Positions 1 to 64,000 of a stretch of 64,000 bases of DNA are shown in pieces. Origin of the DNA: Myxacorys almedinensis A (lineage in GTDB: Bacteria; Cyanobacteriota; Cyanobacteriia; Leptolyngbyales; Leptolyngbyaceae); contig NZ_WVIE01000010.1 of NCBI RefSeq assembly GCF_010091945.1, positions 1 through 64,000 of the forward strand, in the 5' to 3' direction. The first letter of the stretch is position 1, and each line of letters begins with the position of its first letter. The notes beneath the pieces were generated by a model. The model ran no database searches and had not been told where the DNA came from. It saw only the letters and a list, made by a program, of their open reading frames with translations. A program made the translations under genes and the position numbers.

Positions 1-78
1 AAGGAATTTTACAACTCTTTCAAACGTAGTCTCAGCTTTCTTTTTGCGCTACCTTCCGTTCGTCGAACTCACGTCATC

Positions 79-1443
79 TTAAGCCAGTAGCGCCTCTGCA
101 TTAACGGTGTTCTGTTGCTCGATCCGAGAGACGGCGTAGCTTAGCAGCAATCGCTGCTCGATATTGCGCTTTGCACTGGGGCACGGTTCCAAGCCTTCTT
201 GCCAAGCTTTGGGGCAGGCTCCGCCGCACACCGGTAGCATTCGGCAAGATGGACAGTTAAACTCACCCCGTCGCACACGCTGGGTAAAATCGCCTAAGCG
301 ATCGCGCGTGCCAGACATGGATTGACCGTTAAGATGCTCGATCGCATACTCGTTTGGCGTTCCGTAAGCCGGCACGTAGGATACTTCAGTGCAGTTATAC
401 ACCAAGCCATCGGCGTCAACTAATTCAGAATGAGGACGGGTCGCCATGCAGGTGATCGGTTGCCGAGCCGGAATTAATTTTGTTGAGAATCCTAGCTCGA
501 TTTTTTCGCTCATCCACTGGATTTCCCACGCGGCAAACTCATCGGCAGAGAGAGAACGGGTGTGAGCATCATTTCCCCAAGAATGAATCGGGGCGACATA
601 GAAATTGATTCGGTCTTGCACCCCTTCTTCTGCAAACTTTAATAACAGTGGCGTAACAGATTCATAATTCTGAGCATCAACATTACAGCGAACGCTAACA
701 TAAACATCAAGATCTGTGCGACGAGCCACTGCAACTGTATTAGCAAAAATTTTCTCAAACGTTGGCATTCCCGATTTTTGCATGCGCCGAGCATCGTGAA
801 ACTCTGCCAAGCCATCGATGGTAATTTCGAGCAATCTCACATCAAACTCTTGGACTAGCTCGGTGGCAACTGCCTCGGTTAAGGCAAGTCCGTTTGTTAC
901 CATTTTTGATTCGTACACGCAGCCAAACTCTTCTGCCAAGGCGCGAAACTTGGGTGCTAGATTGCGAATGACGGGCAAGCCAATTAAGGGTTCTGCGCCA
1001 AACCAAGTGACCCCAAAGGTGCGAAACTGCCGCTCGGAAAGCTTAGTACGGGCGCGTTCTAGCAACCGCTCTTGATCGATATCACTCATTTGTTTGTTTC
1101 GGTGTTCTTGCCCACAATAATGGCAGCCAAGCTGACACATGGCAGTAGGCTGAACGCTGAAAAAGAGTGTGTCATCGTCTTGCGAAGCAGCGTCATTGCG
1201 ATCGAGGATGGTCATCAGTTCGTCTTCGCTAGATGGCACCAAAAGTTCCATTTCCACCAGATCTGCCACCATGTCTTGCGAGAGTTGCTCGAACGCTCCT
1301 GTTTCTAACAAAGTCCAGCTTGCGTCGTCGATCGCACACACGTTTGAGGTGCGGGTTGCAAATAGAACTCGCTTAAACTGCGTTCCAATTTCATCAAAAA
1401 AAGGTTGAGTTACAACGTGATATCGAGACAGTTTCAGAGTCAT
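79..1443 (-). CDS. Radical SAM/SPASM peptide maturase
   Basis: This 454-residue protein is a radical SAM enzyme that probably modifies the peptide encoded just upstream at 1625-2059. The [4Fe-4S]/SAM motif CQLGCHYC has Cys at residues 103, 107 and 110 (CxxxCxxC). The C-terminal SPASM domain shows Cys332, Cys351, the block CPSCRMLPVCGGAC (Cys397, 400, 406, 410) and Cys421, the ligand pattern for two auxiliary clusters. The first 90 residues precede the barrel and may be a winged-helix leader-recognition domain, as in other SPASM maturases. The ATG at 1443 has an AGGAAG ribosome site. Same strand and 181 bp spacing suggest co-transcription with the precursor, with a hairpin in between. Family assignment is firm. 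The chemistry (thioether, C-C crosslink, epimerisation or other) cannot be read from the sequence. Confidence 0.9.
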   Translation of the reverse strand: MTLKLSRYHVVTQPFFDEIGTQFKRVLFATRTSNVCAIDDASWTLLETGAFEQLSQDMVADLVEMELLVPSSEDELMTILDRNDAASQDDDTLFFSVQPTAMCQLGCHYCGQEHRNKQMSDIDQERLLERARTKLSERQFRTFGVTWFGAEPLIGLPVIRNLAPKFRALAEEFGCVYESKMVTNGLALTEAVATELVQEFDVRLLEITIDGLAEFHDARRMQKSGMPTFEKIFANTVAVARRTDLDVYVSVRCNVDAQNYESVTPLLLKFAEEGVQDRINFYVAPIHSWGNDAHTRSLSADEFAAWEIQWMSEKIELGFSTKLIPARQPITCMATRPHSELVDADGLVYNCTEVSYVPAYGTPNEYAIEHLNGQSMSGTRDRLGDFTQRVRRGEFNCPSCRMLPVCGGACPKAWQEGLEPCPSAKRNIEQRLLLSYAVSRIEQQNTVNAEALLA

Positions 1444-1512
1444 TGAGTCTTCCTCGCGATTTAATCAAAACGTGAATGTGCCATCAACCAATCGATGCGT
1501 GCAGTCTGGTTT

Positions 1513-1538
1513 CCCTTCTCCCCCAGCGGAGAGAAGGG
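1513..1538 (-). terminator. Hairpin between precursor and maturase genes
   Basis: CCCTTCTC and GAGAAGGG form an 8 bp perfect stem around a 10 nt loop. It lies about 90 nt after the precursor stop and 70 nt before the maturase start. It has no U-run in the direction of transcription, so it looks more like a processing or partial-termination hairpin that would keep maturase levels below precursor levels than a full terminator. Function is inferred. Confidence 0.4.
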
Positions 1539-1624
1539 ACTAACTAGGGATTCAGACGAACCTAACCGCGATCGCACTTGCACTGCCGCTGCACTGCCGC
1601 CGTGTTCATCGGGGTTTGCTCGGC

Positions 1625-2059
1625 TTAGCGCTGAAGCCGTTGCTGTACCGGGTAAATCACCTCTGACCCACCGGGAATTGGGCTAGCCGCGCAGCCGCCC
1701 GTGTTGATGCTGCCGCCGCCATCACACATGACGGAGCCTTTTTTCAAGCCGGGTAACTTTTCGATGCCGCGAGTTTCAAGTCCAGGAATCGGGCTAGCCG
1801 CACAGCCGCCTGTGTTAGTACTGCCGCCGCCATCACAGGTGACGGTGCCTTTTTTCAGCGTAGGCAGTTTTTCCAACATTGGGCTGTGCCGCAACGAAGA
1901 AGAAGCATCAAGGCTGAGATTGGCTTGACTGAGAAGATGACCCATTGAGCTAGAAACGGGTGTAGCCTCAGCAGAGGGTGAGATCGCGGCAAAGCCAGTC
2001 ATGGCGACTAGACCGAGCACAAACTTGACTTGACCTAAACCTAATTTGTTCGTAGCCAT
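1625..2059 (-). CDS. Putative RiPP precursor with two Cys/Gly-rich core repeats
   Basis: This 144-residue protein begins with a signal-peptide-like leader: basic start, hydrophobic residues 12-25, and an AEA-T cleavage-like site at about 30-33. A Ser/Leu-rich linker follows. Two 32-residue repeats lie at residues 62-93 and 99-130 and match at 27 of 32 positions. Each contains KLPxLKKG, then CDGGGS, NTGGC and AASPIPG, so each has two Cys 11 residues apart (75/86 and 112/123). The repeats contain no aromatic residue. The ATG at 2059 is chosen over an upstream ATG at 2119 because it has an AAGGAG ribosome site at good spacing. The neighbouring SPASM enzyme makes a RiPP precursor likely. The leader resembles cyanobacterial GrrA precursors (Gly-rich repeat, radical SAM-associated), but the core is not the GrrA type. 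I do not recognise the core family. Confidence 0.75.
   Translation of the reverse strand: MATNKLGLGQVKFVLGLVAMTGFAAISPSAEATPVSSSMGHLLSQANLSLDASSSLRHSPMLEKLPTLKKGTVTCDGGGSTNTGGCAASPIPGLETRGIEKLPGLKKGSVMCDGGGSINTGGCAASPIPGGSEVIYPVQQRLQR
1670..1876 (-). repeat. Two 96-bp core-peptide repeats (period 111 bp)
   Basis: The first unit is at 1781-1876 and the second at 1670-1765. They differ by many synonymous changes but only five amino-acid changes, which suggests selection on the peptide sequence rather than a fresh duplication. Confidence 0.85.
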
Positions 2060-2337
2060 GAATTTCTCCTTAAAATGATGAGTGCTTACTAAACAGAGCA
2101 ATGTCATCCAATGACTCATCGTTACTCCCCGTTGAGTTACCTTTACTTAGCAACAAAAGGCAAAGCTGAAGGGAATTTCAGACGTTTCATTCGATGTTTC
2201 TCTGATGACTTAATTGTTGAAGATAAACCGCGATCGCAGGGATACCCACACGGGTAATTTGCTCAAAAAAGAATTTTTACCGAAAAATAAACGACAGGAA
2301 CAAGACAGCGATCGCGCTGATCTAGCACAATGAATTT

Positions 2338-3742
<1,405 letters not shown>

Positions 3743-3857
3743 GCGAAAGGCAGTGACCAGAAGTTCGTAATCAAGCGATTTCCCATCTACTTCATCACTA
3801 GAGCAGTGAAAAAACGTCCCGTCTTTCTAAGTTTGCTATCATAATTTCGACAGGTTT

Positions 3858-3931
3858 GGGGCTGTAGCTCAGTTGGATAGAGCGACCGCCTCCTAAGCGG
3901 TAGGTCGAGGGTTCGAGTCCCGCCAGTCCCG
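3858..3931 (+). tRNA. tRNA-Arg (anticodon CCT)
   Basis: A 74-nt cloverleaf can be drawn. The acceptor stem pairs GGGGCTG with CAGTCCC, with one G-U pair. The D arm contains AGCTCAGTTGGATAGAGC, the anticodon loop is CTCCTAA with stem ACCGC/GCGGT, and the T loop is TTCGAGT. The T stem has one A-G mismatch. The discriminator is G, and the CCA end is not encoded, so it must be added after transcription. The tRNA nucleotidyltransferase gene at 8475-11264 could supply it. Confidence 0.93.
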
Positions 3932-4374
3932 TTAGATTCACTAGAAAACATACTAAAAGCTCTAGTCTCTGAGATTCTTTCTAGCAGAGCGTTTTAGAGA
4001 CTATATTCTTTTAAGGGATGGGGGAGTACAAAGAATAGTACAAGCAATCAGACCCAAATGGCAGGGGCCGCTTTCATGTCGGCGACCTTGGCAGTCGTCA
4101 CACCACAGCCCAAGGTCAATCCCAATATTCTAGGCACTGTGGTATTAAATTGCAGTGATAAACCATGCAGCGATAAACCCGCGATCGCTGCCGTGGAGAT
4201 CCCCACCTGCATCCAAAGCGCGATCGCAGCTTAAACCGCCGCATTAAACAATTCGTAACGACTCCTAAAGGGTTGATTTTCGATACGATAAACTGCATTT
4301 ACGAAAACACAGGGGAGTTCTTCAACCAGCCCTCTAAAACCAGCTTTCAAAAATCGCACACTTTCGGGGGAATC
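3932..4374 (+). other. Intergenic region after tRNA-Arg, with a 58-codon ORF
   Basis: No recognisable gene lies here. An open frame from ATG 4058 to TAA 4232-4234 encodes 58 residues with three Cys, containing NPNILGTVVLNCSDKPC and two HIP1-like sites. It lacks a convincing ribosome site and I do not recognise it, so it may be a gene remnant. The last 100 bp is the leader of the ABC ATPase gene. No integrase or repeat of the tRNA 3' end was seen. Confidence 0.3.
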
Positions 4375-5577
4375 GTGGCTCAAGTCGTTCTCGAACAGAT
4401 CTACAAAACCTATCAGAAGGGCACACCGGATCATAGTGAAAAATCTGCCGTTTTACGCTCCATCAATTTGCTGATCGAAGATGGGGAATTTATGGTGCTG
4501 GTAGGTCCGTCGGGCTGCGGCAAAAGTACGCTGCTGCGGCTGATCGCCGGACTCGAAGACCTGAGTGCTGGCACCATTCGGGTCAGCGATCGCGTTGTTA
4601 ACGACCTGCCGCCCAAAGAACGAGACATCGCCATGGTGTTTCAAAACTATGCCCTCTATCCCCACATGAGCGTTTACGACAACCTCGCCTTTGGCTTGCG
4701 GCGCACCCAGCTTGCCGGTCAAGCCGCCAGTTGGACGGATAATCTACTGGTCGGAGCCACCCGCAACCTGCCGCCCCGTCTGCAATATCTCAGCGATCGC
4801 GAACGGGCAGTGCGCGATCGGGTCAAACTCGTGGCGCAAATGCTGCAAATTGAGCCATTGCTCAAGCGGCTGCCAAAACAGCTTTCAGGAGGGCAAAAGC
4901 AGCGCGTTGCCTTGGGTCGGGCGATGGCACGCAACCCACAGGTGTTTTTGATGGATGAACCGCTTTCCAACCTCGATGCCAAGCTACGGGCAGAAACCCG
5001 CGCCCAAATTGTGAAACTGCAACGGCAACTGGGAACCACCACAATTTATGTCACCCACGACCAAACCGAAGCGATGACCATGGGCGATCGCATCGCCGTG
5101 ATGAATGCCGGACAAATTCAACAACTCGCCACCCCACTCGAACTGTACAAGCGCCCTGCTAACCGCTTCGTCGCAGAATTCATCGGATCGCCGCCGATGA
5201 ACTTTCTGCCCGTGCAGGTGCGCGCCCCGTCGGTGCTGCACCACGCCCTCTTTCGCCTGACCCTGCCTCAAGCGTGGGAACCCGTGCTAAAGCCTTACGA
5301 TGGGCAAATGGTAACCTTGGGCATTCGCCCGGAGCATCTGAGCCTTAGCCCCCCGTCGGATCAGGCAATTCCGGTGAAGGTTGATCTGGTAGAAGCCTTG
5401 GGGAGTGAAACCTATCTCTCGGTCAGGCTCAGCGATGGCTCTGACGCAATGCAAGTGAGAACCGAACCCGATCGCGCGGTTAAATTGGGAGAACCGTTGT
5501 GGCTGTCGATTAGCCCAGAACAGATTCAGGTCTTTGACAGGGACACAGGAGTCGCCCTCAGAGCCGATACAATATGA
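4375..5577 (+). CDS. ABC transporter ATPase, MalK/UgpC type
   Basis: This 400-residue ATPase energises import of a small solute, probably a sugar or compatible solute. It has Walker A GPSGCGKST, a Q loop VFQNYALYPHMSVYDNLAFG, signature LSGGQKQRVALGRA, Walker B VFLMDEPLSNLDAKLR and switch His in VTHDQTEAM. A C-terminal TOBE/MalK-like domain follows (GIRPEHLSL). An insertion of about 45 residues sits between the Q loop and the signature. The GTG at 4375 is chosen because GGGGGA precedes it at good spacing, although the frame stays open upstream to 4273. No permease or binding-protein gene adjoins it, so it may serve a distant transporter or several. The substrate is unknown. Confidence 0.85.
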   Translation: MAQVVLEQIYKTYQKGTPDHSEKSAVLRSINLLIEDGEFMVLVGPSGCGKSTLLRLIAGLEDLSAGTIRVSDRVVNDLPPKERDIAMVFQNYALYPHMSVYDNLAFGLRRTQLAGQAASWTDNLLVGATRNLPPRLQYLSDRERAVRDRVKLVAQMLQIEPLLKRLPKQLSGGQKQRVALGRAMARNPQVFLMDEPLSNLDAKLRAETRAQIVKLQRQLGTTTIYVTHDQTEAMTMGDRIAVMNAGQIQQLATPLELYKRPANRFVAEFIGSPPMNFLPVQVRAPSVLHHALFRLTLPQAWEPVLKPYDGQMVTLGIRPEHLSLSPPSDQAIPVKVDLVEALGSETYLSVRLSDGSDAMQVRTEPDRAVKLGEPLWLSISPEQIQVFDRDTGVALRADTI

Positions 5578-5608
5578 GAGACGCGTTAACTTGCGTAACA
5601 CTTGAGTC

Positions 5609-6346
5609 ATGTTAGAAACCGTTCAAACGTCTCTGTATGAGTTGGCTCAGTTTGCCAACCAGTTGGTCTCTCAGCAGTTAGAACATGTGACGCCCGTTAG
5701 TGTGGGTGTGATTTTTGCCGCAGGGTTGCTCACCAGCTTGACGCCGTGTACCTTGTCGATGTTGCCCATCACCATCGGCTATATCGGGGGCTACGAGACG
5801 CAGCAGCGCTGGCAAGGGGCGATTCAATCGACGTGGTTTTCCCTCGGATTGGCAACCACCCTGGCAGGATTGGGGATTGCCGCGACGCTGTTTGGAAAAG
5901 TGTATGGGCAGATTGGGCTGGGGTTGCCGATAGTGGTAAGCCTGATCGCGATCGTCATGGGCTTAAACCTGATGAACGCCTTGCCGTTTCCGTTACCCTC
6001 GTTTGGGGGCACCGACTGGATTTCTAAAGAGTTACCGGCAACGGTGCGATCGTATCTTTTAGGCGTCACGTTTGGCTTGGTCGCTTCGCCATGCAGCACC
6101 CCGGTTTTAGCCACATTGCTCGCCTGGATCGGCTCTACAAAAGATCCCGTTTTGGGGGGAACCCTGCTGCTGTGCTATACCGCAGGCTACGTTGCCCCCC
6201 TGATTGTGGCAGGAACGTTTACCGCGTCGATCAAGAAGCTGCTGGAGATGCGGCGGTGGTCGGCTTGGATTACCCCCACCAGTGGAGCCTTGTTGATCGG
6301 ATTTGGCGTCTTCTCGCTGTTATCGAGATTTGGACGGCTCAGTTAA
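5609..6346 (+). CDS. ccdA: Cytochrome c biogenesis protein CcdA
   Basis: This 245-residue membrane protein with about six helices moves reducing equivalents across the thylakoid or plasma membrane to keep apocytochrome haem-binding Cys reduced. The paired CcdA motifs are present: LTPCTLSMLP near residue 49 and ASPCSTPVLATLLA near 160, each with the redox Cys followed by Pro further on. It lies 23 bp upstream of ccs1, its functional partner in the system II (Ccs) pathway, so the two are very probably one operon. Confidence 0.92.
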   Translation: MLETVQTSLYELAQFANQLVSQQLEHVTPVSVGVIFAAGLLTSLTPCTLSMLPITIGYIGGYETQQRWQGAIQSTWFSLGLATTLAGLGIAATLFGKVYGQIGLGLPIVVSLIAIVMGLNLMNALPFPLPSFGGTDWISKELPATVRSYLLGVTFGLVASPCSTPVLATLLAWIGSTKDPVLGGTLLLCYTAGYVAPLIVAGTFTASIKKLLEMRRWSAWITPTSGALLIGFGVFSLLSRFGRLS

Positions 6347-6369
6347 GCCCATTGCTCAGTGAAGCATAA

Positions 6370-7770
6370 ATGACCATGAAGACTTGGATGGCTGCGCCTA
6401 AGCGGTATTTTAAGAAAGAAATTGTGCCCCTGTTGGCAGATTTGCGCCTGGCGATCGCGCTGCTGTTAGCGATCGCCCTCTTCAGCATTGCCGGAACCGT
6501 GATTGAGCAAGGTCAATCGCTAGCATTCTATCAAGCCAATTACCCCGAACACCCTGCCCTATTTGGCTTTCTGACCTGGAAAGTGCTGCTTGCCGCAGGC
6601 TTGGATCATGTCTACCGAACTTGGTGGTATCTGTCGCTGCTGATTTTGTTTGGCACAAGTCTAACAACCTGCACCTTCTCACGCCAGTTGCCAGCCCTGC
6701 GCTGGTTTTCGCGGACGTGGAACTTTTACAGCCAGCCCCGCCAGTTTCAAAAGTTTGCCCTCAGCGCCGAATTCCAGCCTTCTGCGAACGGTTCTGCTGG
6801 GGTTGCCGCGATCGCAGACCTGATGCCGTTGCTCAAACAGCGTCGTTACAAGATTTTTCAAGACGGCGAGAAACTCTATGCCCACAAGGGCATCGTGGGC
6901 AGAATTGGACCAATTGTGGTGCATGTCGGAATGCTGGTGATCTTGCTGGGGGGCATGATCGGTGCGATGACGGGCTTTATTGCCCAAGAAATCGTTCCGA
7001 GCGGGGAAACCTTCCACATCAAAAATGTCACCGATGGCGGCCCATTTGCCAATCTGTCTGTGCTTCAAGATTGGTCAGTCAAGGTGGATCGGTTTTGGAT
7101 CGACTATTTGCCATCGGGCGAAATTGATCAGTTTTATTCCACGCTGTCAGTGTTGGACAAAGACGGGCAGACGATTGATCGGCAAACGATCCATGTGAAC
7201 AAGCCGCTGCAATATAACGGCGTGACCCTCTACCAAGCCGACTGGTCGATCGCGGCGGTGCGACTGAAACTCAACAACAGCCCGCTCTTGCAGTTGCCGA
7301 TGGCAAAACTAGACTCCCTCGGCGGCAGAATTTGGGGGACATTTCTCCCGCTCAAGCCTGACCTAAGCGACGGAGTTTCCCTGATTGCACGAGACATGCA
7401 GGGGTTGTTGTTGGTCTACGACATGCAAGGCAAGCTGATTTCCACCGTCCGAAAGGGCATGTCTGTCGAGATTCATGGGGTTAAAGTTGCGATCGCAGAT
7501 ATTATCGGCAGCACTGGGCTGCAAATTAAAGCTGATCCGGGGATTCCCGTGGTTTACCTCGGCTTTGGCTTGCTGATGGTAGGTGTGGTGATGAGCTACG
7601 TTTCTCACTCGCAGATCTGGGCGTTGCAGCACGAGGGAGCGCTGTATGTGGGCGGCAAAACTAATCGCGCTCAAGTGGTGTTTGAGCGGGAGTTTCTTAG
7701 CCTGTTGGATCAGCTAGATCGGCAGGACGTTGAGGCGCGATCGTCAGACGATCAACTGGCGAGCGTTTGA
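6370..7770 (+). CDS. ccs1: Cytochrome c biogenesis protein Ccs1 (ResB family)
   Basis: The 466-residue protein is the Ccs1/ResB half of the haem delivery and ligation machinery for c-type cytochromes (cytochrome f, c6, c550). It has the expected membrane helices (residues 20-42, about 75-95, 170-195 and 395-412) and a large lumenal domain between the last two. The family motif [20 protein letters not shown] opens the first helix. It follows ccdA closely. A second ATG two codons downstream (6376) is an alternative start. It converges on hisIE with only 33 bp between the stops. Confidence 0.92.
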
Positions 7771-7803
7771 GGGGTTGTCATGCCTCCCCCCTTAGAGTAA
7801 CGA

Positions 7804-8475
7804 TTAGCGTCTGCGGTCTTGCAGCTTGCGGTAGACGGCTTTGAGGTCTACATGGTGATGGGCGATCGCAACGAGGGTGTGATAGAACAAATCGGCAGCT
7901 TCTCCCGCGATCGCGGCGGCGTCATCGTCTTTGCACGCCATCACCACTTCGGCGGCTTCTTCCCCAATTTTTTTGAGAATCTTGTTATCACCCCCATCCA
8001 ACAGCGTGCGCGTGTAAGATCCTTCGCTGGGGGTATCTCTGCGATCGCAGATCACCGAAAACACCTGTGACAACGTATCCGCAGGCGGCGGTGTGATGCT
8101 GCCGTTGACTTGGTGAAAGCAACTGCGCTCTCCCGTATGACAGGCAATATCGCCCCGTTGCTCTACCGTCACCAACAGCGCATCGCTATCACAGTCGTAG
8201 CGAATCGCTTTCACCGTTTGGGTATGCCCTGAGGTTGCGCCTTTGTTCCAAAATGCTTGCCGCGATCGGCTCCAAAACCAGGTTGTCCCCGTTTCTAACG
8301 TTTTTTGCAAGGCGTCGTGGTTCATCCATGCCATCATCAGCACGGTGCCATCGAGGTAGTCTTGCACAATGGCAGGCACTAAGCCGCGATCGTCGTATTT
8401 GATGGTCTCAACCGGAATTGATCGAGAGGAAAGGGATTCGGAAGAAGACATAGAATTGTGCCATGCTGCATTCAT
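7804..8475 (-). CDS. hisIE: Bifunctional HisIE (PR-AMP cyclohydrolase / PR-ATP pyrophosphatase)
   Basis: This 223-residue fusion catalyses the second and third steps of histidine synthesis. The HisI domain (about residues 20-120) has [28 protein letters not shown] and HTGERSCFH, with the Zn-binding Cys and His. The HisE domain (about 130-220) has [10 protein letters not shown] and [11 protein letters not shown], with metal-binding acidic residues. The start overlaps the upstream gene's stop as TAATG, implying translational coupling. An internal ATG at 8451 is a possible alternative. Confidence 0.93.
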
Positions 8476-11264
8476 TATTTTAGAGGGTAATGTTCCGCTA
8501 AATAGCGTTCGGCACGGGCGCGACTGGCAGCATCAGATCCGCCGCGCTCTCCAAATTCTCCATCTCCAAATTCTCCATCTAAGGTTGCCGCCAACAGACG
8601 CTCCAATATCTGTTTAAACTGCCGACCTTGTTTGTAACCCAATCGCTTCAAATCATGCCCATCGAGCGGCGCTTTTATCTGTGACCAACGGGTGAGATAT
8701 TTCCAGATTTGTTGGCGGTGCGATCGTTCGGAGGATCGCACCGCTACAAGCATCAACATCGGCACATCATAAGGCTTGAGCAGTTGAACAACTTGGCTAG
8801 GTCGGGGTGCCTTGGGTAGGGCTTCTGTTAACTGCTCTTGCACCTGAGATAGCGTGGTGAGCCGAGTAATACTGTCCTTCGGAAGCTGGAGCGTCTGAGC
8901 AACAAATCCGCGTTCTAGAGGGGCTAAACGAGCCAAGAGAACGTCTAGCAGCAGTTGCCAGTGGGGAAACATCTGCTGCGGATCAAACCGGCGGAGCCAG
9001 CGATCGACCAGCCGCAACTGCTGCCATAATTCGGCATCTAGGGCTAACGTGGGATGAAGGCAGCTTAGCGCGCCTAAGTCTGACAGTTGCTTGAGGGCTG
9101 GTTTCCAGTCAGGGGCTTGCAGAATATATTTCAGTTCGGCTTTGAGACGAGTTTGCAAGGCAGGCGCAACCACCCGACCTGACTCCCCCAAACAGGCATC
9201 CCTCGCTCTGCACGTTGTGCTAACCGCATATCGAATGAAGTCTGCGGTTTGCGGCTCAATTTCAAAGCCCAGTCGTACCGCAAACCGCACGGCTCTAAAA
9301 ATTCGGGTGGGATCTTCGATAAAACTATTGCTGTGCAAGACGCAAATTTGCTTTGAGCGCAGGTCTAACAAACCGCCAAAAAAGTCGAGCAATTCATTGG
9401 CACGAGGCTGAGTCAGCCGCAGCGCCAGGGCGTTGATCGTGAAATCTCGACGGTAGAGATCTTGGCGGATCGAACTCGCCTCGACTTCTGGGTTGGCGGC
9501 AGGATAGGGATAGAACTCGGTGCGAGCCGTGGCGATGTCGATCCACAGCGAGTCGAGGTCGGGGTCGTTGTGCCACAGCAGTGCCGCCGTTTGAAATTTG
9601 CCGTGGATATCTAATCGCGCGTGGGGGTAGAGGGCTTGCAGCGATCGCGCCAATTCTACCCCGGCTCCCACATCCGCAGACTGGTGAAAGCCATCTACCA
9701 CCAAATCGAGGTCATTCAACGTCACAGGCTGATCGGGGTCGGCAAGTAAAAGATCCCGAACGCCGCCACCAACCAAGTACAAATGCCAGCCGCGCTGTTC
9801 GGCTTGCTGCGCTGCGATCGCTAGAATATTTTGCAAGGGCAAAGCCAATCGGGCGCGATCGAGCCGGGCAGTTTGAGCCGCCTTGACGGTGGGATTGGGG
9901 TCACGCTCAGGCAGGTCAGAGGTTTCATAAGCCGCCGCGTGCACCTGCCGCAACACATCTGTTCGAGTCACAATGCCGACGAGGGCTTGATCCTTGAGCA
10001 CCGGCAGCCGACCAATATCATAGGTCACCATCAATGATTCGATTTGTGGCAACGGCGTTTCAGGAGTAATCGTTTTCAACTTAGTGCTCATGTAGCCTTT
10101 CACAGGGGCATGAGAAAAGCCATGATGCAGCGCAATATCTAGATCGCGGCGAGAAATCATGCCCACTAGCTGAGCCTCAGCATCGACCACAGATAAGCCA
10201 GAATGACCATAGCGCAGGAGAATCCGTTGGGCTTCAGCGATCGTGGTTTCCGGTCGGATTGTTCTGACCGGAGACGACATCAGATCGCGGGCGATCGGTG
10301 GTGGCGGAATTTGCTGCTTGAACTGAGCCAAAATCTCAGTGAACAGAGGTTGAGGTTGGGTTTCTCGCCGCGTCAAGGCGGCAGCTTTAGCGTGCCCCCC
10401 ACCCCCAAACGGCTGAAGCAGGGTGTTGAGGTTGGTTCTAGCAATTTGCGATCGCGCAATCACCGTCAGCACATTGCCACTCTCGGCATTGCCGCCCTCA
10501 GCACACACCGCACCCCGACAGTAGTGATGGGCTAAAAATAGCGCATCCATGCCCGTCAACTCCATCAGCCGCGATGCAAGGCTGGACAGCCCCGGCACAT
10601 AGTCTGGGGTGGTAAGCAGCACCGATGCGATCGCTTGCCCGTAGATTGTTTCTGAGCGCAAGGTTTCTAGGGCTTGGCTCAAAAGTTCTTGCAATTGGGG
10701 AGACAGCCCCGGATCAACGTATTGTGCGATCGCGCTCAAGCTCACCCCTTGAGTCATTAGCCACGCCAAGGCTGCCGCATCCCGCGCCGTCGTGTGATCG
10801 TAGGTTAGCGATCCGGTATCGGCATGAATCCCAAGTGCCATGACCGTCGCCTCGCTGGGCGTCAGCGAAACCTGCTGCTGCTGCAACAGTTCTGTAATCA
10901 AGGTTGTGATCGCGCCCACGGCATCAAAATACGTCTCCGTAGCAGAAATATCGCTGCTTGAGGCGGGATGATGGTCGTAAATAATAATGTCAATATTTGG
11001 GCGATCGAGCCATTTTGCAGTACTGCCGATGCGATCGCGGGTCTGAGCGTCTACCAGCACAATCGTTTGGATCAAATCAGGATTGATCGATCGCGCTTCA
11101 ACCAGGGGATATTCATCACGGTGCAGCGCCAAAAAGTCCCGCACCGCAGGATGTGCGCCCCCAGAAAGAACAATTCGCGATCCCGGACGCAGGCGGCTCA
11201 CACCAACAGCAGCACCGAGCGTGTCAAAATCTGCTGTGGTATGGCATAGAATCAAGTCCATCAT
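8475..11264 (-). CDS. DHH/DHHA1-CBS-tRNA nucleotidyltransferase fusion
   Basis: This 929-residue protein joins several modules. A DHH phosphoesterase domain (about 1-150) shows [12 protein letters not shown] and VLVDAQ and the IIYDHHP motif. A DHHA1 domain follows ([11 protein letters not shown] near 290). Two CBS domains come next (about 330-440). The rest (about 480-900) is a class II nucleotidyltransferase and head/neck region, with [11 protein letters not shown], the metal-binding [21 protein letters not shown] and [20 protein letters not shown]. It probably adds A or CCA to tRNA 3' ends. The DHH module suggests a linked nanoRNase or phosphodiesterase. This arrangement is known in cyanobacteria and Aquificae. 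Whether it adds CC, A or CCA is not decidable here. It is translationally coupled to hisIE. Confidence 0.88.
8550..8579 (-). repeat. Perfect 15-bp tandem duplication in coding sequence
   Basis: Two exact copies of TCCAAATTCTCCATC add an in-frame five-residue repeat near the C-terminus of the tRNA nucleotidyltransferase fusion (GEFGDGEFG). It lies in a flexible tail after the catalytic body. Confidence 0.9.
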
Positions 11265-11350
11265 TTCTGATAAGTTACTAGTGAGCTAGTGAAATCGCAG
11301 TTTAAATAACTGCCGTAACTGGATTTAATTTGCTGTTTAGGGAGAAGGAA

Positions 11351-11539
11351 ATGTCGATCTTATTTCAAATTGCATTAGCCGCGCTGGTTCTCTTTTCGTT
11401 TGTTATGGTGATTGGCGTTCCTGTTGCCTACGCTTCACCAAGCAACTGGGATCAATCCAAGCGATTAATTCTGCTTGGTTCAGGAGTTTGGTTTATCTTG
11501 GTGATCACAGTCGGAGTGCTCAACTATCTCGTAATTTAG
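11351..11539 (+). CDS. psbZ: Photosystem II protein PsbZ (Ycf9)
   Basis: The 62-residue, two-helix protein [15 protein letters not shown]... matches PsbZ, a peripheral photosystem II core subunit near CP43 that affects antenna and dimer stability. The conserved linker between helices, [11 protein letters not shown], is present. The ATG at 11351 is preceded by GGAGAAGG. An in-frame upstream ATG at 11330 gives a seven-residue extension not expected in the family. The stop codon lies inside a 14-bp tandem repeat. Confidence 0.95.
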
Positions 11540-11583
11540 ACCTGGTGATTTAGACCTGGTGATTTAGACCTGGTGATTTAGAC
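11535..11583 (+). repeat. 14-bp tandem repeat, 3.5 copies, over the psbZ stop
   Basis: TTTAGACCTGGTGA occurs three times in perfect register (11535, 11549, 11563) and a fourth, partial copy starts at 11577. The first copy contains the psbZ stop codon, so the array extends directly from the end of the gene. Confidence 0.95.
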
Positions 11584-11873
11584 GGGTTGGCTAGAACAGG
11601 TCTGTAGATTTACGGTTGCTGGGGAAGAAACATTCTGTCTCACCCCCAGCATCTCTCGGTGTCTCCGTACTGTCACGGATAAGTTTTCTTAAACTTTTCC
11701 CTACAGAATGTGAAGCCCAAATAAGTAAGCTGTATTAATCCTATTCAACGCTAAGAGATGCCGCTAGATTTAGGTAAATATCCTGAGGCAGGTTCTCAAG
11801 GGTGAACCAAAAACCTGTCGAGATAATCGGTTTGGGCTGTAGCTGTGACTTGTGTTGATACTCAGATTAAACA
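11584..11873 (+). other. Intergenic region upstream of ribH
   Basis: No ORF or RNA gene is evident. I looked for an FMN riboswitch before ribH and did not find its conserved boxes. The region should contain the ribH promoter, but no motif is clear enough to place. Confidence 0.4.
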
Positions 11874-12467
11874 ATGGCTATTTTTGAAGGAACATTCTCA
11901 CAGACCGATGGATTGCGTTTTGCGATCGTCATCGGTCGCTTCAATGACTTAGTAACCGGAAAACTCTTAGAAGGCTGTCAAGACTGCCTAAAACGGCACG
12001 GAATTGACGTCAACCCTCACGGAACTCAGGTCGATTATGCCTGGGTTCCGGGCGCATTTGAGTTGCCAATGGTGGCTCGTCAGTTGGCTCTGTCTGAGCG
12101 CTATAATGCCGTCATTTGCCTAGGAGCCGTTATCAAAGGGCAAACACCCCACTTTGAGTATGTCTCGGCTGAGGTGTCTAAGGGCATCGCAGCGGCTGGG
12201 TTTCAGACAGGTGTGCCCGTGGTTTTTGGCGTGTTGACGACCGATACGATGCAGCAAGCGTTAGAGCGGGCGGGCATCAAGAGCAACCTGGGGTGGGAAT
12301 ATGGCATGAGCGCGCTAGAAATGGCAAGTCTGATGCGCCAGGTTAAGGGGACGACGCCCAACCACTATGCAGGCACACCAGTTACGAATCCTACGATCGC
12401 TCCGGTAGGGCATTCTGTGCTTCCTGCCGCCGTCCATGCTTCTGATGCCTCTAGTCAAACTCACTGA
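11874..12467 (+). CDS. ribH: 6,7-dimethyl-8-ribityllumazine synthase
   Basis: The 197-residue enzyme performs the penultimate step of riboflavin synthesis. Family motifs include [45 protein letters not shown] (with the catalytic His region) and [20 protein letters not shown]. The conserved core ends near residue 160. The last 35-40 residues are a Pro/Thr/Ala-rich tail beyond the usual family length, probably disordered. It is monocistronic as far as can be seen. Confidence 0.95.
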
Positions 12468-12575
12468 AAATCAGGGTTCTAAAAATCTGCTCAATCGGGA
12501 CAGCTAATCTTACGTAAACAGGGTAGCTGTCCTAAATTTTGCCGACGTTCAACCGGGTGTCTTTGTCAATCCATA

Positions 12576-12725
12576 ATACCAAATTGATTGTTCACTGCGA
12601 CAGATCCTCGACCCCCCTGCCTACGGCATCCCCCTTGGTAAAGAGGGACTTTCCGGCTCCTCTCCTGACTCAAGAGGGGTTGGGGGAGGTCGCAGGTCTG
12701 TAGCATTTACAGATTAATTTGGTAT
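12576..12725 (-). mobile_element. 150-bp MITE-like inverted-repeat element, copy 1
   Basis: The element is bounded by imperfect terminal inverted repeats starting ATACCAAATT, is GC-rich inside (GACCTCCCCCAACCCCTC and GATGCCGTAGGCAGGGGG on the minus strand) and has no ORF. Its reverse complement matches 36335-36485 closely along its full length. The TA just outside the left end suggests a TA target, as in IS630/mariner-derived MITEs; that is inference. Confidence 0.8.
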
Positions 12726-12923
12726 AAGTTCAATCCATCAGTTCAATCCGTAGCAACCTCCTGACCAAGCTGCTTTAGAAGGTCAGAATCCCATCTGCGC
12801 GAAAACTATTCCCCAGTCTATGCTATAAAACTACAGTAACCTTATCGAGAATTCGGAGATTAAGGAAGTTTTGTTTTCCTCCTCCGTTTCTCCTCATTTA
12901 TCCTTCACCCCCAAGAGGTCGCT

Positions 12924-13940
12924 GTGGGCATCTCAGTTCAAGACGTTTCCAAGCAGTTTGGCAGTTTTCAAGCCCTTGATCAGGTTTCGCTAGACATCAA
13001 GAGTGGCTCTCTCGTGGCATTACTAGGGCCATCGGGGTCGGGCAAATCCACCTTGCTGCGATTAATCGCAGGGTTAGAGATGCCAGATTCGGGCAAAATT
13101 TGGCTGACTGGAGAAGATGCCACTCATCGCGGGGTGCAAGAGCGCAATATCGGATTTGTGTTTCAGCACTATGCGCTGTTTAAGCATTTGAGCGTACGAA
13201 AAAACATTGCATTTGGGCTAGAAATTCGCAAGGCATCTGCGCGCCACGTCAAAACACGAGTGGATGAACTGCTGGAGTTGGTGCAACTGACTGGGCTTGG
13301 CGATCGCTACCCCTCTCAACTTTCTGGGGGGCAACGGCAACGGGTTGCCTTAGCGCGGGCACTCGCCGTAGAACCTCAGGTTCTCTTGCTCGATGAGCCG
13401 TTTGGCGCACTTGATGCCAAAGTTCGCAAAGATCTGCGGGCATGGCTAAGACAACTGCATGACGAAGTGCATGTCACGACCGTATTTGTGACGCATGACC
13501 AAGAAGAAGCCATGGAAGTATCGGATGAACTGGTCGTTATGAATAAAGGCAAAGTCGAGCAGATCGGCACCCCTGCCAACATTTACGATCATCCTGCTAC
13601 TGCGTTTGTGATGAGTTTTATTGGTCCGGTGAACGTGCTGCCGAGTTCATCTAATATCTTCCAGAACAATGGGTTTGATTCTGCCCATCCAGAGATGTTT
13701 TTGCGCCCTCAAGATGTGGTGATCGACACGTCTCCCAATGGCAACACGGTTGAGGCGAGAGTGAGTCGGCTGATTCATTTAGGTTGGGAGGTGCAAGCAG
13801 AATTATCCCTAGATGATGGGCAGGTTGTGACGGCTCACCTAACGCGCGATCGCTTTGATGAACTGCGATTAGTGCCTGAGCAGCGGGTATACATTAAACC
13901 CAAAGATGCCAAGTCATTTCCGCTCTATTACTCGATCTGA
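12924..13940 (+). CDS. cysA: Sulfate/thiosulfate ABC transporter ATPase CysA
   Basis: This 338-residue ATPase has the arrangement typical of CysA: Walker [39 protein letters not shown], signature [15 protein letters not shown], Walker [19 protein letters not shown], and switch His in [10 protein letters not shown] short C-terminal TOBE-like domain follows (about residues 235-335). The start is GTG with AGAGG upstream. CysT, CysW and the sulfate-binding protein are not adjacent, so it would work with subunits encoded elsewhere. Substrate assignment rests on sequence resemblance to the CysA subgroup. Its 3' end overlaps the convergent gene by 13 bp. Confidence 0.8.
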
Positions 13941-15142
13941 GGGGCAGTGGTAACGGGCTGCGGATCGCGCTCTACTTTATCCAAAACACCAATTGCTCTG
14001 AGATACCAAAACACAACGATCAATGGCAGAGCATACCGATCCCAAGGGTAAGCTTTCATCATCAGCAGCGTGTTGCACAACAAGATCCAAAACGCTAGAT
14101 TGATTCTCGCGAATCGCAAACACGTACACAAGGCAAGCCCGTAAAATAGCGCAATTTTTAACGGATATGCCGGAAGCACATTGGCGATTTTAATCAAAAT
14201 TCCGCTCGCTTTGAGAGCAGGCGGAAACACCAGAAACAGCAGCAGTAGCCCGATCGCGATGTAAAGATAGGGTTTTTGCCAACGCAACAATCGCTGTGGC
14301 AAACTGCGCCGTGGAAAAAAAATCACTTCTGGCAGCACAAAACACAACCCCACAACCGCCAAAAAGAAAAGTCCGCTATTGGGGGTCAGTGCCCACAAAT
14401 TTCGCTGGACATCTGGAGCAAGCCGGGTTGAGAAGGCAGGCGCAGGGGCTAGACCGTTAAACAGCCAAAACCAAACCCCGATCGACGCGGCGGCAATCGA
14501 AGGCGCAACCCAGCGAATATGCATGACATCACGCAGTTTGAAGCAATTTTTCTGCACCATCGGTTTGAGCAGGGCAAACAATTCAAACATTGCGATCGCA
14601 ACCGGGAATGCCACCATATATTGGCGCGACGCGATCGCCAACACAAAGGCAACGCTGCTGAAGATCAGGCGATTTTGCGTGTAAAACCAGAAGCCTAAAA
14701 AGACAAAAAACGAAGCCAAAATATCAGTATAAATATGACCACTCAACCACAAATAATAGGGAGAAAGCAAGAGACCACACGCTGCCAAGGGCGGATCGAT
14801 GCCGCGCTTGCGAGTAGAAAAGCCAATCATGCAGATCATGATCAACGATAGTAAAAAGTTAAATAAACGACCTAGAAAAACACCATCTTTAAACAGATAT
14901 TCCAGAGCGCCAAACACAATAAAAGGCAGCGGGGTATTGAGTTCTTCATAGTTTCTCAATTGATTGAGGTTCGGAATGAGGCTATGGCTAAACTGAAGGC
15001 TGGTTTTCCAAAAGAAGACTTCATCTTGCCAAAGCGGCGATCGCAGGTAATTGAGCCGAACCAACAATCCGCTGTAAAACAGCGTGATCACGAAAAGAAA
15101 GATGGCAGGTGATAGTTTTTTTAATCGAGCATCAATCGCCAT
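13928..15142 (-). CDS. GT-C-type membrane glycosyltransferase (probable)
   Basis: This 404-residue protein has about ten membrane helices and an early loop with [11 protein letters not shown] after the first helix, where GT-C enzymes carry their acidic catalytic motif. A later [14 protein letters not shown] also fits this fold. GT-C enzymes use polyprenyl-phosphate sugars on the periplasmic face, so this may complete or decorate the polysaccharide built by the cluster. It is the last gene of the minus-strand cluster and overlaps the upstream GT2 by 11 bp. The exact family (GT39/83-like) and the sugar are unknown. Confidence 0.65.
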
Positions 15143-16106
15143 GTTGACCTCCCTCTTTGGCTAGCTCCGAATGCTGAGTAGAAGATGGAATCAAACTCTG
15201 TTGCCTTCGGTGATGCTGCGATCGCGCCCAGAAAAAACCAGCAACGTTAGCAACCTGGGATAAGAAAAGCAAAATTGTTAATGGAATAGCGTGCTGAGAT
15301 GAGCGAGAAAAGGGGTAGGTCACCAGGTCAACATAAAACCGCAGGGGTTCGACCTGGATGGGATCTGGAGTGGTTTGATGGTGCGATCGCTGCTCTCGCA
15401 CTTGCCGAAAACAAAACGCACCACGACCATAGTTAAAGTGCTGTCGCCAGAACGATTTCACCGTTAGGTTGTGAGCATGATAGATCTGCACATCTGAGGC
15501 GTAGCGCATGGCATAGCCGTGAAACAACCAGCGATCGCAAAACTCTCGGTCTTCGCCAGCAGCTAACGGAAAGCTGGTGTCAAATCCGCCCAGCACCCGG
15601 AAGCGATCGCTCGGCATAGCAAAGTTGTTCGACGCAAAAAAGCTCGATCCCGTGATGTCGGTATTGAAGTAGTCGTAGAGATAATCAATCAAAAGCTGGC
15701 TAGCCGTCGAGCAAAGGTTATTTGGCAAAGCATTCAGGGTTCGACCGCCGATTAAGCCGTCTGGCGTTTCCGCAAATCGCGCTTCTAACGTCGTTAAATG
15801 CTGGGGCAGCAGCACACAGTCATCATCGGTAAAGATCAGAAACCTGCCCTTGGCTGCCGTCGCGCCTGTGTTGCGGGCGGTGGCAGGTCCAGCATTGGCT
15901 TGCGTGATCAGTGTCAGGTTCAACTGCTGCTGCACGGGCAAAACCACCGATTCAAGGTCTACCGTGCTGCCATCATTAACAACGATCACCTCAAAGCGAT
16001 CGCGGCGATAGTCAAGTTCCACGAGCGACTGCAAACAGGTTGCCAATCGCTCTGGGCGGTTGTAGGTTGGAATCACAATAGAGAACAGAATCGATTCGGG
16101 TTGCAT
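15132..16106 (-). CDS. Glycosyltransferase family 2
   Basis: The 324-residue GT-A enzyme starts with IVIPTYNRPERLATCLQSL, has VVNDGST and the metal-binding FTDDDCVLL (DDD), and a C-terminal AAGEDREFCDRWLFHG with the acidic acceptor-site pair. A hydrophobic stretch (about 275-295) near the end may anchor it to the membrane. It belongs to the polysaccharide cluster and overlaps the next gene. Donor and acceptor are unknown. Confidence 0.85.
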   Translation of the reverse strand: MQPESILFSIVIPTYNRPERLATCLQSLVELDYRRDRFEVIVVNDGSTVDLESVVLPVQQQLNLTLITQANAGPATARNTGATAAKGRFLIFTDDDCVLLPQHLTTLEARFAETPDGLIGGRTLNALPNNLCSTASQLLIDYLYDYFNTDITGSSFFASNNFAMPSDRFRVLGGFDTSFPLAAGEDREFCDRWLFHGYAMRYASDVQIYHAHNLTVKSFWRQHFNYGRGAFCFRQVREQRSHHQTTPDPIQVEPLRFYVDLVTYPFSRSSQHAIPLTILLFLSQVANVAGFFWARSQHHRRQQSLIPSSTQHSELAKEGGQHGD

Positions 16107-16132
16107 AAGCGTTCAAAACCGTAATGAGATCA

Positions 16133-16996
16133 TCAATTCGCAAACAGATGGTAGAACCGACTCAGCGTATGACTGGGGTGAAGTCTCAGTGCCCAGCACA
16201 CATTTAGAAACGCAGCCCCCATTTGACCCATTTTGTAGGACGTGTAAGCATGTTCGTACACAAAGTTTGCAAACATTTTTGGATGCGCTTCAAATAGGGT
16301 GTGATGTTTCTCCAAGAGTTGTCTAAAACTCGCTTGGCGGAGTTCTGGATTGGTAGAGACTCTTGCCCCTTCGTGAACCGAGAGTTGATAGCTCACAACC
16401 GGCAACCCCAGAATCGAGCAAACCGGATTGAGCCGCAAGAAAAGCTCGGAATGCACCCGCGATCGAAAGGTTTCATCCCAACCACCAATTTGCAAAATCA
16501 CCTCCCGCTCCACGACCAAAGTCTGTTTTGTATTGTACGAACAGCCTTCCTCTAACTCTTCTAAAGCGAAATGAGCGCCTTGCAACCGTTGGGGAGGCGG
16601 CAACAATTTACGAATGACCCGATCGGTTGGATCAACAAGTTCGATCCCAGAGATAACGCCGACCGGGGCAGGCAGCGTTGCCTTATTAAGCGCCGCCAGT
16701 GAGGTCTCGACCATGGGGGGCAAGAGTCGATCGTCGTCATCGAGATAGGTGATCCAACGCCCCTGCGCTGCCTCAGTGCCAACATTTCGTGCCCCCGCTC
16801 CGCCCCGCGACTTTTCTAACCGAATGAGCTTGAGCCGGGGATCAGGAGGCAATTCAATCGGTTGAGTCGAGGCATCATCTACGACCAACACTTCCAAATC
16901 CTCGATGGTTTGGGCAAGGGCACTCCCAACGGCGCGACGCAGCAAATCAGGGCGATTGTGAGTTGGGATAATGATGCTGAGTAGAGGTCGGCTCAC
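16133..16996 (-). CDS. Glycosyltransferase family 2
   Basis: This GT2 enzyme of about 287 residues has LLSIIIPTHNRPDLLRRAV, VVDDAST and TYLDDDDRLLPP. The frame is open to an ATG at 17056, but the GTG at 16996 has AAGGAG directly upstream and places the catalytic domain at the N-terminus as usual, so it is preferred. Its C-terminal half lacks obvious membrane helices. It follows the flippase gene in the cluster. Confidence 0.8.
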   Translation of the reverse strand: MSRPLLSIIIPTHNRPDLLRRAVGSALAQTIEDLEVLVVDDASTQPIELPPDPRLKLIRLEKSRGGAGARNVGTEAAQGRWITYLDDDDRLLPPMVETSLAALNKATLPAPVGVISGIELVDPTDRVIRKLLPPPQRLQGAHFALEELEEGCSYNTKQTLVVEREVILQIGGWDETFRSRVHSELFLRLNPVCSILGLPVVSYQLSVHEGARVSTNPELRQASFRQLLEKHHTLFEAHPKMFANFVYEHAYTSYKMGQMGAAFLNVCWALRLHPSHTLSRFYHLFAN

Positions 16997-17064
16997 ACAT
17001 TCTCCTTTTTGGTCTCTAAAAAATTTGGTTTCTAAAAGATGCGCTTCAACATCCACACACCACG

Positions 17065-18603
17065 CTAAGAATCGCGCTGCTTTGAGCGCAGTTTCTTGAA
17101 CATTTGCAGCGCTCTTGCTGCCGTTTGACGACCGCCAGGAAAGCTGATCCAGATCGAAAGATAAGCAACTCCAAAGATGATAAATTTAACGGCTGCATCA
17201 ACGATCGCATTATCCAAATTCGGTAACAGAAAGCGACTTGAAAACAGTATCAACCCCGCCAGCACCGATCCGAGGGCGGGTCTCCACACCACTCCTAAAA
17301 AGTCGCCTAGCGAGAGTGGTGAGGTCTTAAGACAAAACGTAACTGATGGCAACGTCAGCAGACAGATGGCGATCGTATAGCCCATTGCCACCCCAAAAGC
17401 ACCCCAGTGTGCGCCAATCGAGACGGCAACAATCATGACAGACGAATGAAGCAGACCCCAGCGAAACTGACGCTGAGTTTGACCAATCGAGACATAGAGC
17501 CACTTGGTCACGCGATGCATACTGCCCACAAAGACCGCGAGCGTCAGCAACCGAAACAGGGGAACTGCCTCTAACCACTGGTTTCCGAGGAGCAGAAGAA
17601 TCAATGTCTGCGCTTCGATAAACGAAAACGTCAGCAGGGGCATACACACCGAGAAAATCGGAGTTAATCCTTGGCGGCAATACCTTCGGTAGAGTTGCGG
17701 GTCATGCTGAGCGCGGCTGAGGCTAGAGACCGCAACATTAAACAATGGGTTATAAATTTGCTCAAACGAGAAATATGCCCACCGATAGGCGACATGATAC
17801 AAGCCCAGAGCACTGGCATTACTGAAGTAGCCGATCAAAATGCGATCTAGCTGGTTGCCCAGTCGGCTGATAAACCGAAACCCAGTCAGGTGACCGCCAT
17901 AGGACATCATCGATCGTAAATTGGCATCTAGCTCTGGGGTCTTGATCACCCTAACCGGTCGCCAACCGCACACTTGCCAACTGGCGAAGCTCTGGATGAC
18001 CTGCATCACCACGACTTGCAGCACCAATGCCCAATAGCCCCAGCCGATCCAAGCTGCCGCGATCGCAATCATAGCCCCAGCGCCTAGGGCGCTCACTTCG
18101 AGCACCGTCACAACTTCAAATTTTAGTTGTCGTCTGAGCAACGCTTGATGCTGAGACGTCAGACAAACGCTGAAAACGCCAATTGCCATTGCCAGGGTAA
18201 TACCGACGAGTTCGGGTTCCTGGTAAAACCAAGCCATCACCGGAGCCATCGCCATCATGCCGCCAATCACAACGCTGTTGATCCTCAGCGATAGCCAGAA
18301 AATCGCACTCGTTTGTTGATGATCCAACTGGCTGCGTTGAATGGTCACCGTTTCTAGACCAAAATTGGTCAAACTATCAACAAATGCCAGCAAGGGAGCC
18401 GCCATCGCAACTAGCCCAAAGTCGGCAGGCGTCAGCAGACGAGCCAGAATAGCCGTAGAGCCAACTCCGATCGCCAGTTTGATCGGCTGCGCGGCGATCG
18501 TCGTTAAGCCAGACTGAAGCGATCGCCGCTCCAGATTTGCTCCTACCTCATCGGTGCGGATGTGTCGATCAAGATCGAGTAGCGGTTTAGAGTCTAAGTC
18601 CAT
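17065..18603 (-). CDS. Polysaccharide flippase, Wzx/MOP superfamily
   Basis: This 512-residue protein has 12-14 membrane helices with the N-terminal pattern of lipopolysaccharide/O-antigen flippases: LQSGLTTIAAQPIKLAIGVG, ILARLLTPADFGLVAMA, and IYNPLFNVAVSSLSRAQHDP at about residue 290. It probably moves the lipid-linked repeat unit across the membrane. Its start overlaps the end of the GT4 gene by 10 bp. No Wzy polymerase is recognisable in the cluster. The GT-C-like protein at 13928 is the only other polytopic candidate. Confidence 0.85.
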   Translation of the reverse strand: MDLDSKPLLDLDRHIRTDEVGANLERRSLQSGLTTIAAQPIKLAIGVGSTAILARLLTPADFGLVAMAAPLLAFVDSLTNFGLETVTIQRSQLDHQQTSAIFWLSLRINSVVIGGMMAMAPVMAWFYQEPELVGITLAMAIGVFSVCLTSQHQALLRRQLKFEVVTVLEVSALGAGAMIAIAAAWIGWGYWALVLQVVVMQVIQSFASWQVCGWRPVRVIKTPELDANLRSMMSYGGHLTGFRFISRLGNQLDRILIGYFSNASALGLYHVAYRWAYFSFEQIYNPLFNVAVSSLSRAQHDPQLYRRYCRQGLTPIFSVCMPLLTFSFIEAQTLILLLLGNQWLEAVPLFRLLTLAVFVGSMHRVTKWLYVSIGQTQRQFRWGLLHSSVMIVAVSIGAHWGAFGVAMGYTIAICLLTLPSVTFCLKTSPLSLGDFLGVVWRPALGSVLAGLILFSSRFLLPNLDNAIVDAAVKFIIFGVAYLSIWISFPGGRQTAARALQMFKKLRSKQRDS

Positions 18604-19799
18604 GCCAGTTGGGAGTCGTACTGTGCCCGAATCTGTTGGTAAAGTTCTAGAAACCGCTCTGTTCGGCGATCTTCACTAAAATGTGTCTGCGATCGCTGAT
18701 GCCCCGCCTCGCCCATTCGCTCTGCCAAGTCACGGTTTTGCAACACGTTTAATAAGGCATCTGATAACGCATCGACCTGATTTGGCGGGACTAAGAAACC
18801 AGTGATGCCCTGCTGGATAATCTCTGGCTGTGCCCCTACAGCACTCGCAATCACCGCCGTTCCTCGCATCATTGCTTCAGTGGTGACGTTGCCAAATGGC
18901 TCTTCCCATAGCGACGGCACAACCTGCACCCATGCTGATTCAAAATAGCGCTCCATCTCATCACGAGGCACATGCCCAAGCCACACAACGTGGTGAGCAA
19001 TACCCAAGGAGGAGGCAAGCGATCGCAACTCATCGGCTTCGTCACCTTGACCTGCAATCACCAAACGAGCAGTGGGGAGGTGCGCCTGAACTCGCGCAAA
19101 CGCTTTTATCAACACGCTAACGCCTTTCTCGGACACCAAGCGCCCAGCGAAAGCAACGGTTGGCGGCTCACTCAAGCGCGATCGCATCGGTCGGTTTGGA
19201 ACGCCATTATACACAACCTCAATCGGAGCAATCCCTTCAGCTTCTAGCTTGGCTTTCATGCCCTCACTAAGCGCGACCACCCGATCGAAGACATTTCGCC
19301 ATTGTAGCCAAAGCTGCCGCTGTACCATCAACATCCCCCACGATTGCAGCGTCATACATTGATGGCGTAAACAAGCAATTCCAGCAGTATCTTCGCAAGA
19401 CCGACCATCTAGAAGAGTTTTGGTTCCCTTCGGGCAAATTGCCCGGTACATTGCCGCTTGATAAAGGCAAGGAATACTACGTAGCAACGGCAAGATTAAA
19501 GGCGACAGTTGCCCCATGAAGATACGTACATGCACAATATCGGGCTGAAAGTCTTGCAGAATCTGGCGTAGGCTCAGATAAGCGGAAGGATTAACCGTTT
19601 GAGTTAGCACTTGCAAACGGGTATCGATGCCGAAGCATTCATAGTCTGCTAAGACGGGGCAACCCGCAACCGGAGTCAACCGGCTCGTTAACAGGCGAGC
19701 GTCATGCCCCCGATCGCGCAAATCTTGACGAAGCGAAAGCATTTGAATTTCTGCACCTCCCGTTGCAGTGCCAATATCGTTGACCAGCAAAATTTTCAT
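18594..19799 (-). CDS. Glycosyltransferase family 4
   Basis: The 401-residue GT-B enzyme has the N-terminal glycine loop GTATGGAEIQMLSL and the C-terminal nucleotide-sugar site VAFAGRLVSEKGVSVLIKAF. The retaining-GT4 motif PSLWEEPFGNVTTEAMMRG carries the two acidic residues that hold the donor. An unusual Cys-rich stretch lies at about residues 135-160 (CLYQAAMYRAICPKG, CEDTAGIACLRHQC). It is a Leloir enzyme acting on the cytoplasmic side in building the repeat unit. Confidence 0.88.
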   Translation of the reverse strand: MKILLVNDIGTATGGAEIQMLSLRQDLRDRGHDARLLTSRLTPVAGCPVLADYECFGIDTRLQVLTQTVNPSAYLSLRQILQDFQPDIVHVRIFMGQLSPLILPLLRSIPCLYQAAMYRAICPKGTKTLLDGRSCEDTAGIACLRHQCMTLQSWGMLMVQRQLWLQWRNVFDRVVALSEGMKAKLEAEGIAPIEVVYNGVPNRPMRSRLSEPPTVAFAGRLVSEKGVSVLIKAFARVQAHLPTARLVIAGQGDEADELRSLASSLGIAHHVVWLGHVPRDEMERYFESAWVQVVPSLWEEPFGNVTTEAMMRGTAVIASAVGAQPEIIQQGITGFLVPPNQVDALSDALLNVLQNRDLAERMGEAGHQRSQTHFSEDRRTERFLELYQQIRAQYDSQLAWT

Positions 19800-19802
19800 G
19801 CA

Positions 19803-20861
19803 CTACCGTTGTCCTTGTGAAACTGCGATCTCTCGAATCTTAGGCGACAAAACGAGGGGAGTCGGTTGACGCTTGTGTTCGCTGCTAACATAGCGACTGG
19901 TGAGATAACGATTGAGCAGTTTTTCGGCTTTGGCTAAACCAAAAACGAACGCTTTCTCCAACAAGGTGCCGTGCAGACCAAACACCAGATTTTGCGCCAA
20001 AGGGCGAATGATGGCATTCTTCCGTCGCCAGCCCATAATCTTGTACTTGTGCTGAAAGTAGCCATCTTCTGCAAGATCCCACTTTTCGCGTAACCGGCTC
20101 AGGCTGCTCGTCTCCCAAGCATCACTCCAGCGCAGCATGTAGAAGTGATAATCCGTCCAGTGCAAAGGTGCACCAGGAACATAAGTGAGAATGCTGGCAG
20201 GCTCAAAGTAGACAGTGCCGTTAGCTTGGATGACACTCATGCAAAAATCTAAGTGTTCCTTAGAATTTAGCAGCGTTTCATCGAGAAAACCGAGACGATC
20301 AAAAATGTCAGTGCGAACTAACATACAGTGAAATTCACAAAGCTCTGTTTGAGTTCGCTGCATTTTAGGCAACACCGCAGCAACTTTGTGTCCTTGTTTA
20401 TACATCTTTTCCCGTAGCCGTCGTCTACCCTTCACATCTACGTTGACATGGGTTTCGCCCCCAGCACAATGGACAATCTCATGCACAGGTTCTTCATGAC
20501 AAACGAGCGGTCCTACGATCGTTGCACCCGTTTCTTCGGCACACTGAACTAGTGCCTCCAACCAACCGGGTGAAACAATCACATCGTTATCCAGGAAGAC
20601 CACATACGGCGTTTCTACTTGCGCTAATCCCAGGTTCCTAGCTCGGTTGGGATACAGGTAATAGTCTGTCCGAATCAGTTGAAAGCCTTTCTCCTGAGAT
20701 TGCGCTTGTAGGTACTGCTGCACTTGCGACGGAGAATTGCCATCGACATACACTAAGTTAAACGGTAAGGTTGTATATTCATAAATGCTGTCAAGCGATT
20801 CGCGAGTATAGCTAAATCGCTCTCTTGGAACAACGACGATCGTAATTTGTGGAGTAACCAT
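19803..20861 (-). CDS. Glycosyltransferase family 2 (long C-terminal domain)
   Basis: This protein of about 352 residues has a GT2-like core with ITIVVVPRERFSYTRESL, LVYVDGNSP and the metal-binding VVFLDNDVIVSPGWLEALV. A GTG at 20882 opens the frame, but ATG 20861 lies just before the first beta strand and is preferred; neither has a strong ribosome site. The C-terminal half (about 180-352) is not a common GT2 extension that I recognise. It lies 3 bp upstream of the GT4 gene, so they are co-translated. Confidence 0.75.
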   Translation of the reverse strand: MVTPQITIVVVPRERFSYTRESLDSIYEYTTLPFNLVYVDGNSPSQVQQYLQAQSQEKGFQLIRTDYYLYPNRARNLGLAQVETPYVVFLDNDVIVSPGWLEALVQCAEETGATIVGPLVCHEEPVHEIVHCAGGETHVNVDVKGRRRLREKMYKQGHKVAAVLPKMQRTQTELCEFHCMLVRTDIFDRLGFLDETLLNSKEHLDFCMSVIQANGTVYFEPASILTYVPGAPLHWTDYHFYMLRWSDAWETSSLSRLREKWDLAEDGYFQHKYKIMGWRRKNAIIRPLAQNLVFGLHGTLLEKAFVFGLAKAEKLLNRYLTSRYVSSEHKRQPTPLVLSPKIREIAVSQGQR

Positions 20862-20930
20862 CGGGAGTTTATTTACCTTCACTTACAAGATTTACAATGC
20901 AATAGAGCCCACATAAACATTTCTAATTTA

Positions 20931-20962
20931 CATAAGCTCTGTCTAACATAAGCTCTGTCTCA
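20931..20962. repeat. 16-bp tandem duplication next to a stop codon
   Basis: CATAAGCTCTGTCTAA and CATAAGCTCTGTCTCA lie head to tail and differ at one base. The second copy ends one base before the flavoprotein stop codon (20963). Confidence 0.95.
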
Positions 20963-22465
20963 TCAGGTAGTGATCTTAGACGGTTCTAAACTCAATCGCA
21001 CTGGAGTTAGCGATTTTGCACTTGTCCATTCATCTTTAGTAAACTCTTCATGATAGGAGCGCTCAACATTGACATTCCACAAATCATGGTTTTCACCTAA
21101 AACATTTCTAGCTGCTAGCATTGCTGTTAGCATCGAATGATCTTGGTTATTGTAGCGGTGCATTCCATTACGACCGACTGTTTGCAGATTGTCAAAGGTT
21201 TTGAGGTAATCCTGAAGCACTTGCAAATGTTGACGATATTCACCGTCGTAAACGGGATACGCTTTTAGTTGACGAATCACAACCCCATCTTCAATGTCTT
21301 GAGGGTTGTTCACCAAGCCTAATTCAACAATTTCACGACTTGCGAGATCGATCAACGCCTTGTCGGATAGCCCCCACAAGGCATCGCCCCGATTACAAAA
21401 GTATTCCATGCCTAAACAGGTCTTTTGCAGATCGGGAACCATTTCTGGACTCCAATTTTTGAAGTTTTGGATGCGCCCAACTTTAAACTCCGGGCTATGA
21501 ATATACAGCCAGTTGTCAGGGAATAGGTCGGCTTGGTTGATCACCAGAGACACGATCAGAAAATCGCGATACTTTAGCCCACTGGCGGCTTCTAGCACAT
21601 GGGCAGGGGCAGGAGGATCGAGCTTCATCACTAGAGCCGTCACGGGCAAACTAGAGATAAACTGATCGCCCGTTAGCTCTAACGTTTCTTCTCCGCGTTC
21701 AGCAATAATTTTGGTGATTTGGGTTCCCGATCGCTCAATCCGGGTAACGCTCGTATCGAGATGAACGGGGGAACCATGTTGTTCTAAAATTTCCTGAGCG
21801 CGCTCCCACATCATGCCCGGTCCCAACCGGGGATAGTCGAACTCTTTGATCAAAGTTTTGGTGTTGTTGCTGCCAAACAGCGCATTGATCACGGCTTTTT
21901 TGAGCGACAGACCCTGAATGCGTTGGGCTGCCCAATCTGCCCGAATCTTGTTGCAGGGAATGCCCCAAACTTTCTCGGTATAGGTTTTGAAAAAGGTTCT
22001 GTACAGGCGTGCTCCGAAGCGATCGGTGACCCATTCTTCAAATGTTTCTGGCTCAGAATCGGGGTTTAGCTTGGCTTTGAACCTTGCTTTTAGGTAGCTA
22101 AGCAGGATCAAAACACTAGGAATAATTCCCAGGTTTGACAGTGTGTTGACAATGGAAAGTGGATAATCGTAGAAGTTCCCACCGTAGTAGATGCGCGACA
22201 TTCGGGGAACTTTAATAAACTCATCTTTGAGAATTTCCTGCCAGATTTGCTGAACTTCCGGCACTTTCGTGAAAAAACGATGACCGCCAATGTCGAATCG
22301 GTAGCCTTTGTAGGTTTCGGTGCGGGAAATCCCTCCCACTTTGTCCGCCTGTTCTAACACAACGGTTTGGATGCCTTGCTTGAGAAGCTCATAGCCAGCG
22401 GTTAGACCTGCCGGACCTGCACCCAAAATGACAACTGGGTGATGGGTTTTATTTGGTGGATTCAT
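20963..22465 (-). CDS. NAD(P)/FAD-dependent oxidoreductase, UDP-galactopyranose mutase-like
   Basis: This 500-residue flavoprotein has a Rossmann FAD site VVILGAGPAGLTAGYELL followed by the GG-motif VGGISRTETYKGYRFDIGG, and a C-terminal FAD contact with VGRNGMHRYNNQDHSM. The DIGGHRFF and RMSRIYYGGNFYDYPL stretches recall UDP-galactopyranose mutases and related amine-oxidase-fold proteins common in polysaccharide clusters. It may supply a furanose donor or modify a lipid carrier. The ATG at 22465 has a TTGGAG site and is chosen over an in-frame TTG at 22477. The substrate is not settled. Confidence 0.8.
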   Translation of the reverse strand: MNPPNKTHHPVVILGAGPAGLTAGYELLKQGIQTVVLEQADKVGGISRTETYKGYRFDIGGHRFFTKVPEVQQIWQEILKDEFIKVPRMSRIYYGGNFYDYPLSIVNTLSNLGIIPSVLILLSYLKARFKAKLNPDSEPETFEEWVTDRFGARLYRTFFKTYTEKVWGIPCNKIRADWAAQRIQGLSLKKAVINALFGSNNTKTLIKEFDYPRLGPGMMWERAQEILEQHGSPVHLDTSVTRIERSGTQITKIIAERGEETLELTGDQFISSLPVTALVMKLDPPAPAHVLEAASGLKYRDFLIVSLVINQADLFPDNWLYIHSPEFKVGRIQNFKNWSPEMVPDLQKTCLGMEYFCNRGDALWGLSDKALIDLASREIVELGLVNNPQDIEDGVVIRQLKAYPVYDGEYRQHLQVLQDYLKTFDNLQTVGRNGMHRYNNQDHSMLTAMLAARNVLGENHDLWNVNVERSYHEEFTKDEWTSAKSLTPVRLSLEPSKITT

Positions 22466-22526
22466 GTTTTTCTCCAAGTCGATCCATTATTGCTAATGGG
22501 TTTCAAAGCGGTTTATCAACTCAAAA

Positions 22527-23567
22527 TCAAGCTTGAGAAAAGCGTCTTTGGGGCACTTTACGCTTGCTCAAAAAATAGCGCCCTGTGCCAATTGCAAAAG
22601 CAATCCCGCCATAGAAAAAGTAGAGCCAGTGCCAAAAAATGACACCCAACGTAAACCAACCGCCTCGCTTTTGGTAAAAGAAGCGGTAGACGGACTGGTT
22701 CATCAGCAGTAGAAGCACCCCAAAACTAACCGCGATCGCAAGCGCCCACCCCTGCCACCACGCTGTTGTGAGCGCAATTAACAACCCGTAGGTCAGCAGC
22801 AAGCTAGCCCGGCTAGAGGTTTTGAGGTTGAGGTCATTATTAAACTGGCGATCGCGCCACAGTAGCTCAGTCCAAGGAATCGCCCGATAAAAAATTTCCG
22901 CTCTCAACAGCGAAACAGGTTTCCAGTGCTTGAGGTGCTTGACCTGCACCGTCTTGCAGAGCCGAATTTTGTAGCCTGCCCGCTTAAGCCGGTAGCCCAA
23001 CTCGATATCTTCCACCGAGGGATCGCGGTACGACTCGTCAAACCCGCCGATCGCCAAAAACACCTCTCGGCGAATAGCACCGCATGCACCCCAGAAGGTA
23101 GACGCATCATCGCACCCAGTCTGATGGGTATGATGATGGAATAGGTTTTTGTATTGCGATAAAAAGTTGGATGCGCCTGGAGTATCGTCGTAGGAACCGA
23201 TCAGAGCAGCGATTTCAGAGTGCTGCTCAAACGTGGATATTACCTGATCTAGGGTATCTGCCCCAATTGTCACATCTGCATCCACAAAAAATAAAATATC
23301 GCCATGGGCAGCATTTGCACCAATATTGCGTGCCCGTGCAGGTCCACTAGCGGTTGGAAATTGAAGGACGGTTGCTCCGGATGCTTGGGCGAGTTGTGCA
23401 GAGTCGTCTGTGCCACCATCGACGACGATAATAATTTCAGTAGATTGCGGAACAAAGCGCTTGAGATGAGATAGGCACTTGCGAAAACTTGCTCCTCCGT
23501 TGTGCACAGGAATCACGATCGAGATCGTCAGACGTTCTAGAGAAGACGTTTCTAGGATTGAACTCAT
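22527..23567 (-). CDS. Glycosyltransferase family 2, membrane-anchored
   Basis: The 346-residue enzyme has SIVIPVHNGGASFRKCLSHL, IIIVVDGGTDDS, DILFFVDADVTIGADTL (DAD metal site) and SVEDIELGYRLKRAGYKI, the catalytic base region. Two or three C-terminal helices (about 250-335) anchor it. This resembles GT2 enzymes that transfer sugar to a polyprenyl lipid. It is the first gene of the minus-strand polysaccharide cluster, so the cluster promoter should lie in the 755 bp upstream. Confidence 0.85.
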   Translation of the reverse strand: MSSILETSSLERLTISIVIPVHNGGASFRKCLSHLKRFVPQSTEIIIVVDGGTDDSAQLAQASGATVLQFPTASGPARARNIGANAAHGDILFFVDADVTIGADTLDQVISTFEQHSEIAALIGSYDDTPGASNFLSQYKNLFHHHTHQTGCDDASTFWGACGAIRREVFLAIGGFDESYRDPSVEDIELGYRLKRAGYKIRLCKTVQVKHLKHWKPVSLLRAEIFYRAIPWTELLWRDRQFNNDLNLKTSSRASLLLTYGLLIALTTAWWQGWALAIAVSFGVLLLLMNQSVYRFFYQKRGGWFTLGVIFWHWLYFFYGGIAFAIGTGRYFLSKRKVPQRRFSQA

Positions 23568-24322
23568 TACAACTGAGTCTCCGACAGGCGATAAACAGCT
23601 AAGGTAGGTCTCTGGCGATGCAACGTTAGTTCAAATCGGGACACCCATCCCGGTATGGTGAGATAACTGGCAGGGTGAAAATTTCAATCTCTAGCCATGG
23701 CGCAGAGGGGTGAAAATCCCTCAAACGACGCTAGGCAGTAGTTATACGAGGGAAAATTACACCTCTATGGTTCAGAAATATTAAAGATGTCCGTATATCT
23801 ATGGATGCTAAGTTACAGGTCTAAATATTCAAACCGAAAGCATCCTACATTTATAAGGTCTTCACATTTCTCATAGTGCCTGCAAGAAATGCAAAGCTAG
23901 GGTGAATTATGTCTCACAAGAGAGTATCAAATGCCCCTTAATGGATACAAGAATATTTCTTTCAACTGAGAATCAGTCTCGTGATAGATGACGGTAGAGA
24001 CAACCCATGCGACCTAATCTATGTGATCTTTCTTATTGCTTGCACAGCACTGAATCTATATTCCTACTAGGTGTCTGCCAAGGTTGAGGGATGAAGCATT
24101 GTGAGGGTTATCATACCATCTGAGGCGCTAATTCAGTCTTTTGGTAGGGATCGGAAAGGCAGCTTTGTGTACTTGCAAATTTACCATGATATGGGTGTGC
24201 TGTGCTTGGGCGAAGTACGAAAGGGTGAACCTAGAGCGTTATCCGTTTCAAATCGCGCGATCGCAAGGCAAGTCCGAGTAAAATGATGGAGTCTAGAAAA
24301 CTTCGATTCCCCAACGTTTGCT
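23568..24322. other. Intergenic region between divergent polysaccharide and dus genes
   Basis: No convincing gene lies here. A 61-codon frame (24101-24286) starts at GTG without a ribosome site and is not supported. A short hairpin, GAGGG/CCCTC around GTGAAAAT, lies at 23705-23722, and a related GGTGAAAAT occurs 30 bp earlier. The region should hold divergent promoters for the polysaccharide cluster and the dus gene. Confidence 0.4.
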
Positions 24323-25378
24323 ATGGTTGCGCTCTCGCCCGAACTTCAAATTCGCCTCTCCCAACCGTTGAAGATTGGGCACGTCGAGGTAAACAGCCGC
24401 GTGTTGCAATCTCCGTTATCTGGAGTGACAGACTTAGTATTTCGGCGGTTGGTGCGACGCTATGCCCCTGACTCGATGATGTATACCGAAATGGTTAATG
24501 CAACTGGTTTGCATTATGTTAAACAGCTTCCCATCATCATGGAAGTCGATCCCAATGAGCGCCCGATCAGCATTCAGCTATTTGATTGCCGTCCCGATTT
24601 TTTGGCTGAAGCGGCACAAAAAGCGGTTGCCGAAGGAGCCGATACGGTAGACATCAACATGGGCTGTCCGGTGAATAAAATCACCAAAAACGGAGGCGGC
24701 TCGTCATTGCTGCGCCAGCCTGAGTTAGCCGAAGAAATTGTGCGATCGGTGGTGAAAGCGGTCGAGGTTCCGGTCACGGTTAAAACCCGCATCGGCTGGA
24801 CGGATAAAGAAATCAACATTCTCGACTTTGCGCGGCGCATGGAAGATGCAGGCGCAAAAATGATCACCGTGCATGGGCGGACTCGTGCCCAAGGCTATAA
24901 CGGCTCTGCCAAGTGGGAATGGATTGCCAAAGTCAAAGAAATTCTCTCGATTCCAGTGATTGGAAATGGCGATATTTTCTCGGTCGAAGCGGCTGTGAAA
25001 TGTTTAGAGCTAACCGGAGCCGATGGCATCATGTGTTCTCGGGGCACGTTGGGCTATCCATTTTTGGTGGGCGAGATTGATCACTTTCTGAAAACCGGGG
25101 AAGAAAAGCCGCCGCTAACGCCTGTTGAGCGGTTAGAGTGTGCCCGTGAGCATTTGCAAATGCTGTGGGAATATAAGGGCGATCGCGGCGTTCGGCAAGC
25201 GCGCAAACATATGACGTGGTATTCCAAAGGTTTTATGGGCGCGGCAGAGTTGCGCGGACAGTTGAGCGTGATTGAAAACGTTCATCAAGGGCTAGAGTTG
25301 ATCGATGCAGCAATTGCTCGGCTCAATCAATCGGGTTGGCAAGACGTAGCAGAACCCGAACTCGTAGCACTATCCTAG
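24323..25378 (+). CDS. dusB: tRNA-dihydrouridine synthase (DusB-like)
   Basis: The 351-residue flavoenzyme reduces specific uridines in the tRNA D loop. The FMN-binding TIM barrel shows the catalytic-Cys motif DINMGCPVNKITKNGGGSSL, VTVKTRIGW, ITVHGRTRAQGYNGSA, PVIGNGDIFSVEAAVKCL and the late phosphate-binding DGIMCSRGTLGYPF. The C-terminal helical domain contains RKHMTWYSKGFMGAAELRGQ. The stop overlaps the convergent kinase gene by 4 bp. Confidence 0.92.
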   Translation: MVALSPELQIRLSQPLKIGHVEVNSRVLQSPLSGVTDLVFRRLVRRYAPDSMMYTEMVNATGLHYVKQLPIIMEVDPNERPISIQLFDCRPDFLAEAAQKAVAEGADTVDINMGCPVNKITKNGGGSSLLRQPELAEEIVRSVVKAVEVPVTVKTRIGWTDKEINILDFARRMEDAGAKMITVHGRTRAQGYNGSAKWEWIAKVKEILSIPVIGNGDIFSVEAAVKCLELTGADGIMCSRGTLGYPFLVGEIDHFLKTGEEKPPLTPVERLECAREHLQMLWEYKGDRGVRQARKHMTWYSKGFMGAAELRGQLSVIENVHQGLELIDAAIARLNQSGWQDVAEPELVALS

Positions 25379-26667
25379 CGTTCTGGTGGGTCTTGAGGCG
25401 TTTGCGGTAGCGTTACCGTTAGTGTTGTCCCTTGTTTCACTTTGCTTTCGATTTGGATTTGTCCGTGGTGATTTTCTACGATGGCTTGGGCGATCGCAAG
25501 TCCTAATCCCGATCCACCCGTTGCTTTTGTTCTGGCTGGGTCAACCCGGTAAAATCGATCGAATAACTTTGGCAATGTTTCTTCGGAAATTCCAATTCCA
25601 GTATCGGTAACTTTGACTTGTAAGGCAGAACCGTTAGAGCGCTTTAGACGGGTTAAAGCTAGCGAAACGTTTCCATGTTTGGGCGTATACTGCACTGCGT
25701 TGCTGATCAGATTTGTAAACAACCGAGATAGCTGATCGCGATCGCACTGCATCATCAGATCCTCATCGTCATCAAAGGTAAGGGAAAGCGCGATCGCTTT
25801 TTCATCAGCCGCCGTTTCTTGCTCTTCTAACACTTCTGCCAACAAATCACTCAAATCTGCCAAAGTCCAATACGGCTGAACAATACCGCTATCTTGTCTA
25901 GCGAGAAATAACAAATCATCTACTAGTTTCCCCAAGCGTCGTGTGAGACGTTCTACAACCTGTAGATGATGGCGTTGAGATTGCGGTTCGGGATGTGGAT
26001 CAGCAAGGGCAACTTGAACATTGGTTTGAATGATCGCAATCGGGTTTCTCAACTCGTGGGAGGCGTCGGCGGTAAATTGTTTTAAGCGTTGATACGATTC
26101 TCGAATAGGTTGCATTGCCAGCCCTGAAAGAAACCACCCGATCGCAGCAACAATAGCAATCATCACGGTGGTTCCAATACTGAGATCGACCACGAGTTGA
26201 CGGACTGGTTTTGTGACTTCAAACCAAGGATGACTGACGCGCAAATAGCCCAGCACTTGCCGACCGATTTCAACACGCCGCGTCACCTGCCGAAGGAGTT
26301 GCGTTGCAGAAACATGAACCGTTTCGCCCGTGCTGTTGACATGCAACGGCACAAAAAGCGGCTCTGCGAAGGTAGACCATAGCGTTTCTCCGGTGGGGCT
26401 AATCCATTCCAAATCAATGTGATCGTCTTCTAATGCGATCGCATTATCCCGAAAGCTTTCTTCAACATTGACGCGGAGGTGAGTTCCATCGGGTTGAATC
26501 ACGAGTGATCGCTCCACCACTTCTATCACATGATCCAATGTGTCATCGATGCGTTCGATCAAGGTGCTGCGAACATAGAAATAAAATCCACTAGCAAAGA
26601 CGAGCAGCAGAATTGCTGTAATGGTCGTGTACCACAGCGCAAGGCGGCGACGGGTCGTTTGAAACAT
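25375..26667 (-). CDS. Sensor histidine kinase (orphan)
   Basis: This 430-residue kinase has two membrane helices (about 8-28 and 150-175) around a periplasmic sensor of about 125 residues. The cytoplasmic part has an H box ASHELRNPIAIIQ, N box LFTNLISNAVQYTP, G1 VTDTGIGI and G2 GGSGLGLAIA. The linker after the second helix may be a degenerate HAMP. The ATG at 26667 is preferred to an in-frame TTG at 26682. No response regulator is adjacent, so its partner is encoded elsewhere. The signal is unknown. Confidence 0.88.
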   Translation of the reverse strand: MFQTTRRRLALWYTTITAILLLVFASGFYFYVRSTLIERIDDTLDHVIEVVERSLVIQPDGTHLRVNVEESFRDNAIALEDDHIDLEWISPTGETLWSTFAEPLFVPLHVNSTGETVHVSATQLLRQVTRRVEIGRQVLGYLRVSHPWFEVTKPVRQLVVDLSIGTTVMIAIVAAIGWFLSGLAMQPIRESYQRLKQFTADASHELRNPIAIIQTNVQVALADPHPEPQSQRHHLQVVERLTRRLGKLVDDLLFLARQDSGIVQPYWTLADLSDLLAEVLEEQETAADEKAIALSLTFDDDEDLMMQCDRDQLSRLFTNLISNAVQYTPKHGNVSLALTRLKRSNGSALQVKVTDTGIGISEETLPKLFDRFYRVDPARTKATGGSGLGLAIAQAIVENHHGQIQIESKVKQGTTLTVTLPQTPQDPPER

Positions 26668-26747
26668 CCGGGGTGGAATCAAGTCAGGGTCTAGTCTCTA
26701 TTATTCCTTGAGATGGCAGGCTGATGCTATTTCAGACCGTTGGACTG

Positions 26748-27920
26748 CTATTTAGAGATTTTTTTACGCGGCACAGATTGGTTGATTACCGTCAATACTG
26801 CTTTGGCGATGCGGTCATTCACGGGGGGGATAAAATGTCCATCCCCAACAAAGTTACTGAGATTAGAGGCAGGCGCGATCGCATGGGTGCTGACGTAGGG
26901 AATCGCTTCAGTTCCCAGCCTAGGCAATAGGGCTTGAATCAGATGATCCTCGTACCCCTTGTCATTAAACACCAGCACAATGGGGAACTTACCATCTTGG
27001 CGCGCCGTTGCTGCAAAATCGCTCACCATCGCCTGAAGAATGCTCATCTCGGTGTCTGCAAAGCCTTCAGCCGTATGAAGGCTGTTGTCTAGATTATCGA
27101 TATGCCGTTGCGCCCAAGCCCGCCGCACCAACCGCACGATCGCGGATTGATCGAGCCAATTTCTCTGAAATAAGAATGAACTGTAGGCGCGATCGCGGCT
27201 CTCTAGCTGCTTGACAAACTCGCTTTGCGGATCATGCAGCACGTTACGAAACTCAGCCAAACTGTGAACCTTCGGCTCGATCGCTTGCAACGTACCATTC
27301 TCCAACTCATAGCGAGGGTATGTGTACATCGATGGCACTTCAAACTGCCACGTCGCCGCACTCAGCGTTGGCATTGCTTTGATGCTAGACGCCAAAATGC
27401 CCAACATCACTACATCGGCACTGTGTCTGCCGCGATCTAGTTTATATGCCGTGTACGAATGATTCGGCGGAGCCGATGGCGCGTTAATTCGGCGAAACGC
27501 TAGGCGGGGATCAAGCTTCTCCATGGCTTCAGCAATTTGCTCGCTAAACGACATGCCGTACACCGCGATCAGCAAATTCTTGTTCGGTGGCAGCGTTGCC
27601 GGACTCCAAGTTTGCGGATCTAACCACCCCGCCTTGGCTAACACAGCACTGCTGCGATCGTCGGTGCCAATCATGCGTGCCAGTTTCCCTTCGATCGATC
27701 GCCCATATTCAAAATAGGTTTTCAACTGGCTAGGACGGGGCGCAAGCGGATCGGTGGGATAAGGAAAAATCCGATTAATCGCAACATCAAACAGCCCCAA
27801 AAAACACAGCGTCCACAGCCCAGTGATGATTACCGTTTGGAGCGGGGAGCGAGAAGGTTTTGAGGGCGTTGTTGAAGACTTGGCTTTAGAACTGAGAGTA
27901 GATGAACTGTGCAGGCGCAT
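26748..27920 (-). CDS. SGNH-like membrane-anchored protein, partner of MBOAT
   Basis: This 390-residue protein has one N-terminal signal anchor (about residues 27-48) and an extracytoplasmic domain. It contains AVYGMSFSEQ (possible nucleophile Ser block) and near the end NFVGDGHFIPPVNDRI, with an Asp-x-His pair where SGNH/AlgJ-AlgX-type acetyltransferases have theirs. It overlaps the MBOAT gene by 35 bp. MBOAT/SGNH pairs O-acylate exported polysaccharides (alginate AlgI/AlgJ, PatA/PatB). The fold is inferred from motif order and context, and the overall similarity may be low. Confidence 0.6.
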   Translation of the reverse strand: MRLHSSSTLSSKAKSSTTPSKPSRSPLQTVIITGLWTLCFLGLFDVAINRIFPYPTDPLAPRPSQLKTYFEYGRSIEGKLARMIGTDDRSSAVLAKAGWLDPQTWSPATLPPNKNLLIAVYGMSFSEQIAEAMEKLDPRLAFRRINAPSAPPNHSYTAYKLDRGRHSADVVMLGILASSIKAMPTLSAATWQFEVPSMYTYPRYELENGTLQAIEPKVHSLAEFRNVLHDPQSEFVKQLESRDRAYSSFLFQRNWLDQSAIVRLVRRAWAQRHIDNLDNSLHTAEGFADTEMSILQAMVSDFAATARQDGKFPIVLVFNDKGYEDHLIQALLPRLGTEAIPYVSTHAIAPASNLSNFVGDGHFIPPVNDRIAKAVLTVINQSVPRKKISK

Positions 27921-29538
27921 TGCTCTCCCCCATGATCAAAATTAAAATTAGCGTTGCATACAGGGCAGCCCGGAGGGGCGTTGGAAACCACAGTTTGAGT
28001 TTTAAGCTGTGCGTTAGATACTCCAAACATTCGTAGGCAACCCATACGGGAATGCCTAGCAGGGCAGAGAGGGGCGGTTTTGGCATACTTAAGCTCAGGT
28101 TGCCAAAATCCACAATCAGCAGCCGGGTAAAGGTGATGACTTGCTCTAGCGAGGTGGCTCGAAACAGCAGCCAGCCGTAGCACGTCAGCCCAAAAAAGAG
28201 CGCGATCGCTGGAGCCGATCCCAACAGGTTCCGAATGCTCACGGCTTCATTGGAGGGCGGGTCGATTTTGGAGACTGCCCGATAGCCACACAGCAAGGCT
28301 CCCTGATATCCTCCCCACAAAATAAAGTTCCAAGCGGCTCCGTGCCATAGCCCCCCCAGCAGCATCGTCAGCATCAAATTTCGGTAGGTTTTGAAGACCC
28401 CTTGCCGACTGCCGCCCAAGGGAATGTAGAGATAATCTCGGAGCCAGCTTGAGAGAGAAATGTGCCACCGCCCCCAAAATTCGCTGGGGGTTTTTGAAAA
28501 ATAGGGCAGGTTAAAGTTGAGCATCAGTTCGATGCCAAACAGCTTTGAGACGCCGCGCCCAATGTCTGAATAGCCGGAAAAGTCGGCATAGATTTGCAGG
28601 GCATACAGCACGGTTGCCGCGACGATATCAAGCCAAGAAATTGCGCCAGTTGTGCCGTAGACAGCATTAACCGATGAGGCAACACCATCTGCGATCGCAA
28701 CTTTTTTAAATAAGCCAAACAAAATCAGAAAAATGCCTTCGCTGGTTTGCTGAAAGCTGAGGTGGCGGCGGTGCGTGAGTTGCGGCAACAAATGAGTAGC
28801 TCGCTCGATGGGGCCTGCCAGCAACGGGGGAAAGTATGCCCAAAACAGCGCAAAATCCCAAAAATGGTGGGATGCCTGCATTCTGCCGCGATACACATCC
28901 ACAATGTAGCTAATCGCCTTGAACGTGTAGAACGAAATTCCTAGGGGCAAAATCAGGTTCAGCGTGATCCGATCGGCGTCTAGCCCCAGCCATCTAAAGC
29001 CGTCTGCAACGCTCCCCGCAAAGAAGTTGGCGTACTTAAAAACGCCCAGAATCAGCAGATTTTTGACGATGCTAAGCACAAGAAAGAGCGTTCTGCGGCG
29101 CGATGCTTCTAATGCGACTGAGTAGGAGTAGAAAAGAGGTGCGATCGCAACTAGAAGCACCGTTGCGCCCAATACCCACCAACCTGCCCAAGTTGCGGGA
29201 AGTAAAGCTGCCCAGTTGATCGCCATCGCCAACGGTGACAGGCTCAATTGCACCGCTTGCCACTGCACGGTATTAAATGCGATCGCGGCTAAGAGCAGCA
29301 CGGCGCTCATCAGACGGCGATTTGGCTTCGAGACCCAGCCCGATCCGATCATGGCTCCGCAAGCAAAGTCAATGACGGTAGAAAAAACAATTAAATAAAG
29401 AAACCTAATATCCCACCAAGCATAGAATGCATAACTTGCAACGAGTAAGAGAGTATTTTGCCCCCGCAGTGACAACACTCGATACAACAGATAAGTAGCG
29501 ACTAGGAGAACAGCAAATTCAATGGAATTGAAAGACAT
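27886..29538 (-). CDS. MBOAT family O-acyltransferase (AlgI/DltB-like)
   Basis: The 550-residue polytopic protein has the MBOAT signature: ILPLGISFYTFKAISYIVDVYRG, FWAYFPPLLAGPIERA, WGRWHISLSSWLRDYLYIPLGG, and the catalytic His in GGLWHGAAWNFILWGGYQG. It would pass an acyl group, usually acetyl, across the membrane to a periplasmic partner, here probably the overlapping 26748-27920 protein. Location downstream of the glycosyltransferase cluster suggests O-acylation of a surface polysaccharide. That link is inferred, as a dus gene and a kinase lie between. Confidence 0.9.
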   Translation of the reverse strand: MSFNSIEFAVLLVATYLLYRVLSLRGQNTLLLVASYAFYAWWDIRFLYLIVFSTVIDFACGAMIGSGWVSKPNRRLMSAVLLLAAIAFNTVQWQAVQLSLSPLAMAINWAALLPATWAGWWVLGATVLLVAIAPLFYSYSVALEASRRRTLFLVLSIVKNLLILGVFKYANFFAGSVADGFRWLGLDADRITLNLILPLGISFYTFKAISYIVDVYRGRMQASHHFWDFALFWAYFPPLLAGPIERATHLLPQLTHRRHLSFQQTSEGIFLILFGLFKKVAIADGVASSVNAVYGTTGAISWLDIVAATVLYALQIYADFSGYSDIGRGVSKLFGIELMLNFNLPYFSKTPSEFWGRWHISLSSWLRDYLYIPLGGSRQGVFKTYRNLMLTMLLGGLWHGAAWNFILWGGYQGALLCGYRAVSKIDPPSNEAVSIRNLLGSAPAIALFFGLTCYGWLLFRATSLEQVITFTRLLIVDFGNLSLSMPKPPLSALLGIPVWVAYECLEYLTHSLKLKLWFPTPLRAALYATLILILIMGESNAPAQFIYSQF

Positions 29539-30714
29539 TTTTCACTAACTCCATAATCTTTACTGCCCTTTACTGCCGCAATTTTGACGATTAGAGACCA
29601 CTTGAACAAGCTGCGATCGCGCTTAGAAATGTGCCCCCTTAGCCACACACAACTAAGCGGCTATCCACCAACTAGCCAGCCCCCAAAGAAACATAGATTT
29701 GAAACCAAATAAACTAAATATTGAAACGAAGACTAAATGAGAACGCAACAAAATTTACATTGAAATTTCCATTGCTCGCCCCAAAAATTAGCTACCTGAG
29801 TAGTAAGTAACTAAGCGTTTGTGCTGTCTTTATCACATAGGATACGATGAGCTTGCAACCGTAGCTTTTCATAGTGGCTCAGATACTATTGACACCTTTT
29901 TTTGCATCAATACTTACTAGCCAGAAGCCTTTTCTTAACCCAAATCTAATTTTGGTCTCGACTACTCTATAAATGACTAACTCTATATTATCTCTAGCTA
30001 AAGATACATTTTAATAAGCTAATCTAGCCGTACTAAAAAAGCAATTGAAGTATGATTTTAGACAACAGGTAACTCTTACAATAGTGTTGAGTTTATAAAA
30101 TTGTTTTTCTAAAAATTTTCATTGTTTATTGCTGAACAGATATGTGAAATATCAATGCAAATTCAGTAGATTTTTTATCTCAGTGCAAAGTATTGCCGTA
30201 GGTATCCTTTTTATCTTGATAGACTGACAAACGTTTGAAGCGACTCATCACCTTTGCCCTCTCCTACAGAAGCAGATTTAATGGCAGATATAGCAGACGT
30301 AAAGGTAACTACTCCCTAAATTGTGGAAGACTTCGTGGAAGACTTCGCCTCCTATGAACAATTCATCCGTTACATCCGTTACCCAATCTGCTGCCACCGC
30401 GTTTTTCTGACTAAACGTTCTCTACCTAAATAACAGATGAGCCGATCAGCTACCGTTCTTGCATCGACTGCGGATTAACTGCGGAATCCGTCTGATTTCT
30501 GTGTTGACCTTGCCAGTTGATTTTGCGAATTGATCTTGCGATCGCTCAGCTTGTCCGAACAAACTTTCGAGAAAGGCATGCCATCGAGCGCCAAGCCTCT
30601 CACCGAATTAAACAGAATTCTTAGAATACTGGAGAGGATTACCCGCTAAATGTCATAATAATTAACGGAGATTTTAAGATTGGCAGAGTAATCCCCTACG
30701 CCTATATTTCTGTT
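29539..30714 (+). other. Long AT-rich intergenic region before rubA
   Basis: About 1.18 kb has no supported ORF. It holds three tandem duplications: CTTTACTGCC twice (29558-29577), GTGGAAGACTTC twice (30323-30346) and CATCCGTTA twice (30364-30381). The last few hundred bases should carry the promoter of the rubA-ycf48-psbEFLJ operon. Undetected small RNAs are possible. Confidence 0.4.
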
Positions 30715-31050
30715 ATGAGTACTGAAGCTGTTGATCCAAAGACTCTCGATCGCTACGAGTGTGCTGCTTGTGGCTACGACTATGAGCCTGTCAAAGGCGA
30801 CGATCGGCGCAGAATCGCTTCTGGAACTGCGTTTGAGGATTTGCCCACAGACTGGAAGTGCCCGGTTTGTGGTGCGCCAAAATCCAGATTTTCGAGCATT
30901 GGTCCGGCGGGTGCCCCGTCCGGATTCAAGGAAAATTTGGGCTACGGTTTGGGCGTCAATACCCTCACCCCCGGACAAAAAAACATTCTCATTTTCGGCG
31001 GTTTAATCGCGGCATTCTTGCTATTTCTCGGCATGTACGGGATTCAATAA
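30715..31050 (+). CDS. rubA: Membrane-anchored rubredoxin RubA
   Basis: The 111-residue protein has a rubredoxin domain with Fe ligands Cys16 and Cys19 (YECAACGYDYEP) and Cys49 and Cys52 (WKCPVCGAPKSRF). A single C-terminal membrane helix (about 90-108) follows a short linker. Thylakoid RubA is needed for assembly of photosystem II, and perhaps photosystem I, reaction centres. It opens the conserved rubA-ycf48-psbEFLJ cluster. Confidence 0.95.
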   Translation: MSTEAVDPKTLDRYECAACGYDYEPVKGDDRRRIASGTAFEDLPTDWKCPVCGAPKSRFSSIGPAGAPSGFKENLGYGLGVNTLTPGQKNILIFGGLIAAFLLFLGMYGIQ

Positions 31051-31125
31051 GCCTTCCAGCCGTCTGTATTGATGCTTGTACGAAAAACTTGTAAACCTTC
31101 TGATAGACAGAGATTAAGTAACGTG

Positions 31126-32133
31126 ATGCACCGGATTGTGAAAGCTTGGAAACAAATCGTCATCTTAGTAGCAGTTGTCTTACTGACGACAGGTTGCAAG
31201 GTGTTTCTACCCGCCTTGAGCGTCAATCCGTGGCAAGTGATAGAGTTGCCCGTGCAAGAAAATATGTTGGGGATCAGCTTCACCAGCGATCCTCAGCATG
31301 GCTGGATCGTGGGCACAAATTCGGCATTGTTAGAAACCACCGATGGGGGCAAAACCTGGGCGCAAAAGGTACTGGATCTCGGAGAGCAGACCTATCGCCT
31401 GACCTCAGTCAGTTTTTCTGGCGATGAAGGCTGGATTGCGGGGCAACCGTCTCTGCTGCTGCACACCACCGATGGCGGCAAGTCGTGGGGGCGCGTCGCG
31501 TTGAGTGAAAAGCTCCCAGGAGCACCTGACCAAATTTCTGCCCTGGGAGACCAGATAGCGGAAATGTCTACTGATATCGGCGCGCTCTACCGCACGAGCG
31601 ATGGCGGCAAAAATTGGAAAGCCCTCGTTTCTGACGCCTTTGGTGTAGTTCGCAGTATTGAGCGATCGCCAGATGGAAAATACGTCGCGGTGTCGGCGCG
31701 GGGTAATTTTTATTCGGTTTGGCAACCTGGCGACACAGAATGGCATCCCTACAATCGAAATAGCTCTCGCCGCTTGCAGAGTATGGGCTTTAGCCAAGAT
31801 GGGCGGCTCTGGATGCTGGCTCGGGGCGGGCAGCTTCAATTTACCAGTTCCCCTGATCCAGAAGATTGGTTAGAGGCGCAAAATCCTGAATTTTCAACGA
31901 GTTGGGGGCTGTTGGACTTGGCGTATCGCACTGCGGATGAACTGTGGATCGCAGGCGGCAGCGGCAATCTTTTAGCAAGTTTTGATGGCGGTAAATCGTG
32001 GCAGAAAGATCGGGAAATTGAAGATGTTCCGGCGAACCTCTACAAGATTGTGTTCTTGAACCCTGACACAGGGTATGTGTTGGGTCAACGGGGCACGTTG
32101 TTGAAGTATCAAGGTGTGTCTAATGCAGCGTAA
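31126..32133 (+). CDS. ycf48: Photosystem II assembly factor Ycf48 (HCF136)
   Basis: This 335-residue lipoprotein has a signal sequence ending in a lipobox LLTTGC at about residue 24. A seven-bladed beta-propeller follows, with repeated [16 protein letters not shown] and FDGGKSW motifs typical of Ycf48. It binds the D1 precursor early in photosystem II assembly. The ATG at 31126 is chosen because it places the signal peptide at the N-terminus; the frame is open to 31069. It lies between rubA and psbE. Confidence 0.93.
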
Positions 32134-32294
32134 TTGAGATAGAAATATCGAGCGACTGTAGCTCTGTTTTCTGACATCTGAATCGACGGGAATGAGCCAA
32201 AAAAACTAAATTTTAGAACCTCTGCTTGTGAGGTTTTCTTCAGTCCCGTATGATAGGTATTACAGCTTTTAATGTTGTTTGCGGAGGAATCTAG

Positions 32295-32561
32295 ATGGCT
32301 GGTACTACTGGTGAGCGTCCCTTTGGTGACATTATTACGAGTGTTCGGTATTGGGTGATTCATAGCATCACTATTCCGGCGCTATTTATTGCAGGCTGGC
32401 TATTTGTCAGCACAGGTTTGGCGTATGACGTGTTTGGCACACCGCGCCCGAACGAATACTATCCGATGGCACGCCAAGAAGCAGCGCCGATTGTCACGAA
32501 CCGTCAGGAAGCGAAGCAGCAGGTCGATCAATTTACATCTCAGGTTCGTAGCGGTAAGTAG
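32295..32561 (+). CDS. psbE: Cytochrome b559 alpha subunit PsbE
   Basis: The 88-residue protein has the haem-ligand His in [20 protein letters not shown] and the lumenal motif [10 protein letters not shown]. With PsbF it binds the haem of cytochrome b559 in the photosystem II core. GGAGGAA precedes the ATG. It is the first gene of psbEFLJ. Confidence 0.97.
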
Positions 32562-32587
32562 TTATCTAATAGAAGAGTGAAAAACCA

Positions 32588-32722
32588 ATGACGAGCGGAA
32601 ATCCAAATCAACCCATTTCTTATCCCATTTTTACGGTGCGCTGGATCGCGGTTCATACGTTGGCAGTGCCCGCCATTTTCTTTTTAGGCGCGATCGCATC
32701 GATGCAATTTATTCAACGATAG
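32588..32722 (+). CDS. psbF: Cytochrome b559 beta subunit PsbF
   Basis: A 44-residue ORF encodes [19 protein letters not shown] with the single haem-ligand His, ending SMQFIQR. It pairs with PsbE. It is 26 bp downstream of psbE. Confidence 0.97.
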
Positions 32723-32734
32723 GAGAAGCTTCTT

Positions 32735-32863
32735 ATGGCTGGTATCAAAGGCTCGCCCAACCCCAACAAGCAGCCGGTTGAGCTAAACCGGACTTCGTTG
32801 TACCTGGGTTTGCTACTCATCTTTACGCTTGGAATTCTTTTTTCTAGTTACTTCTTTAACTAG
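32735..32863 (+). CDS. psbL: Photosystem II protein PsbL
   Basis: The ORF encodes 42 residues beginning [20 protein letters not shown] and ending ILFSSYFFN, the PsbL pattern, slightly longer than the usual 38-39. It is a single-helix subunit at the photosystem II dimer interface. AGGAGAAG precedes the start. Confidence 0.97.
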
Positions 32864-32933
32864 TGAGAGAATGGTCTCAGTCCGGTTTGCCCGGATGTGA
32901 TGTATTTACGGGTCTTGCTTGTTAGGAGAAACC

Positions 32934-33053
32934 ATGATTAGTAACGGACGAATTCCCCTTTGGCTGGTAGCAACGGTTGCAGGGTTGGGCGTAATTGGCA
33001 TTTTGGGACTGTTCTTCTACGGTTCTTATGCAGGAGTCGGCTCTTCGATGTAG
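32934..33053 (+). CDS. psbJ: Photosystem II protein PsbJ
   Basis: A 39-residue single-helix protein, [19 protein letters not shown], ends [14 protein letters not shown]. It lies near cytochrome b559 and the quinone channel of photosystem II. It is the last gene of psbEFLJ and has an AGGAGAA ribosome site. Confidence 0.97.
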
Positions 33054-33088
33054 AAGAAGCGCCGTTTAACTCAGAGTTTTAATAGAAG

Positions 33089-33122
33089 AAACCGCCTAGC
33101 TCTGTCAGCTAGGCGGTTTTTT
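33089..33122. terminator. Bidirectional terminator between psbJ and psaI
   Basis: AACCGCCTAGC pairs with GCTAGGCGGTT around a short loop, followed by six T on the plus strand. On the minus strand the stem is followed by TTTCTTCTATT, so it can also end the psaI transcript. Confidence 0.92.
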
Positions 33123-33138
33123 AAGATGAGATTAGAAA

Positions 33139-33267
33139 TTAGACGCCTGTGGGATCTTCGTGCTCAATGTAAAGAAATAGAAGCCCCATAACGACAACTG
33201 GCAGCAACCAAGTCACTACAGGAATCAGAATCCAGGGCAGATATGAAGCTGCATATGAACCTGTCAT
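33139..33267 (-). CDS. psaI: Photosystem I subunit VIII, PsaI
   Basis: A 42-residue ORF beginning [18 protein letters not shown], with [12 protein letters not shown] later, matches PsaI, the single-helix photosystem I subunit that packs against PsaL. It is short enough to be missed by length-filtered gene callers. AGGAAA precedes the ATG. PsaI and psaL are often neighbours; here both are on the minus strand but about 3.3 kb apart. Confidence 0.95.
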
Positions 33268-33387
33268 AAGAAAATTTCCTATTGATGATGAAATGACTCC
33301 AAGTGTGAATTTACCTAAGAAGGGGGACAGAAGATGAGAGTTCTTAGAATTCTTAACATTGTGGGAACAACATCAGGAGGGGCAACA

Positions 33388-36183
33388 TCAGTCGTCGTCA
33401 CCTAAGTCGAGGTCAGAGAAATTTGGCGGAGTGATGGAGAGGTTGAGAAGCGTTTTGTGGCTTTCTCGACGGGTGGTCATTTCCACCGCGATCGCGGCAA
33501 TTTCAATTTCTACACTCCCTAAGGGAACGGTGAGGTCTACGATCGCGGCGACTTGTTCAAGCCCAGTGGGGGCAAATTCAGAGATCCAGCGAGAATGCTG
33601 AAGCACAACACGGCTCTGGCGATCGTGAATCCAAAGTTTGACGTAGATCTTCGGCACAATATCGGGCAGGGTGACGCGCACCGCCATCAAGTCTCCCCCG
33701 GTTAGCTGGCTTTTTAACACCTCTAAAACGGGCATCGGGACGGGCTGTTCGGCGGGCAGCAGAAACGGGTTATTGTCAGGGTGAAGCTCTACTAAAGAGG
33801 GTTTTTGGGCGAAGGAGAGCGTTAATTTGGCGAGGGGTAAGATGGGTTCACCATCTACCACGACCTCATCACTGTACGGCTCTTCTTCGATCAGAGGCAG
33901 GTCGGGTAAACCTGGGCTGGCTCGAAAGAGTGGCTCGGCGGCGGATGCTGCTGGGTCAGGCTCTGCCCTAACTATGTCTTCTAAGCCCTCAAACGGCTCG
34001 GAGGGCGATTTAGAGCCGGGTGAGCCTTCAGACCCAAGGCGATCTGGCTCAAGCGCTTTCGATAGGTCAGAAACGTTGGCGAAGAGCACCGATTCGCCGT
34101 CATCTGGCGCGGGGATGGGCGAGTTTGGCTCAGAGGCAAGCAGATTGAGGCGATCGAGAAACCGATCCTGAAGATTTAATGCTTGAAAAGTGGACTGGAT
34201 CGGCGTGGACTGTTCTGAAGCGGGAGGCATCGCACTAGCTTGACTTGCGGGGTCGAGTCCGCTTGGCTCTACAGTCTCTCCAAAGGGGGCAACTTCTTCA
34301 CCCTCCTCATTTAGAGAAGAAGATTCGTCTATGGGGTCTTTTAGGTTGGTAAGATCTACCGTTTGTGGCTCAGGTGGATCAAACAAGCTCAGTTGCTCGA
34401 TGCCGGGATGATCAAACTCAAAATCTTCTAACGCAAACGGATTTCGCGCCCGTGGAGGGGCACTAGCGCTAGACGAAAAATTGGGTAAATCAAGCCCTTT
34501 GCGGCGTGGCTCTAGGGGCGCAGTAAAAAGCTGAGGCGGCAAAGACTGCTTGATATCGGATGCTAAACTCTCAAACTGAGGCGATCGCACCGGCTCAACC
34601 ATGCTGAGAAAGGCAAGATCGAGCGACACTGGTTGCGGAGGGCAAAGCGGCGTGGATGGCAGATCTTCGGCAAGCCGACGCTGCTCTGCTACTTCGGCTG
34701 GCTGGATTACGTTCTTGGAGGCTTGGGCCGCACCGGAGGCAGCTTGCTGAGCGATCGCATCTAGCAACTCTTCAGCACCGGCGGTCAGCGTAAAGGGCTG
34801 GCTGGCTAGCACTCGATTTGCATTTCGCATCATGCCAAACGACTCACCCTCGTGATCGTAGGACATGTCATAAAGGGTGACTTCGCCTAAAATCAGTTGC
34901 GTTGTCAGTTCAGACGGCAACGTGACTTGATAGGTTAGCTCAGTGGGCAAGGCTTGGCTGGCGATCGCTTCTTGGGTTTCGAGCAGGGTTTCCCCGGTGC
35001 GAGGGTCACGCAGAACCACGTTGAGCAAGGCTGCAACCAGCATGGGCACGTCGTCTGTCTCTTCCTCGTCGGTGGGGGTGATGCGCCCAGTCAACACAAG
35101 GGTTTCGCCGCGACGGGCGATGTAGGTGCTTTGAGCCAGGTCAATCTGTAACGGAGGCAGAGCCGTAATGCTGGGGACAGGAGCCTCCACGCGATCGCGA
35201 CTGACCGTAAGTTCATCCGGCGAAAGCCCGTATTCGTGCAAAATTTCGTCGGCAATCTGCTGAGACATCAGTTCTGCATTCTCAAGCCACTGCTCTACTG
35301 AGGCAAACTCAGCTTGGGCGATGACGTCAGCGGGGGGCATTTGCGCGATCGCGCCCTCATCTTCAGAACCTTCGGGGTCGGCAGCAGCGAGCGGCAGGGC
35401 TGCATTCACCTCCGGTTCAACCTCCTCCGGTGCAGCCGCCATCAACCGTTCAACTTCAGCGATTTCGCTTAACGCTGGCGATAAAGTTTCTGCATCGCCT
35501 GGAGAACCCTGCACAATTGGCTCTGATAGATTCTGTCGAGTTGGGTCTGAGGCAAGTTCTGCCGTTTCTTCAGCCGTTTCTAGAAAAGAGAGGGGTTCAA
35601 ACTCGATGCTTTCTTCTGAGTAGGGCAGGGGTTCAAATCCGGCAAATGCTTCAGCAGCATAGGATGCAGGGGCAGCAGAAGCAGAGGCTGTCGTAATGTC
35701 TTCGGCTTCAGATTCAGCAGAGTGCTCTTCACCCCCAGTAGCCCTTGAAAATGCTCCCAGATCCGAGCCATTGTCAGCTTGCCAGTCTGCATTCCAATCG
35801 TCTGTACTATCGTCGTCGGATTGGCAAGATAGCACATGCAGCCTGACGGTGTGCTGCCAGCGATCGCCCATCAAATCTACCAACAGATCAGTACTTGCAC
35901 AGACGATCTCCCACGAGCCAGGGCTGAGTGTGGTATACGGAATCACCACCAACAGACCATTTTGGTTGGTTTGCTGAGTGCGTTGTTGGGTGCGCCGCTT
36001 GGGCGGATCGCTCCCCAAATCTTCATGAGCAATCTGCACTTCGACCACCGAATTTCGGTAGCGCGATCGCGCCATGATCCGATATCGACCTTCTAAAATC
36101 TCCGCATCAGGAGCGTCGAGCGGCAACCACGAGCGATCGCCTTCTTGCTGTAACAGAAATTCCCATTCTGCTGTCTCAGGCAT
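33388..36183 (-). CDS. Large acidic protein of unknown function between psaL and psaI
   Basis: This protein of about 931 residues has three parts. The N-terminal 140 residues look like a folded beta domain (WEFLLQQEGDRSWLPLD, SPGSWEIVCASTDLLVDLMG). A long acidic, Ser/Pro/Ala/Glu-rich region follows, broken by one beta-rich block at about 340-480 (ARRGETLVLTGRITPTDEEE, TYQVTLPSELTTQLILGEV). A C-terminal block at about 800-931 (LMAVRVTLPDIVPKIYVKLW) resembles an Ig-like or macroglobulin-like fold. No signal peptide, membrane helix or enzyme motif is visible. The ATG at 36183 is used; the frame opens at GTG 36201. I do not recognise the family. Confidence 0.75.
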   Translation of the reverse strand: MPETAEWEFLLQQEGDRSWLPLDAPDAEILEGRYRIMARSRYRNSVVEVQIAHEDLGSDPPKRRTQQRTQQTNQNGLLVVIPYTTLSPGSWEIVCASTDLLVDLMGDRWQHTVRLHVLSCQSDDDSTDDWNADWQADNGSDLGAFSRATGGEEHSAESEAEDITTASASAAPASYAAEAFAGFEPLPYSEESIEFEPLSFLETAEETAELASDPTRQNLSEPIVQGSPGDAETLSPALSEIAEVERLMAAAPEEVEPEVNAALPLAAADPEGSEDEGAIAQMPPADVIAQAEFASVEQWLENAELMSQQIADEILHEYGLSPDELTVSRDRVEAPVPSITALPPLQIDLAQSTYIARRGETLVLTGRITPTDEEETDDVPMLVAALLNVVLRDPRTGETLLETQEAIASQALPTELTYQVTLPSELTTQLILGEVTLYDMSYDHEGESFGMMRNANRVLASQPFTLTAGAEELLDAIAQQAASGAAQASKNVIQPAEVAEQRRLAEDLPSTPLCPPQPVSLDLAFLSMVEPVRSPQFESLASDIKQSLPPQLFTAPLEPRRKGLDLPNFSSSASAPPRARNPFALEDFEFDHPGIEQLSLFDPPEPQTVDLTNLKDPIDESSSLNEEGEEVAPFGETVEPSGLDPASQASAMPPASEQSTPIQSTFQALNLQDRFLDRLNLLASEPNSPIPAPDDGESVLFANVSDLSKALEPDRLGSEGSPGSKSPSEPFEGLEDIVRAEPDPAASAAEPLFRASPGLPDLPLIEEEPYSDEVVVDGEPILPLAKLTLSFAQKPSLVELHPDNNPFLLPAEQPVPMPVLEVLKSQLTGGDLMAVRVTLPDIVPKIYVKLWIHDRQSRVVLQHSRWISEFAPTGLEQVAAIVDLTVPLGSVEIEIAAIAVEMTTRRESHKTLLNLSITPPNFSDLDLGDDD

Positions 36184-36334
36184 GGCTAAGGAGCTTCTCA
36201 CCGAAATTTGTAGTTCTAAGGGTAGACCAAGTTCAACGATTTGACTACGGATTGCACAAAGTTACCAATGTTTCCTGTATCTTTTGCGTTCTAGATAGTT
36301 CAGCGTTAACCCTGAGAAGGCATTCTACAGGGTA

Positions 36335-36485
36335 ATACCAAATTAATCTGTAAATGCTACAGATGTGCGACCTCCCCCAACCCCTCTTTAGTAAAGCGGG
36401 GAGCCGGAAAGTCCCGTCTGACCAAAGGGGGATGCCGTAGGCAGGGGGGTCGAGGATCTGTCGCCCTGAAAAATCAATTGGGTAG
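36335..36485 (+). mobile_element. MITE-like inverted-repeat element, copy 2
   Basis: This copy matches the reverse complement of 12576-12725 over its length, including GTAAATGCTACAGA, GAGCCGGAAAGTCCC and GATGCCGTAGGCAGGGGGGT. The left terminus ATACCAAATT is intact, while the right terminus has decayed to CAATTGGGTAG. It lies in the gap between psaL and the large acidic protein gene. Confidence 0.8.
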
Positions 36486-36571
36486 ACCGACCCACGAAAA
36501 AGAGCCTGAATGGTTTTAGCAATCAGGCTCAAACATCAAGATTGAATTTACGAACGTTATGCACAATGGGT

Positions 36572-37039
36572 CTAGTTGACGCCGCCACGCATAATCGAGT
36601 CAATAACTGGCAGATTGGTTAACAGCAGGTAAGCGACAAACGCGCCACCCATTGCGCCGATGAAAAACCCGCCAGAAAATTGGCTCCACCCTTCAGCAGT
36701 TTGAAGCGAGTCTTTAGACGTTGCCTCGTGATCGAAGGTGACGAGTCCGTAAGAGGAGAGGCAAACCGTTGCGATCAAAATCAGAGCGATCGCAGAAATT
36801 AATCCGCCTAATGCCGCCTGATTAGAATCGCGCAAGGGCCCGAAGACCGTCCACGGACCAACGAGGAAGTAGCCGTGGGCCATTCCAATTTCTAGACCGC
36901 GTAATAGGGGAGAAAGACCTCTGCGATAGGCTGGCAAGTTGCCAATAAACGCACGGGTAAAGGCAGAATCGTTGATAGGTGTGGAGAGATTTCCCACAAA
37001 GGGATCTCCGTTGTAAGGCTTAACGACTTGTTCAGTCAT
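36572..37039 (-). CDS. psaL: Photosystem I subunit XI, PsaL
   Basis: The 155-residue protein starts [20 protein letters not shown], has [20 protein letters not shown] and VFGPLRDSN, and a C-terminal helix ending near SIMRGG. PsaL holds photosystem I monomers together in trimers or tetramers. The ATG at 37039 matches the family start; an in-frame start at 37075 would add 12 residues. A MITE-like element and a large gene separate it from psaI. Confidence 0.95.
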
Positions 37040-37237
37040 ATTTTTAATATTTCCTAATGATTCTGAGAAGAACAAAAAGAATTCAAGAGTATTGTAAGGA
37101 GATAAAGGGAGAGACTATAACAAACCCTTCAGAAAAGTTCACTCTGTAACAAAGGGTAAAGCAGGAGTGAAGCTCAGCCGAAAATGACCCGATCAGCCCC
37201 TCTGGGTCAGCGAAAATTCTCAAGAGCATCATGCTGC

Positions 37238-38518
37238 TCAGGTCGATCGCTGGGTTAGCTGCTGCCGTAGTTGCTGGGGGTTGGCGAGGAGATCTGCCTG
37301 TGCGATCGCGCTTTGTTCCCCACTGTTGAGCCACTTTAGTTGCACCGTTTTGCTCTCGGCTTCGGCATCGCCCAAAATCAGGCAGGCGGTTGCCCCACTG
37401 CGATCAGCGCGTTTAAACTGCTTTCCAAAGGCGCTGCGGCTCAAATCGAGTTCGGTTTTAAAGCCAGCTTGCCGCAGCGATTGAGCCAGTTTCAACGCTT
37501 GCGCTTCTGCCGCTTCGCCTCTAGAAACCACATAAAAATCAACAGAGGACGGAGGTGAAGCCTGAAGGTGCTGAAGCAGAATAACCAACCGTTCTAAGCC
37601 CATCGCCCACCCGATCGCAGGAGTTTCTGGGCCGCCTAGCTGAGGGATCAGCCCGTCATAGCGCCCTCCTGCACACACCGTAGCTTGTGCGCCCAGATCC
37701 GCAGACTGAATCTCAAACACGGTGTGGGTGTAGTAATCCAAGCCGCGCACGAGGCGAGAATTGAGGGTAGATGAGATGCCCAAATCTGCTAGAAGGGCTA
37801 GAAGGGCGTCAAATCGCGTTTGGGAAGCAGGGCTGAGATACTCCAAAATGCTGGGTGCGTTGCCGAGAATGGCTTGGGTGTTGGCATCTTTGCTATCTAA
37901 AATTCTGAGCGGATTGCGCGTGAGCCGGGTTTGCGAGTCGGGATCAAGCTGTTCTTTGAAGGGCGTCAGGTACGCAACAAGGGCTTCTCGGTAGTGCTGA
38001 CGATCGCTGGCGTCTCCGATCGAGTTGAGGTGCAGCGAGAGATCTTTTAAGCCAATGGTTTGCAGAATTTGGGTTGCGATCGCAATCACTTCGGCATCGG
38101 CTCTGCCATCACTACTGCCCAGCAGTTCCACCCCTAGCTGATGAAATTGGCGCTGCCGCCCCGCCTGCGGACGCTCGTAGCGAAACATCGCTCCGGTATA
38201 CCACAACCGCTGCACTCCTCCTTGGGCGTGCAACCCATGCTCGATATACGATCGCACCACACCCGCCGTTCCTTCTGGGCGCAACGTGAGGGAGCGATCG
38301 CCGCGATCGTTGAACGTGTACATTTCCTTGCCCACAACATCGGTTGCCTCGCCGATGCCTCGCTCAAACAAGCTGGTCTGCTCAAATATGGGGGTGCGAA
38401 TTTCTTGATATGCCGCACAGCCTAAAATCTGTCGAGCCACCGACTCGATCATCTGCCAATTGCCAATCTCACTGGGCAAAATATCCCGCGTTCCCCGAAT
38501 TGCTTGAATTGAAGTCAT
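37238..38518 (-). CDS. hisS: Histidyl-tRNA synthetase
   Basis: The 426-residue class II synthetase charges tRNA-His. Motif 1 lies near [20 protein letters not shown]. Motif 2 is in [22 protein letters not shown], the His-binding signatures are [14 protein letters not shown] and CAGGRYDGL, and motif 3 is in [12 protein letters not shown]. The C-terminal anticodon-binding domain follows from about residue 330. Length is normal. Confidence 0.95.
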
Positions 38519-38555
38519 TGCCCTTTTGAGATGTCAATAGTTTAGGTGGACTAGT

Positions 38556-38813
38556 TTAGGTAGACTGGCGCTCCCATGGGCCAAAGCGATCGCTATAGTA
38601 TGCCAAAATTTTCTCAACCTGCGTAGACGCCTCAGATGCCGGATCGGCAATTTCAATCTCTAAACCACCAACCTGGCTTTGAGTGTAGGCAAAGGTGTTA
38701 GAGGTTTGAGGTAGAACATCGGTTGCTACGCCATCGATCTGGGACAGATGGGCGGCAACCTCTCGATACACCGCTAGGGGGAGTTGATCATTGCAAACAA
38801 AGTATTTCAACAC
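38556..38813 (-). CDS. Small conserved-looking protein of unknown function
   Basis: This 85-residue soluble protein (MLKYFVCNDQLPLAVYREVA..., ending YYSDRFGPWERQ) has an alternating pattern suggesting a small alpha/beta fold. Low-complexity sequence is absent, and codon use resembles its neighbours. It lies just upstream of hisS on the same strand (37 bp gap), so the two could be co-transcribed. I do not recognise a family. Confidence 0.6.
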   Translation of the reverse strand: MLKYFVCNDQLPLAVYREVAAHLSQIDGVATDVLPQTSNTFAYTQSQVGGLEIEIADPASEASTQVEKILAYYSDRFGPWERQST

Positions 38814-38935
38814 TTGAACCTCTTGCCGTGTCGTGCTAGGTGGGGCAGGAACTCAATCGATAGGCACCAGATCGATCGGGACTGAACTTAGCATCAGTAC
38901 GATCCCATAATCAAGCCTACGAATTAGACCGAGCG

Positions 38936-39235
38936 TTAGGAAGAGACTTTCTTTTGATTAGCATCATAGGGCGGCAACACGCAGCAATTGACCTCATCAA
39001 TGCAGACTTTGCCCCACTGCAACGCCCATCGCACTAGTGCCACCCGATTATCAGTATCGGTTTTGGTCAGAATATTACTGATGTGATTATCCACCGTTCG
39101 CTTACTAATTTCCAAGGTTTCAGCGATTTCTAAATTGGTAAACCCTGTTGCTACTAGCTCAATGACCTGAAGTTCTCGCTCTGACAATGGCGATTGAGCC
39201 TGCGATGATGACGTTTGAGACTCATTTTCTGCCAT
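38936..39235 (-). CDS. Small LuxR-type regulator, PedR-like
   Basis: This 99-residue protein is essentially a LuxR/NarL helix-turn-helix: PLSERELQVIELVATGFTNL, EIAETLEISKRTVDNHISNI, then a short tail. It has no receiver domain. The tail has Cys residues in CIDEVNCCVLPP. A redox-active tail Cys is the feature of cyanobacterial PedR (Ssl0564), which senses photosynthetic electron transport through thioredoxin. PedR is the likely identity, but other small LuxR proteins of this kind exist. Confidence 0.7.
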   Translation of the reverse strand: MAENESQTSSSQAQSPLSERELQVIELVATGFTNLEIAETLEISKRTVDNHISNILTKTDTDNRVALVRWALQWGKVCIDEVNCCVLPPYDANQKKVSS

Positions 39236-39619
39236 GATCGATCATCCTGCTGTGTATATCTACTTATTCCCTTCTCAATTCTAGGTGGATCTGGGGAAAG
39301 CGCAATCCCCCACCCAATGCTCAATTGGGCAAAGGAGCGCGGAGGCACCACGCTAACCCAGTAAAATTAAGGACGGTCTGCACTGGCATACAGTCTAATC
39401 AGGTCTGGTGAACCGGGTTGGGGGCAGGTGAAGAGAGGGAAATCGATGGCGCGATCGCACACGCGGGATAACATAGAAAGGAGGCAAGTGCTGGCTTTGG
39501 CAGAATGTTAAGCTAATTCGCATTGCCCATCCTCCAATTCTCACCGTCTGTGGATTAGTGCCCGTGGGTGAGCAGCCGTGTCTAACTGTCAGTGCGTAAG
39601 TGTCAGTGCCTAAGTGTCC
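39236..39619 (+). other. Intergenic region with a 14-bp repeat before the PP2C start
   Basis: No gene is supported. CAGTGCGTAAGTGT (39590-39603) is followed directly by CAGTGCCTAAGTGT (39604-39617), and the next bases are the ATG of the phosphatase gene at 39620. The duplication therefore occupies the ribosome-binding region, where no classical Shine-Dalgarno sequence is seen. Confidence 0.6.
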
Positions 39620-41893
39620 ATGCAAAACGATCCGCCTATTCTCCAATGTCCTAACTACTTTTGTCAGACGCTCAATGCAGAGAGCCAGCACATCTGCTCA
39701 AACTGCCAGACGCCTCTGCCAAAGCGGTATCTCTGGGCAGTGGGCGTTGGGTTAGAGGCATATCGACCGGGCGATCTGATCGGCGATCGCTATCGTCTAA
39801 AAAGTCGAAGAATTTTGCTAGATACGCAACCGGGGCTTCCGCCCGATGCCCCCCTCGACATTACCCCCAGCCTAGAGGCTTATTTGCGGCTAATTCCTCA
39901 CCGACTTCACGTTCCGCAAATCTACAGCTACATTGAGTCAAACACCGTTGCTGTGGTGCTGTTAGAGCAGGCTCCCATTTATCCAAACGGGGCACGCTCT
40001 AGCCGAGGTGAGGATCTAGCCGCAACGCTAATGCCTGACCTGCTCAGCCAGTGGACAGCAGGTTTTGCGCTGCGGCAGCTAAATTGGCTCTGGCAAATTG
40101 CTCAGCTTTGGCAACCCCTAAGCCTGGAAAAGGTAGCTTCAACCTTATTAACGCCAGACCTGTTGCGGGTAGATGGGGGGCTAGTGCGATCGCTAGAACT
40201 CGCCCACGACGCTCAGCCGCCAACCCTTGCCCAGCTAGGGCATTTGTGGAGCCAGTGGCAGCCCAGTGCCCATCCTGCGATCGCCGACTTTTTAAACGAC
40301 CTTTGCTACAACCTGGCTCAAGAGCAGATCAAAGCGCCCGAACACCTAGTCTCGGTACTAGATCAGGCGCTAGCGGATGCCGCAAAAGGGCACGATCGCC
40401 AAATTCACATCGCCACCGCCACAGACCAAGGACCGAGCCGCCAAACCAACGAAGACGCCTGTTACCCCGCCCAAGGTGCCAACTTTGCCACATCAACCGA
40501 CGCAACGCCGCTGCCAGTGGTGATTGTGTGTGATGGCATCGGTGGACATGAAGGCGGCGAGGTTGCCTCAGACCTGGCGATCGCCACCATTACCGAGGCA
40601 GTCGAAAAAAATGCCGACCGCGCCATGGATGCCGCCAGCCTTACCCATGTGCTAGATGAAGCCGTCTGCGAGGCAAACAACGAGATCAGCCAGCAAAATG
40701 ACGTTGAACACCGACAAGAACGCCAGCGCATGGGGACAACCGTTGTGCTAGGGCTAGCCCACGCCCATGAGGTTTACCTTGCCCATGTGGGAGATAGCCG
40801 CGCCTATCGCGTTACACGCACAGGCTGCTACCAGGTCACCTTAGATGATGATGTCGCCTCGCGCGAAGTGCGGCTCGGCTACACTCTCTACCGCGCAGCA
40901 CTTCAGCATCCTGCCTCTGGCTCCCTGGTGCAAGCCCTCGGCATGGGCAGTTCCACCTATCTGCACCCCACCGTGCAGCGTTTTGTGTTGGATGAAGACT
41001 GCGTATTTTTGCTGTGTTCCGATGGGCTGAGCGACAACGATCGCATCGAAGAATGCTGGGCAAGAGAGCTTGCCCCCCTGGTAGACGGCACGGATTTGGC
41101 AGTAGCAGCCCGGAGACTGGTCGAGATTGCCAACACCCGCAACGGACACGATAATGTCACGATCGGGCTGCTGCGGTTTCAGATTCGTCAGGGGCAAGGG
41201 TCGCCGCCTCTGGCAATGGCAACCACTCAGCCGAGCGCTGCTCCCAGGACGGCTCCTACCGCAGACTCGGTACCTCACCCCTCGCGAGTGAAAACTCAGA
41301 TCGTTGTGCCGGTTGAGTCGTCCCATTCAGGGCGGTGGCTCACCCCGATTTTCACCCTGCTGGGGTTGCTCGGACTCGGCGGAGTCTTAGCATTTCTATT
41401 GATTCCTGAGCTACGCCGAGCCGCGATGCCACCGCCGCCCTCACCCACCGCTTCGCCACCGCCGACGATCGCACCCGAAGCCCCTCCCTCCCCTAACCTT
41501 CGACTCGCCTCAGGATCACTGCTGCAACTCGAACGCGATCCGGCAAGCCCAAGGCTGCCCCTCTTACGCAACCCCGAACAGCCGATCGATCTATCGGCGC
41601 AACGGATTGTCGGGCAGATGCCATCGGGGAGCGTCCTGCAAGTTGTGGGGCAGCGCACTGTGCAAGGGCAACGCTGGATCGCGCTGAAAGTGTGTTCGGT
41701 GCCGCCGACCGCTGGGGTTGGGTTTGCGATCGCGGGGCAAACCGGGTGGCAGCAAGAACGCGCGATCGCGCCGTTTGTTAACCAAAGCCTCAGCCTCCAG
41801 CCCAATCAGCTAGGCGCGTGTGCCCCTGCATCTCCCAGCCCTACCCCCTCACCTACCCCCTCTGCGGCACAATCTCCTATCCCCAATCGATAA
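39620..41893 (+). CDS. Zinc ribbon/pseudokinase-like/PP2C phosphatase membrane protein
   Basis: This 757-residue protein starts with a zinc ribbon (Cys10, 15, 26, 29). Residues about 50-250 follow the layout of a protein kinase (GDLIGDRYRL, HVPQIYSYIE, LLTPDLLRVDGG, LARLGHLWSQW-like tail) without catalytic motifs, so a pseudokinase is possible. The PP2C domain (about 265-510) is complete: RQTNEDACYP, VIVCDGIGGHEGGE, GTTVVLGLAH, HVGDSRAYRV, LLCSDGLSDND and GHDNVTIGLL supply the metal-binding Asp residues. One membrane helix (about 573-595), a Pro-rich linker and a C-terminal beta domain follow. It probably removes phosphate from Ser/Thr. The CHAT-FHA gene follows by 90 bp. Confidence 0.85.
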   Translation: MQNDPPILQCPNYFCQTLNAESQHICSNCQTPLPKRYLWAVGVGLEAYRPGDLIGDRYRLKSRRILLDTQPGLPPDAPLDITPSLEAYLRLIPHRLHVPQIYSYIESNTVAVVLLEQAPIYPNGARSSRGEDLAATLMPDLLSQWTAGFALRQLNWLWQIAQLWQPLSLEKVASTLLTPDLLRVDGGLVRSLELAHDAQPPTLAQLGHLWSQWQPSAHPAIADFLNDLCYNLAQEQIKAPEHLVSVLDQALADAAKGHDRQIHIATATDQGPSRQTNEDACYPAQGANFATSTDATPLPVVIVCDGIGGHEGGEVASDLAIATITEAVEKNADRAMDAASLTHVLDEAVCEANNEISQQNDVEHRQERQRMGTTVVLGLAHAHEVYLAHVGDSRAYRVTRTGCYQVTLDDDVASREVRLGYTLYRAALQHPASGSLVQALGMGSSTYLHPTVQRFVLDEDCVFLLCSDGLSDNDRIEECWARELAPLVDGTDLAVAARRLVEIANTRNGHDNVTIGLLRFQIRQGQGSPPLAMATTQPSAAPRTAPTADSVPHPSRVKTQIVVPVESSHSGRWLTPIFTLLGLLGLGGVLAFLLIPELRRAAMPPPPSPTASPPPTIAPEAPPSPNLRLASGSLLQLERDPASPRLPLLRNPEQPIDLSAQRIVGQMPSGSVLQVVGQRTVQGQRWIALKVCSVPPTAGVGFAIAGQTGWQQERAIAPFVNQSLSLQPNQLGACAPASPSPTPSPTPSAAQSPIPNR

Positions 41894-41983
41894 CTGAATC
41901 CACCATCAAGAGTGCGTTTCTAGGGTGCCTAGCCTTTAAGATTGAGTTTGGGAACCATCCTTTTTAATCTCTGTAACGAATTA

Positions 41984-43624
41984 ATGGCTCTGTTGGACAT
42001 TCCCTGCTTAAGTTTAGCGATCGGGCGATTGCGGGCAACCCAAGCGCCGCACTTCGCCATTCATGTGATCCAAGCGCCCTACCGAGCGGGGTATGTTTTA
42101 CACGACTCGATCTGGTCAGACGACCTGGCACAGCTTTGGTGGTCATGGCAAGAACTCTTTTCAGCGCGGGGGTTGCCCGATGTTCCCCATGTGTCGCAAG
42201 CCCGCCCCCCTGTGCTGATCGAGCCGCCGTTAGGGCAGCCCGTTTCTCGCGGGGCGCGGCTGATGCAAACGTTGGGGGTTGCCCTCTGGCAGTGGTTATT
42301 TGAGGGGGCAATTCAGAGTAGCCTCGATCAGAGCCAAGGAATCGCCATTGGGCAGGGCAAGCCGCTCCGCATTCGGCTAGATGTCCGAGATCCCGGTCTA
42401 ATTGAGATTCCGTGGGAAATTATGCAGAGCGATGCTGGCAAACAAGCCGTGTCGCTGAGTCAGCAGCTTCTGTTTAGCCGTACCACTAGCGACGTAGATG
42501 CCCTGCCCCTGCTCCGCTCTGAGCAAAGTTTGACCATTCTTTTGGTGCTTGGTCAAGATGCCGCACCGGGGACAGGATCTAATGTTGCGCCGTCAGATGG
42601 AACTCAAAATGCAGCGCTCAACCGGCTGCGGCTTGAACAAGAAGCGATCGCACTCACCCGAATTCTTAAGTCTCCAGAGCCACGAGGGGAGACTGGGCGA
42701 CGGAGTGCCCCCTGTCGGGTTGATACCCTATTGCAGCCAACCCCGGCAGAATTGACCGAAGCGATCGAAACAAAGCGCTACAACGTTCTGTTCTATGCGG
42801 GGCACGGGGTTCCGGCTCCGGATGGGGGCATGTTGTTCTTGCGCCCCGATCTCCCCATGAACGGCACAGAGCTTGCCCAAGTTTTGACGCGCTGCCAGGT
42901 CAAGCTAGCGGTGTTTAATGCCTGCTGGGGTGCTCAATCTGATCGGCAAGGCTATCAGGCGATCCCGCGTAGCAGTTTGGCAGAAGTGCTGCTGCACCAC
43001 GGAGTGCCTGCCGTTTTAGCCATGCGAGATTCGATCACCGACGAAGAAGCGCTGAGCTTTATTGAGGTTTTTGCTCAAGCTCTGGCGCAACGAATGCCGA
43101 TTGACCAAGCCGTTGCGGTTGCTCGTCAACATTTACTAACGTTGTTTCGGTTTAACCACCAAGCCTGGACGCTGCCCGTGCTGTATATGCACCCAGAGTT
43201 TGATGGAGAATTGCTCAAGCCGCTAGATGAAAGCTTGACTCAAATTCCGCGCACGCCTAGCCAACTTGGGCAACCTACCCCGATCGCGGCTCTGCGATCG
43301 CTCGACACGTCTAGGGTATGGCAGATCCGGGGAGGCTTGATGCGAGTCGGCATGAGTACCGAAAATGATGTCGTTTTAACGAGCGAACCGGGCGTCTCTC
43401 GCAAACACGCCGAGATTTTCTATCGCAGCGTTGTAGAAGGAGCAAACCAACCGACGTACTTTCTTCGCGATTTTTCTCGGTATGGCACCTGGGTCACGGT
43501 GGCAGGGGATTGGCAAAAAGTTCATCATCAGGAAGTATGTTTGCAGCCCGGAGCGCAGCTAAAATTTGGGGGGTCTCAAAATTCGGTTTTAGAATTTTCG
43601 GTTATGCTATCGGATGCGCCGTAA
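41984..43624 (+). CDS. CHAT protease-like domain protein with C-terminal FHA
   Basis: The 546-residue protein carries a CHAT (caspase-like) domain with the catalytic pair His274 in LFYAGHGVPAPDGG and Cys314 in LAVFNACWGAQ. A C-terminal FHA domain (about 440-540) has GLMRVGMSTENDVVL, VSRKHAEIFYR and YGTWV, which binds phosphothreonine. The N-terminal 120 residues are unassigned. The ATG at 41984 is chosen over an in-frame TTG at 41942. The FHA module next to a PP2C gene suggests control by reversible phosphorylation. The CHAT pair suggests proteolysis or scaffold function; the substrate is unknown. Confidence 0.87.
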   Translation: MALLDIPCLSLAIGRLRATQAPHFAIHVIQAPYRAGYVLHDSIWSDDLAQLWWSWQELFSARGLPDVPHVSQARPPVLIEPPLGQPVSRGARLMQTLGVALWQWLFEGAIQSSLDQSQGIAIGQGKPLRIRLDVRDPGLIEIPWEIMQSDAGKQAVSLSQQLLFSRTTSDVDALPLLRSEQSLTILLVLGQDAAPGTGSNVAPSDGTQNAALNRLRLEQEAIALTRILKSPEPRGETGRRSAPCRVDTLLQPTPAELTEAIETKRYNVLFYAGHGVPAPDGGMLFLRPDLPMNGTELAQVLTRCQVKLAVFNACWGAQSDRQGYQAIPRSSLAEVLLHHGVPAVLAMRDSITDEEALSFIEVFAQALAQRMPIDQAVAVARQHLLTLFRFNHQAWTLPVLYMHPEFDGELLKPLDESLTQIPRTPSQLGQPTPIAALRSLDTSRVWQIRGGLMRVGMSTENDVVLTSEPGVSRKHAEIFYRSVVEGANQPTYFLRDFSRYGTWVTVAGDWQKVHHQEVCLQPGAQLKFGGSQNSVLEFSVMLSDAP

Positions 43625-43815
43625 GGTGTAATGGGCGAAGCATTAAGACTGGGCAAAGCCCCAAGCTCCAAGAATCTATGGAGGACATTGCAGAAACTGT
43701 CCTATGGTTGGGTGATTTAACGGAAATTATGGGATCGGTTACGGAATTGGCAACGGGCAGTCTGTAGCTCTAGAAAGCAAACCTAGTTAATTCGTGGATG
43801 CGGGATTCATCAGCT

Positions 43816-44421
43816 ATGAGTAAGGAAGCAAGTCGTTCTAATCGCCCGACACAAGTGGAGCAAGATCTTTTAAATGCCTTGCTCAAGGCAGAAGGTGTGA
43901 TTGTGAACGGGGATGAGTTTGAACTGTTAGATGAGCCACAGAGCAACATTACTTATCCGTGGAACCCCGCCGATCCAGCGTCGGAAGCCTTTTTTAACCA
44001 ATTAGAGCAAGACCTGGTGCTAGCGTTGTCTGATTCAGAAGTAGCTGAGCGATCGCAGGCATTTTCCCGTCATATCGATCAGCTTTTCTCCGCAACCAGT
44101 TTACAAACGTCGCTAGCCCACAAGTTTGCCAACGTGCCGCAAGAGCTATTGAACGCCATTGCACGGCAGGCTCAGCAGGTGGCTCAAACCACTACCACGC
44201 TGGCAGATCAGCTAGTGCAATGTGTGCAAGACGTGCTGCCTCAGTGGGCAGAAGACGATTTGCGGGTGCTCGCGCGTCCGCTTGCTTACGCGATGCGCGG
44301 GGATGAGGCGGCGAGTAGCCTGCCTTCGGCAACGTGGGACGATCTCTCTGAAACGGAGCAAGCTCGGATGAGTTTAGCGATCGCACGCTATGCCATCGAT
44401 CTTGAAGCTGGGAAAAAGTAA
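43816..44421 (+). CDS. Unknown mostly helical protein downstream of CHAT-FHA
   Basis: This protein of about 201 residues is soluble, acidic and mostly helical, with Gln/Ala-rich stretches (ALSDSEVAERSQAFSRH, IARQAQQVAQTTTTLADQLV). No family is recognised. It is the third plus-strand gene after the PP2C and CHAT-FHA genes (about 190 bp gap) and ends before a hairpin, so it may belong to the same unit as a substrate or adaptor. A start six codons upstream (43798) is possible. Confidence 0.7.
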   Translation: MSKEASRSNRPTQVEQDLLNALLKAEGVIVNGDEFELLDEPQSNITYPWNPADPASEAFFNQLEQDLVLALSDSEVAERSQAFSRHIDQLFSATSLQTSLAHKFANVPQELLNAIARQAQQVAQTTTTLADQLVQCVQDVLPQWAEDDLRVLARPLAYAMRGDEAASSLPSATWDDLSETEQARMSLAIARYAIDLEAGKK

Positions 44422-44449
44422 GCTGGCAATTCACCCAATTTTACCCTTG

Positions 44450-44478
44450 CCCCTAGTCCTGCCATTAAAGGCTAGGGG
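44450..44478 (+). terminator. Hairpin after the helical protein gene
   Basis: CCCCTAG pairs with CTAGGGG, extended by CCT/AGG with a bulged T. No long U-run follows, so termination strength is uncertain. Confidence 0.4.
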
Positions 44479-44625
44479 AACGCAACATAGGTTGTTTTCT
44501 AACGTGGAAGCCGCAAGTTAAACCCCAAGTTAAACAATGAGTTTCGTAACGTGGATTACTTAAGAAGGTATGGTCGCTGCGTTAAATTAGCTGAGATGTT
44601 CTGCAACCCAAAAATTACTCTCAAT

Positions 44626-44657
44626 ATCAATGTCAATTGAAATCAATGTCAATTGAG
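44626..44657. repeat. 16-bp tandem duplication
   Basis: ATCAATGTCAATTGAA is followed directly by ATCAATGTCAATTGAG, upstream of the UPF0175 gene. Confidence 0.95.
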
Positions 44658-44720
44658 CAAAATACAGCGCTCGTCTTAGAGGTTACTCTAGAGGAAGGAC
44701 AGAACCCATAAGTTGCAAAT

Positions 44721-44999
44721 ATGAGCGTGCTAATTTCTGACGACATTCTTCAAGCTGCACATATAACTGAGGCAGAACTGAAGCACGAAATTGCAATTCT
44801 ACTATTTCAGCAGAAGAAGCTAGGACTGAGTAAAGCACGGGAACTGGCAGGAATACCGCTGATTGAGTTCCAACGAGAGTTAGCCAATCGAGGGCTTTCG
44901 GTGCAAGATGAGATGATTTTGAGACAGGACGGTTTCGTTCATTGCAAGACTTTGCAGAGGAACAACGTCACAAATATCATTTGCTATAAAAATTCATGA
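44721..44999 (+). CDS. UPF0175-family antitoxin-like protein, probably frameshifted
   Basis: Residues 1-62 match the UPF0175 pattern (ISDDILQAAHITEAELKHEI, LLFQQKKLGLSKARELAGIP, FQRELANRGLSV), a family often annotated as ribbon-helix-helix-like antitoxins. The usual acidic DFE-type C-terminus is missing from this frame and reappears in another. After codon 64, skipping two bases (44913-44914) gives DFETGRFRSLQDFAEEQ and a stop at 44987-44989. I read this as a 2-nt insertion or duplication (GAG AT GAT TTT GAG) and hence a decayed or variant gene. No toxin partner (PIN domain) follows. Confidence 0.6.
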   Translation: MSVLISDDILQAAHITEAELKHEIAILLFQQKKLGLSKARELAGIPLIEFQRELANRGLSVQDEMILRQDGFVHCKTLQRNNVTNIICYKNS

Positions 45000-45065
45000 C
45001 CTTGAGAGTCAGGACTCTGAAGAGACTTAACTTGCATTCTCCGTCCGCTCGAAATGGAGGTCTTT

Positions 45066-45102
45066 CTCACTCAGTAGTAAGATTAGCGAGTGAGCGTTTT
45101 TT
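45066..45102 (+). terminator. Terminator just upstream of aroB
   Basis: CTCACTC (45066-45072) pairs with GAGTGAG (45088-45094), and CGTTTTTT follows. It ends transcription from the UPF0175 side. Lying 16 bp before the aroB ATG, it could also act as an attenuator. Confidence 0.7.
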
Positions 45103-45117
45103 GCGGAAGTTCTGATC

Positions 45118-46218
45118 ATGCAAGCTGTGATTCCGGTTTCGTTGCCTCAAAACTCGTATGAGATTGCGATCGCATCCCACAATCTCGATCAAATCGGCAC
45201 CTGGATGACAAACGAAACGACCAAGAAGCTCGGCAAAAAAGTTCTTGCCGTCTCAAATCCAACAATATTTAAACACTATGGGCAACGGGTCATCGATTCG
45301 TTGACAAATGCTGGATTTGCCGTCAGTCATTGCATTCTGCCTGCGGGAGAGCGCTACAAAACTCCGGCAACGCTTCAAAAAATCTATGACGCGGCGTTAG
45401 AACATCATTTAGAGCGATCGTCTACGTTAGTGGCGCTTGGTGGCGGCGTGATTGGCGACATGACCGGATTTGCAGCAGCAACCTGGTTGCGAGGAATCAA
45501 TGTCGTGCAGGTTCCAACGTCGTTGCTCGCTATGGTTGATGCAGCGATCGGTGGCAAAACCGGAGTGAATCATCCGAGGGGCAAAAATCTGATTGGAGCC
45601 TTTCATCAGCCGCGATTGGTGCTAATCGATCCGCAAGTGTTGAAGACGTTGCCTGCTCGTGAGTTTCGAGCCGGAATTGCTGAAGTGATCAAATACGGCA
45701 TCATTTGGGATAGGGAACTCTTTGATCAGCTAGAGAACGCGCCCCGCCTTGATCAGATTCGCTACGTCAGCGAAGACCTGTTGCAAGATATTCTGACTCG
45801 TTCGTGTCAAGCCAAAGCCCATGTGGTCAGCAAAGACGAGAAGGAATCAGGACTGCGGGAAATTCTCAATTACGGACACACGATCGGACATGCGGTGGAA
45901 AGCCTCACCGGATACCGCGTGGTGAATCATGGCGAAGGCGTGGCGATCGGGATGGTTGCCGCCGGATTAATTGCTGTCAAGATGGGACTTTGGGATCGAG
46001 AAAGTAGCGATCGACAAATTGCGTTAATCGAAAAAGTAGGCTTACCAACTCGCCTACCCGAAGGCATGGATCTAGATGCGATCGTAGCCACCTTGCAATC
46101 AGACAAAAAGGTGAAAGAGGGCAAAGTTCGATTTGTGCTGCCAAGACAGATTGGCTCGGTGATTGTTAGCGATCAAGTTGAAGCTGAGGTGATTCGGCAT
46201 GTCTTGCAACAAATGTGA
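45118..46218 (+). CDS. aroB: 3-dehydroquinate synthase
   Basis: The 366-residue enzyme makes 3-dehydroquinate, step two of the shikimate pathway. It shows the NAD-binding [41 protein letters not shown], the metal-binding [16 protein letters not shown] and [17 protein letters not shown]. Length and order fit the family. It is a single gene here, and its end faces the minus-strand DUF4926 gene. Confidence 0.96.
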
Positions 46219-46219
46219 G

Positions 46220-46480
46220 CTAGGAGGATGCCCTAATTTCAGTTGAGTTGGATTCACGTGCGCCCCATATTTGAGGTAATGGCGTTGCCCACGAAACCGG
46301 AATAAAGCCAACATCAAGCGTCTCACCATCTTGGAAAACCTCGATCGCGTAGCCCGGTTCTAATTGGTTGCGGTTTGAAGGGAGATGATCAACCACGACG
46401 CCGCGATCGCCTGCTTTCACTGCACTGTCTGGAACATCCCGTATCATCATCACCCATTGAAATAAGTCTGCTGTGTCCAT
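46220..46480 (-). CDS. DUF4926-like small protein
   Basis: This 86-residue protein has the short beta-strand pattern of DUF4926: VMMIRDVPDSAVKAGDRGVV, GYAIEVFQDGETLDVGFIPV. The family is frequent in cyanobacteria beside other small proteins of unknown function. It lies 3 bp after the DUF6883-like gene, so they are co-translated and may form a toxin-antitoxin-like pair, which is inference. The family name is from memory. Confidence 0.7.
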   Translation of the reverse strand: MDTADLFQWVMMIRDVPDSAVKAGDRGVVVDHLPSNRNQLEPGYAIEVFQDGETLDVGFIPVSWATPLPQIWGARESNSTEIRASS

Positions 46481-46483
46481 TTG

Positions 46484-46816
46484 CTAATTCTCCTGTGACT
46501 TGTCGGGGTAAAGGGTAACAAACCGAATCACTTCTGCTCCTTCATCTTGTTGCCAAATTGTGATGACTTTAAGCAGATGCCCATTTGGAGCAGCCCATTC
46601 AACTCCGATAGTAAAGCGTTTTCCCCACTGAGTCTTATCAGGCTTTGAAAAATCGCTCTCTTCTACAGCCTCAAGTATATCTTGCTTGAGAATTTGCCAG
46701 TTTTTAGGAGTGTAGCCAGCCAGAGATAAAAAAATGGATTTATCATATTTTGGCTGATAAATCAGAAGATATTCTGTTAATTTTCGGTCTTGAACTTCTA
46801 AAGGCAATTTTTTCAT
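46484..46816 (-). CDS. DUF6883-like small protein
   Basis: The 110-residue protein (KLTEYLLIYQPKYDKSIFL, LAGYTPKNWQILKQDILEAV, GKRFTIGVEWAAPNGHLLKV, TIWQQDEGAEVIRFVTLYP) fits the DUF6883 pattern, a compact alpha/beta fold related to bacterial toxin domains in some annotations. It pairs with DUF4926 downstream and lies 103 bp after the Mrr gene. No biochemical function is known to me. Confidence 0.7.
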   Translation of the reverse strand: MKKLPLEVQDRKLTEYLLIYQPKYDKSIFLSLAGYTPKNWQILKQDILEAVEESDFSKPDKTQWGKRFTIGVEWAAPNGHLLKVITIWQQDEGAEVIRFVTLYPDKSQEN

Positions 46817-46919
46817 ATTCAGTTAAGTCTTAAAAGTTGATAAATATATAATTAAAATTAAATAGAAATGTTCTTAATTAAGAATGTAAACCACTCAAGA
46901 GCTTATGTCAATCTAAACA

Positions 46920-47834
46920 CTATTCGCCTTCAAAATAATCAGAGTCTAACTTCTTAATTTGGTATTCAGAAACAGTTGATGCTCCTAAATTGAAATCAAT
47001 CATATATTGAGCAAGTTGCTCGCCATCGACAAGAACAACTTTGGTGTCATTTCTAGGAATATATTCTAAGGCTTGAATAGAGAATTTGGATGTCGTAATA
47101 AAAATTCCTTTCTTTGCGCCTTGACCTGCTAAAGCACCCACAAATCTTTGAATCTCTGGACGACCCACAGTATCATTCCATCGCTTTGCTTGAACATAAA
47201 TTACGTCTAAACCCAGTCGATCTTCCTTGATGATTCCGTCAATTCCTTCATCGCCTGTTTTGCCCATCGCTTTCCCCGCATCCTTGATTGAACCGCCATA
47301 TCCCATTCTGACTAAAAGCTCTACCACAAGCCGCTCAAAGAAATTAGGAGAACAATCTTTTACTTTATCTAGAATTTCTTGAGCTAAAGTTTTTCTAATT
47401 TTTTGATAGGCATATTCTAAGTCTTCCTCCGGCGTCTGTTGATTGATCAAATCATCATTGACTGGATTCGGAGAAGCACCATTAGGAGTTGTACTTCCAA
47501 TGAATTCGAGATATTCAGGAAACTGCTTTAATAACTGAATATTAATTGTGATAGGTTTAGCATTTAAAACTTCTATTCCTCGACCTGTAATTTTGAAGAA
47601 GGCTCGGCTTGGATATTTTAATAATCCTGCTTTCTTAAGATGCGTTCTTGCCCAACCTACTCTATTGTCGAAGACTGGTTGTTTACCACTAGGTAAAAGA
47701 TCTTGCTTTTCTGCATCCGTTAAGTTAAACACATTAGACAAATGCTCTACTGCTGCTCGAATAGAGTGCTCTTTTCCATCACTTGCAAATTGCATTAAAG
47801 GCAACATGATTGATTGAAAGTCTGGAATAGTCAT
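46920..47834 (-). CDS. mrr: Mrr-type restriction endonuclease
   Basis: This 304-residue protein has an N-terminal Mrr winged-helix DNA-binding domain (about 1-95) and a C-terminal Mrr catalytic domain. Catalytic motifs are DEGIDGIIKEDRLGLDVIYV and QAKRW, the D...QAK version of the PD-(D/E)XK fold usual in Mrr. FFERLVVELLVRMGYGG opens the nuclease domain. Mrr cuts methylated or foreign DNA. No methyltransferase adjoins it, consistent with a stand-alone type IV-like enzyme. Confidence 0.92.
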   Translation of the reverse strand: MTIPDFQSIMLPLMQFASDGKEHSIRAAVEHLSNVFNLTDAEKQDLLPSGKQPVFDNRVGWARTHLKKAGLLKYPSRAFFKITGRGIEVLNAKPITINIQLLKQFPEYLEFIGSTTPNGASPNPVNDDLINQQTPEEDLEYAYQKIRKTLAQEILDKVKDCSPNFFERLVVELLVRMGYGGSIKDAGKAMGKTGDEGIDGIIKEDRLGLDVIYVQAKRWNDTVGRPEIQRFVGALAGQGAKKGIFITTSKFSIQALEYIPRNDTKVVLVDGEQLAQYMIDFNLGASTVSEYQIKKLDSDYFEGE

Positions 47835-47977
47835 TAGGCACGATTTGAAGAAGCCTCAGTATGATAATTTACCAACTAAGGATTGCACAGAAAAATCGCA
47901 GAAATTGGACTCTTACGCATCTAGATCAAAGCGGCAGCAACAAGCGATGATGAGTGAATGGTTCAGAACAAAGAGTC

Positions 47978-48484
47978 ATGACGAATCCAATTCCAATTTC
48001 GACTTTTTTAATCGGTATTCACGGATTAATTGCCTTCGCCTTGTCTTACCTGGTCGTGATGGAGCGCACCCGCACCAAACTTTGGCACGGCGAATCGCGC
48101 ACTGATGTTGCGACCCAGCCCGATTATCTAAAAAATCCGAATCGGTGGGCAACTTGGATTGATCAAATAAGCCAAAAAACAGTTGTCACCAAAGCGATCG
48201 AGGATGGCGTGCTGCAACGAACGGTGAGAGCACACGCCAATTTTACAGAACACGTCCCGTTAGCGCTCCTATTTATCATTGCCTTGGAATTAGCGCCATC
48301 TCCGGTTTGGCTTGTGTGGTTGCTCGGTGGAACGCTTGCGATCGCCCGAGTTTTTCACGCCTGGGGCTTAATTCAAACCTACGGACCGTCTCCTGCCCGT
48401 GCAATCGGCTTTTTTGGAACCTGGTTTGTCTACATCGTCGGCAGCCTTGCCTGTCTTTATTACGGCACCATTGGACTGGTGTAG
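47978..48484 (+). CDS. MAPEG family membrane protein
   Basis: This protein of about 168 residues has four membrane helices and the MAPEG motif RAHANFTEHVPLALLFIIAL, with glutathione- and lipid-binding residues. The family covers glutathione S-transferases of membranes and leukotriene C4 synthase. Substrate is unknown. A GTG at 47954 opens the frame; the ATG at 47978 is preferred. Confidence 0.88.
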   Translation: MTNPIPISTFLIGIHGLIAFALSYLVVMERTRTKLWHGESRTDVATQPDYLKNPNRWATWIDQISQKTVVTKAIEDGVLQRTVRAHANFTEHVPLALLFIIALELAPSPVWLVWLLGGTLAIARVFHAWGLIQTYGPSPARAIGFFGTWFVYIVGSLACLYYGTIGLV

Positions 48485-48538
48485 AGCGGTTCCTTCAAAG
48501 TTGCGCCTTGCGCTAATCGCTTTGACAGAAACTTCAGG

Positions 48539-50014
48539 CTAATCGCTAGAAGGCAAAATCAGCCGAGGGGTCTCCTGCTGGGTCTCCGCCGATTTCTTAG
48601 CCGATGATGCCGCTTTCTTAGGCGGCTGGAGCGCGTCTTTACCTAACTGAATCGTCACATCTGACTGCAAATCACCGGTGTTTTCGATCCGCACCTCGCC
48701 ATAACCCAAAGACCGTCTTACCGCTTCAGCACTGCTAATATCGCCCCACTCCGCCACAATTCGGGTCACCCTTAGCGGCTCAGTCCACGGCTTAGCTTCG
48801 TAAACATTGTTATAACCCGCCGTTTTCAACCGTTCCATCACCTTTTGCAATCCCTTCTCTTGCTCAGTGCTATCTTGCACAGCAATCTTTAAAGTGTTGG
48901 GATTGATGTCTTTAAGATCGCTTGTCCCAAAGTCAAAGTGCTGTGCCATCAGAGCCTGAATTTTGCTTGGGCTCGGCAACCAATAGCTGGCAATATATTC
49001 TCCCGGAGAACTGAACTCTCCAGGAACCATTAGCATCTTGGTGTTCGAGCGATTTATCTGGGTGCCAAAGCCAACAAGGGCAACTAGTTCTTCGACCGTC
49101 AAATTTGTGTCGATATGAGACTGAATAACCGACAGAATTTTGGGAAACCGAGCTACCGTTGTTGGGTTCAAGGCTTGCTCCATCAGGGCGCGCATCACCA
49201 TCTGCTGCCGTTGAATTCTGCCAATATCGCCATTTTCGTCATAGCGAAAGCGGAGCAACTGGAGGGTCTGATCGCCGTTGAGGTGTTGGCGTCCGGCTTT
49301 GAGGTTGATATAAAGATGTTGGCTATCGTCTTGATATTTCATGTCTCTGGGCACATGAACGGTGACGCCACCCAACGCTTCGATCAGCGCTTCAACCCCC
49401 TGGACATTAATGGTGACATAGCGATCGATACCCACGCCGCCGAGCAATTCACTCACCGATTTTGCACTTAAAGCAGGACCGCCATAGTAGTTGGCTTCGT
49501 TGATTTTGGTCATGCCATGATTGGCGATGTACGTCCGGGTGTCTCGCGGAATCGACATGACGCTGAGCTTCCGTTTTTCTGGATCAAACCGCAGCAGCAA
49601 GAGTGTGTCGGTTAGCCCTTCAAACGAGTTGACCAATGCATGATAAGACTGATTTTTTGCCTCTTCAGGCGGGTTGGCGAGGTCGGAAGTCAGGACTTTG
49701 ACCCCCATCACCAGAATATTAACCGGGCGGGTAAGCTCTGGCAGGCGTAAGTTAGTGTTGCTGGAAAACTTTTCGCCTTTGCCAAAAATCGAGGCTTCTG
49801 CGGGGCTGAGTTGCCGCTGCATCAGGGGGGTGCTGGCGAGAGAAACTGCGAGTAACGCGCCTGCGGTGGCAGAAATCATGGCAACGCCCGCTAAGCAAAA
49901 GACTAGCCAAAGTAGGCGTACGCCTTTGGGCTTAGCAGGTTTCCGAGATTTTGACTTGAGGGGAGCTTTTTTAGACGCAGCAGGACGCTTATTCGTTTTC
50001 ACGGGTTTCCTCAC
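48539..50014 (-). CDS. LytR-CpsA-Psr (LCP) family protein
   Basis: The 491-residue protein has a basic N-terminus, one membrane helix (about 33-57) and an LCP domain. Its motifs are NILVMGVKVL, LLLRFDPEKRKLSVMSIPRD, TYIANHGMTKINEANYYGGP and LLRFRYDENGDIGRIQRQQM, including the conserved Arg residues that bind pyrophosphate. A LytR_C-type domain lies at about 370-465. LCP enzymes attach teichoic-acid-like or capsular polymers to the cell wall, so it may anchor a surface polysaccharide. Confidence 0.9.
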   Translation of the reverse strand: MRKPVKTNKRPAASKKAPLKSKSRKPAKPKGVRLLWLVFCLAGVAMISATAGALLAVSLASTPLMQRQLSPAEASIFGKGEKFSSNTNLRLPELTRPVNILVMGVKVLTSDLANPPEEAKNQSYHALVNSFEGLTDTLLLLRFDPEKRKLSVMSIPRDTRTYIANHGMTKINEANYYGGPALSAKSVSELLGGVGIDRYVTINVQGVEALIEALGGVTVHVPRDMKYQDDSQHLYINLKAGRQHLNGDQTLQLLRFRYDENGDIGRIQRQQMVMRALMEQALNPTTVARFPKILSVIQSHIDTNLTVEELVALVGFGTQINRSNTKMLMVPGEFSSPGEYIASYWLPSPSKIQALMAQHFDFGTSDLKDINPNTLKIAVQDSTEQEKGLQKVMERLKTAGYNNVYEAKPWTEPLRVTRIVAEWGDISSAEAVRRSLGYGEVRIENTGDLQSDVTIQLGKDALQPPKKAASSAKKSAETQQETPRLILPSSD

Positions 50015-50376
50015 GACACCAACTTTAAATCTACAGTTTTTTTTAAGAAACAGCCTAAGCTAGATAGAGACTCAATTGTAGGCAATTAAGTACTCTATGG
50101 CATTTTTTTTCGCACTCTTGTCAACCCTACTGATCGTCTACTGAGAGTACCAAAAGCAGCCTGTTGATCTTATTTTCCCAATTCTGCCGATAAAAACGGG
50201 AGAAATTCAAGGAATTTGACGAACTTTGGGCGAAAATGGTTCGGATTGGCATTTTCTGCGTCTGCGATCGCGCTTAAAAAGTTCCGAAAAATCGCGGTTG
50301 CGGTTTTTACAAACCTTATTTTTGCAGATCCTGCATGATGCAGGATCTGCGGGGTAACGTATCCCTTAAAGAAGCC
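50015..50376 (-). other. Intergenic region with a perfect 27-bp palindrome
   Basis: GCAGATCCTGCAT (50324-50336) is followed by one base and its exact inverted copy (to 50350). On the minus strand the hairpin is followed by an A-rich tract and has no U-run, so it is not a standard terminator for the pentapeptide gene ending at 50377. It may be an operator, a repeat element or a processing hairpin. Confidence 0.6.
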
Positions 50377-52584
50377 TCACTTGAAGTAGATTAACAAGTT
50401 GAGTCCGGGAATTGTTCTTGAAAGCGTCCAGAGCAACAGCGCGATATACAGCGTTCCCAGCGTCCACTGATACCAGACCAGGGTGGCAATGAGACCAGGA
50501 AGATGCTCGTCGCGCATTCGCAGATCGTTGAAGCCAAAGCGAAGAAAATTGTTGAAACTAAAGTCAAAATAGTTGAGCCAGTTCCATCGTTTCTGCCAGG
50601 GAATCGGCAGATAGCGTTCTCGAAACAGGGGGTAGCGGGGAATGGTGGGGAGGCGTCCGATCAAGATTCGCAGTTGGCGCAGCGTTCCTTCTTCCATAAA
50701 GTAACTCGTGTCTATTAGGGGATGATACCGCCCTTGGCGATAGAGCAAGACCAGCAGCAGTAGGGGAATGGGGACGGCAACGATCGCCCAACTGAGGAGG
50801 GTGATTGCAGGGCGATCGGCGGTTTGAACGATCGCCGTTAGCCCTAGGGCGGCTAGCCCGGTCGCCAGCGCCATTACCCAGAGGGTTTCTTCGGGGGTGG
50901 GCAAAATGGGTGTGGGGTAGCGCCTGCGCCAGCGATCGCTAACCCAAAACAGAATGCTGAAATAAGCAACAGTGACCAGCCCTACGCCAAAGATCAGCCA
51001 AAAGCTGGTGCCGTCGCGGCTGAGCACCAAGAGCAAGCTTAAGCCGAGCCATGTGATCGCCCTCGATAGACGATAGAGCAGATCCAAAAGCGGGGGTAAG
51101 GGGGCGGTGGTGATGATGCGATCGCGCACATTGATATAGGTGGCGATGCCAATCTCATCGAGGGTCAGCAGTTCGGTGCGGTTGCGAAAGGGTTGCTGAC
51201 GGCGGCGAAGCAGCAACGCATCGGCTTGTTTTTCGCTAAACCCGATGCGTTGAAGACGCTCAGCACTGGCGCTGTTGAGGTTTGTGCCGATGATTTGTTG
51301 GAGCACTAGGCGCGATCGCAACCGTTGTCGCAAATAATCCACCTGATTAGCATCCCCAATCTGTTCTAATCGCCGGAAGTTGCGAACCAACTCGCGCAGC
51401 AGATTTTCGTTTCCGGTCAACGTTGGCACCGAGATCACCTGCCCGATTTGCCCTGGATCGCCCAAAATTTTGACTTTATCAGAATCAAACCGTAGCCCCG
51501 GCACATTGAGATAAGCCGCCGCGCCAAAGGTGCAGTAGCTAAAATCGGCGCGATCAAGAATCGTCGCCCCGCGAAGATTGACCGGGCGCTCGAACTGGGC
51601 TTCTCGAAAAAGTGCCGCTTGCTCAAACGTCGCATCGGTTAAAAACAGCGATTGGCTAAACTTTCCTTTACTAAACTGCACCTGATCACGCCAGTGAGTT
51701 TGAGCAAAATCAGCATTTCCTTGCCACTGCACCCGCGAGAAATTAGCAGGTTGGTCAAACACGGCTTGATTAAAGTTAGCAGTTGCCTGAAACTCACTGC
51801 CCTGAAAATTGACTTCGCCCTGAAACTGCACCTGGTTAAAGTCGGCTTTGCCAAAGAAAATGCTGCTGCGAAACTGCACGCCTCGCCCAAAGTTGGCACT
51901 CGCAAAACTCACGGGCAAACTAAACCGAACTTGCGTTAAGTTTGCCCCTGCCGGAAACTGAGTTCCCTGGGCCTCGACTCGGTTGAGAAAAAAGGTATTA
52001 GAAAAATCTGCCGCGCCTGTAGCACGGGTTTGAGCCAGCTTTAGCAGACCTCGAAAGACCGTAATTTGGAGCGGTGCCGTTAGGGTTGTGTCTTTGGTTG
52101 GGGTAATCAACAGCGATTGAGATAGAGTGCTGAGGCGGTAGAGGCGGCGGCGATCGCGCTTGAGTTGTGCCTGTTCTGTGGGGGTAAAAATCGGCGAAAG
52201 GGCTTCCCCATCATAAAACGGAACACGCAGCCCTAATTTGCTGATGCTCAAATCGCCTTGGATCTGTGAGTAGCTTAGGTCTAAGCCCATTGGCGCTCCG
52301 GGGCGCTGAAGATGAGCTTGCAGCAAACTATAAAACTGCTCACGAAAGGCTGCATTTTCCGGACGCAAATCGATGTCCATTCGCCGCAGATCAAGAAGGC
52401 GGTTTCCTTCGCTGGCAATTGGCGATCGCAGGCGTTCTTGTAACAGATCGAGGGTGAGCGGGGTGAGATCGCGGGGCGAGATCGCAAGGAGTGCAGAGTT
52501 TGCCGCGATCGCAGGCAAAGCAACACCAAAGGTTAGCACCGCGATCGCAACAGAGAGCAGGCAAGCAAGAACTTTAGATTGCAC
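50377..52584 (-). CDS. Pentapeptide-repeat/helix-hairpin-helix membrane protein
   Basis: The 735-residue protein has a signal peptide (about 1-28, ending PAIAA). A pentapeptide-repeat stretch runs at about 195-350, with repeats such as ADFNQ, ANFNQ, ANFSR and FSQSLFL. A helix-hairpin-helix region lies at about 430-490 (LNSASAERLQRIGFSEKQAD). Four or more membrane helices follow (about 500-625 and near the C-terminus). Pentapeptide repeats form a right-handed beta helix. The start codon is GTG (52584). A role in membrane or envelope is possible but unknown. Its neighbour LCP gene is on the same strand, but the gap holds a palindrome. Confidence 0.85.
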   Translation of the reverse strand: MQSKVLACLLSVAIAVLTFGVALPAIAANSALLAISPRDLTPLTLDLLQERLRSPIASEGNRLLDLRRMDIDLRPENAAFREQFYSLLQAHLQRPGAPMGLDLSYSQIQGDLSISKLGLRVPFYDGEALSPIFTPTEQAQLKRDRRRLYRLSTLSQSLLITPTKDTTLTAPLQITVFRGLLKLAQTRATGAADFSNTFFLNRVEAQGTQFPAGANLTQVRFSLPVSFASANFGRGVQFRSSIFFGKADFNQVQFQGEVNFQGSEFQATANFNQAVFDQPANFSRVQWQGNADFAQTHWRDQVQFSKGKFSQSLFLTDATFEQAALFREAQFERPVNLRGATILDRADFSYCTFGAAAYLNVPGLRFDSDKVKILGDPGQIGQVISVPTLTGNENLLRELVRNFRRLEQIGDANQVDYLRQRLRSRLVLQQIIGTNLNSASAERLQRIGFSEKQADALLLRRRQQPFRNRTELLTLDEIGIATYINVRDRIITTAPLPPLLDLLYRLSRAITWLGLSLLLVLSRDGTSFWLIFGVGLVTVAYFSILFWVSDRWRRRYPTPILPTPEETLWVMALATGLAALGLTAIVQTADRPAITLLSWAIVAVPIPLLLLVLLYRQGRYHPLIDTSYFMEEGTLRQLRILIGRLPTIPRYPLFRERYLPIPWQKRWNWLNYFDFSFNNFLRFGFNDLRMRDEHLPGLIATLVWYQWTLGTLYIALLLWTLSRTIPGLNLLIYFK

Positions 52585-52845
52585 AGAATGACAAACACAA
52601 CATTATTTACTGTTTGCCCTTTATACCGGAGGATGGTCACTTAATCAAAATGTTCAGTTTTATCGAGCAAGCCTAAATCCCTCGTGAGATCGGGTTTTTC
52701 AAGACTCGAAGAACTCAAAGATCTAGCAACCTACACATCTTACAACTTCGATCACTATACAATTCATACAGGTTTTGATCTAAGTTTTGCTCCAAATAGC
52801 ACAACCGGAAGAGAAACGCAAAATGACCCGACAAAAACAAAGAAA

Positions 52846-52879
52846 AAGCATCTGAATATAGCTTAGCTATCAGATGCTT
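52846..52879 (-). terminator. Rho-independent terminator of the 52901 gene
   Basis: AAGCATCTGA pairs with TCAGATGCTT over 10 bp. On the minus strand the stem is followed by TTTTTCTTTGTTTTT, a good U-rich tract, directly downstream of the small protein gene. Confidence 0.85.
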
Positions 52880-52900
52880 CTTCAGGGAGCAATGGCACGA

Positions 52901-53272
52901 TTAGTTTGACTGTGCTGCGTTATCTTTCAGCGCACGAACACTCCGCTTAGCAGTATCGGAATACATTTCGCCAAAATCTTTGACTGCTTCGGCAGACTCT
53001 TTCCCAATTCGCTCAAGCCGCTCTCCAGTTTCGCCTTCCGTCTGACGGGCTTCTTTGTTCCACTGACCCGTTGTTTTTGGTCTATCAGACTTATCTTGGC
53101 TAACAGCCTTATCTATGGTTTTGGTAGCGGCGCGGCTATTGTTTGGCAACTCAGCTAGGGTCGTGAATAGCAAAAACCCGACCATAACAACCGACAAGAC
53201 CTGTCTGATCTGAAATACTTCAAATAATGAACTGATAGAAGCTACTACCCTAGAAATCAATTTTTTCATCAT
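52901..53272 (-). CDS. Small secreted or membrane-anchored protein, unknown
   Basis: The protein has about 123 residues: a basic N-terminus, one hydrophobic segment (about 20-42) that acts as a signal peptide or anchor (LSVVMVGFLLFTTLAELPNN), then a charged, repeat-like helical tail rich in Lys, Glu and Ala (GERLERIGKESAEAVKDFGE). The pattern recalls small cyanobacterial stress proteins (DUF6658-like), but the match is uncertain. The ATG at 53272 has TGGAG upstream. Confidence 0.65.
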   Translation of the reverse strand: MMKKLISRVVASISSLFEVFQIRQVLSVVMVGFLLFTTLAELPNNSRAATKTIDKAVSQDKSDRPKTTGQWNKEARQTEGETGERLERIGKESAEAVKDFGEMYSDTAKRSVRALKDNAAQSN

Positions 53273-54040
53273 AAACTCCATTCGTTTCTCGCAATTTGTG
53301 TAGCAAAACTGCCTTTACGCGGCTGAATTCACATAGCGCACAGTAGGTTCCCCATTGGCGTGCGCTTCGTCTTCAACGGTAGGTGAGAGAGCCTTTCATT
53401 TCTTCTTTCGCAAGAGATACAAGCTGTATAAACGTTTGAAGTATTTTTAAACTCTAATTTTCTTTCTAAAAGCTGAGGAATTGTTTTACACCAGAGAGCA
53501 GCAAGCTAAACAGATTTGGCTTAGATACATGGCGCAAACTAAATTAGCGATCGCACAACTAATCTATTTAATATGAGCTAAGAATAGAACCTGATTGCCA
53601 GCAGAGACGCCTACAGAATTGGCGAGTATTGGTTGAGTTCTCATTTTTTGTCATACATCTTAGCAATAATCAACAAATAATGTGCGATCGCACAAAGTAC
53701 CTATGTTCTGCTCTTGATATTAATGCTCTTAACCCCCAAAGGTTAGCAAAGCCAATCACCGCCTGAACTAACAGCCACCATCTCTAACTTTTAGCAGGAA
53801 ACTGAATCCTTCATCGCGAACTCTTGGCGCTAAGCATAATTACTCAACAGAAAGATTTGACCCTTTAAAACCCTTTAAAGTTTAAACTTTCTTGAACTAG
53901 TATTCACATTAAAAGAGTATTTCTCTATACTGATTTCTAACCAATAGCGATTGGCTTTACCGACCTCTAAAAAGATGACGGGGATCGCTACGATGAGTTT
54001 CTAAACTAAACACAATAAATCTAGCTCTGGGAGAATTGAC
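53273..54040. other. Intergenic region, AT-rich, with short tandem repeats
   Basis: The 760-bp divergent spacer has no supported gene. ACCCTTTAAA occurs twice in tandem at 53860-53879. It should contain the promoters of both flanking small genes. Confidence 0.4.
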
Positions 54041-54424
54041 ATGACGTTAGCGCGTAGCCAAGATTCGGACAGTTTATATTTCTTATTAGCTGCCAAAAGC
54101 TTTCTACTGTGGACGTTTACGCTTATAGTTTGCATGATTGTCATCGGCTTTCCGCTACTAGCTTTAGTTGTTTCAGTTGGTGCTCTATTAGCCGGAGCGC
54201 TGCACGCTATCCTGCCGTTAAGCGGAGTTTTGTTTGCCATCCTTTCTGTGATTGGAATTCATGCTGTAGGCATCATGTTAATGGCTGGTTTTTTAACATC
54301 ACAACGAATTCATCCTCAAGAAGTCGAGTGGCTGCGTTGGCTAAATGGTCAAGCAAATCCATTGCATACCTCTATCTATGCATCTTGTCCCTTGACCTGC
54401 GACATCAATCACCCGTCAATTTAA
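54041..54424 (+). CDS. Small membrane protein of unknown function
   Basis: This 127-residue protein has about three membrane helices (residues 20-95) and a soluble tail. GGGAGAATT precedes the ATG, and no alternative frame is as long. No family is recognised. The region upstream is AT-rich and has no obvious partner gene. Confidence 0.6.
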   Translation: MTLARSQDSDSLYFLLAAKSFLLWTFTLIVCMIVIGFPLLALVVSVGALLAGALHAILPLSGVLFAILSVIGIHAVGIMLMAGFLTSQRIHPQEVEWLRWLNGQANPLHTSIYASCPLTCDINHPSI

Positions 54425-54568
54425 TTTGATTTAATCATTCAAAATTTAGAAGCTTTCGGTGAACTGGTCTGACAATTCCTGGCTTTGGCTGGGAATTTTT
54501 TTATCTCCACAAACGAGGAAGAGATTCATTATTGCGGGTGCTCTCTTCCTGCCGCATTCCGGTACCAT

Positions 54569-54596
54569 AGTGAAGACCATTCAGTGAAGACCATTC
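54569..54596. repeat. 14-bp perfect tandem duplication
   Basis: AGTGAAGACCATTC occurs twice head to tail, about 110 bp upstream of wecB. Confidence 0.95.
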
Positions 54597-54705
54597 TCCC
54601 TCTCGGAACGATCCGGATGGCTAAAGTCAACACAGAAATCCTGATCAACAAGGCTCTTGGTAGCCGTGCTGACTGTGTTCCTGTTCTTATGACTCGATAA
54701 ATTCC

Positions 54706-55818
54706 ATGCTGAAGTTTCCAATTCCGGTTTGTCTAATTGTGGGGACGCGCCCCGAAGCGATCAAAATGGCTCCTGTGATCCAAGCGTTTCAGCGATCGCA
54801 GGCGTTTGAAACCCAGGTGGTGCTGACGGGGCAACACCGCGAAATGGTAGATCAGGTGATGCAGTTGTTTGATCTATCTGCGGGGCATGATCTGGCAATT
54901 ATGCAGCCCAAACAAACCCTAACCGACATTACGTGCGGGTCGCTGCGTGGCTTAGAGTCGCTGTTTCAAACGCTCCAGCCCCGCATGGTGCTTGTCCAAG
55001 GGGATACAACGACAGCATTTGCAGCCGCCTTAGCTGCGTTTTATCAAAAAATTCCGGTGGGGCATGTAGAAGCCGGATTGCGGACAGAGGACTTATTCAA
55101 CCCCTATCCTGAAGAAGCCAATCGGCGGTTGGTGTCGCAACTGACTCAGCTTCACTTTGCGCCCACGGCGTTGTCGGTGGAAAACTTGCAGCGATCGCAG
55201 GTCTTAGGCGAGATTCATCAAACTGGCAACACCGTGATCGATGCCTTGCTTGCAGTGGCAAATCGTCAGCCTGCATGCGATATTCCAGGGTTAGACTGGA
55301 GCCGCCATCGCACAATTTTAGCCACCGTGCACCGGCGCGAAAACTGGGGGCAACCGCTCGAAGACATTGCTCACGGCTTCCTCAAGGTGCTAGATCAGGT
55401 TGAAGATACGGCATTGCTGCTGCCGCTACATCGAAATCCAACCGTTCGCGAACCGTTGTCCGCCCTGCTCGGAGCACATCCCCGCATCTTTCTAACAGAG
55501 CCGCTAGATTATACTCAGCTAGTTGGGGCAATGCAGCGCTGCTATTTGCTCTTGACCGATTCGGGCGGCATTCAAGAAGAAGCACCCAGTTTGGGTAAGC
55601 CTGTTTTGGTGTTACGAGAAACCACCGAACGCCCGGAAGCAGTCATGGCAGGTACGGCAAAGCTGATCGGCACTAACCCAGACACAATTTTGCAAGAAGC
55701 GGCGGAGTTGCTCAACAATCCGCAAGCCTACGGGGCAATGGCAAATGCGGTGAACCCTTTTGGGGATGGGTTAGCTTCAGAGCGGATCGTGCGGATTGTT
55801 GAACAGTATTTGACCTGA
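54706..55818 (+). CDS. wecB: UDP-N-acetylglucosamine 2-epimerase (non-hydrolysing)
   Basis: The 370-residue GT-B-like enzyme interconverts UDP-GlcNAc and UDP-ManNAc for cell-surface sugars. It has LIVGTRPEAIKMAPVIQAF, VQGDTTTAFAAALAAFY, HVEAGLRTEDLFNPYPEEAN, TVHRRENWGQPLEDI and LTDSGGIQEEAPSLGKPVLV. It may feed polysaccharide synthesis, but it is 31 kb from the cluster. Confidence 0.95.
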   Translation: MLKFPIPVCLIVGTRPEAIKMAPVIQAFQRSQAFETQVVLTGQHREMVDQVMQLFDLSAGHDLAIMQPKQTLTDITCGSLRGLESLFQTLQPRMVLVQGDTTTAFAAALAAFYQKIPVGHVEAGLRTEDLFNPYPEEANRRLVSQLTQLHFAPTALSVENLQRSQVLGEIHQTGNTVIDALLAVANRQPACDIPGLDWSRHRTILATVHRRENWGQPLEDIAHGFLKVLDQVEDTALLLPLHRNPTVREPLSALLGAHPRIFLTEPLDYTQLVGAMQRCYLLLTDSGGIQEEAPSLGKPVLVLRETTERPEAVMAGTAKLIGTNPDTILQEAAELLNNPQAYGAMANAVNPFGDGLASERIVRIVEQYLT

Positions 55819-55859
55819 GTTCGGCTGGGCATACAGGAGTTTCTGTAGGGTCGTCATTC

Positions 55860-57662
55860 CTAAGCACTGGCTAGCTGGAGGCGACGATCGGCTTGTAGCA
55901 AAATTTCCACCTCCGCGATCGGAATAGCGGGGCTGTAAAGATAACCCTGCATCGCTTGGCAACCCATCTCCTGGAGTGCCAAAAGTTGCTTGACTGTCTC
56001 AACACCTTCAGCAACGACTTTTAGCCTCAGGCTTTTTGCCATCGCAATAATGGCGGTTGAGATTGCATTTGCCCCTTCACTGGTGGCCAAATGTTGAACA
56101 AACGATCGATCAATCTTCAACGCATCAATCGGTAAAGAATTGAGATAGTTGAGGGACGAATAGCCAGTCCCAAAATCGTCGATGGAAATTTCGATGCCCA
56201 GCGCCTTTAGTTTCGACAAAATTGTGATGGTCGTTTTCACATCTTGCATCAAACAGGTTTCCGTGAGTTCTAACACTAGCAGCTTGGGATCAAGCCCTGT
56301 TTCAGCCAAAATAGCAGCCACGCGATCGACAAAATCATCTTGCTGAAACTGCCGCATCGAGAGATTAACCGACACTCTCAGAGGAGATGCACTCCACTGC
56401 TGCCAGTTTTTAGCGTGCTGGCAAGACGTTTTGAGCACCCATTCACCCAAAGGAACAATTAATCCCAATTCTTCTGCGATCGGAATAAAGGTTGCAGGCG
56501 AAATCATGCCTCGTCCCGGATGGTTCCAGCGCAACAACGACTCCATGCCAATCACTTCGCCGGTTCTAAGGTTGACCTGCGGTTGATAATGCACCTGAAA
56601 CTCAGCCCGCTCGATGGCTTGGGTCAAATCCATCTCAATTAAGCGACGCTCAACTTCAAGTTCATCCATTTCAGGCGAATAGAAGCGGTAGCTCTGCCCC
56701 TGCTGTTTGCACCAGTGCCGTGCCGTTTCGGCTTGCGTGATCAGGTGTTCTGGATGCTGGGTCAAGTCTTCACTCAGGGTAATGCCCAGACTGATTTGAA
56801 TGCGAATCTCGCGTCCGTTGATCTTAAACGGAGCCGAGATCGACTTCACAATATGTTGGGCTAACTCTGCAACTTCTGCCTGTTGAGGGTTGCGAGTTAG
56901 CACAATGCCAAATTCGTCACCACTGAGGCGAGCCAGCATACCGTGAGAATCCACCAGTTTGGTTAGGCGATGCGCCACCATTTTCAGGAGAATATCGCCC
57001 GTGGCGTGCCCAAAGCTGGCGTTAATCGAGCGAAATCGATGAATGTTGAGGCAAAGAATCGTGATCCGTTGCAGCTTGGCAACGCCAGTAGTATTGCTAA
57101 CAAGGTCAGAACTCGCCTGCCCCTCTGCAAGGCTGGTCGGATAGAAGGCTGGGTCGTGCTCTAGAGTCCAGCGTTGGATCTGTTGACAGAGCAAGCTGCG
57201 GGTTTGAAGTTGGGTGAGCGGATCTAATGCGGCTCCTCGCTGGAGGGCCTCGACGGCTTGGCGCTGCTCGTTGGCGTAAAGTTGAGCGATCGCAGTGCGT
57301 TTGGTCAGACGAGATGCGATCGCAGCCAATAGCTCTGTCACCGAACAAGGTTTTATCAGATAGTCATCTGCACCCAAGTTCATGCCGCGCCGAACTTCTT
57401 GATGCTCACATTTTGCAGTCAGAAAAATGACTGGAATGGCTGCTGTCAACGGGTGACTACGGAGCGCTTCTAAAACGCCGTATCCATCAAGTTCAGGCAT
57501 CCGAATATCGCACAAAATTAGGTCGGGCAAGTAAGCGGTTGCCTTACGCACCCCGGCTACGCCCTGCTCTGCACCCAGCACCCGAAATCCTTCCAAATCT
57601 AATATTTCTAGAAGATTTGACCGGATCGTTTCATCGTCCTCGATCACCAAGATTGTCTTCAT
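55860..57662 (-). CDS. Response regulator with GGDEF and EAL domains
   Basis: The 600-residue protein has a receiver domain (about 1-120; ILVIEDDETIRSNL, phosphoacceptor Asp in LILCDIRMPELDG, Lys in LIKPC). A GGDEF domain (about 195-335) has the variant LSGDEFGIV, and an EAL domain (about 345-590) has GMESLLRWNH, LELTETC, IDDFGTGYSSL and DALKIDRSFVQ. The EAL Glu and the acidic metal ligands are kept, although the motif reads ESL. Synthase and phosphodiesterase activity towards cyclic di-GMP are both plausible. No histidine kinase is adjacent. Confidence 0.92.
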   Translation of the reverse strand: MKTILVIEDDETIRSNLLEILDLEGFRVLGAEQGVAGVRKATAYLPDLILCDIRMPELDGYGVLEALRSHPLTAAIPVIFLTAKCEHQEVRRGMNLGADDYLIKPCSVTELLAAIASRLTKRTAIAQLYANEQRQAVEALQRGAALDPLTQLQTRSLLCQQIQRWTLEHDPAFYPTSLAEGQASSDLVSNTTGVAKLQRITILCLNIHRFRSINASFGHATGDILLKMVAHRLTKLVDSHGMLARLSGDEFGIVLTRNPQQAEVAELAQHIVKSISAPFKINGREIRIQISLGITLSEDLTQHPEHLITQAETARHWCKQQGQSYRFYSPEMDELEVERRLIEMDLTQAIERAEFQVHYQPQVNLRTGEVIGMESLLRWNHPGRGMISPATFIPIAEELGLIVPLGEWVLKTSCQHAKNWQQWSASPLRVSVNLSMRQFQQDDFVDRVAAILAETGLDPKLLVLELTETCLMQDVKTTITILSKLKALGIEISIDDFGTGYSSLNYLNSLPIDALKIDRSFVQHLATSEGANAISTAIIAMAKSLRLKVVAEGVETVKQLLALQEMGCQAMQGYLYSPAIPIAEVEILLQADRRLQLASA

Positions 57663-58852
57663 CGAAGCTTATAAGGTGAAATTTATGAACTCTTAAATTT
57701 GATTTAAATCCGCATTAAAGAAAAGCATGAACCACGCCTCAAAAAATTTGAGAACCAATTGCCCATACCTGAACAACGATGCGATCGTCATCTCTTCGTA
57801 ATCTTTAAAGGGGGAGAGCATAGTTGTTAGCTATTTGGCAGCAAGAACCGAGCAGAAATACTAAACAGGAATAACAAAAGCCTATTCTGTTTAGTTTCAG
57901 ATGATTTAAACGTTGTGTCACCTAAATCTTTATCCTGATTTTAGATTCTGTTTGCGCTGAGTAATGTATAGTGCCACGCGCTCTAATTTTTGAGCTTTAG
58001 CGGAGTCGGTTAGACCTATCTGAATTGGCATGGTTTGATCGCCATACATTTTAGGGGTTTTACAGTTGAAATGCTTTCAGGAACTCGTTAAAAAAGCCAC
58101 TTTTGGCGTTTGAAAGTGTCTAGGAAGGCAAGCAATATAAAGAAAACAAGTGGTTACTTTATAGAGCCTACTGAGGTGAGGATTGTGCGGATAGTAAATT
58201 TTACTACTCCGAGTTAAGTTTGCCCTCGAACTCATTTCTTGACTACTCAAGATCACCAATTAAGCCCACAATTTAACAAATAACTACAGGAAAACCTGAA
58301 GAAATTACGGTTGCACTGTATTCTCAAGTAATTGAATACCCTAGATCTAGCCTGTTTTCTCCGTACTGATGCGACGACATGCAATGCAAACTTAAGATGG
58401 GTTCAAAGATTTTTAGATTATGAAGGAATGAGCGTGACGCCTTAACAGATTCAGCTTAATTTGAAGTTTGTTGAAGGAAGCCAGGAACCTTATCAATGTA
58501 ATATAGCGTTCTTTGAATAAGTAGAATGTAATGTAGCTTTCTTTAAAGAAACAAGAAGAAGTGTGAGGCAGGTTGGCACAGATGGCAGATTAGTTTGGAA
58601 AAGTTGAACGCTTCAAATTTAAGTGAATGATGGCATGACCCCAAAAAATAAATGATGGCATGACCCCAAAAAATATCTATATAAACGGTTTAGGGCACTA
58701 GTGTACGGCGGGGGATGGCAGACTAGAATTTAACGATGCGGGTTCTAGAATTGAAATTTATATAGTCGTAGTATTATCTTCCGAAGAGCCGTTGAAGCCC
58801 CAAGTTTTGCTTTTTTGGTCTATATCATTTTTAGTTTCGTCACCCCCATTTC
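57663..58852. other. Long AT-rich intergenic region before the STAND genes
   Basis: About 1.19 kb has no supported gene. It contains an imperfect 23-bp repeat (58495-58517 and 58525-58547) and a perfect 25-bp tandem duplication at 58626-58675. Both lie upstream of the first STAND gene and may be in its leader. No RNA gene is recognised. Confidence 0.4.
58626..58675. repeat. Perfect 25-bp tandem duplication
   Basis: The 25-bp unit, beginning AATGATGGCATGACC, occurs twice without any mismatch, 58626-58650 and 58651-58675, about 180 bp upstream of the HTH-AAA gene. Confidence 0.97.
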
Positions 58853-60193
58853 ATGTCACATTCTATGACCCACCAAAGCCAGCCTGCCAAACGTAAACGT
58901 GGAATCATCCTTAGTCTTAGAGGATGGCAGCGCTTGCAGGCGGCTGAACAGCGCGCCCCTGAGCACCACCCTTCGGGTAAGCCCTACACCTTACAGGAAC
59001 TGAGCGATCGCACTGGGCTTAGCCCCAATACGTTGGCGAGAGTCCGGGGTCGAAAAGTGGCGGTTGATCAGCAGACCCTAGAGAACTATTTTCGAGCGTT
59101 TGGGCTAACCCTCGGAACAGAAGATTTCACAGATTCTGACCTAGCCACGGCAAGCGGGCGGCAGCAAGTGATGTTGACGGGTCAGCTACCGATCGATTCT
59201 CCGTTTTATATTCATCGTCCGCCAAGCGAAGCCCTCTGCCACGAAGGATTGCTGCAACCCGGTGCGTTAATCCGCATCAAGGCACCGCGTCAGATGGGAA
59301 AAACCTCTTTAGCGGCAAGGGTGTTAGCTCAACTCAGAGATCAGCGCTTCTCAACAACGATGACGAGTTTGCACTTGGCAGACACAGCCGTTTTTACAGA
59401 CTTGAAGCGGTTTTTGCAGTGGTTTTGCGCCGTGGTAACGCAAAATCTTGAACTGCCCAACCAGGTTGACCACCATTGGGATGATTTATTTGGCAATAGT
59501 TATAACTGTACAAACTATTTTGAAAGCTATATTTTGCCAAAGATCGATCAGCCCCTGGTGCTGGCGCTAGATGAAGTTGATGTGGTGTTTGACTATCCTC
59601 ACATTGCCAGCGATTTTTTTGGCATGCTGCGGGCGTGGTATGAAAAAGCCCGCTATGGTGATGCGAAAAGCGAACTATGGCGAAAACTTCGGATTGTACT
59701 GATCCATTCCACAGAAGTGTATGTGCCCTTAAACCTAAATCAATCCCCGTTTAATGCTGGGCTTGCGATCGAGCTTCCCTTGTTTAACGCCGAACAAGTC
59801 CTAGATTTGGCGCAGCGCTACGGCGTTGAGAATCTTGATCAGGCGGGTGCAGAACTGATGATGTTGACAGGCGGCAGTCCGTACTTGGTGCAGGTAGGGC
59901 TGCATTGTTTGAGTATGCAATCGGCGTCTTTAGAGCAATTGGTGAATCATTCCAGCGCGATCGATGGGGTGTATGGATCGCACTTACGCAATTTGCTATC
60001 TGATTTGCAGAAATATCCTGACCTGCTGGCAGCGCTCAAGCGAGTCGTGCTGTCTTCTGCGCCCCTAGAGTTGGAGCCAATGCAAGCCTTTAAGCTGCAA
60101 AGTAAAGGGTTGGTGCGGATTCAGGAACAGCAGGTTAGCCCTAGCTGTGCGTTGTATCGCAACTATTTTTCTCAGGTCTTGGCAACCTCATAA
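58853..60193 (+). CDS. HTH-AAA-like (AAA_35) STAND ATPase
   Basis: The 446-residue protein has an N-terminal helix-turn-helix-like segment (YTLQELSDRTGLSPNTLARV, residues about 45-65) and a P-loop ATPase of the AAA_35 type. Its Walker A is IKAPRQMGKTSLAARVL and Walker B is VLALDEVDVVF. Mid-domain features IASDFFGMLRAWYE and MLTGGSPYLVQVGLH are also family marks. It ends about 200 bp before the WD40 STAND gene. STAND proteins often serve as switches in signalling or conflict systems; the role here is unknown. A second ATG at residue 5 is possible. Confidence 0.85.
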   Translation: MSHSMTHQSQPAKRKRGIILSLRGWQRLQAAEQRAPEHHPSGKPYTLQELSDRTGLSPNTLARVRGRKVAVDQQTLENYFRAFGLTLGTEDFTDSDLATASGRQQVMLTGQLPIDSPFYIHRPPSEALCHEGLLQPGALIRIKAPRQMGKTSLAARVLAQLRDQRFSTTMTSLHLADTAVFTDLKRFLQWFCAVVTQNLELPNQVDHHWDDLFGNSYNCTNYFESYILPKIDQPLVLALDEVDVVFDYPHIASDFFGMLRAWYEKARYGDAKSELWRKLRIVLIHSTEVYVPLNLNQSPFNAGLAIELPLFNAEQVLDLAQRYGVENLDQAGAELMMLTGGSPYLVQVGLHCLSMQSASLEQLVNHSSAIDGVYGSHLRNLLSDLQKYPDLLAALKRVVLSSAPLELEPMQAFKLQSKGLVRIQEQQVSPSCALYRNYFSQVLATS

Positions 60194-60397
60194 TCCGCAA
60201 CTACGGATGACAAGGTTGAGTATGATGGTTTTCAGTGTGATCCTGTTTTTTCGTATCAATTTTCCTCGGTATCATGGCTTCGTCTGGGTCACAAGCCGCG
60301 ATCGTGGCGGCTCATCCGTAGGATCGCGAGTCGCAACCGAGACCCGACTCTGCACCGCCCTAGATTGCTCTCCCATGCCCCATCCTCAGGACACCTC

Positions 60398-63300
60398 ATG
60401 AATTATCAGGTAGGCGGCAGTCTGCCACCCGACGCGCCGTCGTATGTAAAACGGCAGGCAGACGAGGAACTCTATCACGCCCTGCTCAACGGCGAGTTTT
60501 GTTATGTGTTTAACTCGCGACAGATGGGGAAGTCGAGTTTGCGGGTGCAAACCATGCAACGGCTGCGATCGCAGGGTGTAGCTTGCTGTGCGATCGACAT
60601 TACCGCCATCGGGATTCAGCAGGTCAGCAGCGAACAGTGGTATGCCTCGATCGCCGCCTCTATGGTGAGTAGCTTTGGGCTGTCGGTGCGGTTGGGGGTG
60701 TGGTGGCGCGATCGCGCTCATCTGACGGTGGTCAATCGATTGGCGGAATTTTTGAGAACGGTTGTCTTGGAGGAACTTCCGGGAAAAATTGTCATTTTTA
60801 TTGATGAAATTGACAGCGTTTTGAGCCTCGATTTTTCGGTAGATGATTTTTTTGCGCTGATCCGAGCCTGCTACGACCAGCGATCAGAGTATCGGGCATT
60901 TGAGCGGCTCAGCTTTGCCTTACTGGGCGTGGCAACCCCGACAGACTTGGTTGCCGACAAAACCCGGACGCCGTTCAACATCGGTCATGCGATCGAACTC
61001 GATGGCTTTCGACTGACAGAAGCACTGCCGCTTTTGCCAGGGTTAGCAACCGTCGTGAGCAATCCTAAAACGGTGCTACGGCACGTTTTAAAGTGGACGG
61101 GTGGACAGCCATTTTTAACCCAAAAACTGTGTCAACTGGTGGTTCAAGAGTTAAAAAGCAAGACGCTCGATGGCTCTTGTGCCACCGCTTCTCCTGCCGC
61201 ATCAGACCTTGATCTTCTGTTCCACAAACACCTGATTGACAATTGGGAAGCGCAAGACGAACCCGAACATCTGCGGACGATTCGCGATCGCATTCTTACC
61301 AACGAGCCGCGCGCGGGGCGATTGCTCGGACTCTATCAGCAAATTTTGCTCAACCAAGCGCCAGAGGCAGAGCCCAATGGGTCACCTCAGAACGGTGACA
61401 GGGCGATTAGCGCAGAGTGCCACTCGATCGGAGCCGACGAGAGCCGCGAACAGCTAGAACTGATTTTGTCAGGGCTTGCCCAAAAGCACCACGGGCACCT
61501 CCGAGTTAGAAACCCGGTGTATGCGGCGGTGTTTGATTTGGCGTGGGTAGAACAGCAGTTAGCCCGGTTGCGCCCTTATGCCGAATCCCTCAGTAGTTGG
61601 CTGCGTTCTAAAGGAAGCGATGACTCGCGCCTGTTGAGAGGTCAGGCCCTGCTCGATGCTCAAGCATGGTCAGTTGGCAAAAGTTTGAGCGATCAAGATT
61701 ATCAGTTTTTAGCCGCAGGTCAGAGCTTTGATCGGCGCGAGGTGCAGCGCGATCTAGAAGCGGCACGAACCCAGGAAATTGCCGCACGACTCGATTTAGA
61801 ACGGCAGAGCACAAAGCGACAGCGACTGTTGATCGGGTTTATGAGTTTAAAGTTGGTTGCTGCGATCGCGTTGGGATTGCTGGCCTATGGGCAATATCGC
61901 CGCGCCGCTCAGAATGAAACCCGAGCGATCGCCAGCACCTCGGAGGCGTTGTATAGCGTTGGCAAGGGACTCGATGCCCTGATCACAGCCCTGCGCGCTC
62001 AGCACTACCAAACTAGCCTCCGCGTGGTTGACCCTGCCATTGGGCAGCAAGTCGAACGGGCGCTGGGGCAAGCCGTCTATTCTGCAACCGAGTCTAATCG
62101 GCTATCTGGGCAGCAGAGCGAGGTGCGCTGCGTCAGCATTCGCCCAGACAGTGAATATATTCTGACCTGTAGCGACGACGGAAGAGCCACCCTCTGGCGA
62201 CGAGACGGCTCCCAAGTCACTACCTTGAAAGGGCACCAATCGAGTGTTTTAGCCGCCGCCTTTAGCCCCAATGGCACGACGATCGCCACGGCAGGGGCAG
62301 ACAACACCATCCGGCTCTGGACGCACGATGGGTGGCTCGTCCGGTCTCTGCCAGGACATGCTGCCTCGATCAATGGACTCGCCTTTAGCCCCGATGGGCA
62401 AAGCCTTGCATCCGCTAGCCAAGACAACACCATCAAACTCTGGAACCGCGAGGGCACGCTGCTCAAAACCCTCGACGGGCATCAGGCACCGGTGCAGAGC
62501 GTCAGCTTCAGCCCGGATGGGCAGGGGTTGATCTCTGGCAGCCTAGATCAGACGATCAAGCTCTGGAACCGCGAGGGCACGCTGCTCAAAACCCTCGATG
62601 GGCATCGAGATGGAGTCATGAGCGTGGCGTTTCACCCCGATGGTCAATCGTTTGTCTCTGGGGGGCTAGACGATAAGATTCGCCTATGGCGACGAGATGG
62701 CACGCTGATCAACGCGCTGAACAGTGATCATCAAGGGGTGACGGCGATCGCAATTCGCGCTGATGGAGCCGCGATCGCATCGGTTGGCTTCGATAAAACG
62801 CTGAAACTTTGGGGACGCGATGGCACGTTGCTGACGACGCTACGAGGGCACGACAATATTATTTGGAGCGTAGCGTTTAGCCCAGATTACCAGTACGTGA
62901 TGACCGCCAGTGCCGATCAGAGCGCCCGGATGTGGCGCTTAAACGGCGGACTGTTGACTCGTGTAGAAGGGCATCGATCCCTCGTGCAGTCGGTAAATTT
63001 TAGCGCCGATGGAAAATTGCTGATCAGCGCAAGTCAAGATAAAACCGTCAAGTTCTGGACGCAGAGCGGAATTTTGCTGAAGACACTTCGCGGCGATTGG
63101 CGCTGGGTGACAGAGGCAAAAGCCAGCCCCGATGGCAAAGAGATTGCCTTGGTTGAGTTTGATCAAGACATTCAGCTACGAAACCGCCACGGCGTGCTGA
63201 TCAAAACGTTGGCTGAGCCTGGGGAAACCATTTACAGCCTAGAGTTTAGCCCAGCAGGAGACTGGTTTATTACGGGCGGGCGCAAAAAGCAGATTAGACT

Positions 63301-63976
63301 GCGACAGCGCGATGGAACGCTCATTAAAACCTTGACGGGGCATACTAATGCGATTCGGAAGGTGGCGGTGAGTGCCGATGGTCAGAAAATTGCGTCTGCC
63401 AGCTTAGATGGCACGGTAAAACTTTGGCGAGTCAAAGATGGGGCACTGTTGGCAACGTTAGCTGAGCATCAAGCGGATGTCCGAGCGGTGGCGTTCAATC
63501 CTAGAGCAACTCGCGCTTCTGCAACGTTAGTAGATAGTGTGGCAGTGCCGATCGCAGGTGCAAACCCGGTTGCCCTGGCCAGTGGAGGCTCTGACAAAAC
63601 AGTCAGGCTCTGGACGCTAGACGGCACGCTGCTCAAAACGTTAGACGGGCATCAAGGCACGGTGTATGCGGTGAAGTTTAGCCCAGATGGGAAGATGATT
63701 GTGTCAGCTAGTGCAGATAAAACAATCAAATTATGGGCACTAGATGGAACGCTATTACGAACGCTGAGTGGGCAAACCGATGCTATTCGAGGTATTGATT
63801 TTAGCCCGGATGGAAAATTGCTGGCATCTTCTAGCGCCGATAAAACAATTATCGTGTGGAATTTGCAGCAAGTTCTGACGCTCGATCCTAAAACAGCCGC
63901 CTGCAACTGGGTGCGAGATTATTTAAAGACAAATCGCGAGGTTGAGAGCCGCGATCGCGCCCTCTGCGATGATTAG
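60398..63976 (+). CDS. AAA-like (AAA_35) STAND ATPase with 14 WD40 repeats
   Basis: The 1192-residue protein has a P-loop ATPase domain (residues about 1-300; Walker [15 protein letters not shown], Walker [14 protein letters not shown]). A helical linker and one membrane segment follow at about 475-500 ([20 protein letters not shown]). WD40 repeats fill about residues 555-1160. I count fourteen repeats with SPDG, DKTIKLW-type ends, enough for two seven-bladed propellers. The ATG at 60398 gives the family N-terminus [17 protein letters not shown]. The propellers probably bind partner proteins or ligands on one side of the membrane. The gene ends 24 bp before the window end. Confidence 0.9.
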
Positions 63977-64000
63977 CCCTCTGCAATGATTAATACTTTT

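Follow-up and report, generated by a model that had tools for sequence, protein, structure and literature searches.

In triceptides of the GrrM/OscB type, an aromatic core residue serves as the cyclophane partner. A thioether chemistry is reported for the streptococcal RiPP NxxcA, in which the radical SAM enzyme NxxcB links Cys23 to the β-carbon of Asn20; as presented in PMC8326336 and PMC13361665, this Asn-Cys β-thioether is described from streptococci only. We analyzed a 64,000-nucleotide stretch of the cyanobacterium Myxacorys almedinensis A (contig NZ_WVIE01000010.1, positions 1 to 64,000; hereafter, the window), where the original prediction had placed a candidate undescribed RiPP system consisting of a SPASM radical SAM enzyme and a precursor with two cores. 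The two genes almost certainly form a RiPP precursor-maturase pair, and the presence of two cores is supported. A Cys thioether is likely to be formed on the precursor, and the case for Asn as the thioether acceptor is evenly balanced. The reading proposed here, a two-gene system in which an Asn-Cys thioether maturase acts on two exported cores, has in our judgment an even chance of being correct.

The pair seems to be undescribed: none of the literature matches listed concerns it, by title or start of abstract, and the precursor matches no known family. The predicted novelty holds less well for the chemistry, which probably belongs to a known class, since an Asn-Cys β-thioether has been reported for NxxcA/NxxcB (PMC8326336, PMC13361665).

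Genomic organization of the locus

The precursor peptide gene (positions 1625-2059, reverse strand) encodes 144 aa from an ATG at 2059, and the maturase gene (79-1443, reverse strand; 454 aa, radical SAM/SPASM) lies 181 bases downstream on the same strand, in the arrangement that had been predicted. The precursor frame is open beyond this ATG, as far up as another ATG at 2119; we took position 2059 as the start because a probable ribosome-binding site, AAGGAG (2066-2071, reverse strand), stands 6 nt ahead of it and is identical in the sister species, M. californica WJT36-NPBG1. The latter genome has the closest of the four maturase matches in named genomes (92% identity) and an orthologous precursor (L031:4390-4815; 82% identical protein), and in each of the two Myxacorys genomes the precursor and maturase genes lie side by side. 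The region upstream of the precursor, including AAGGAG, is largely conserved between the two species, whereas the stretch between precursor and maturase is poorly conserved.

As the window begins at the contig end, the sister species was used to read what follows the maturase. There, a divergent DUF6464 gene (named from the family match of the window copy) lies on one side of the pair and a gene for aspartyl-tRNA synthetase (named from its ORF by eye), in convergent orientation, on the other; directly beside the pair we saw no gene for a transporter, a protease or a second tailoring enzyme. Searches near the pair found no promoter-like sites and one terminator-like site, which is no more than expected by chance; the search for RNA families returned none besides a tRNA.

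The precursor peptide

The precursor opens with a signal-peptide-like segment (residues 1-32; 1964-2059, reverse strand), recognized by hydropathy and made up of a basic start, the stretch FVLGLVAMTGFAAIS and AEA/TP; the hydropathy peak, FVLGLVAMTGFAAIS, falls at residue 13, with two basic and no acidic residues ahead of it. Two near-identical repeats follow. Their existence had been correctly predicted, and the predicted length of 32 residues was rough: the common unit is 30 residues, 26 of them identical between the repeats, and it recurs with a period of 37 residues. At the DNA level this appears as a direct repeat of 76 nt with 87% identity and a spacing of 111 nt. Each unit opens with KLPxLKKG and, after a spacer of three residues, continues with CDGGGS, a single variable residue, NTGGC and AASPIPG. 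Repeat 1 (residues 64-93; 1781-1870, reverse strand) reads KLPTLKKG followed by TVT-CDGGGS-T-NTGGC-AASPIPG, and its counterpart in the sister species starts with RVP and ends with ATSPIPQ. Repeat 2 (residues 101-130; 1670-1759, reverse strand) reads KLPGLKKG followed by SVM-CDGGGS-I-NTGGC-AASPIPG and is identical in the sister species at 29 of 30 residues. Among the four repeats of the two species, CDGGGS and NTGGC are invariant, with Asn always at -4 from the Cys of NTGGC, and the residue between the two motifs is T, I, H or V. F, W, Y and H are absent from the repeats in the window, in agreement with the claim that they lack aromatic residues, and the sister species has a single His, in repeat 1.

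Both genes are under strong purifying selection between the two Myxacorys genomes. For the precursor, dN/dS is 0.078 at a dS of 1.37, that is, with synonymous sites near saturation; for the maturase, dN/dS is 0.047. By part of the precursor, dN/dS is 0.098 in the leader and 0.054 in the repeat region. Repeat 1 alone is less constrained (0.21), and the value for repeat 2 is not computable due to too many synonymous changes. Since dS between repeats 1 and 2 within each genome is ∼1.1, much like the divergence between the species, the duplication probably predates their split.

Domain structure and family assignment of the maturase

The maturase scores above the cut-offs of the Pfam Radical_SAM model (PF04055; 38.5 bits against 29.5) and of the SPASM domain model (TIGR04085; 36.6 bits against 27). 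The three cysteines of its radical SAM motif CQLGCHYC (C103, C107, C110; 1114-1137, reverse strand) are invariant in all five aligned enzymes, as are the seven cysteines of the SPASM region from C332 to C421 (181-450, reverse strand). The latter are spaced C332-x13-G-x4-C351 ... C397-x2-C-x5-C-x3-C410 ... C421, in line with the SPASM cysteine consensus.

The structure model of the maturase is weak (mean pLDDT 59.8, below 50 from residue 350 onward) and says nothing on the active site. At the N-terminus it shows strands, two helices and a strand, a winged-helix-like order of elements, and in this low-confidence model residues 1-90 (1174-1443, reverse strand) are a probable RiPP recognition element. 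The nearest solved folds are 5why and 5wgg (Foldseek E 6e-11), structures of CteB, the SCIFF maturase; 5wgg, whose title describes a maturase that forms thioethers, aligns with model residues 6 to 443 (Z 18.5, rmsd 4.2, 355 aligned). Given the weakness of the model, this match supports the enzyme class only.

Among curated full-length families, the best match is TIGR04463, with 191.4 bits over residues 40-435 against a cut-off of 525; no paper was found in a literature search for this family. The models ranking lower, also below their cut-offs, include CefB (145 bits), geopeptide (124), Clo7bot (111), PapB (NF047865; 72 against 340) and GrrM/OscB (TIGR04261; 42.1 against 310). The precursor has no match at E up to 1 in ncbifam or Pfam, including the Aroma-sacti leader domain NF045560 (cut-off 30 bits). 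Thus, by those families' own cut-offs, the pair is outside TIGR04463, PapB and aroma-sacti.

Distribution of the pair and phylogeny of the maturase

We searched 388 genomes of the class for both genes. The precursor profile matched in ten of them at E up to 0.05, and only the two Myxacorys matches are convincing; the eight others (E 0.011 to 0.033), six of which contain stops, were rejected as kin. At E 1e-20 the maturase matched in eight of the 388 genomes, namely the two Myxacorys and six of one family (f14; 26-30% identity), and in two of the 42 genomes of the order. The pairing is therefore complete but narrow: among the genomes searched, the precursor was convincingly found only together with the maturase orthologue, and the restriction of the pair to one genus (2 of 388 genomes) weakens the original prediction.

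In family f14, the maturases adjoin different peptides. One of these, at locus L037, begins like a signal peptide and carries CGGG in its core. Its alignment with the Myxacorys precursor is at chance level; a search for it in the six genomes of its family at E up to 0.1 matched two, one being itself and the other at E 0.08. Since the alignment is at chance level and the peptide recurs in no other of the six genomes, it was not counted as kin.

Outside the class, the best plasmid match to the maturase is encoded on Rhizobium etli pRetIE4803b (L049; 41.6% identity over 96% of the length); of the 26 plasmid records with a maturase match, ten were taken for locus reading, and the precursor profile matched no plasmid. 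The other matches in named genomes are from two Streptomyces and one Streptacidiphilus (35-36% identity). At E up to 1e-40, a class-wide search in Actinomycetes matched one of 394 genomes, the search centre itself, and denser searches matched seven of 246 genomes in the genus of L032 and ten of 249 in the family of L034 (centres included). No maturase relatives were found in viral contigs. A phage origin of the maturase was rejected on this ground, the only matches in phage records being three distant ones at 23-27% identity.

In a tree of 31 maturases, 22 rows are split with support of 100/100 from nine others, which include TIGR04463, Clo7bot and f14 members. The 22-row clade comprises the two Myxacorys enzymes, the Rhizobium enzyme and 19 actinobacterial ones, so that the proposed phylogenetic comparison places the maturase in a well-supported group with Rhizobium plasmid and Streptomycetaceae enzymes, apart from TIGR04463 and Clo7bot. 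Within the clade, the R. etli plasmid enzyme groups with the Myxacorys enzymes (94/90; long branches were flagged); in an earlier 27-row tree this fork was not settled, and GrrM and CbpB, both included there, fell far outside. Neither tree includes L038, L039 and L070, which are incomplete or short, or duplicate copies of a locus; the 31-row tree further omits L040, L062, L063, CbpB and GrrM as long branches.

An Asn-Cys motif in the peptides of related clusters

Of 20 related loci, 16 encode a short Cys-containing peptide immediately ahead of the enzyme gene. By analyzing the small peptides beside the enzyme at the 20 clade loci outside Myxacorys, we found Asn exactly at -3 from a Cys in 16; in 15 of these 16, the Cys stands at the C-terminus or one residue before it. 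By eye, the 16 peptides fall into six types that look unrelated. The motif is NSGC in the annotated R. etli peptide, NGNC in Streptomyces NBC_01281 (L050; peptide chosen by eye from 32 ORFs), and NVLC, NVVC or NTVC in ten peptides of the aroma-sacti kind, of which those of L032 and L034 were run against the family model and the others are alike by eye. It is NGVC in L060 and L074, NGSC in L078 and NFIC in L079. Where several ORFs were listed at a locus, the one nearest the enzyme was taken. The four remaining loci (L061, L075, L076, L077) form one subclade (100/99), in which no peptide with Asn at -3 of Cys was found; L061 has a candidate peptide that lacks an Asn-before-Cys motif. On larger stretches around these loci (L080-L083), a search of the maturase strand for Asn at -3 or -4 gave one match, in L082, more than 3 kb off.

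When the peptide of each type was shuffled with Cys fixed, Asn occurred at -3 in 0.048 to 0.151 of shuffles; the product over types is ∼4e-7, without correction for residue and offset having been chosen once five types had been seen. For L078 and L079, whose types were read after the idea had been recorded, the joint shuffle odds are 0.006. In the first test, made on five types including Myxacorys, some residue was shared in 0.3% of shuffles with the window -4 to -3 and in 5% with the window -4 to -1. The Myxacorys motif NTGGC, with Asn at -4, falls within the wider -4 to -3 rule and outside the strict -3 rule, and the alignment of the Myxacorys precursor with the Rhizobium peptide is no better than chance. 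Among ten control peptides beside more distant maturases, nine contain Cys and two of these nine have one Asn(-3)-Cys each, the Clo7bot peptide of L068 (one of six Cys) and the peptide of L088 (one of five). The motif is thus not exclusive to the 22-row clade and occurs occasionally outside it.

Proposed modification and alternative readings

In the proposed mechanism, the precursor would be bound in the cytoplasm by the N-terminal domain of the maturase, and KLPxLKKG ahead of each core could be the docking stretch, an internal recognition sequence. Using SAM and its iron-sulphur clusters, the maturase would join Cys86 to Asn82 in the NTGGC of repeat 1 (N82-C86; 1802-1816, reverse strand) and Cys123 to Asn119 in that of repeat 2 (N119-C123; 1691-1705, reverse strand). 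We propose these pairs because the Asn-Cys thioether reported for NxxcA has its two residues in this order and at almost this spacing. The originally suggested reaction sites, Cys, Asp, Asn and Thr, can be narrowed to Asn and Cys of NTGGC by comparison with the relatives, whose precursors have Asn near Cys in common. By analogy with NxxcB, the acceptor atom would most likely be the Asn β-carbon, and the outcome would be two five-residue thioether rings with 2 Da lost per ring. RiPPs are classed as ranthipeptides when the thioether is attached to a carbon other than the α-carbon, and as sactipeptides when it is attached to the α-carbon. For the other Cys of the cores, the one within CDGGGS, the relatives' peptides offer no clear equivalent; it may act as an additional donor, remain free, form a disulphide, or go unused. 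From its signal-like start, judged by hydropathy, the product would be exported via the general secretory route, which we propose because no transporter or protease gene adjoins the pair.

A fuller version of the Asn-Cys reading, which we regard as rather doubtful, would have a single maturase form Asn-X3-Cys rings of a new size and tie the other core Cys to Asp, with KLPxLKKG as an internal recognition sequence copied before each core and a Sec leader start, making the pair an exported multi-core member of the Asn-Cys clade. If this were true, Asn-Cys maturation would span Streptomycetaceae, rhizobia and cyanobacteria with unrelated precursors.

The alternative that survives best keeps the Cys thioether and changes the acceptor: for instance, short Cys-X2-Gly or Cys-X4-Ser rings closed at an α-carbon, as in streptosactin, or a bond from Cys to the adjacent Asp, as with PapB. 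It is a plausible minority reading. Each core contains CDGGGS, which is invariant in all four repeats and places a Gly three residues after the first Cys. Streptosactin reportedly has Cys31-Gly34 and Cys25-Ser28 links (PMC8172795), and PapB is reported to accept Cys-Asp spacings of 0 to 6 (PMC9413430). However, CDGGG was not observed in any peptide next to the closest maturases; what these peptides have in common is an Asn ahead of a Cys. The PapB model scores far below its cut-off on the maturase.

Improbable, in our view, is a different radical reaction on the cores, such as epimerisation or carbon-carbon bond formation, with the two Cys forming a disulphide after export. Radical SAM RiPP enzymes are chemically varied, the cyclopropylglycine made by TvgB being one reported example (PMC9062424), and TigE is among the best folds for the weak maturase model (Z 16.0, rmsd 5.2, 356 aligned). 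Against this reading, several of the best-scoring curated models (TIGR04463, CefB, Clo7bot) describe enzymes with Cys-rich targets, and the near-terminal position of Cys in the clade peptides fits Cys as the reacting residue.

It is very unlikely that the small gene encodes a secreted or structural peptide that merely neighbours the enzyme and is not its substrate. The poorly conserved intergenic stretch and the lack of an adjoining transporter, protease or second tailoring gene in the sister species would suit this explanation, but the restriction of the precursor to sites next to the maturase orthologue and the Cys peptides just upstream of related enzymes argue against it. An aromatic cyclophane (triceptide) system akin to GrrA/GrrM, which might be suggested by the resemblance to GrrA of a cyanobacterial precursor with Gly-rich repeats behind a signal-like leader, can be dismissed on the model score, the distance in the tree and the aromatic-free cores of the window; a GrrM search at E up to 1e-20 matched three of 19 genomes (one over the cut-off) and neither Myxacorys genome. 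The original prediction had likewise argued that GrrM-type cyclophane chemistry is not to be expected.

Returning to the Asn-Cys thioether, the six types of Asn-x-x-Cys peptide beside clade enzymes from two further phyla, together with the cyanobacterial variant, yield a rule that can be tested and by which the chemistry of the clade's other clusters could be predicted. The Myxacorys peptide would be a convenient substrate, having two nearly identical sites, aromatic-free cores and an expected loss of 2 Da per ring.

Comparison with known systems

GrrA/GrrM (OscA/OscB) differs from the Myxacorys pair in both partners, given the 42-bit score of the maturase and the absence of aromatics from the cores. 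CteB (5wgg/5why) provides the best solved fold across nearly the whole maturase, at 15% identity, and SCIFF precursors, with about six Cys in 45 residues as reported in PMC8172795, are unlike the Myxacorys precursor. PapB/freyrasin is a chemical analogue, as its thioether goes to an Asp β-carbon; its CX3D motif is described as placing Cys ahead of the acceptor (PMC9413430), and the maturase is remote from the PapB model. TIGR04463 (rSAM_vs_C_rich), the best curated model, is set apart by its cut-off of 525 and by the position of its named member in the other group of the tree.

The R. etli pRetIE4803b cluster (L049) has the nearest maturase outside the genus and a peptide with NSGC. This peptide, of 77 aa, has neither repeat nor signal-like start, and JmjC and GNAT genes lie downstream. 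The 'Aroma-sacti' clusters of Streptomycetaceae (NF045560) have maturases 35-38% identical over nearly the full length and peptides ending in Asn-x-x-Cys; their leader is unlike that of Myxacorys, and L032 has flavoprotein-like (by family match) and MFS-like genes downstream.

As far as NxxcA/NxxcB is described in PMC8326336 and PMC13361665, the likeness consists in a radical SAM RiPP enzyme and an Asn a few residues ahead of the core Cys. The Asn stands at -4 in Myxacorys and at -3 in NxxcA, which places the Myxacorys peptide outside the NxxC subfamily as defined by Asn exactly at -3, and the comparison is drawn through the described peptide chemistry rather than enzyme sequence. The Myxacorys precursor further differs from NxxcA in having two cores and a signal-like start.

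Peptides beside related maturases

Four related maturases from one genus (loci L030, L035, L036 and L037 of family f14, which is in the same class as Myxacorys) are preceded by peptides with Cys that fall into three or more kinds, as judged from ORFs chosen by eye. From these sequences, the substrate at the f14 loci appears to change fast next to a conserved enzyme.

In the Streptomyces NBC_01281 locus L050, a 33-aa ORF with a C-terminal LNGNC (L050:3672-3773, plus strand) is absent from the gene table for the locus, and is followed by the maturase, a methyltransferase, a SagB-type dehydrogenase and an MFS gene. The Rhizobium etli plasmid pRetIE4803b, which is typed as conjugative, carries consecutive genes for a 77-aa peptide, a maturase, a JmjC-domain protein and a GNAT protein (locus L049); this gene row looks like an uncharacterised RiPP cluster.

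No peptide with the Asn-x-x-Cys pattern (Asn three residues before Cys) was found near the maturases of one subclade, represented by L061, L075, L076 and L077 and by the longer stretches around them (L080-L083). The flanks of these maturases contain ORFs that, by eye, appear to encode a subtilisin-like protease and additional radical SAM-like proteins.

Other loci and window features

An unverified and partial record filed as an Enterococcus phage (PQ520162.1, locus L088) spans 2.8 kb and appears to be host DNA. It encodes a radical SAM/SPASM-like maturase and a peptide of 46 aa that is rich in Cys and has a single NGNC, and also contains a transposase-like gene. A Methylovirgula plasmid encodes a CbpA/CbpB peptide system and, ~2 kb away, a further radical SAM gene (L051:4001-9065). 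In the window, a tRNA gene (3858-3931, plus strand) is located downstream of a tocopherol cyclase gene.

A regulator with a leader-like domain

In the aroma-sacti-kind locus L032 of Streptomycetaceae, a LuxR-type regulator (L032:3971-4504, minus strand) possesses a C-terminal domain that scores 73 bits against NF045560, the model for the leader of aroma-sacti peptides, and that ends in VEGQDLKLL, without Asn-x-x-Cys. A similar ORF, as judged by eye, is present in another such locus, L034. The domain of the L032 regulator may serve to mimic the aroma-sacti leader as a decoy, or to sense it.
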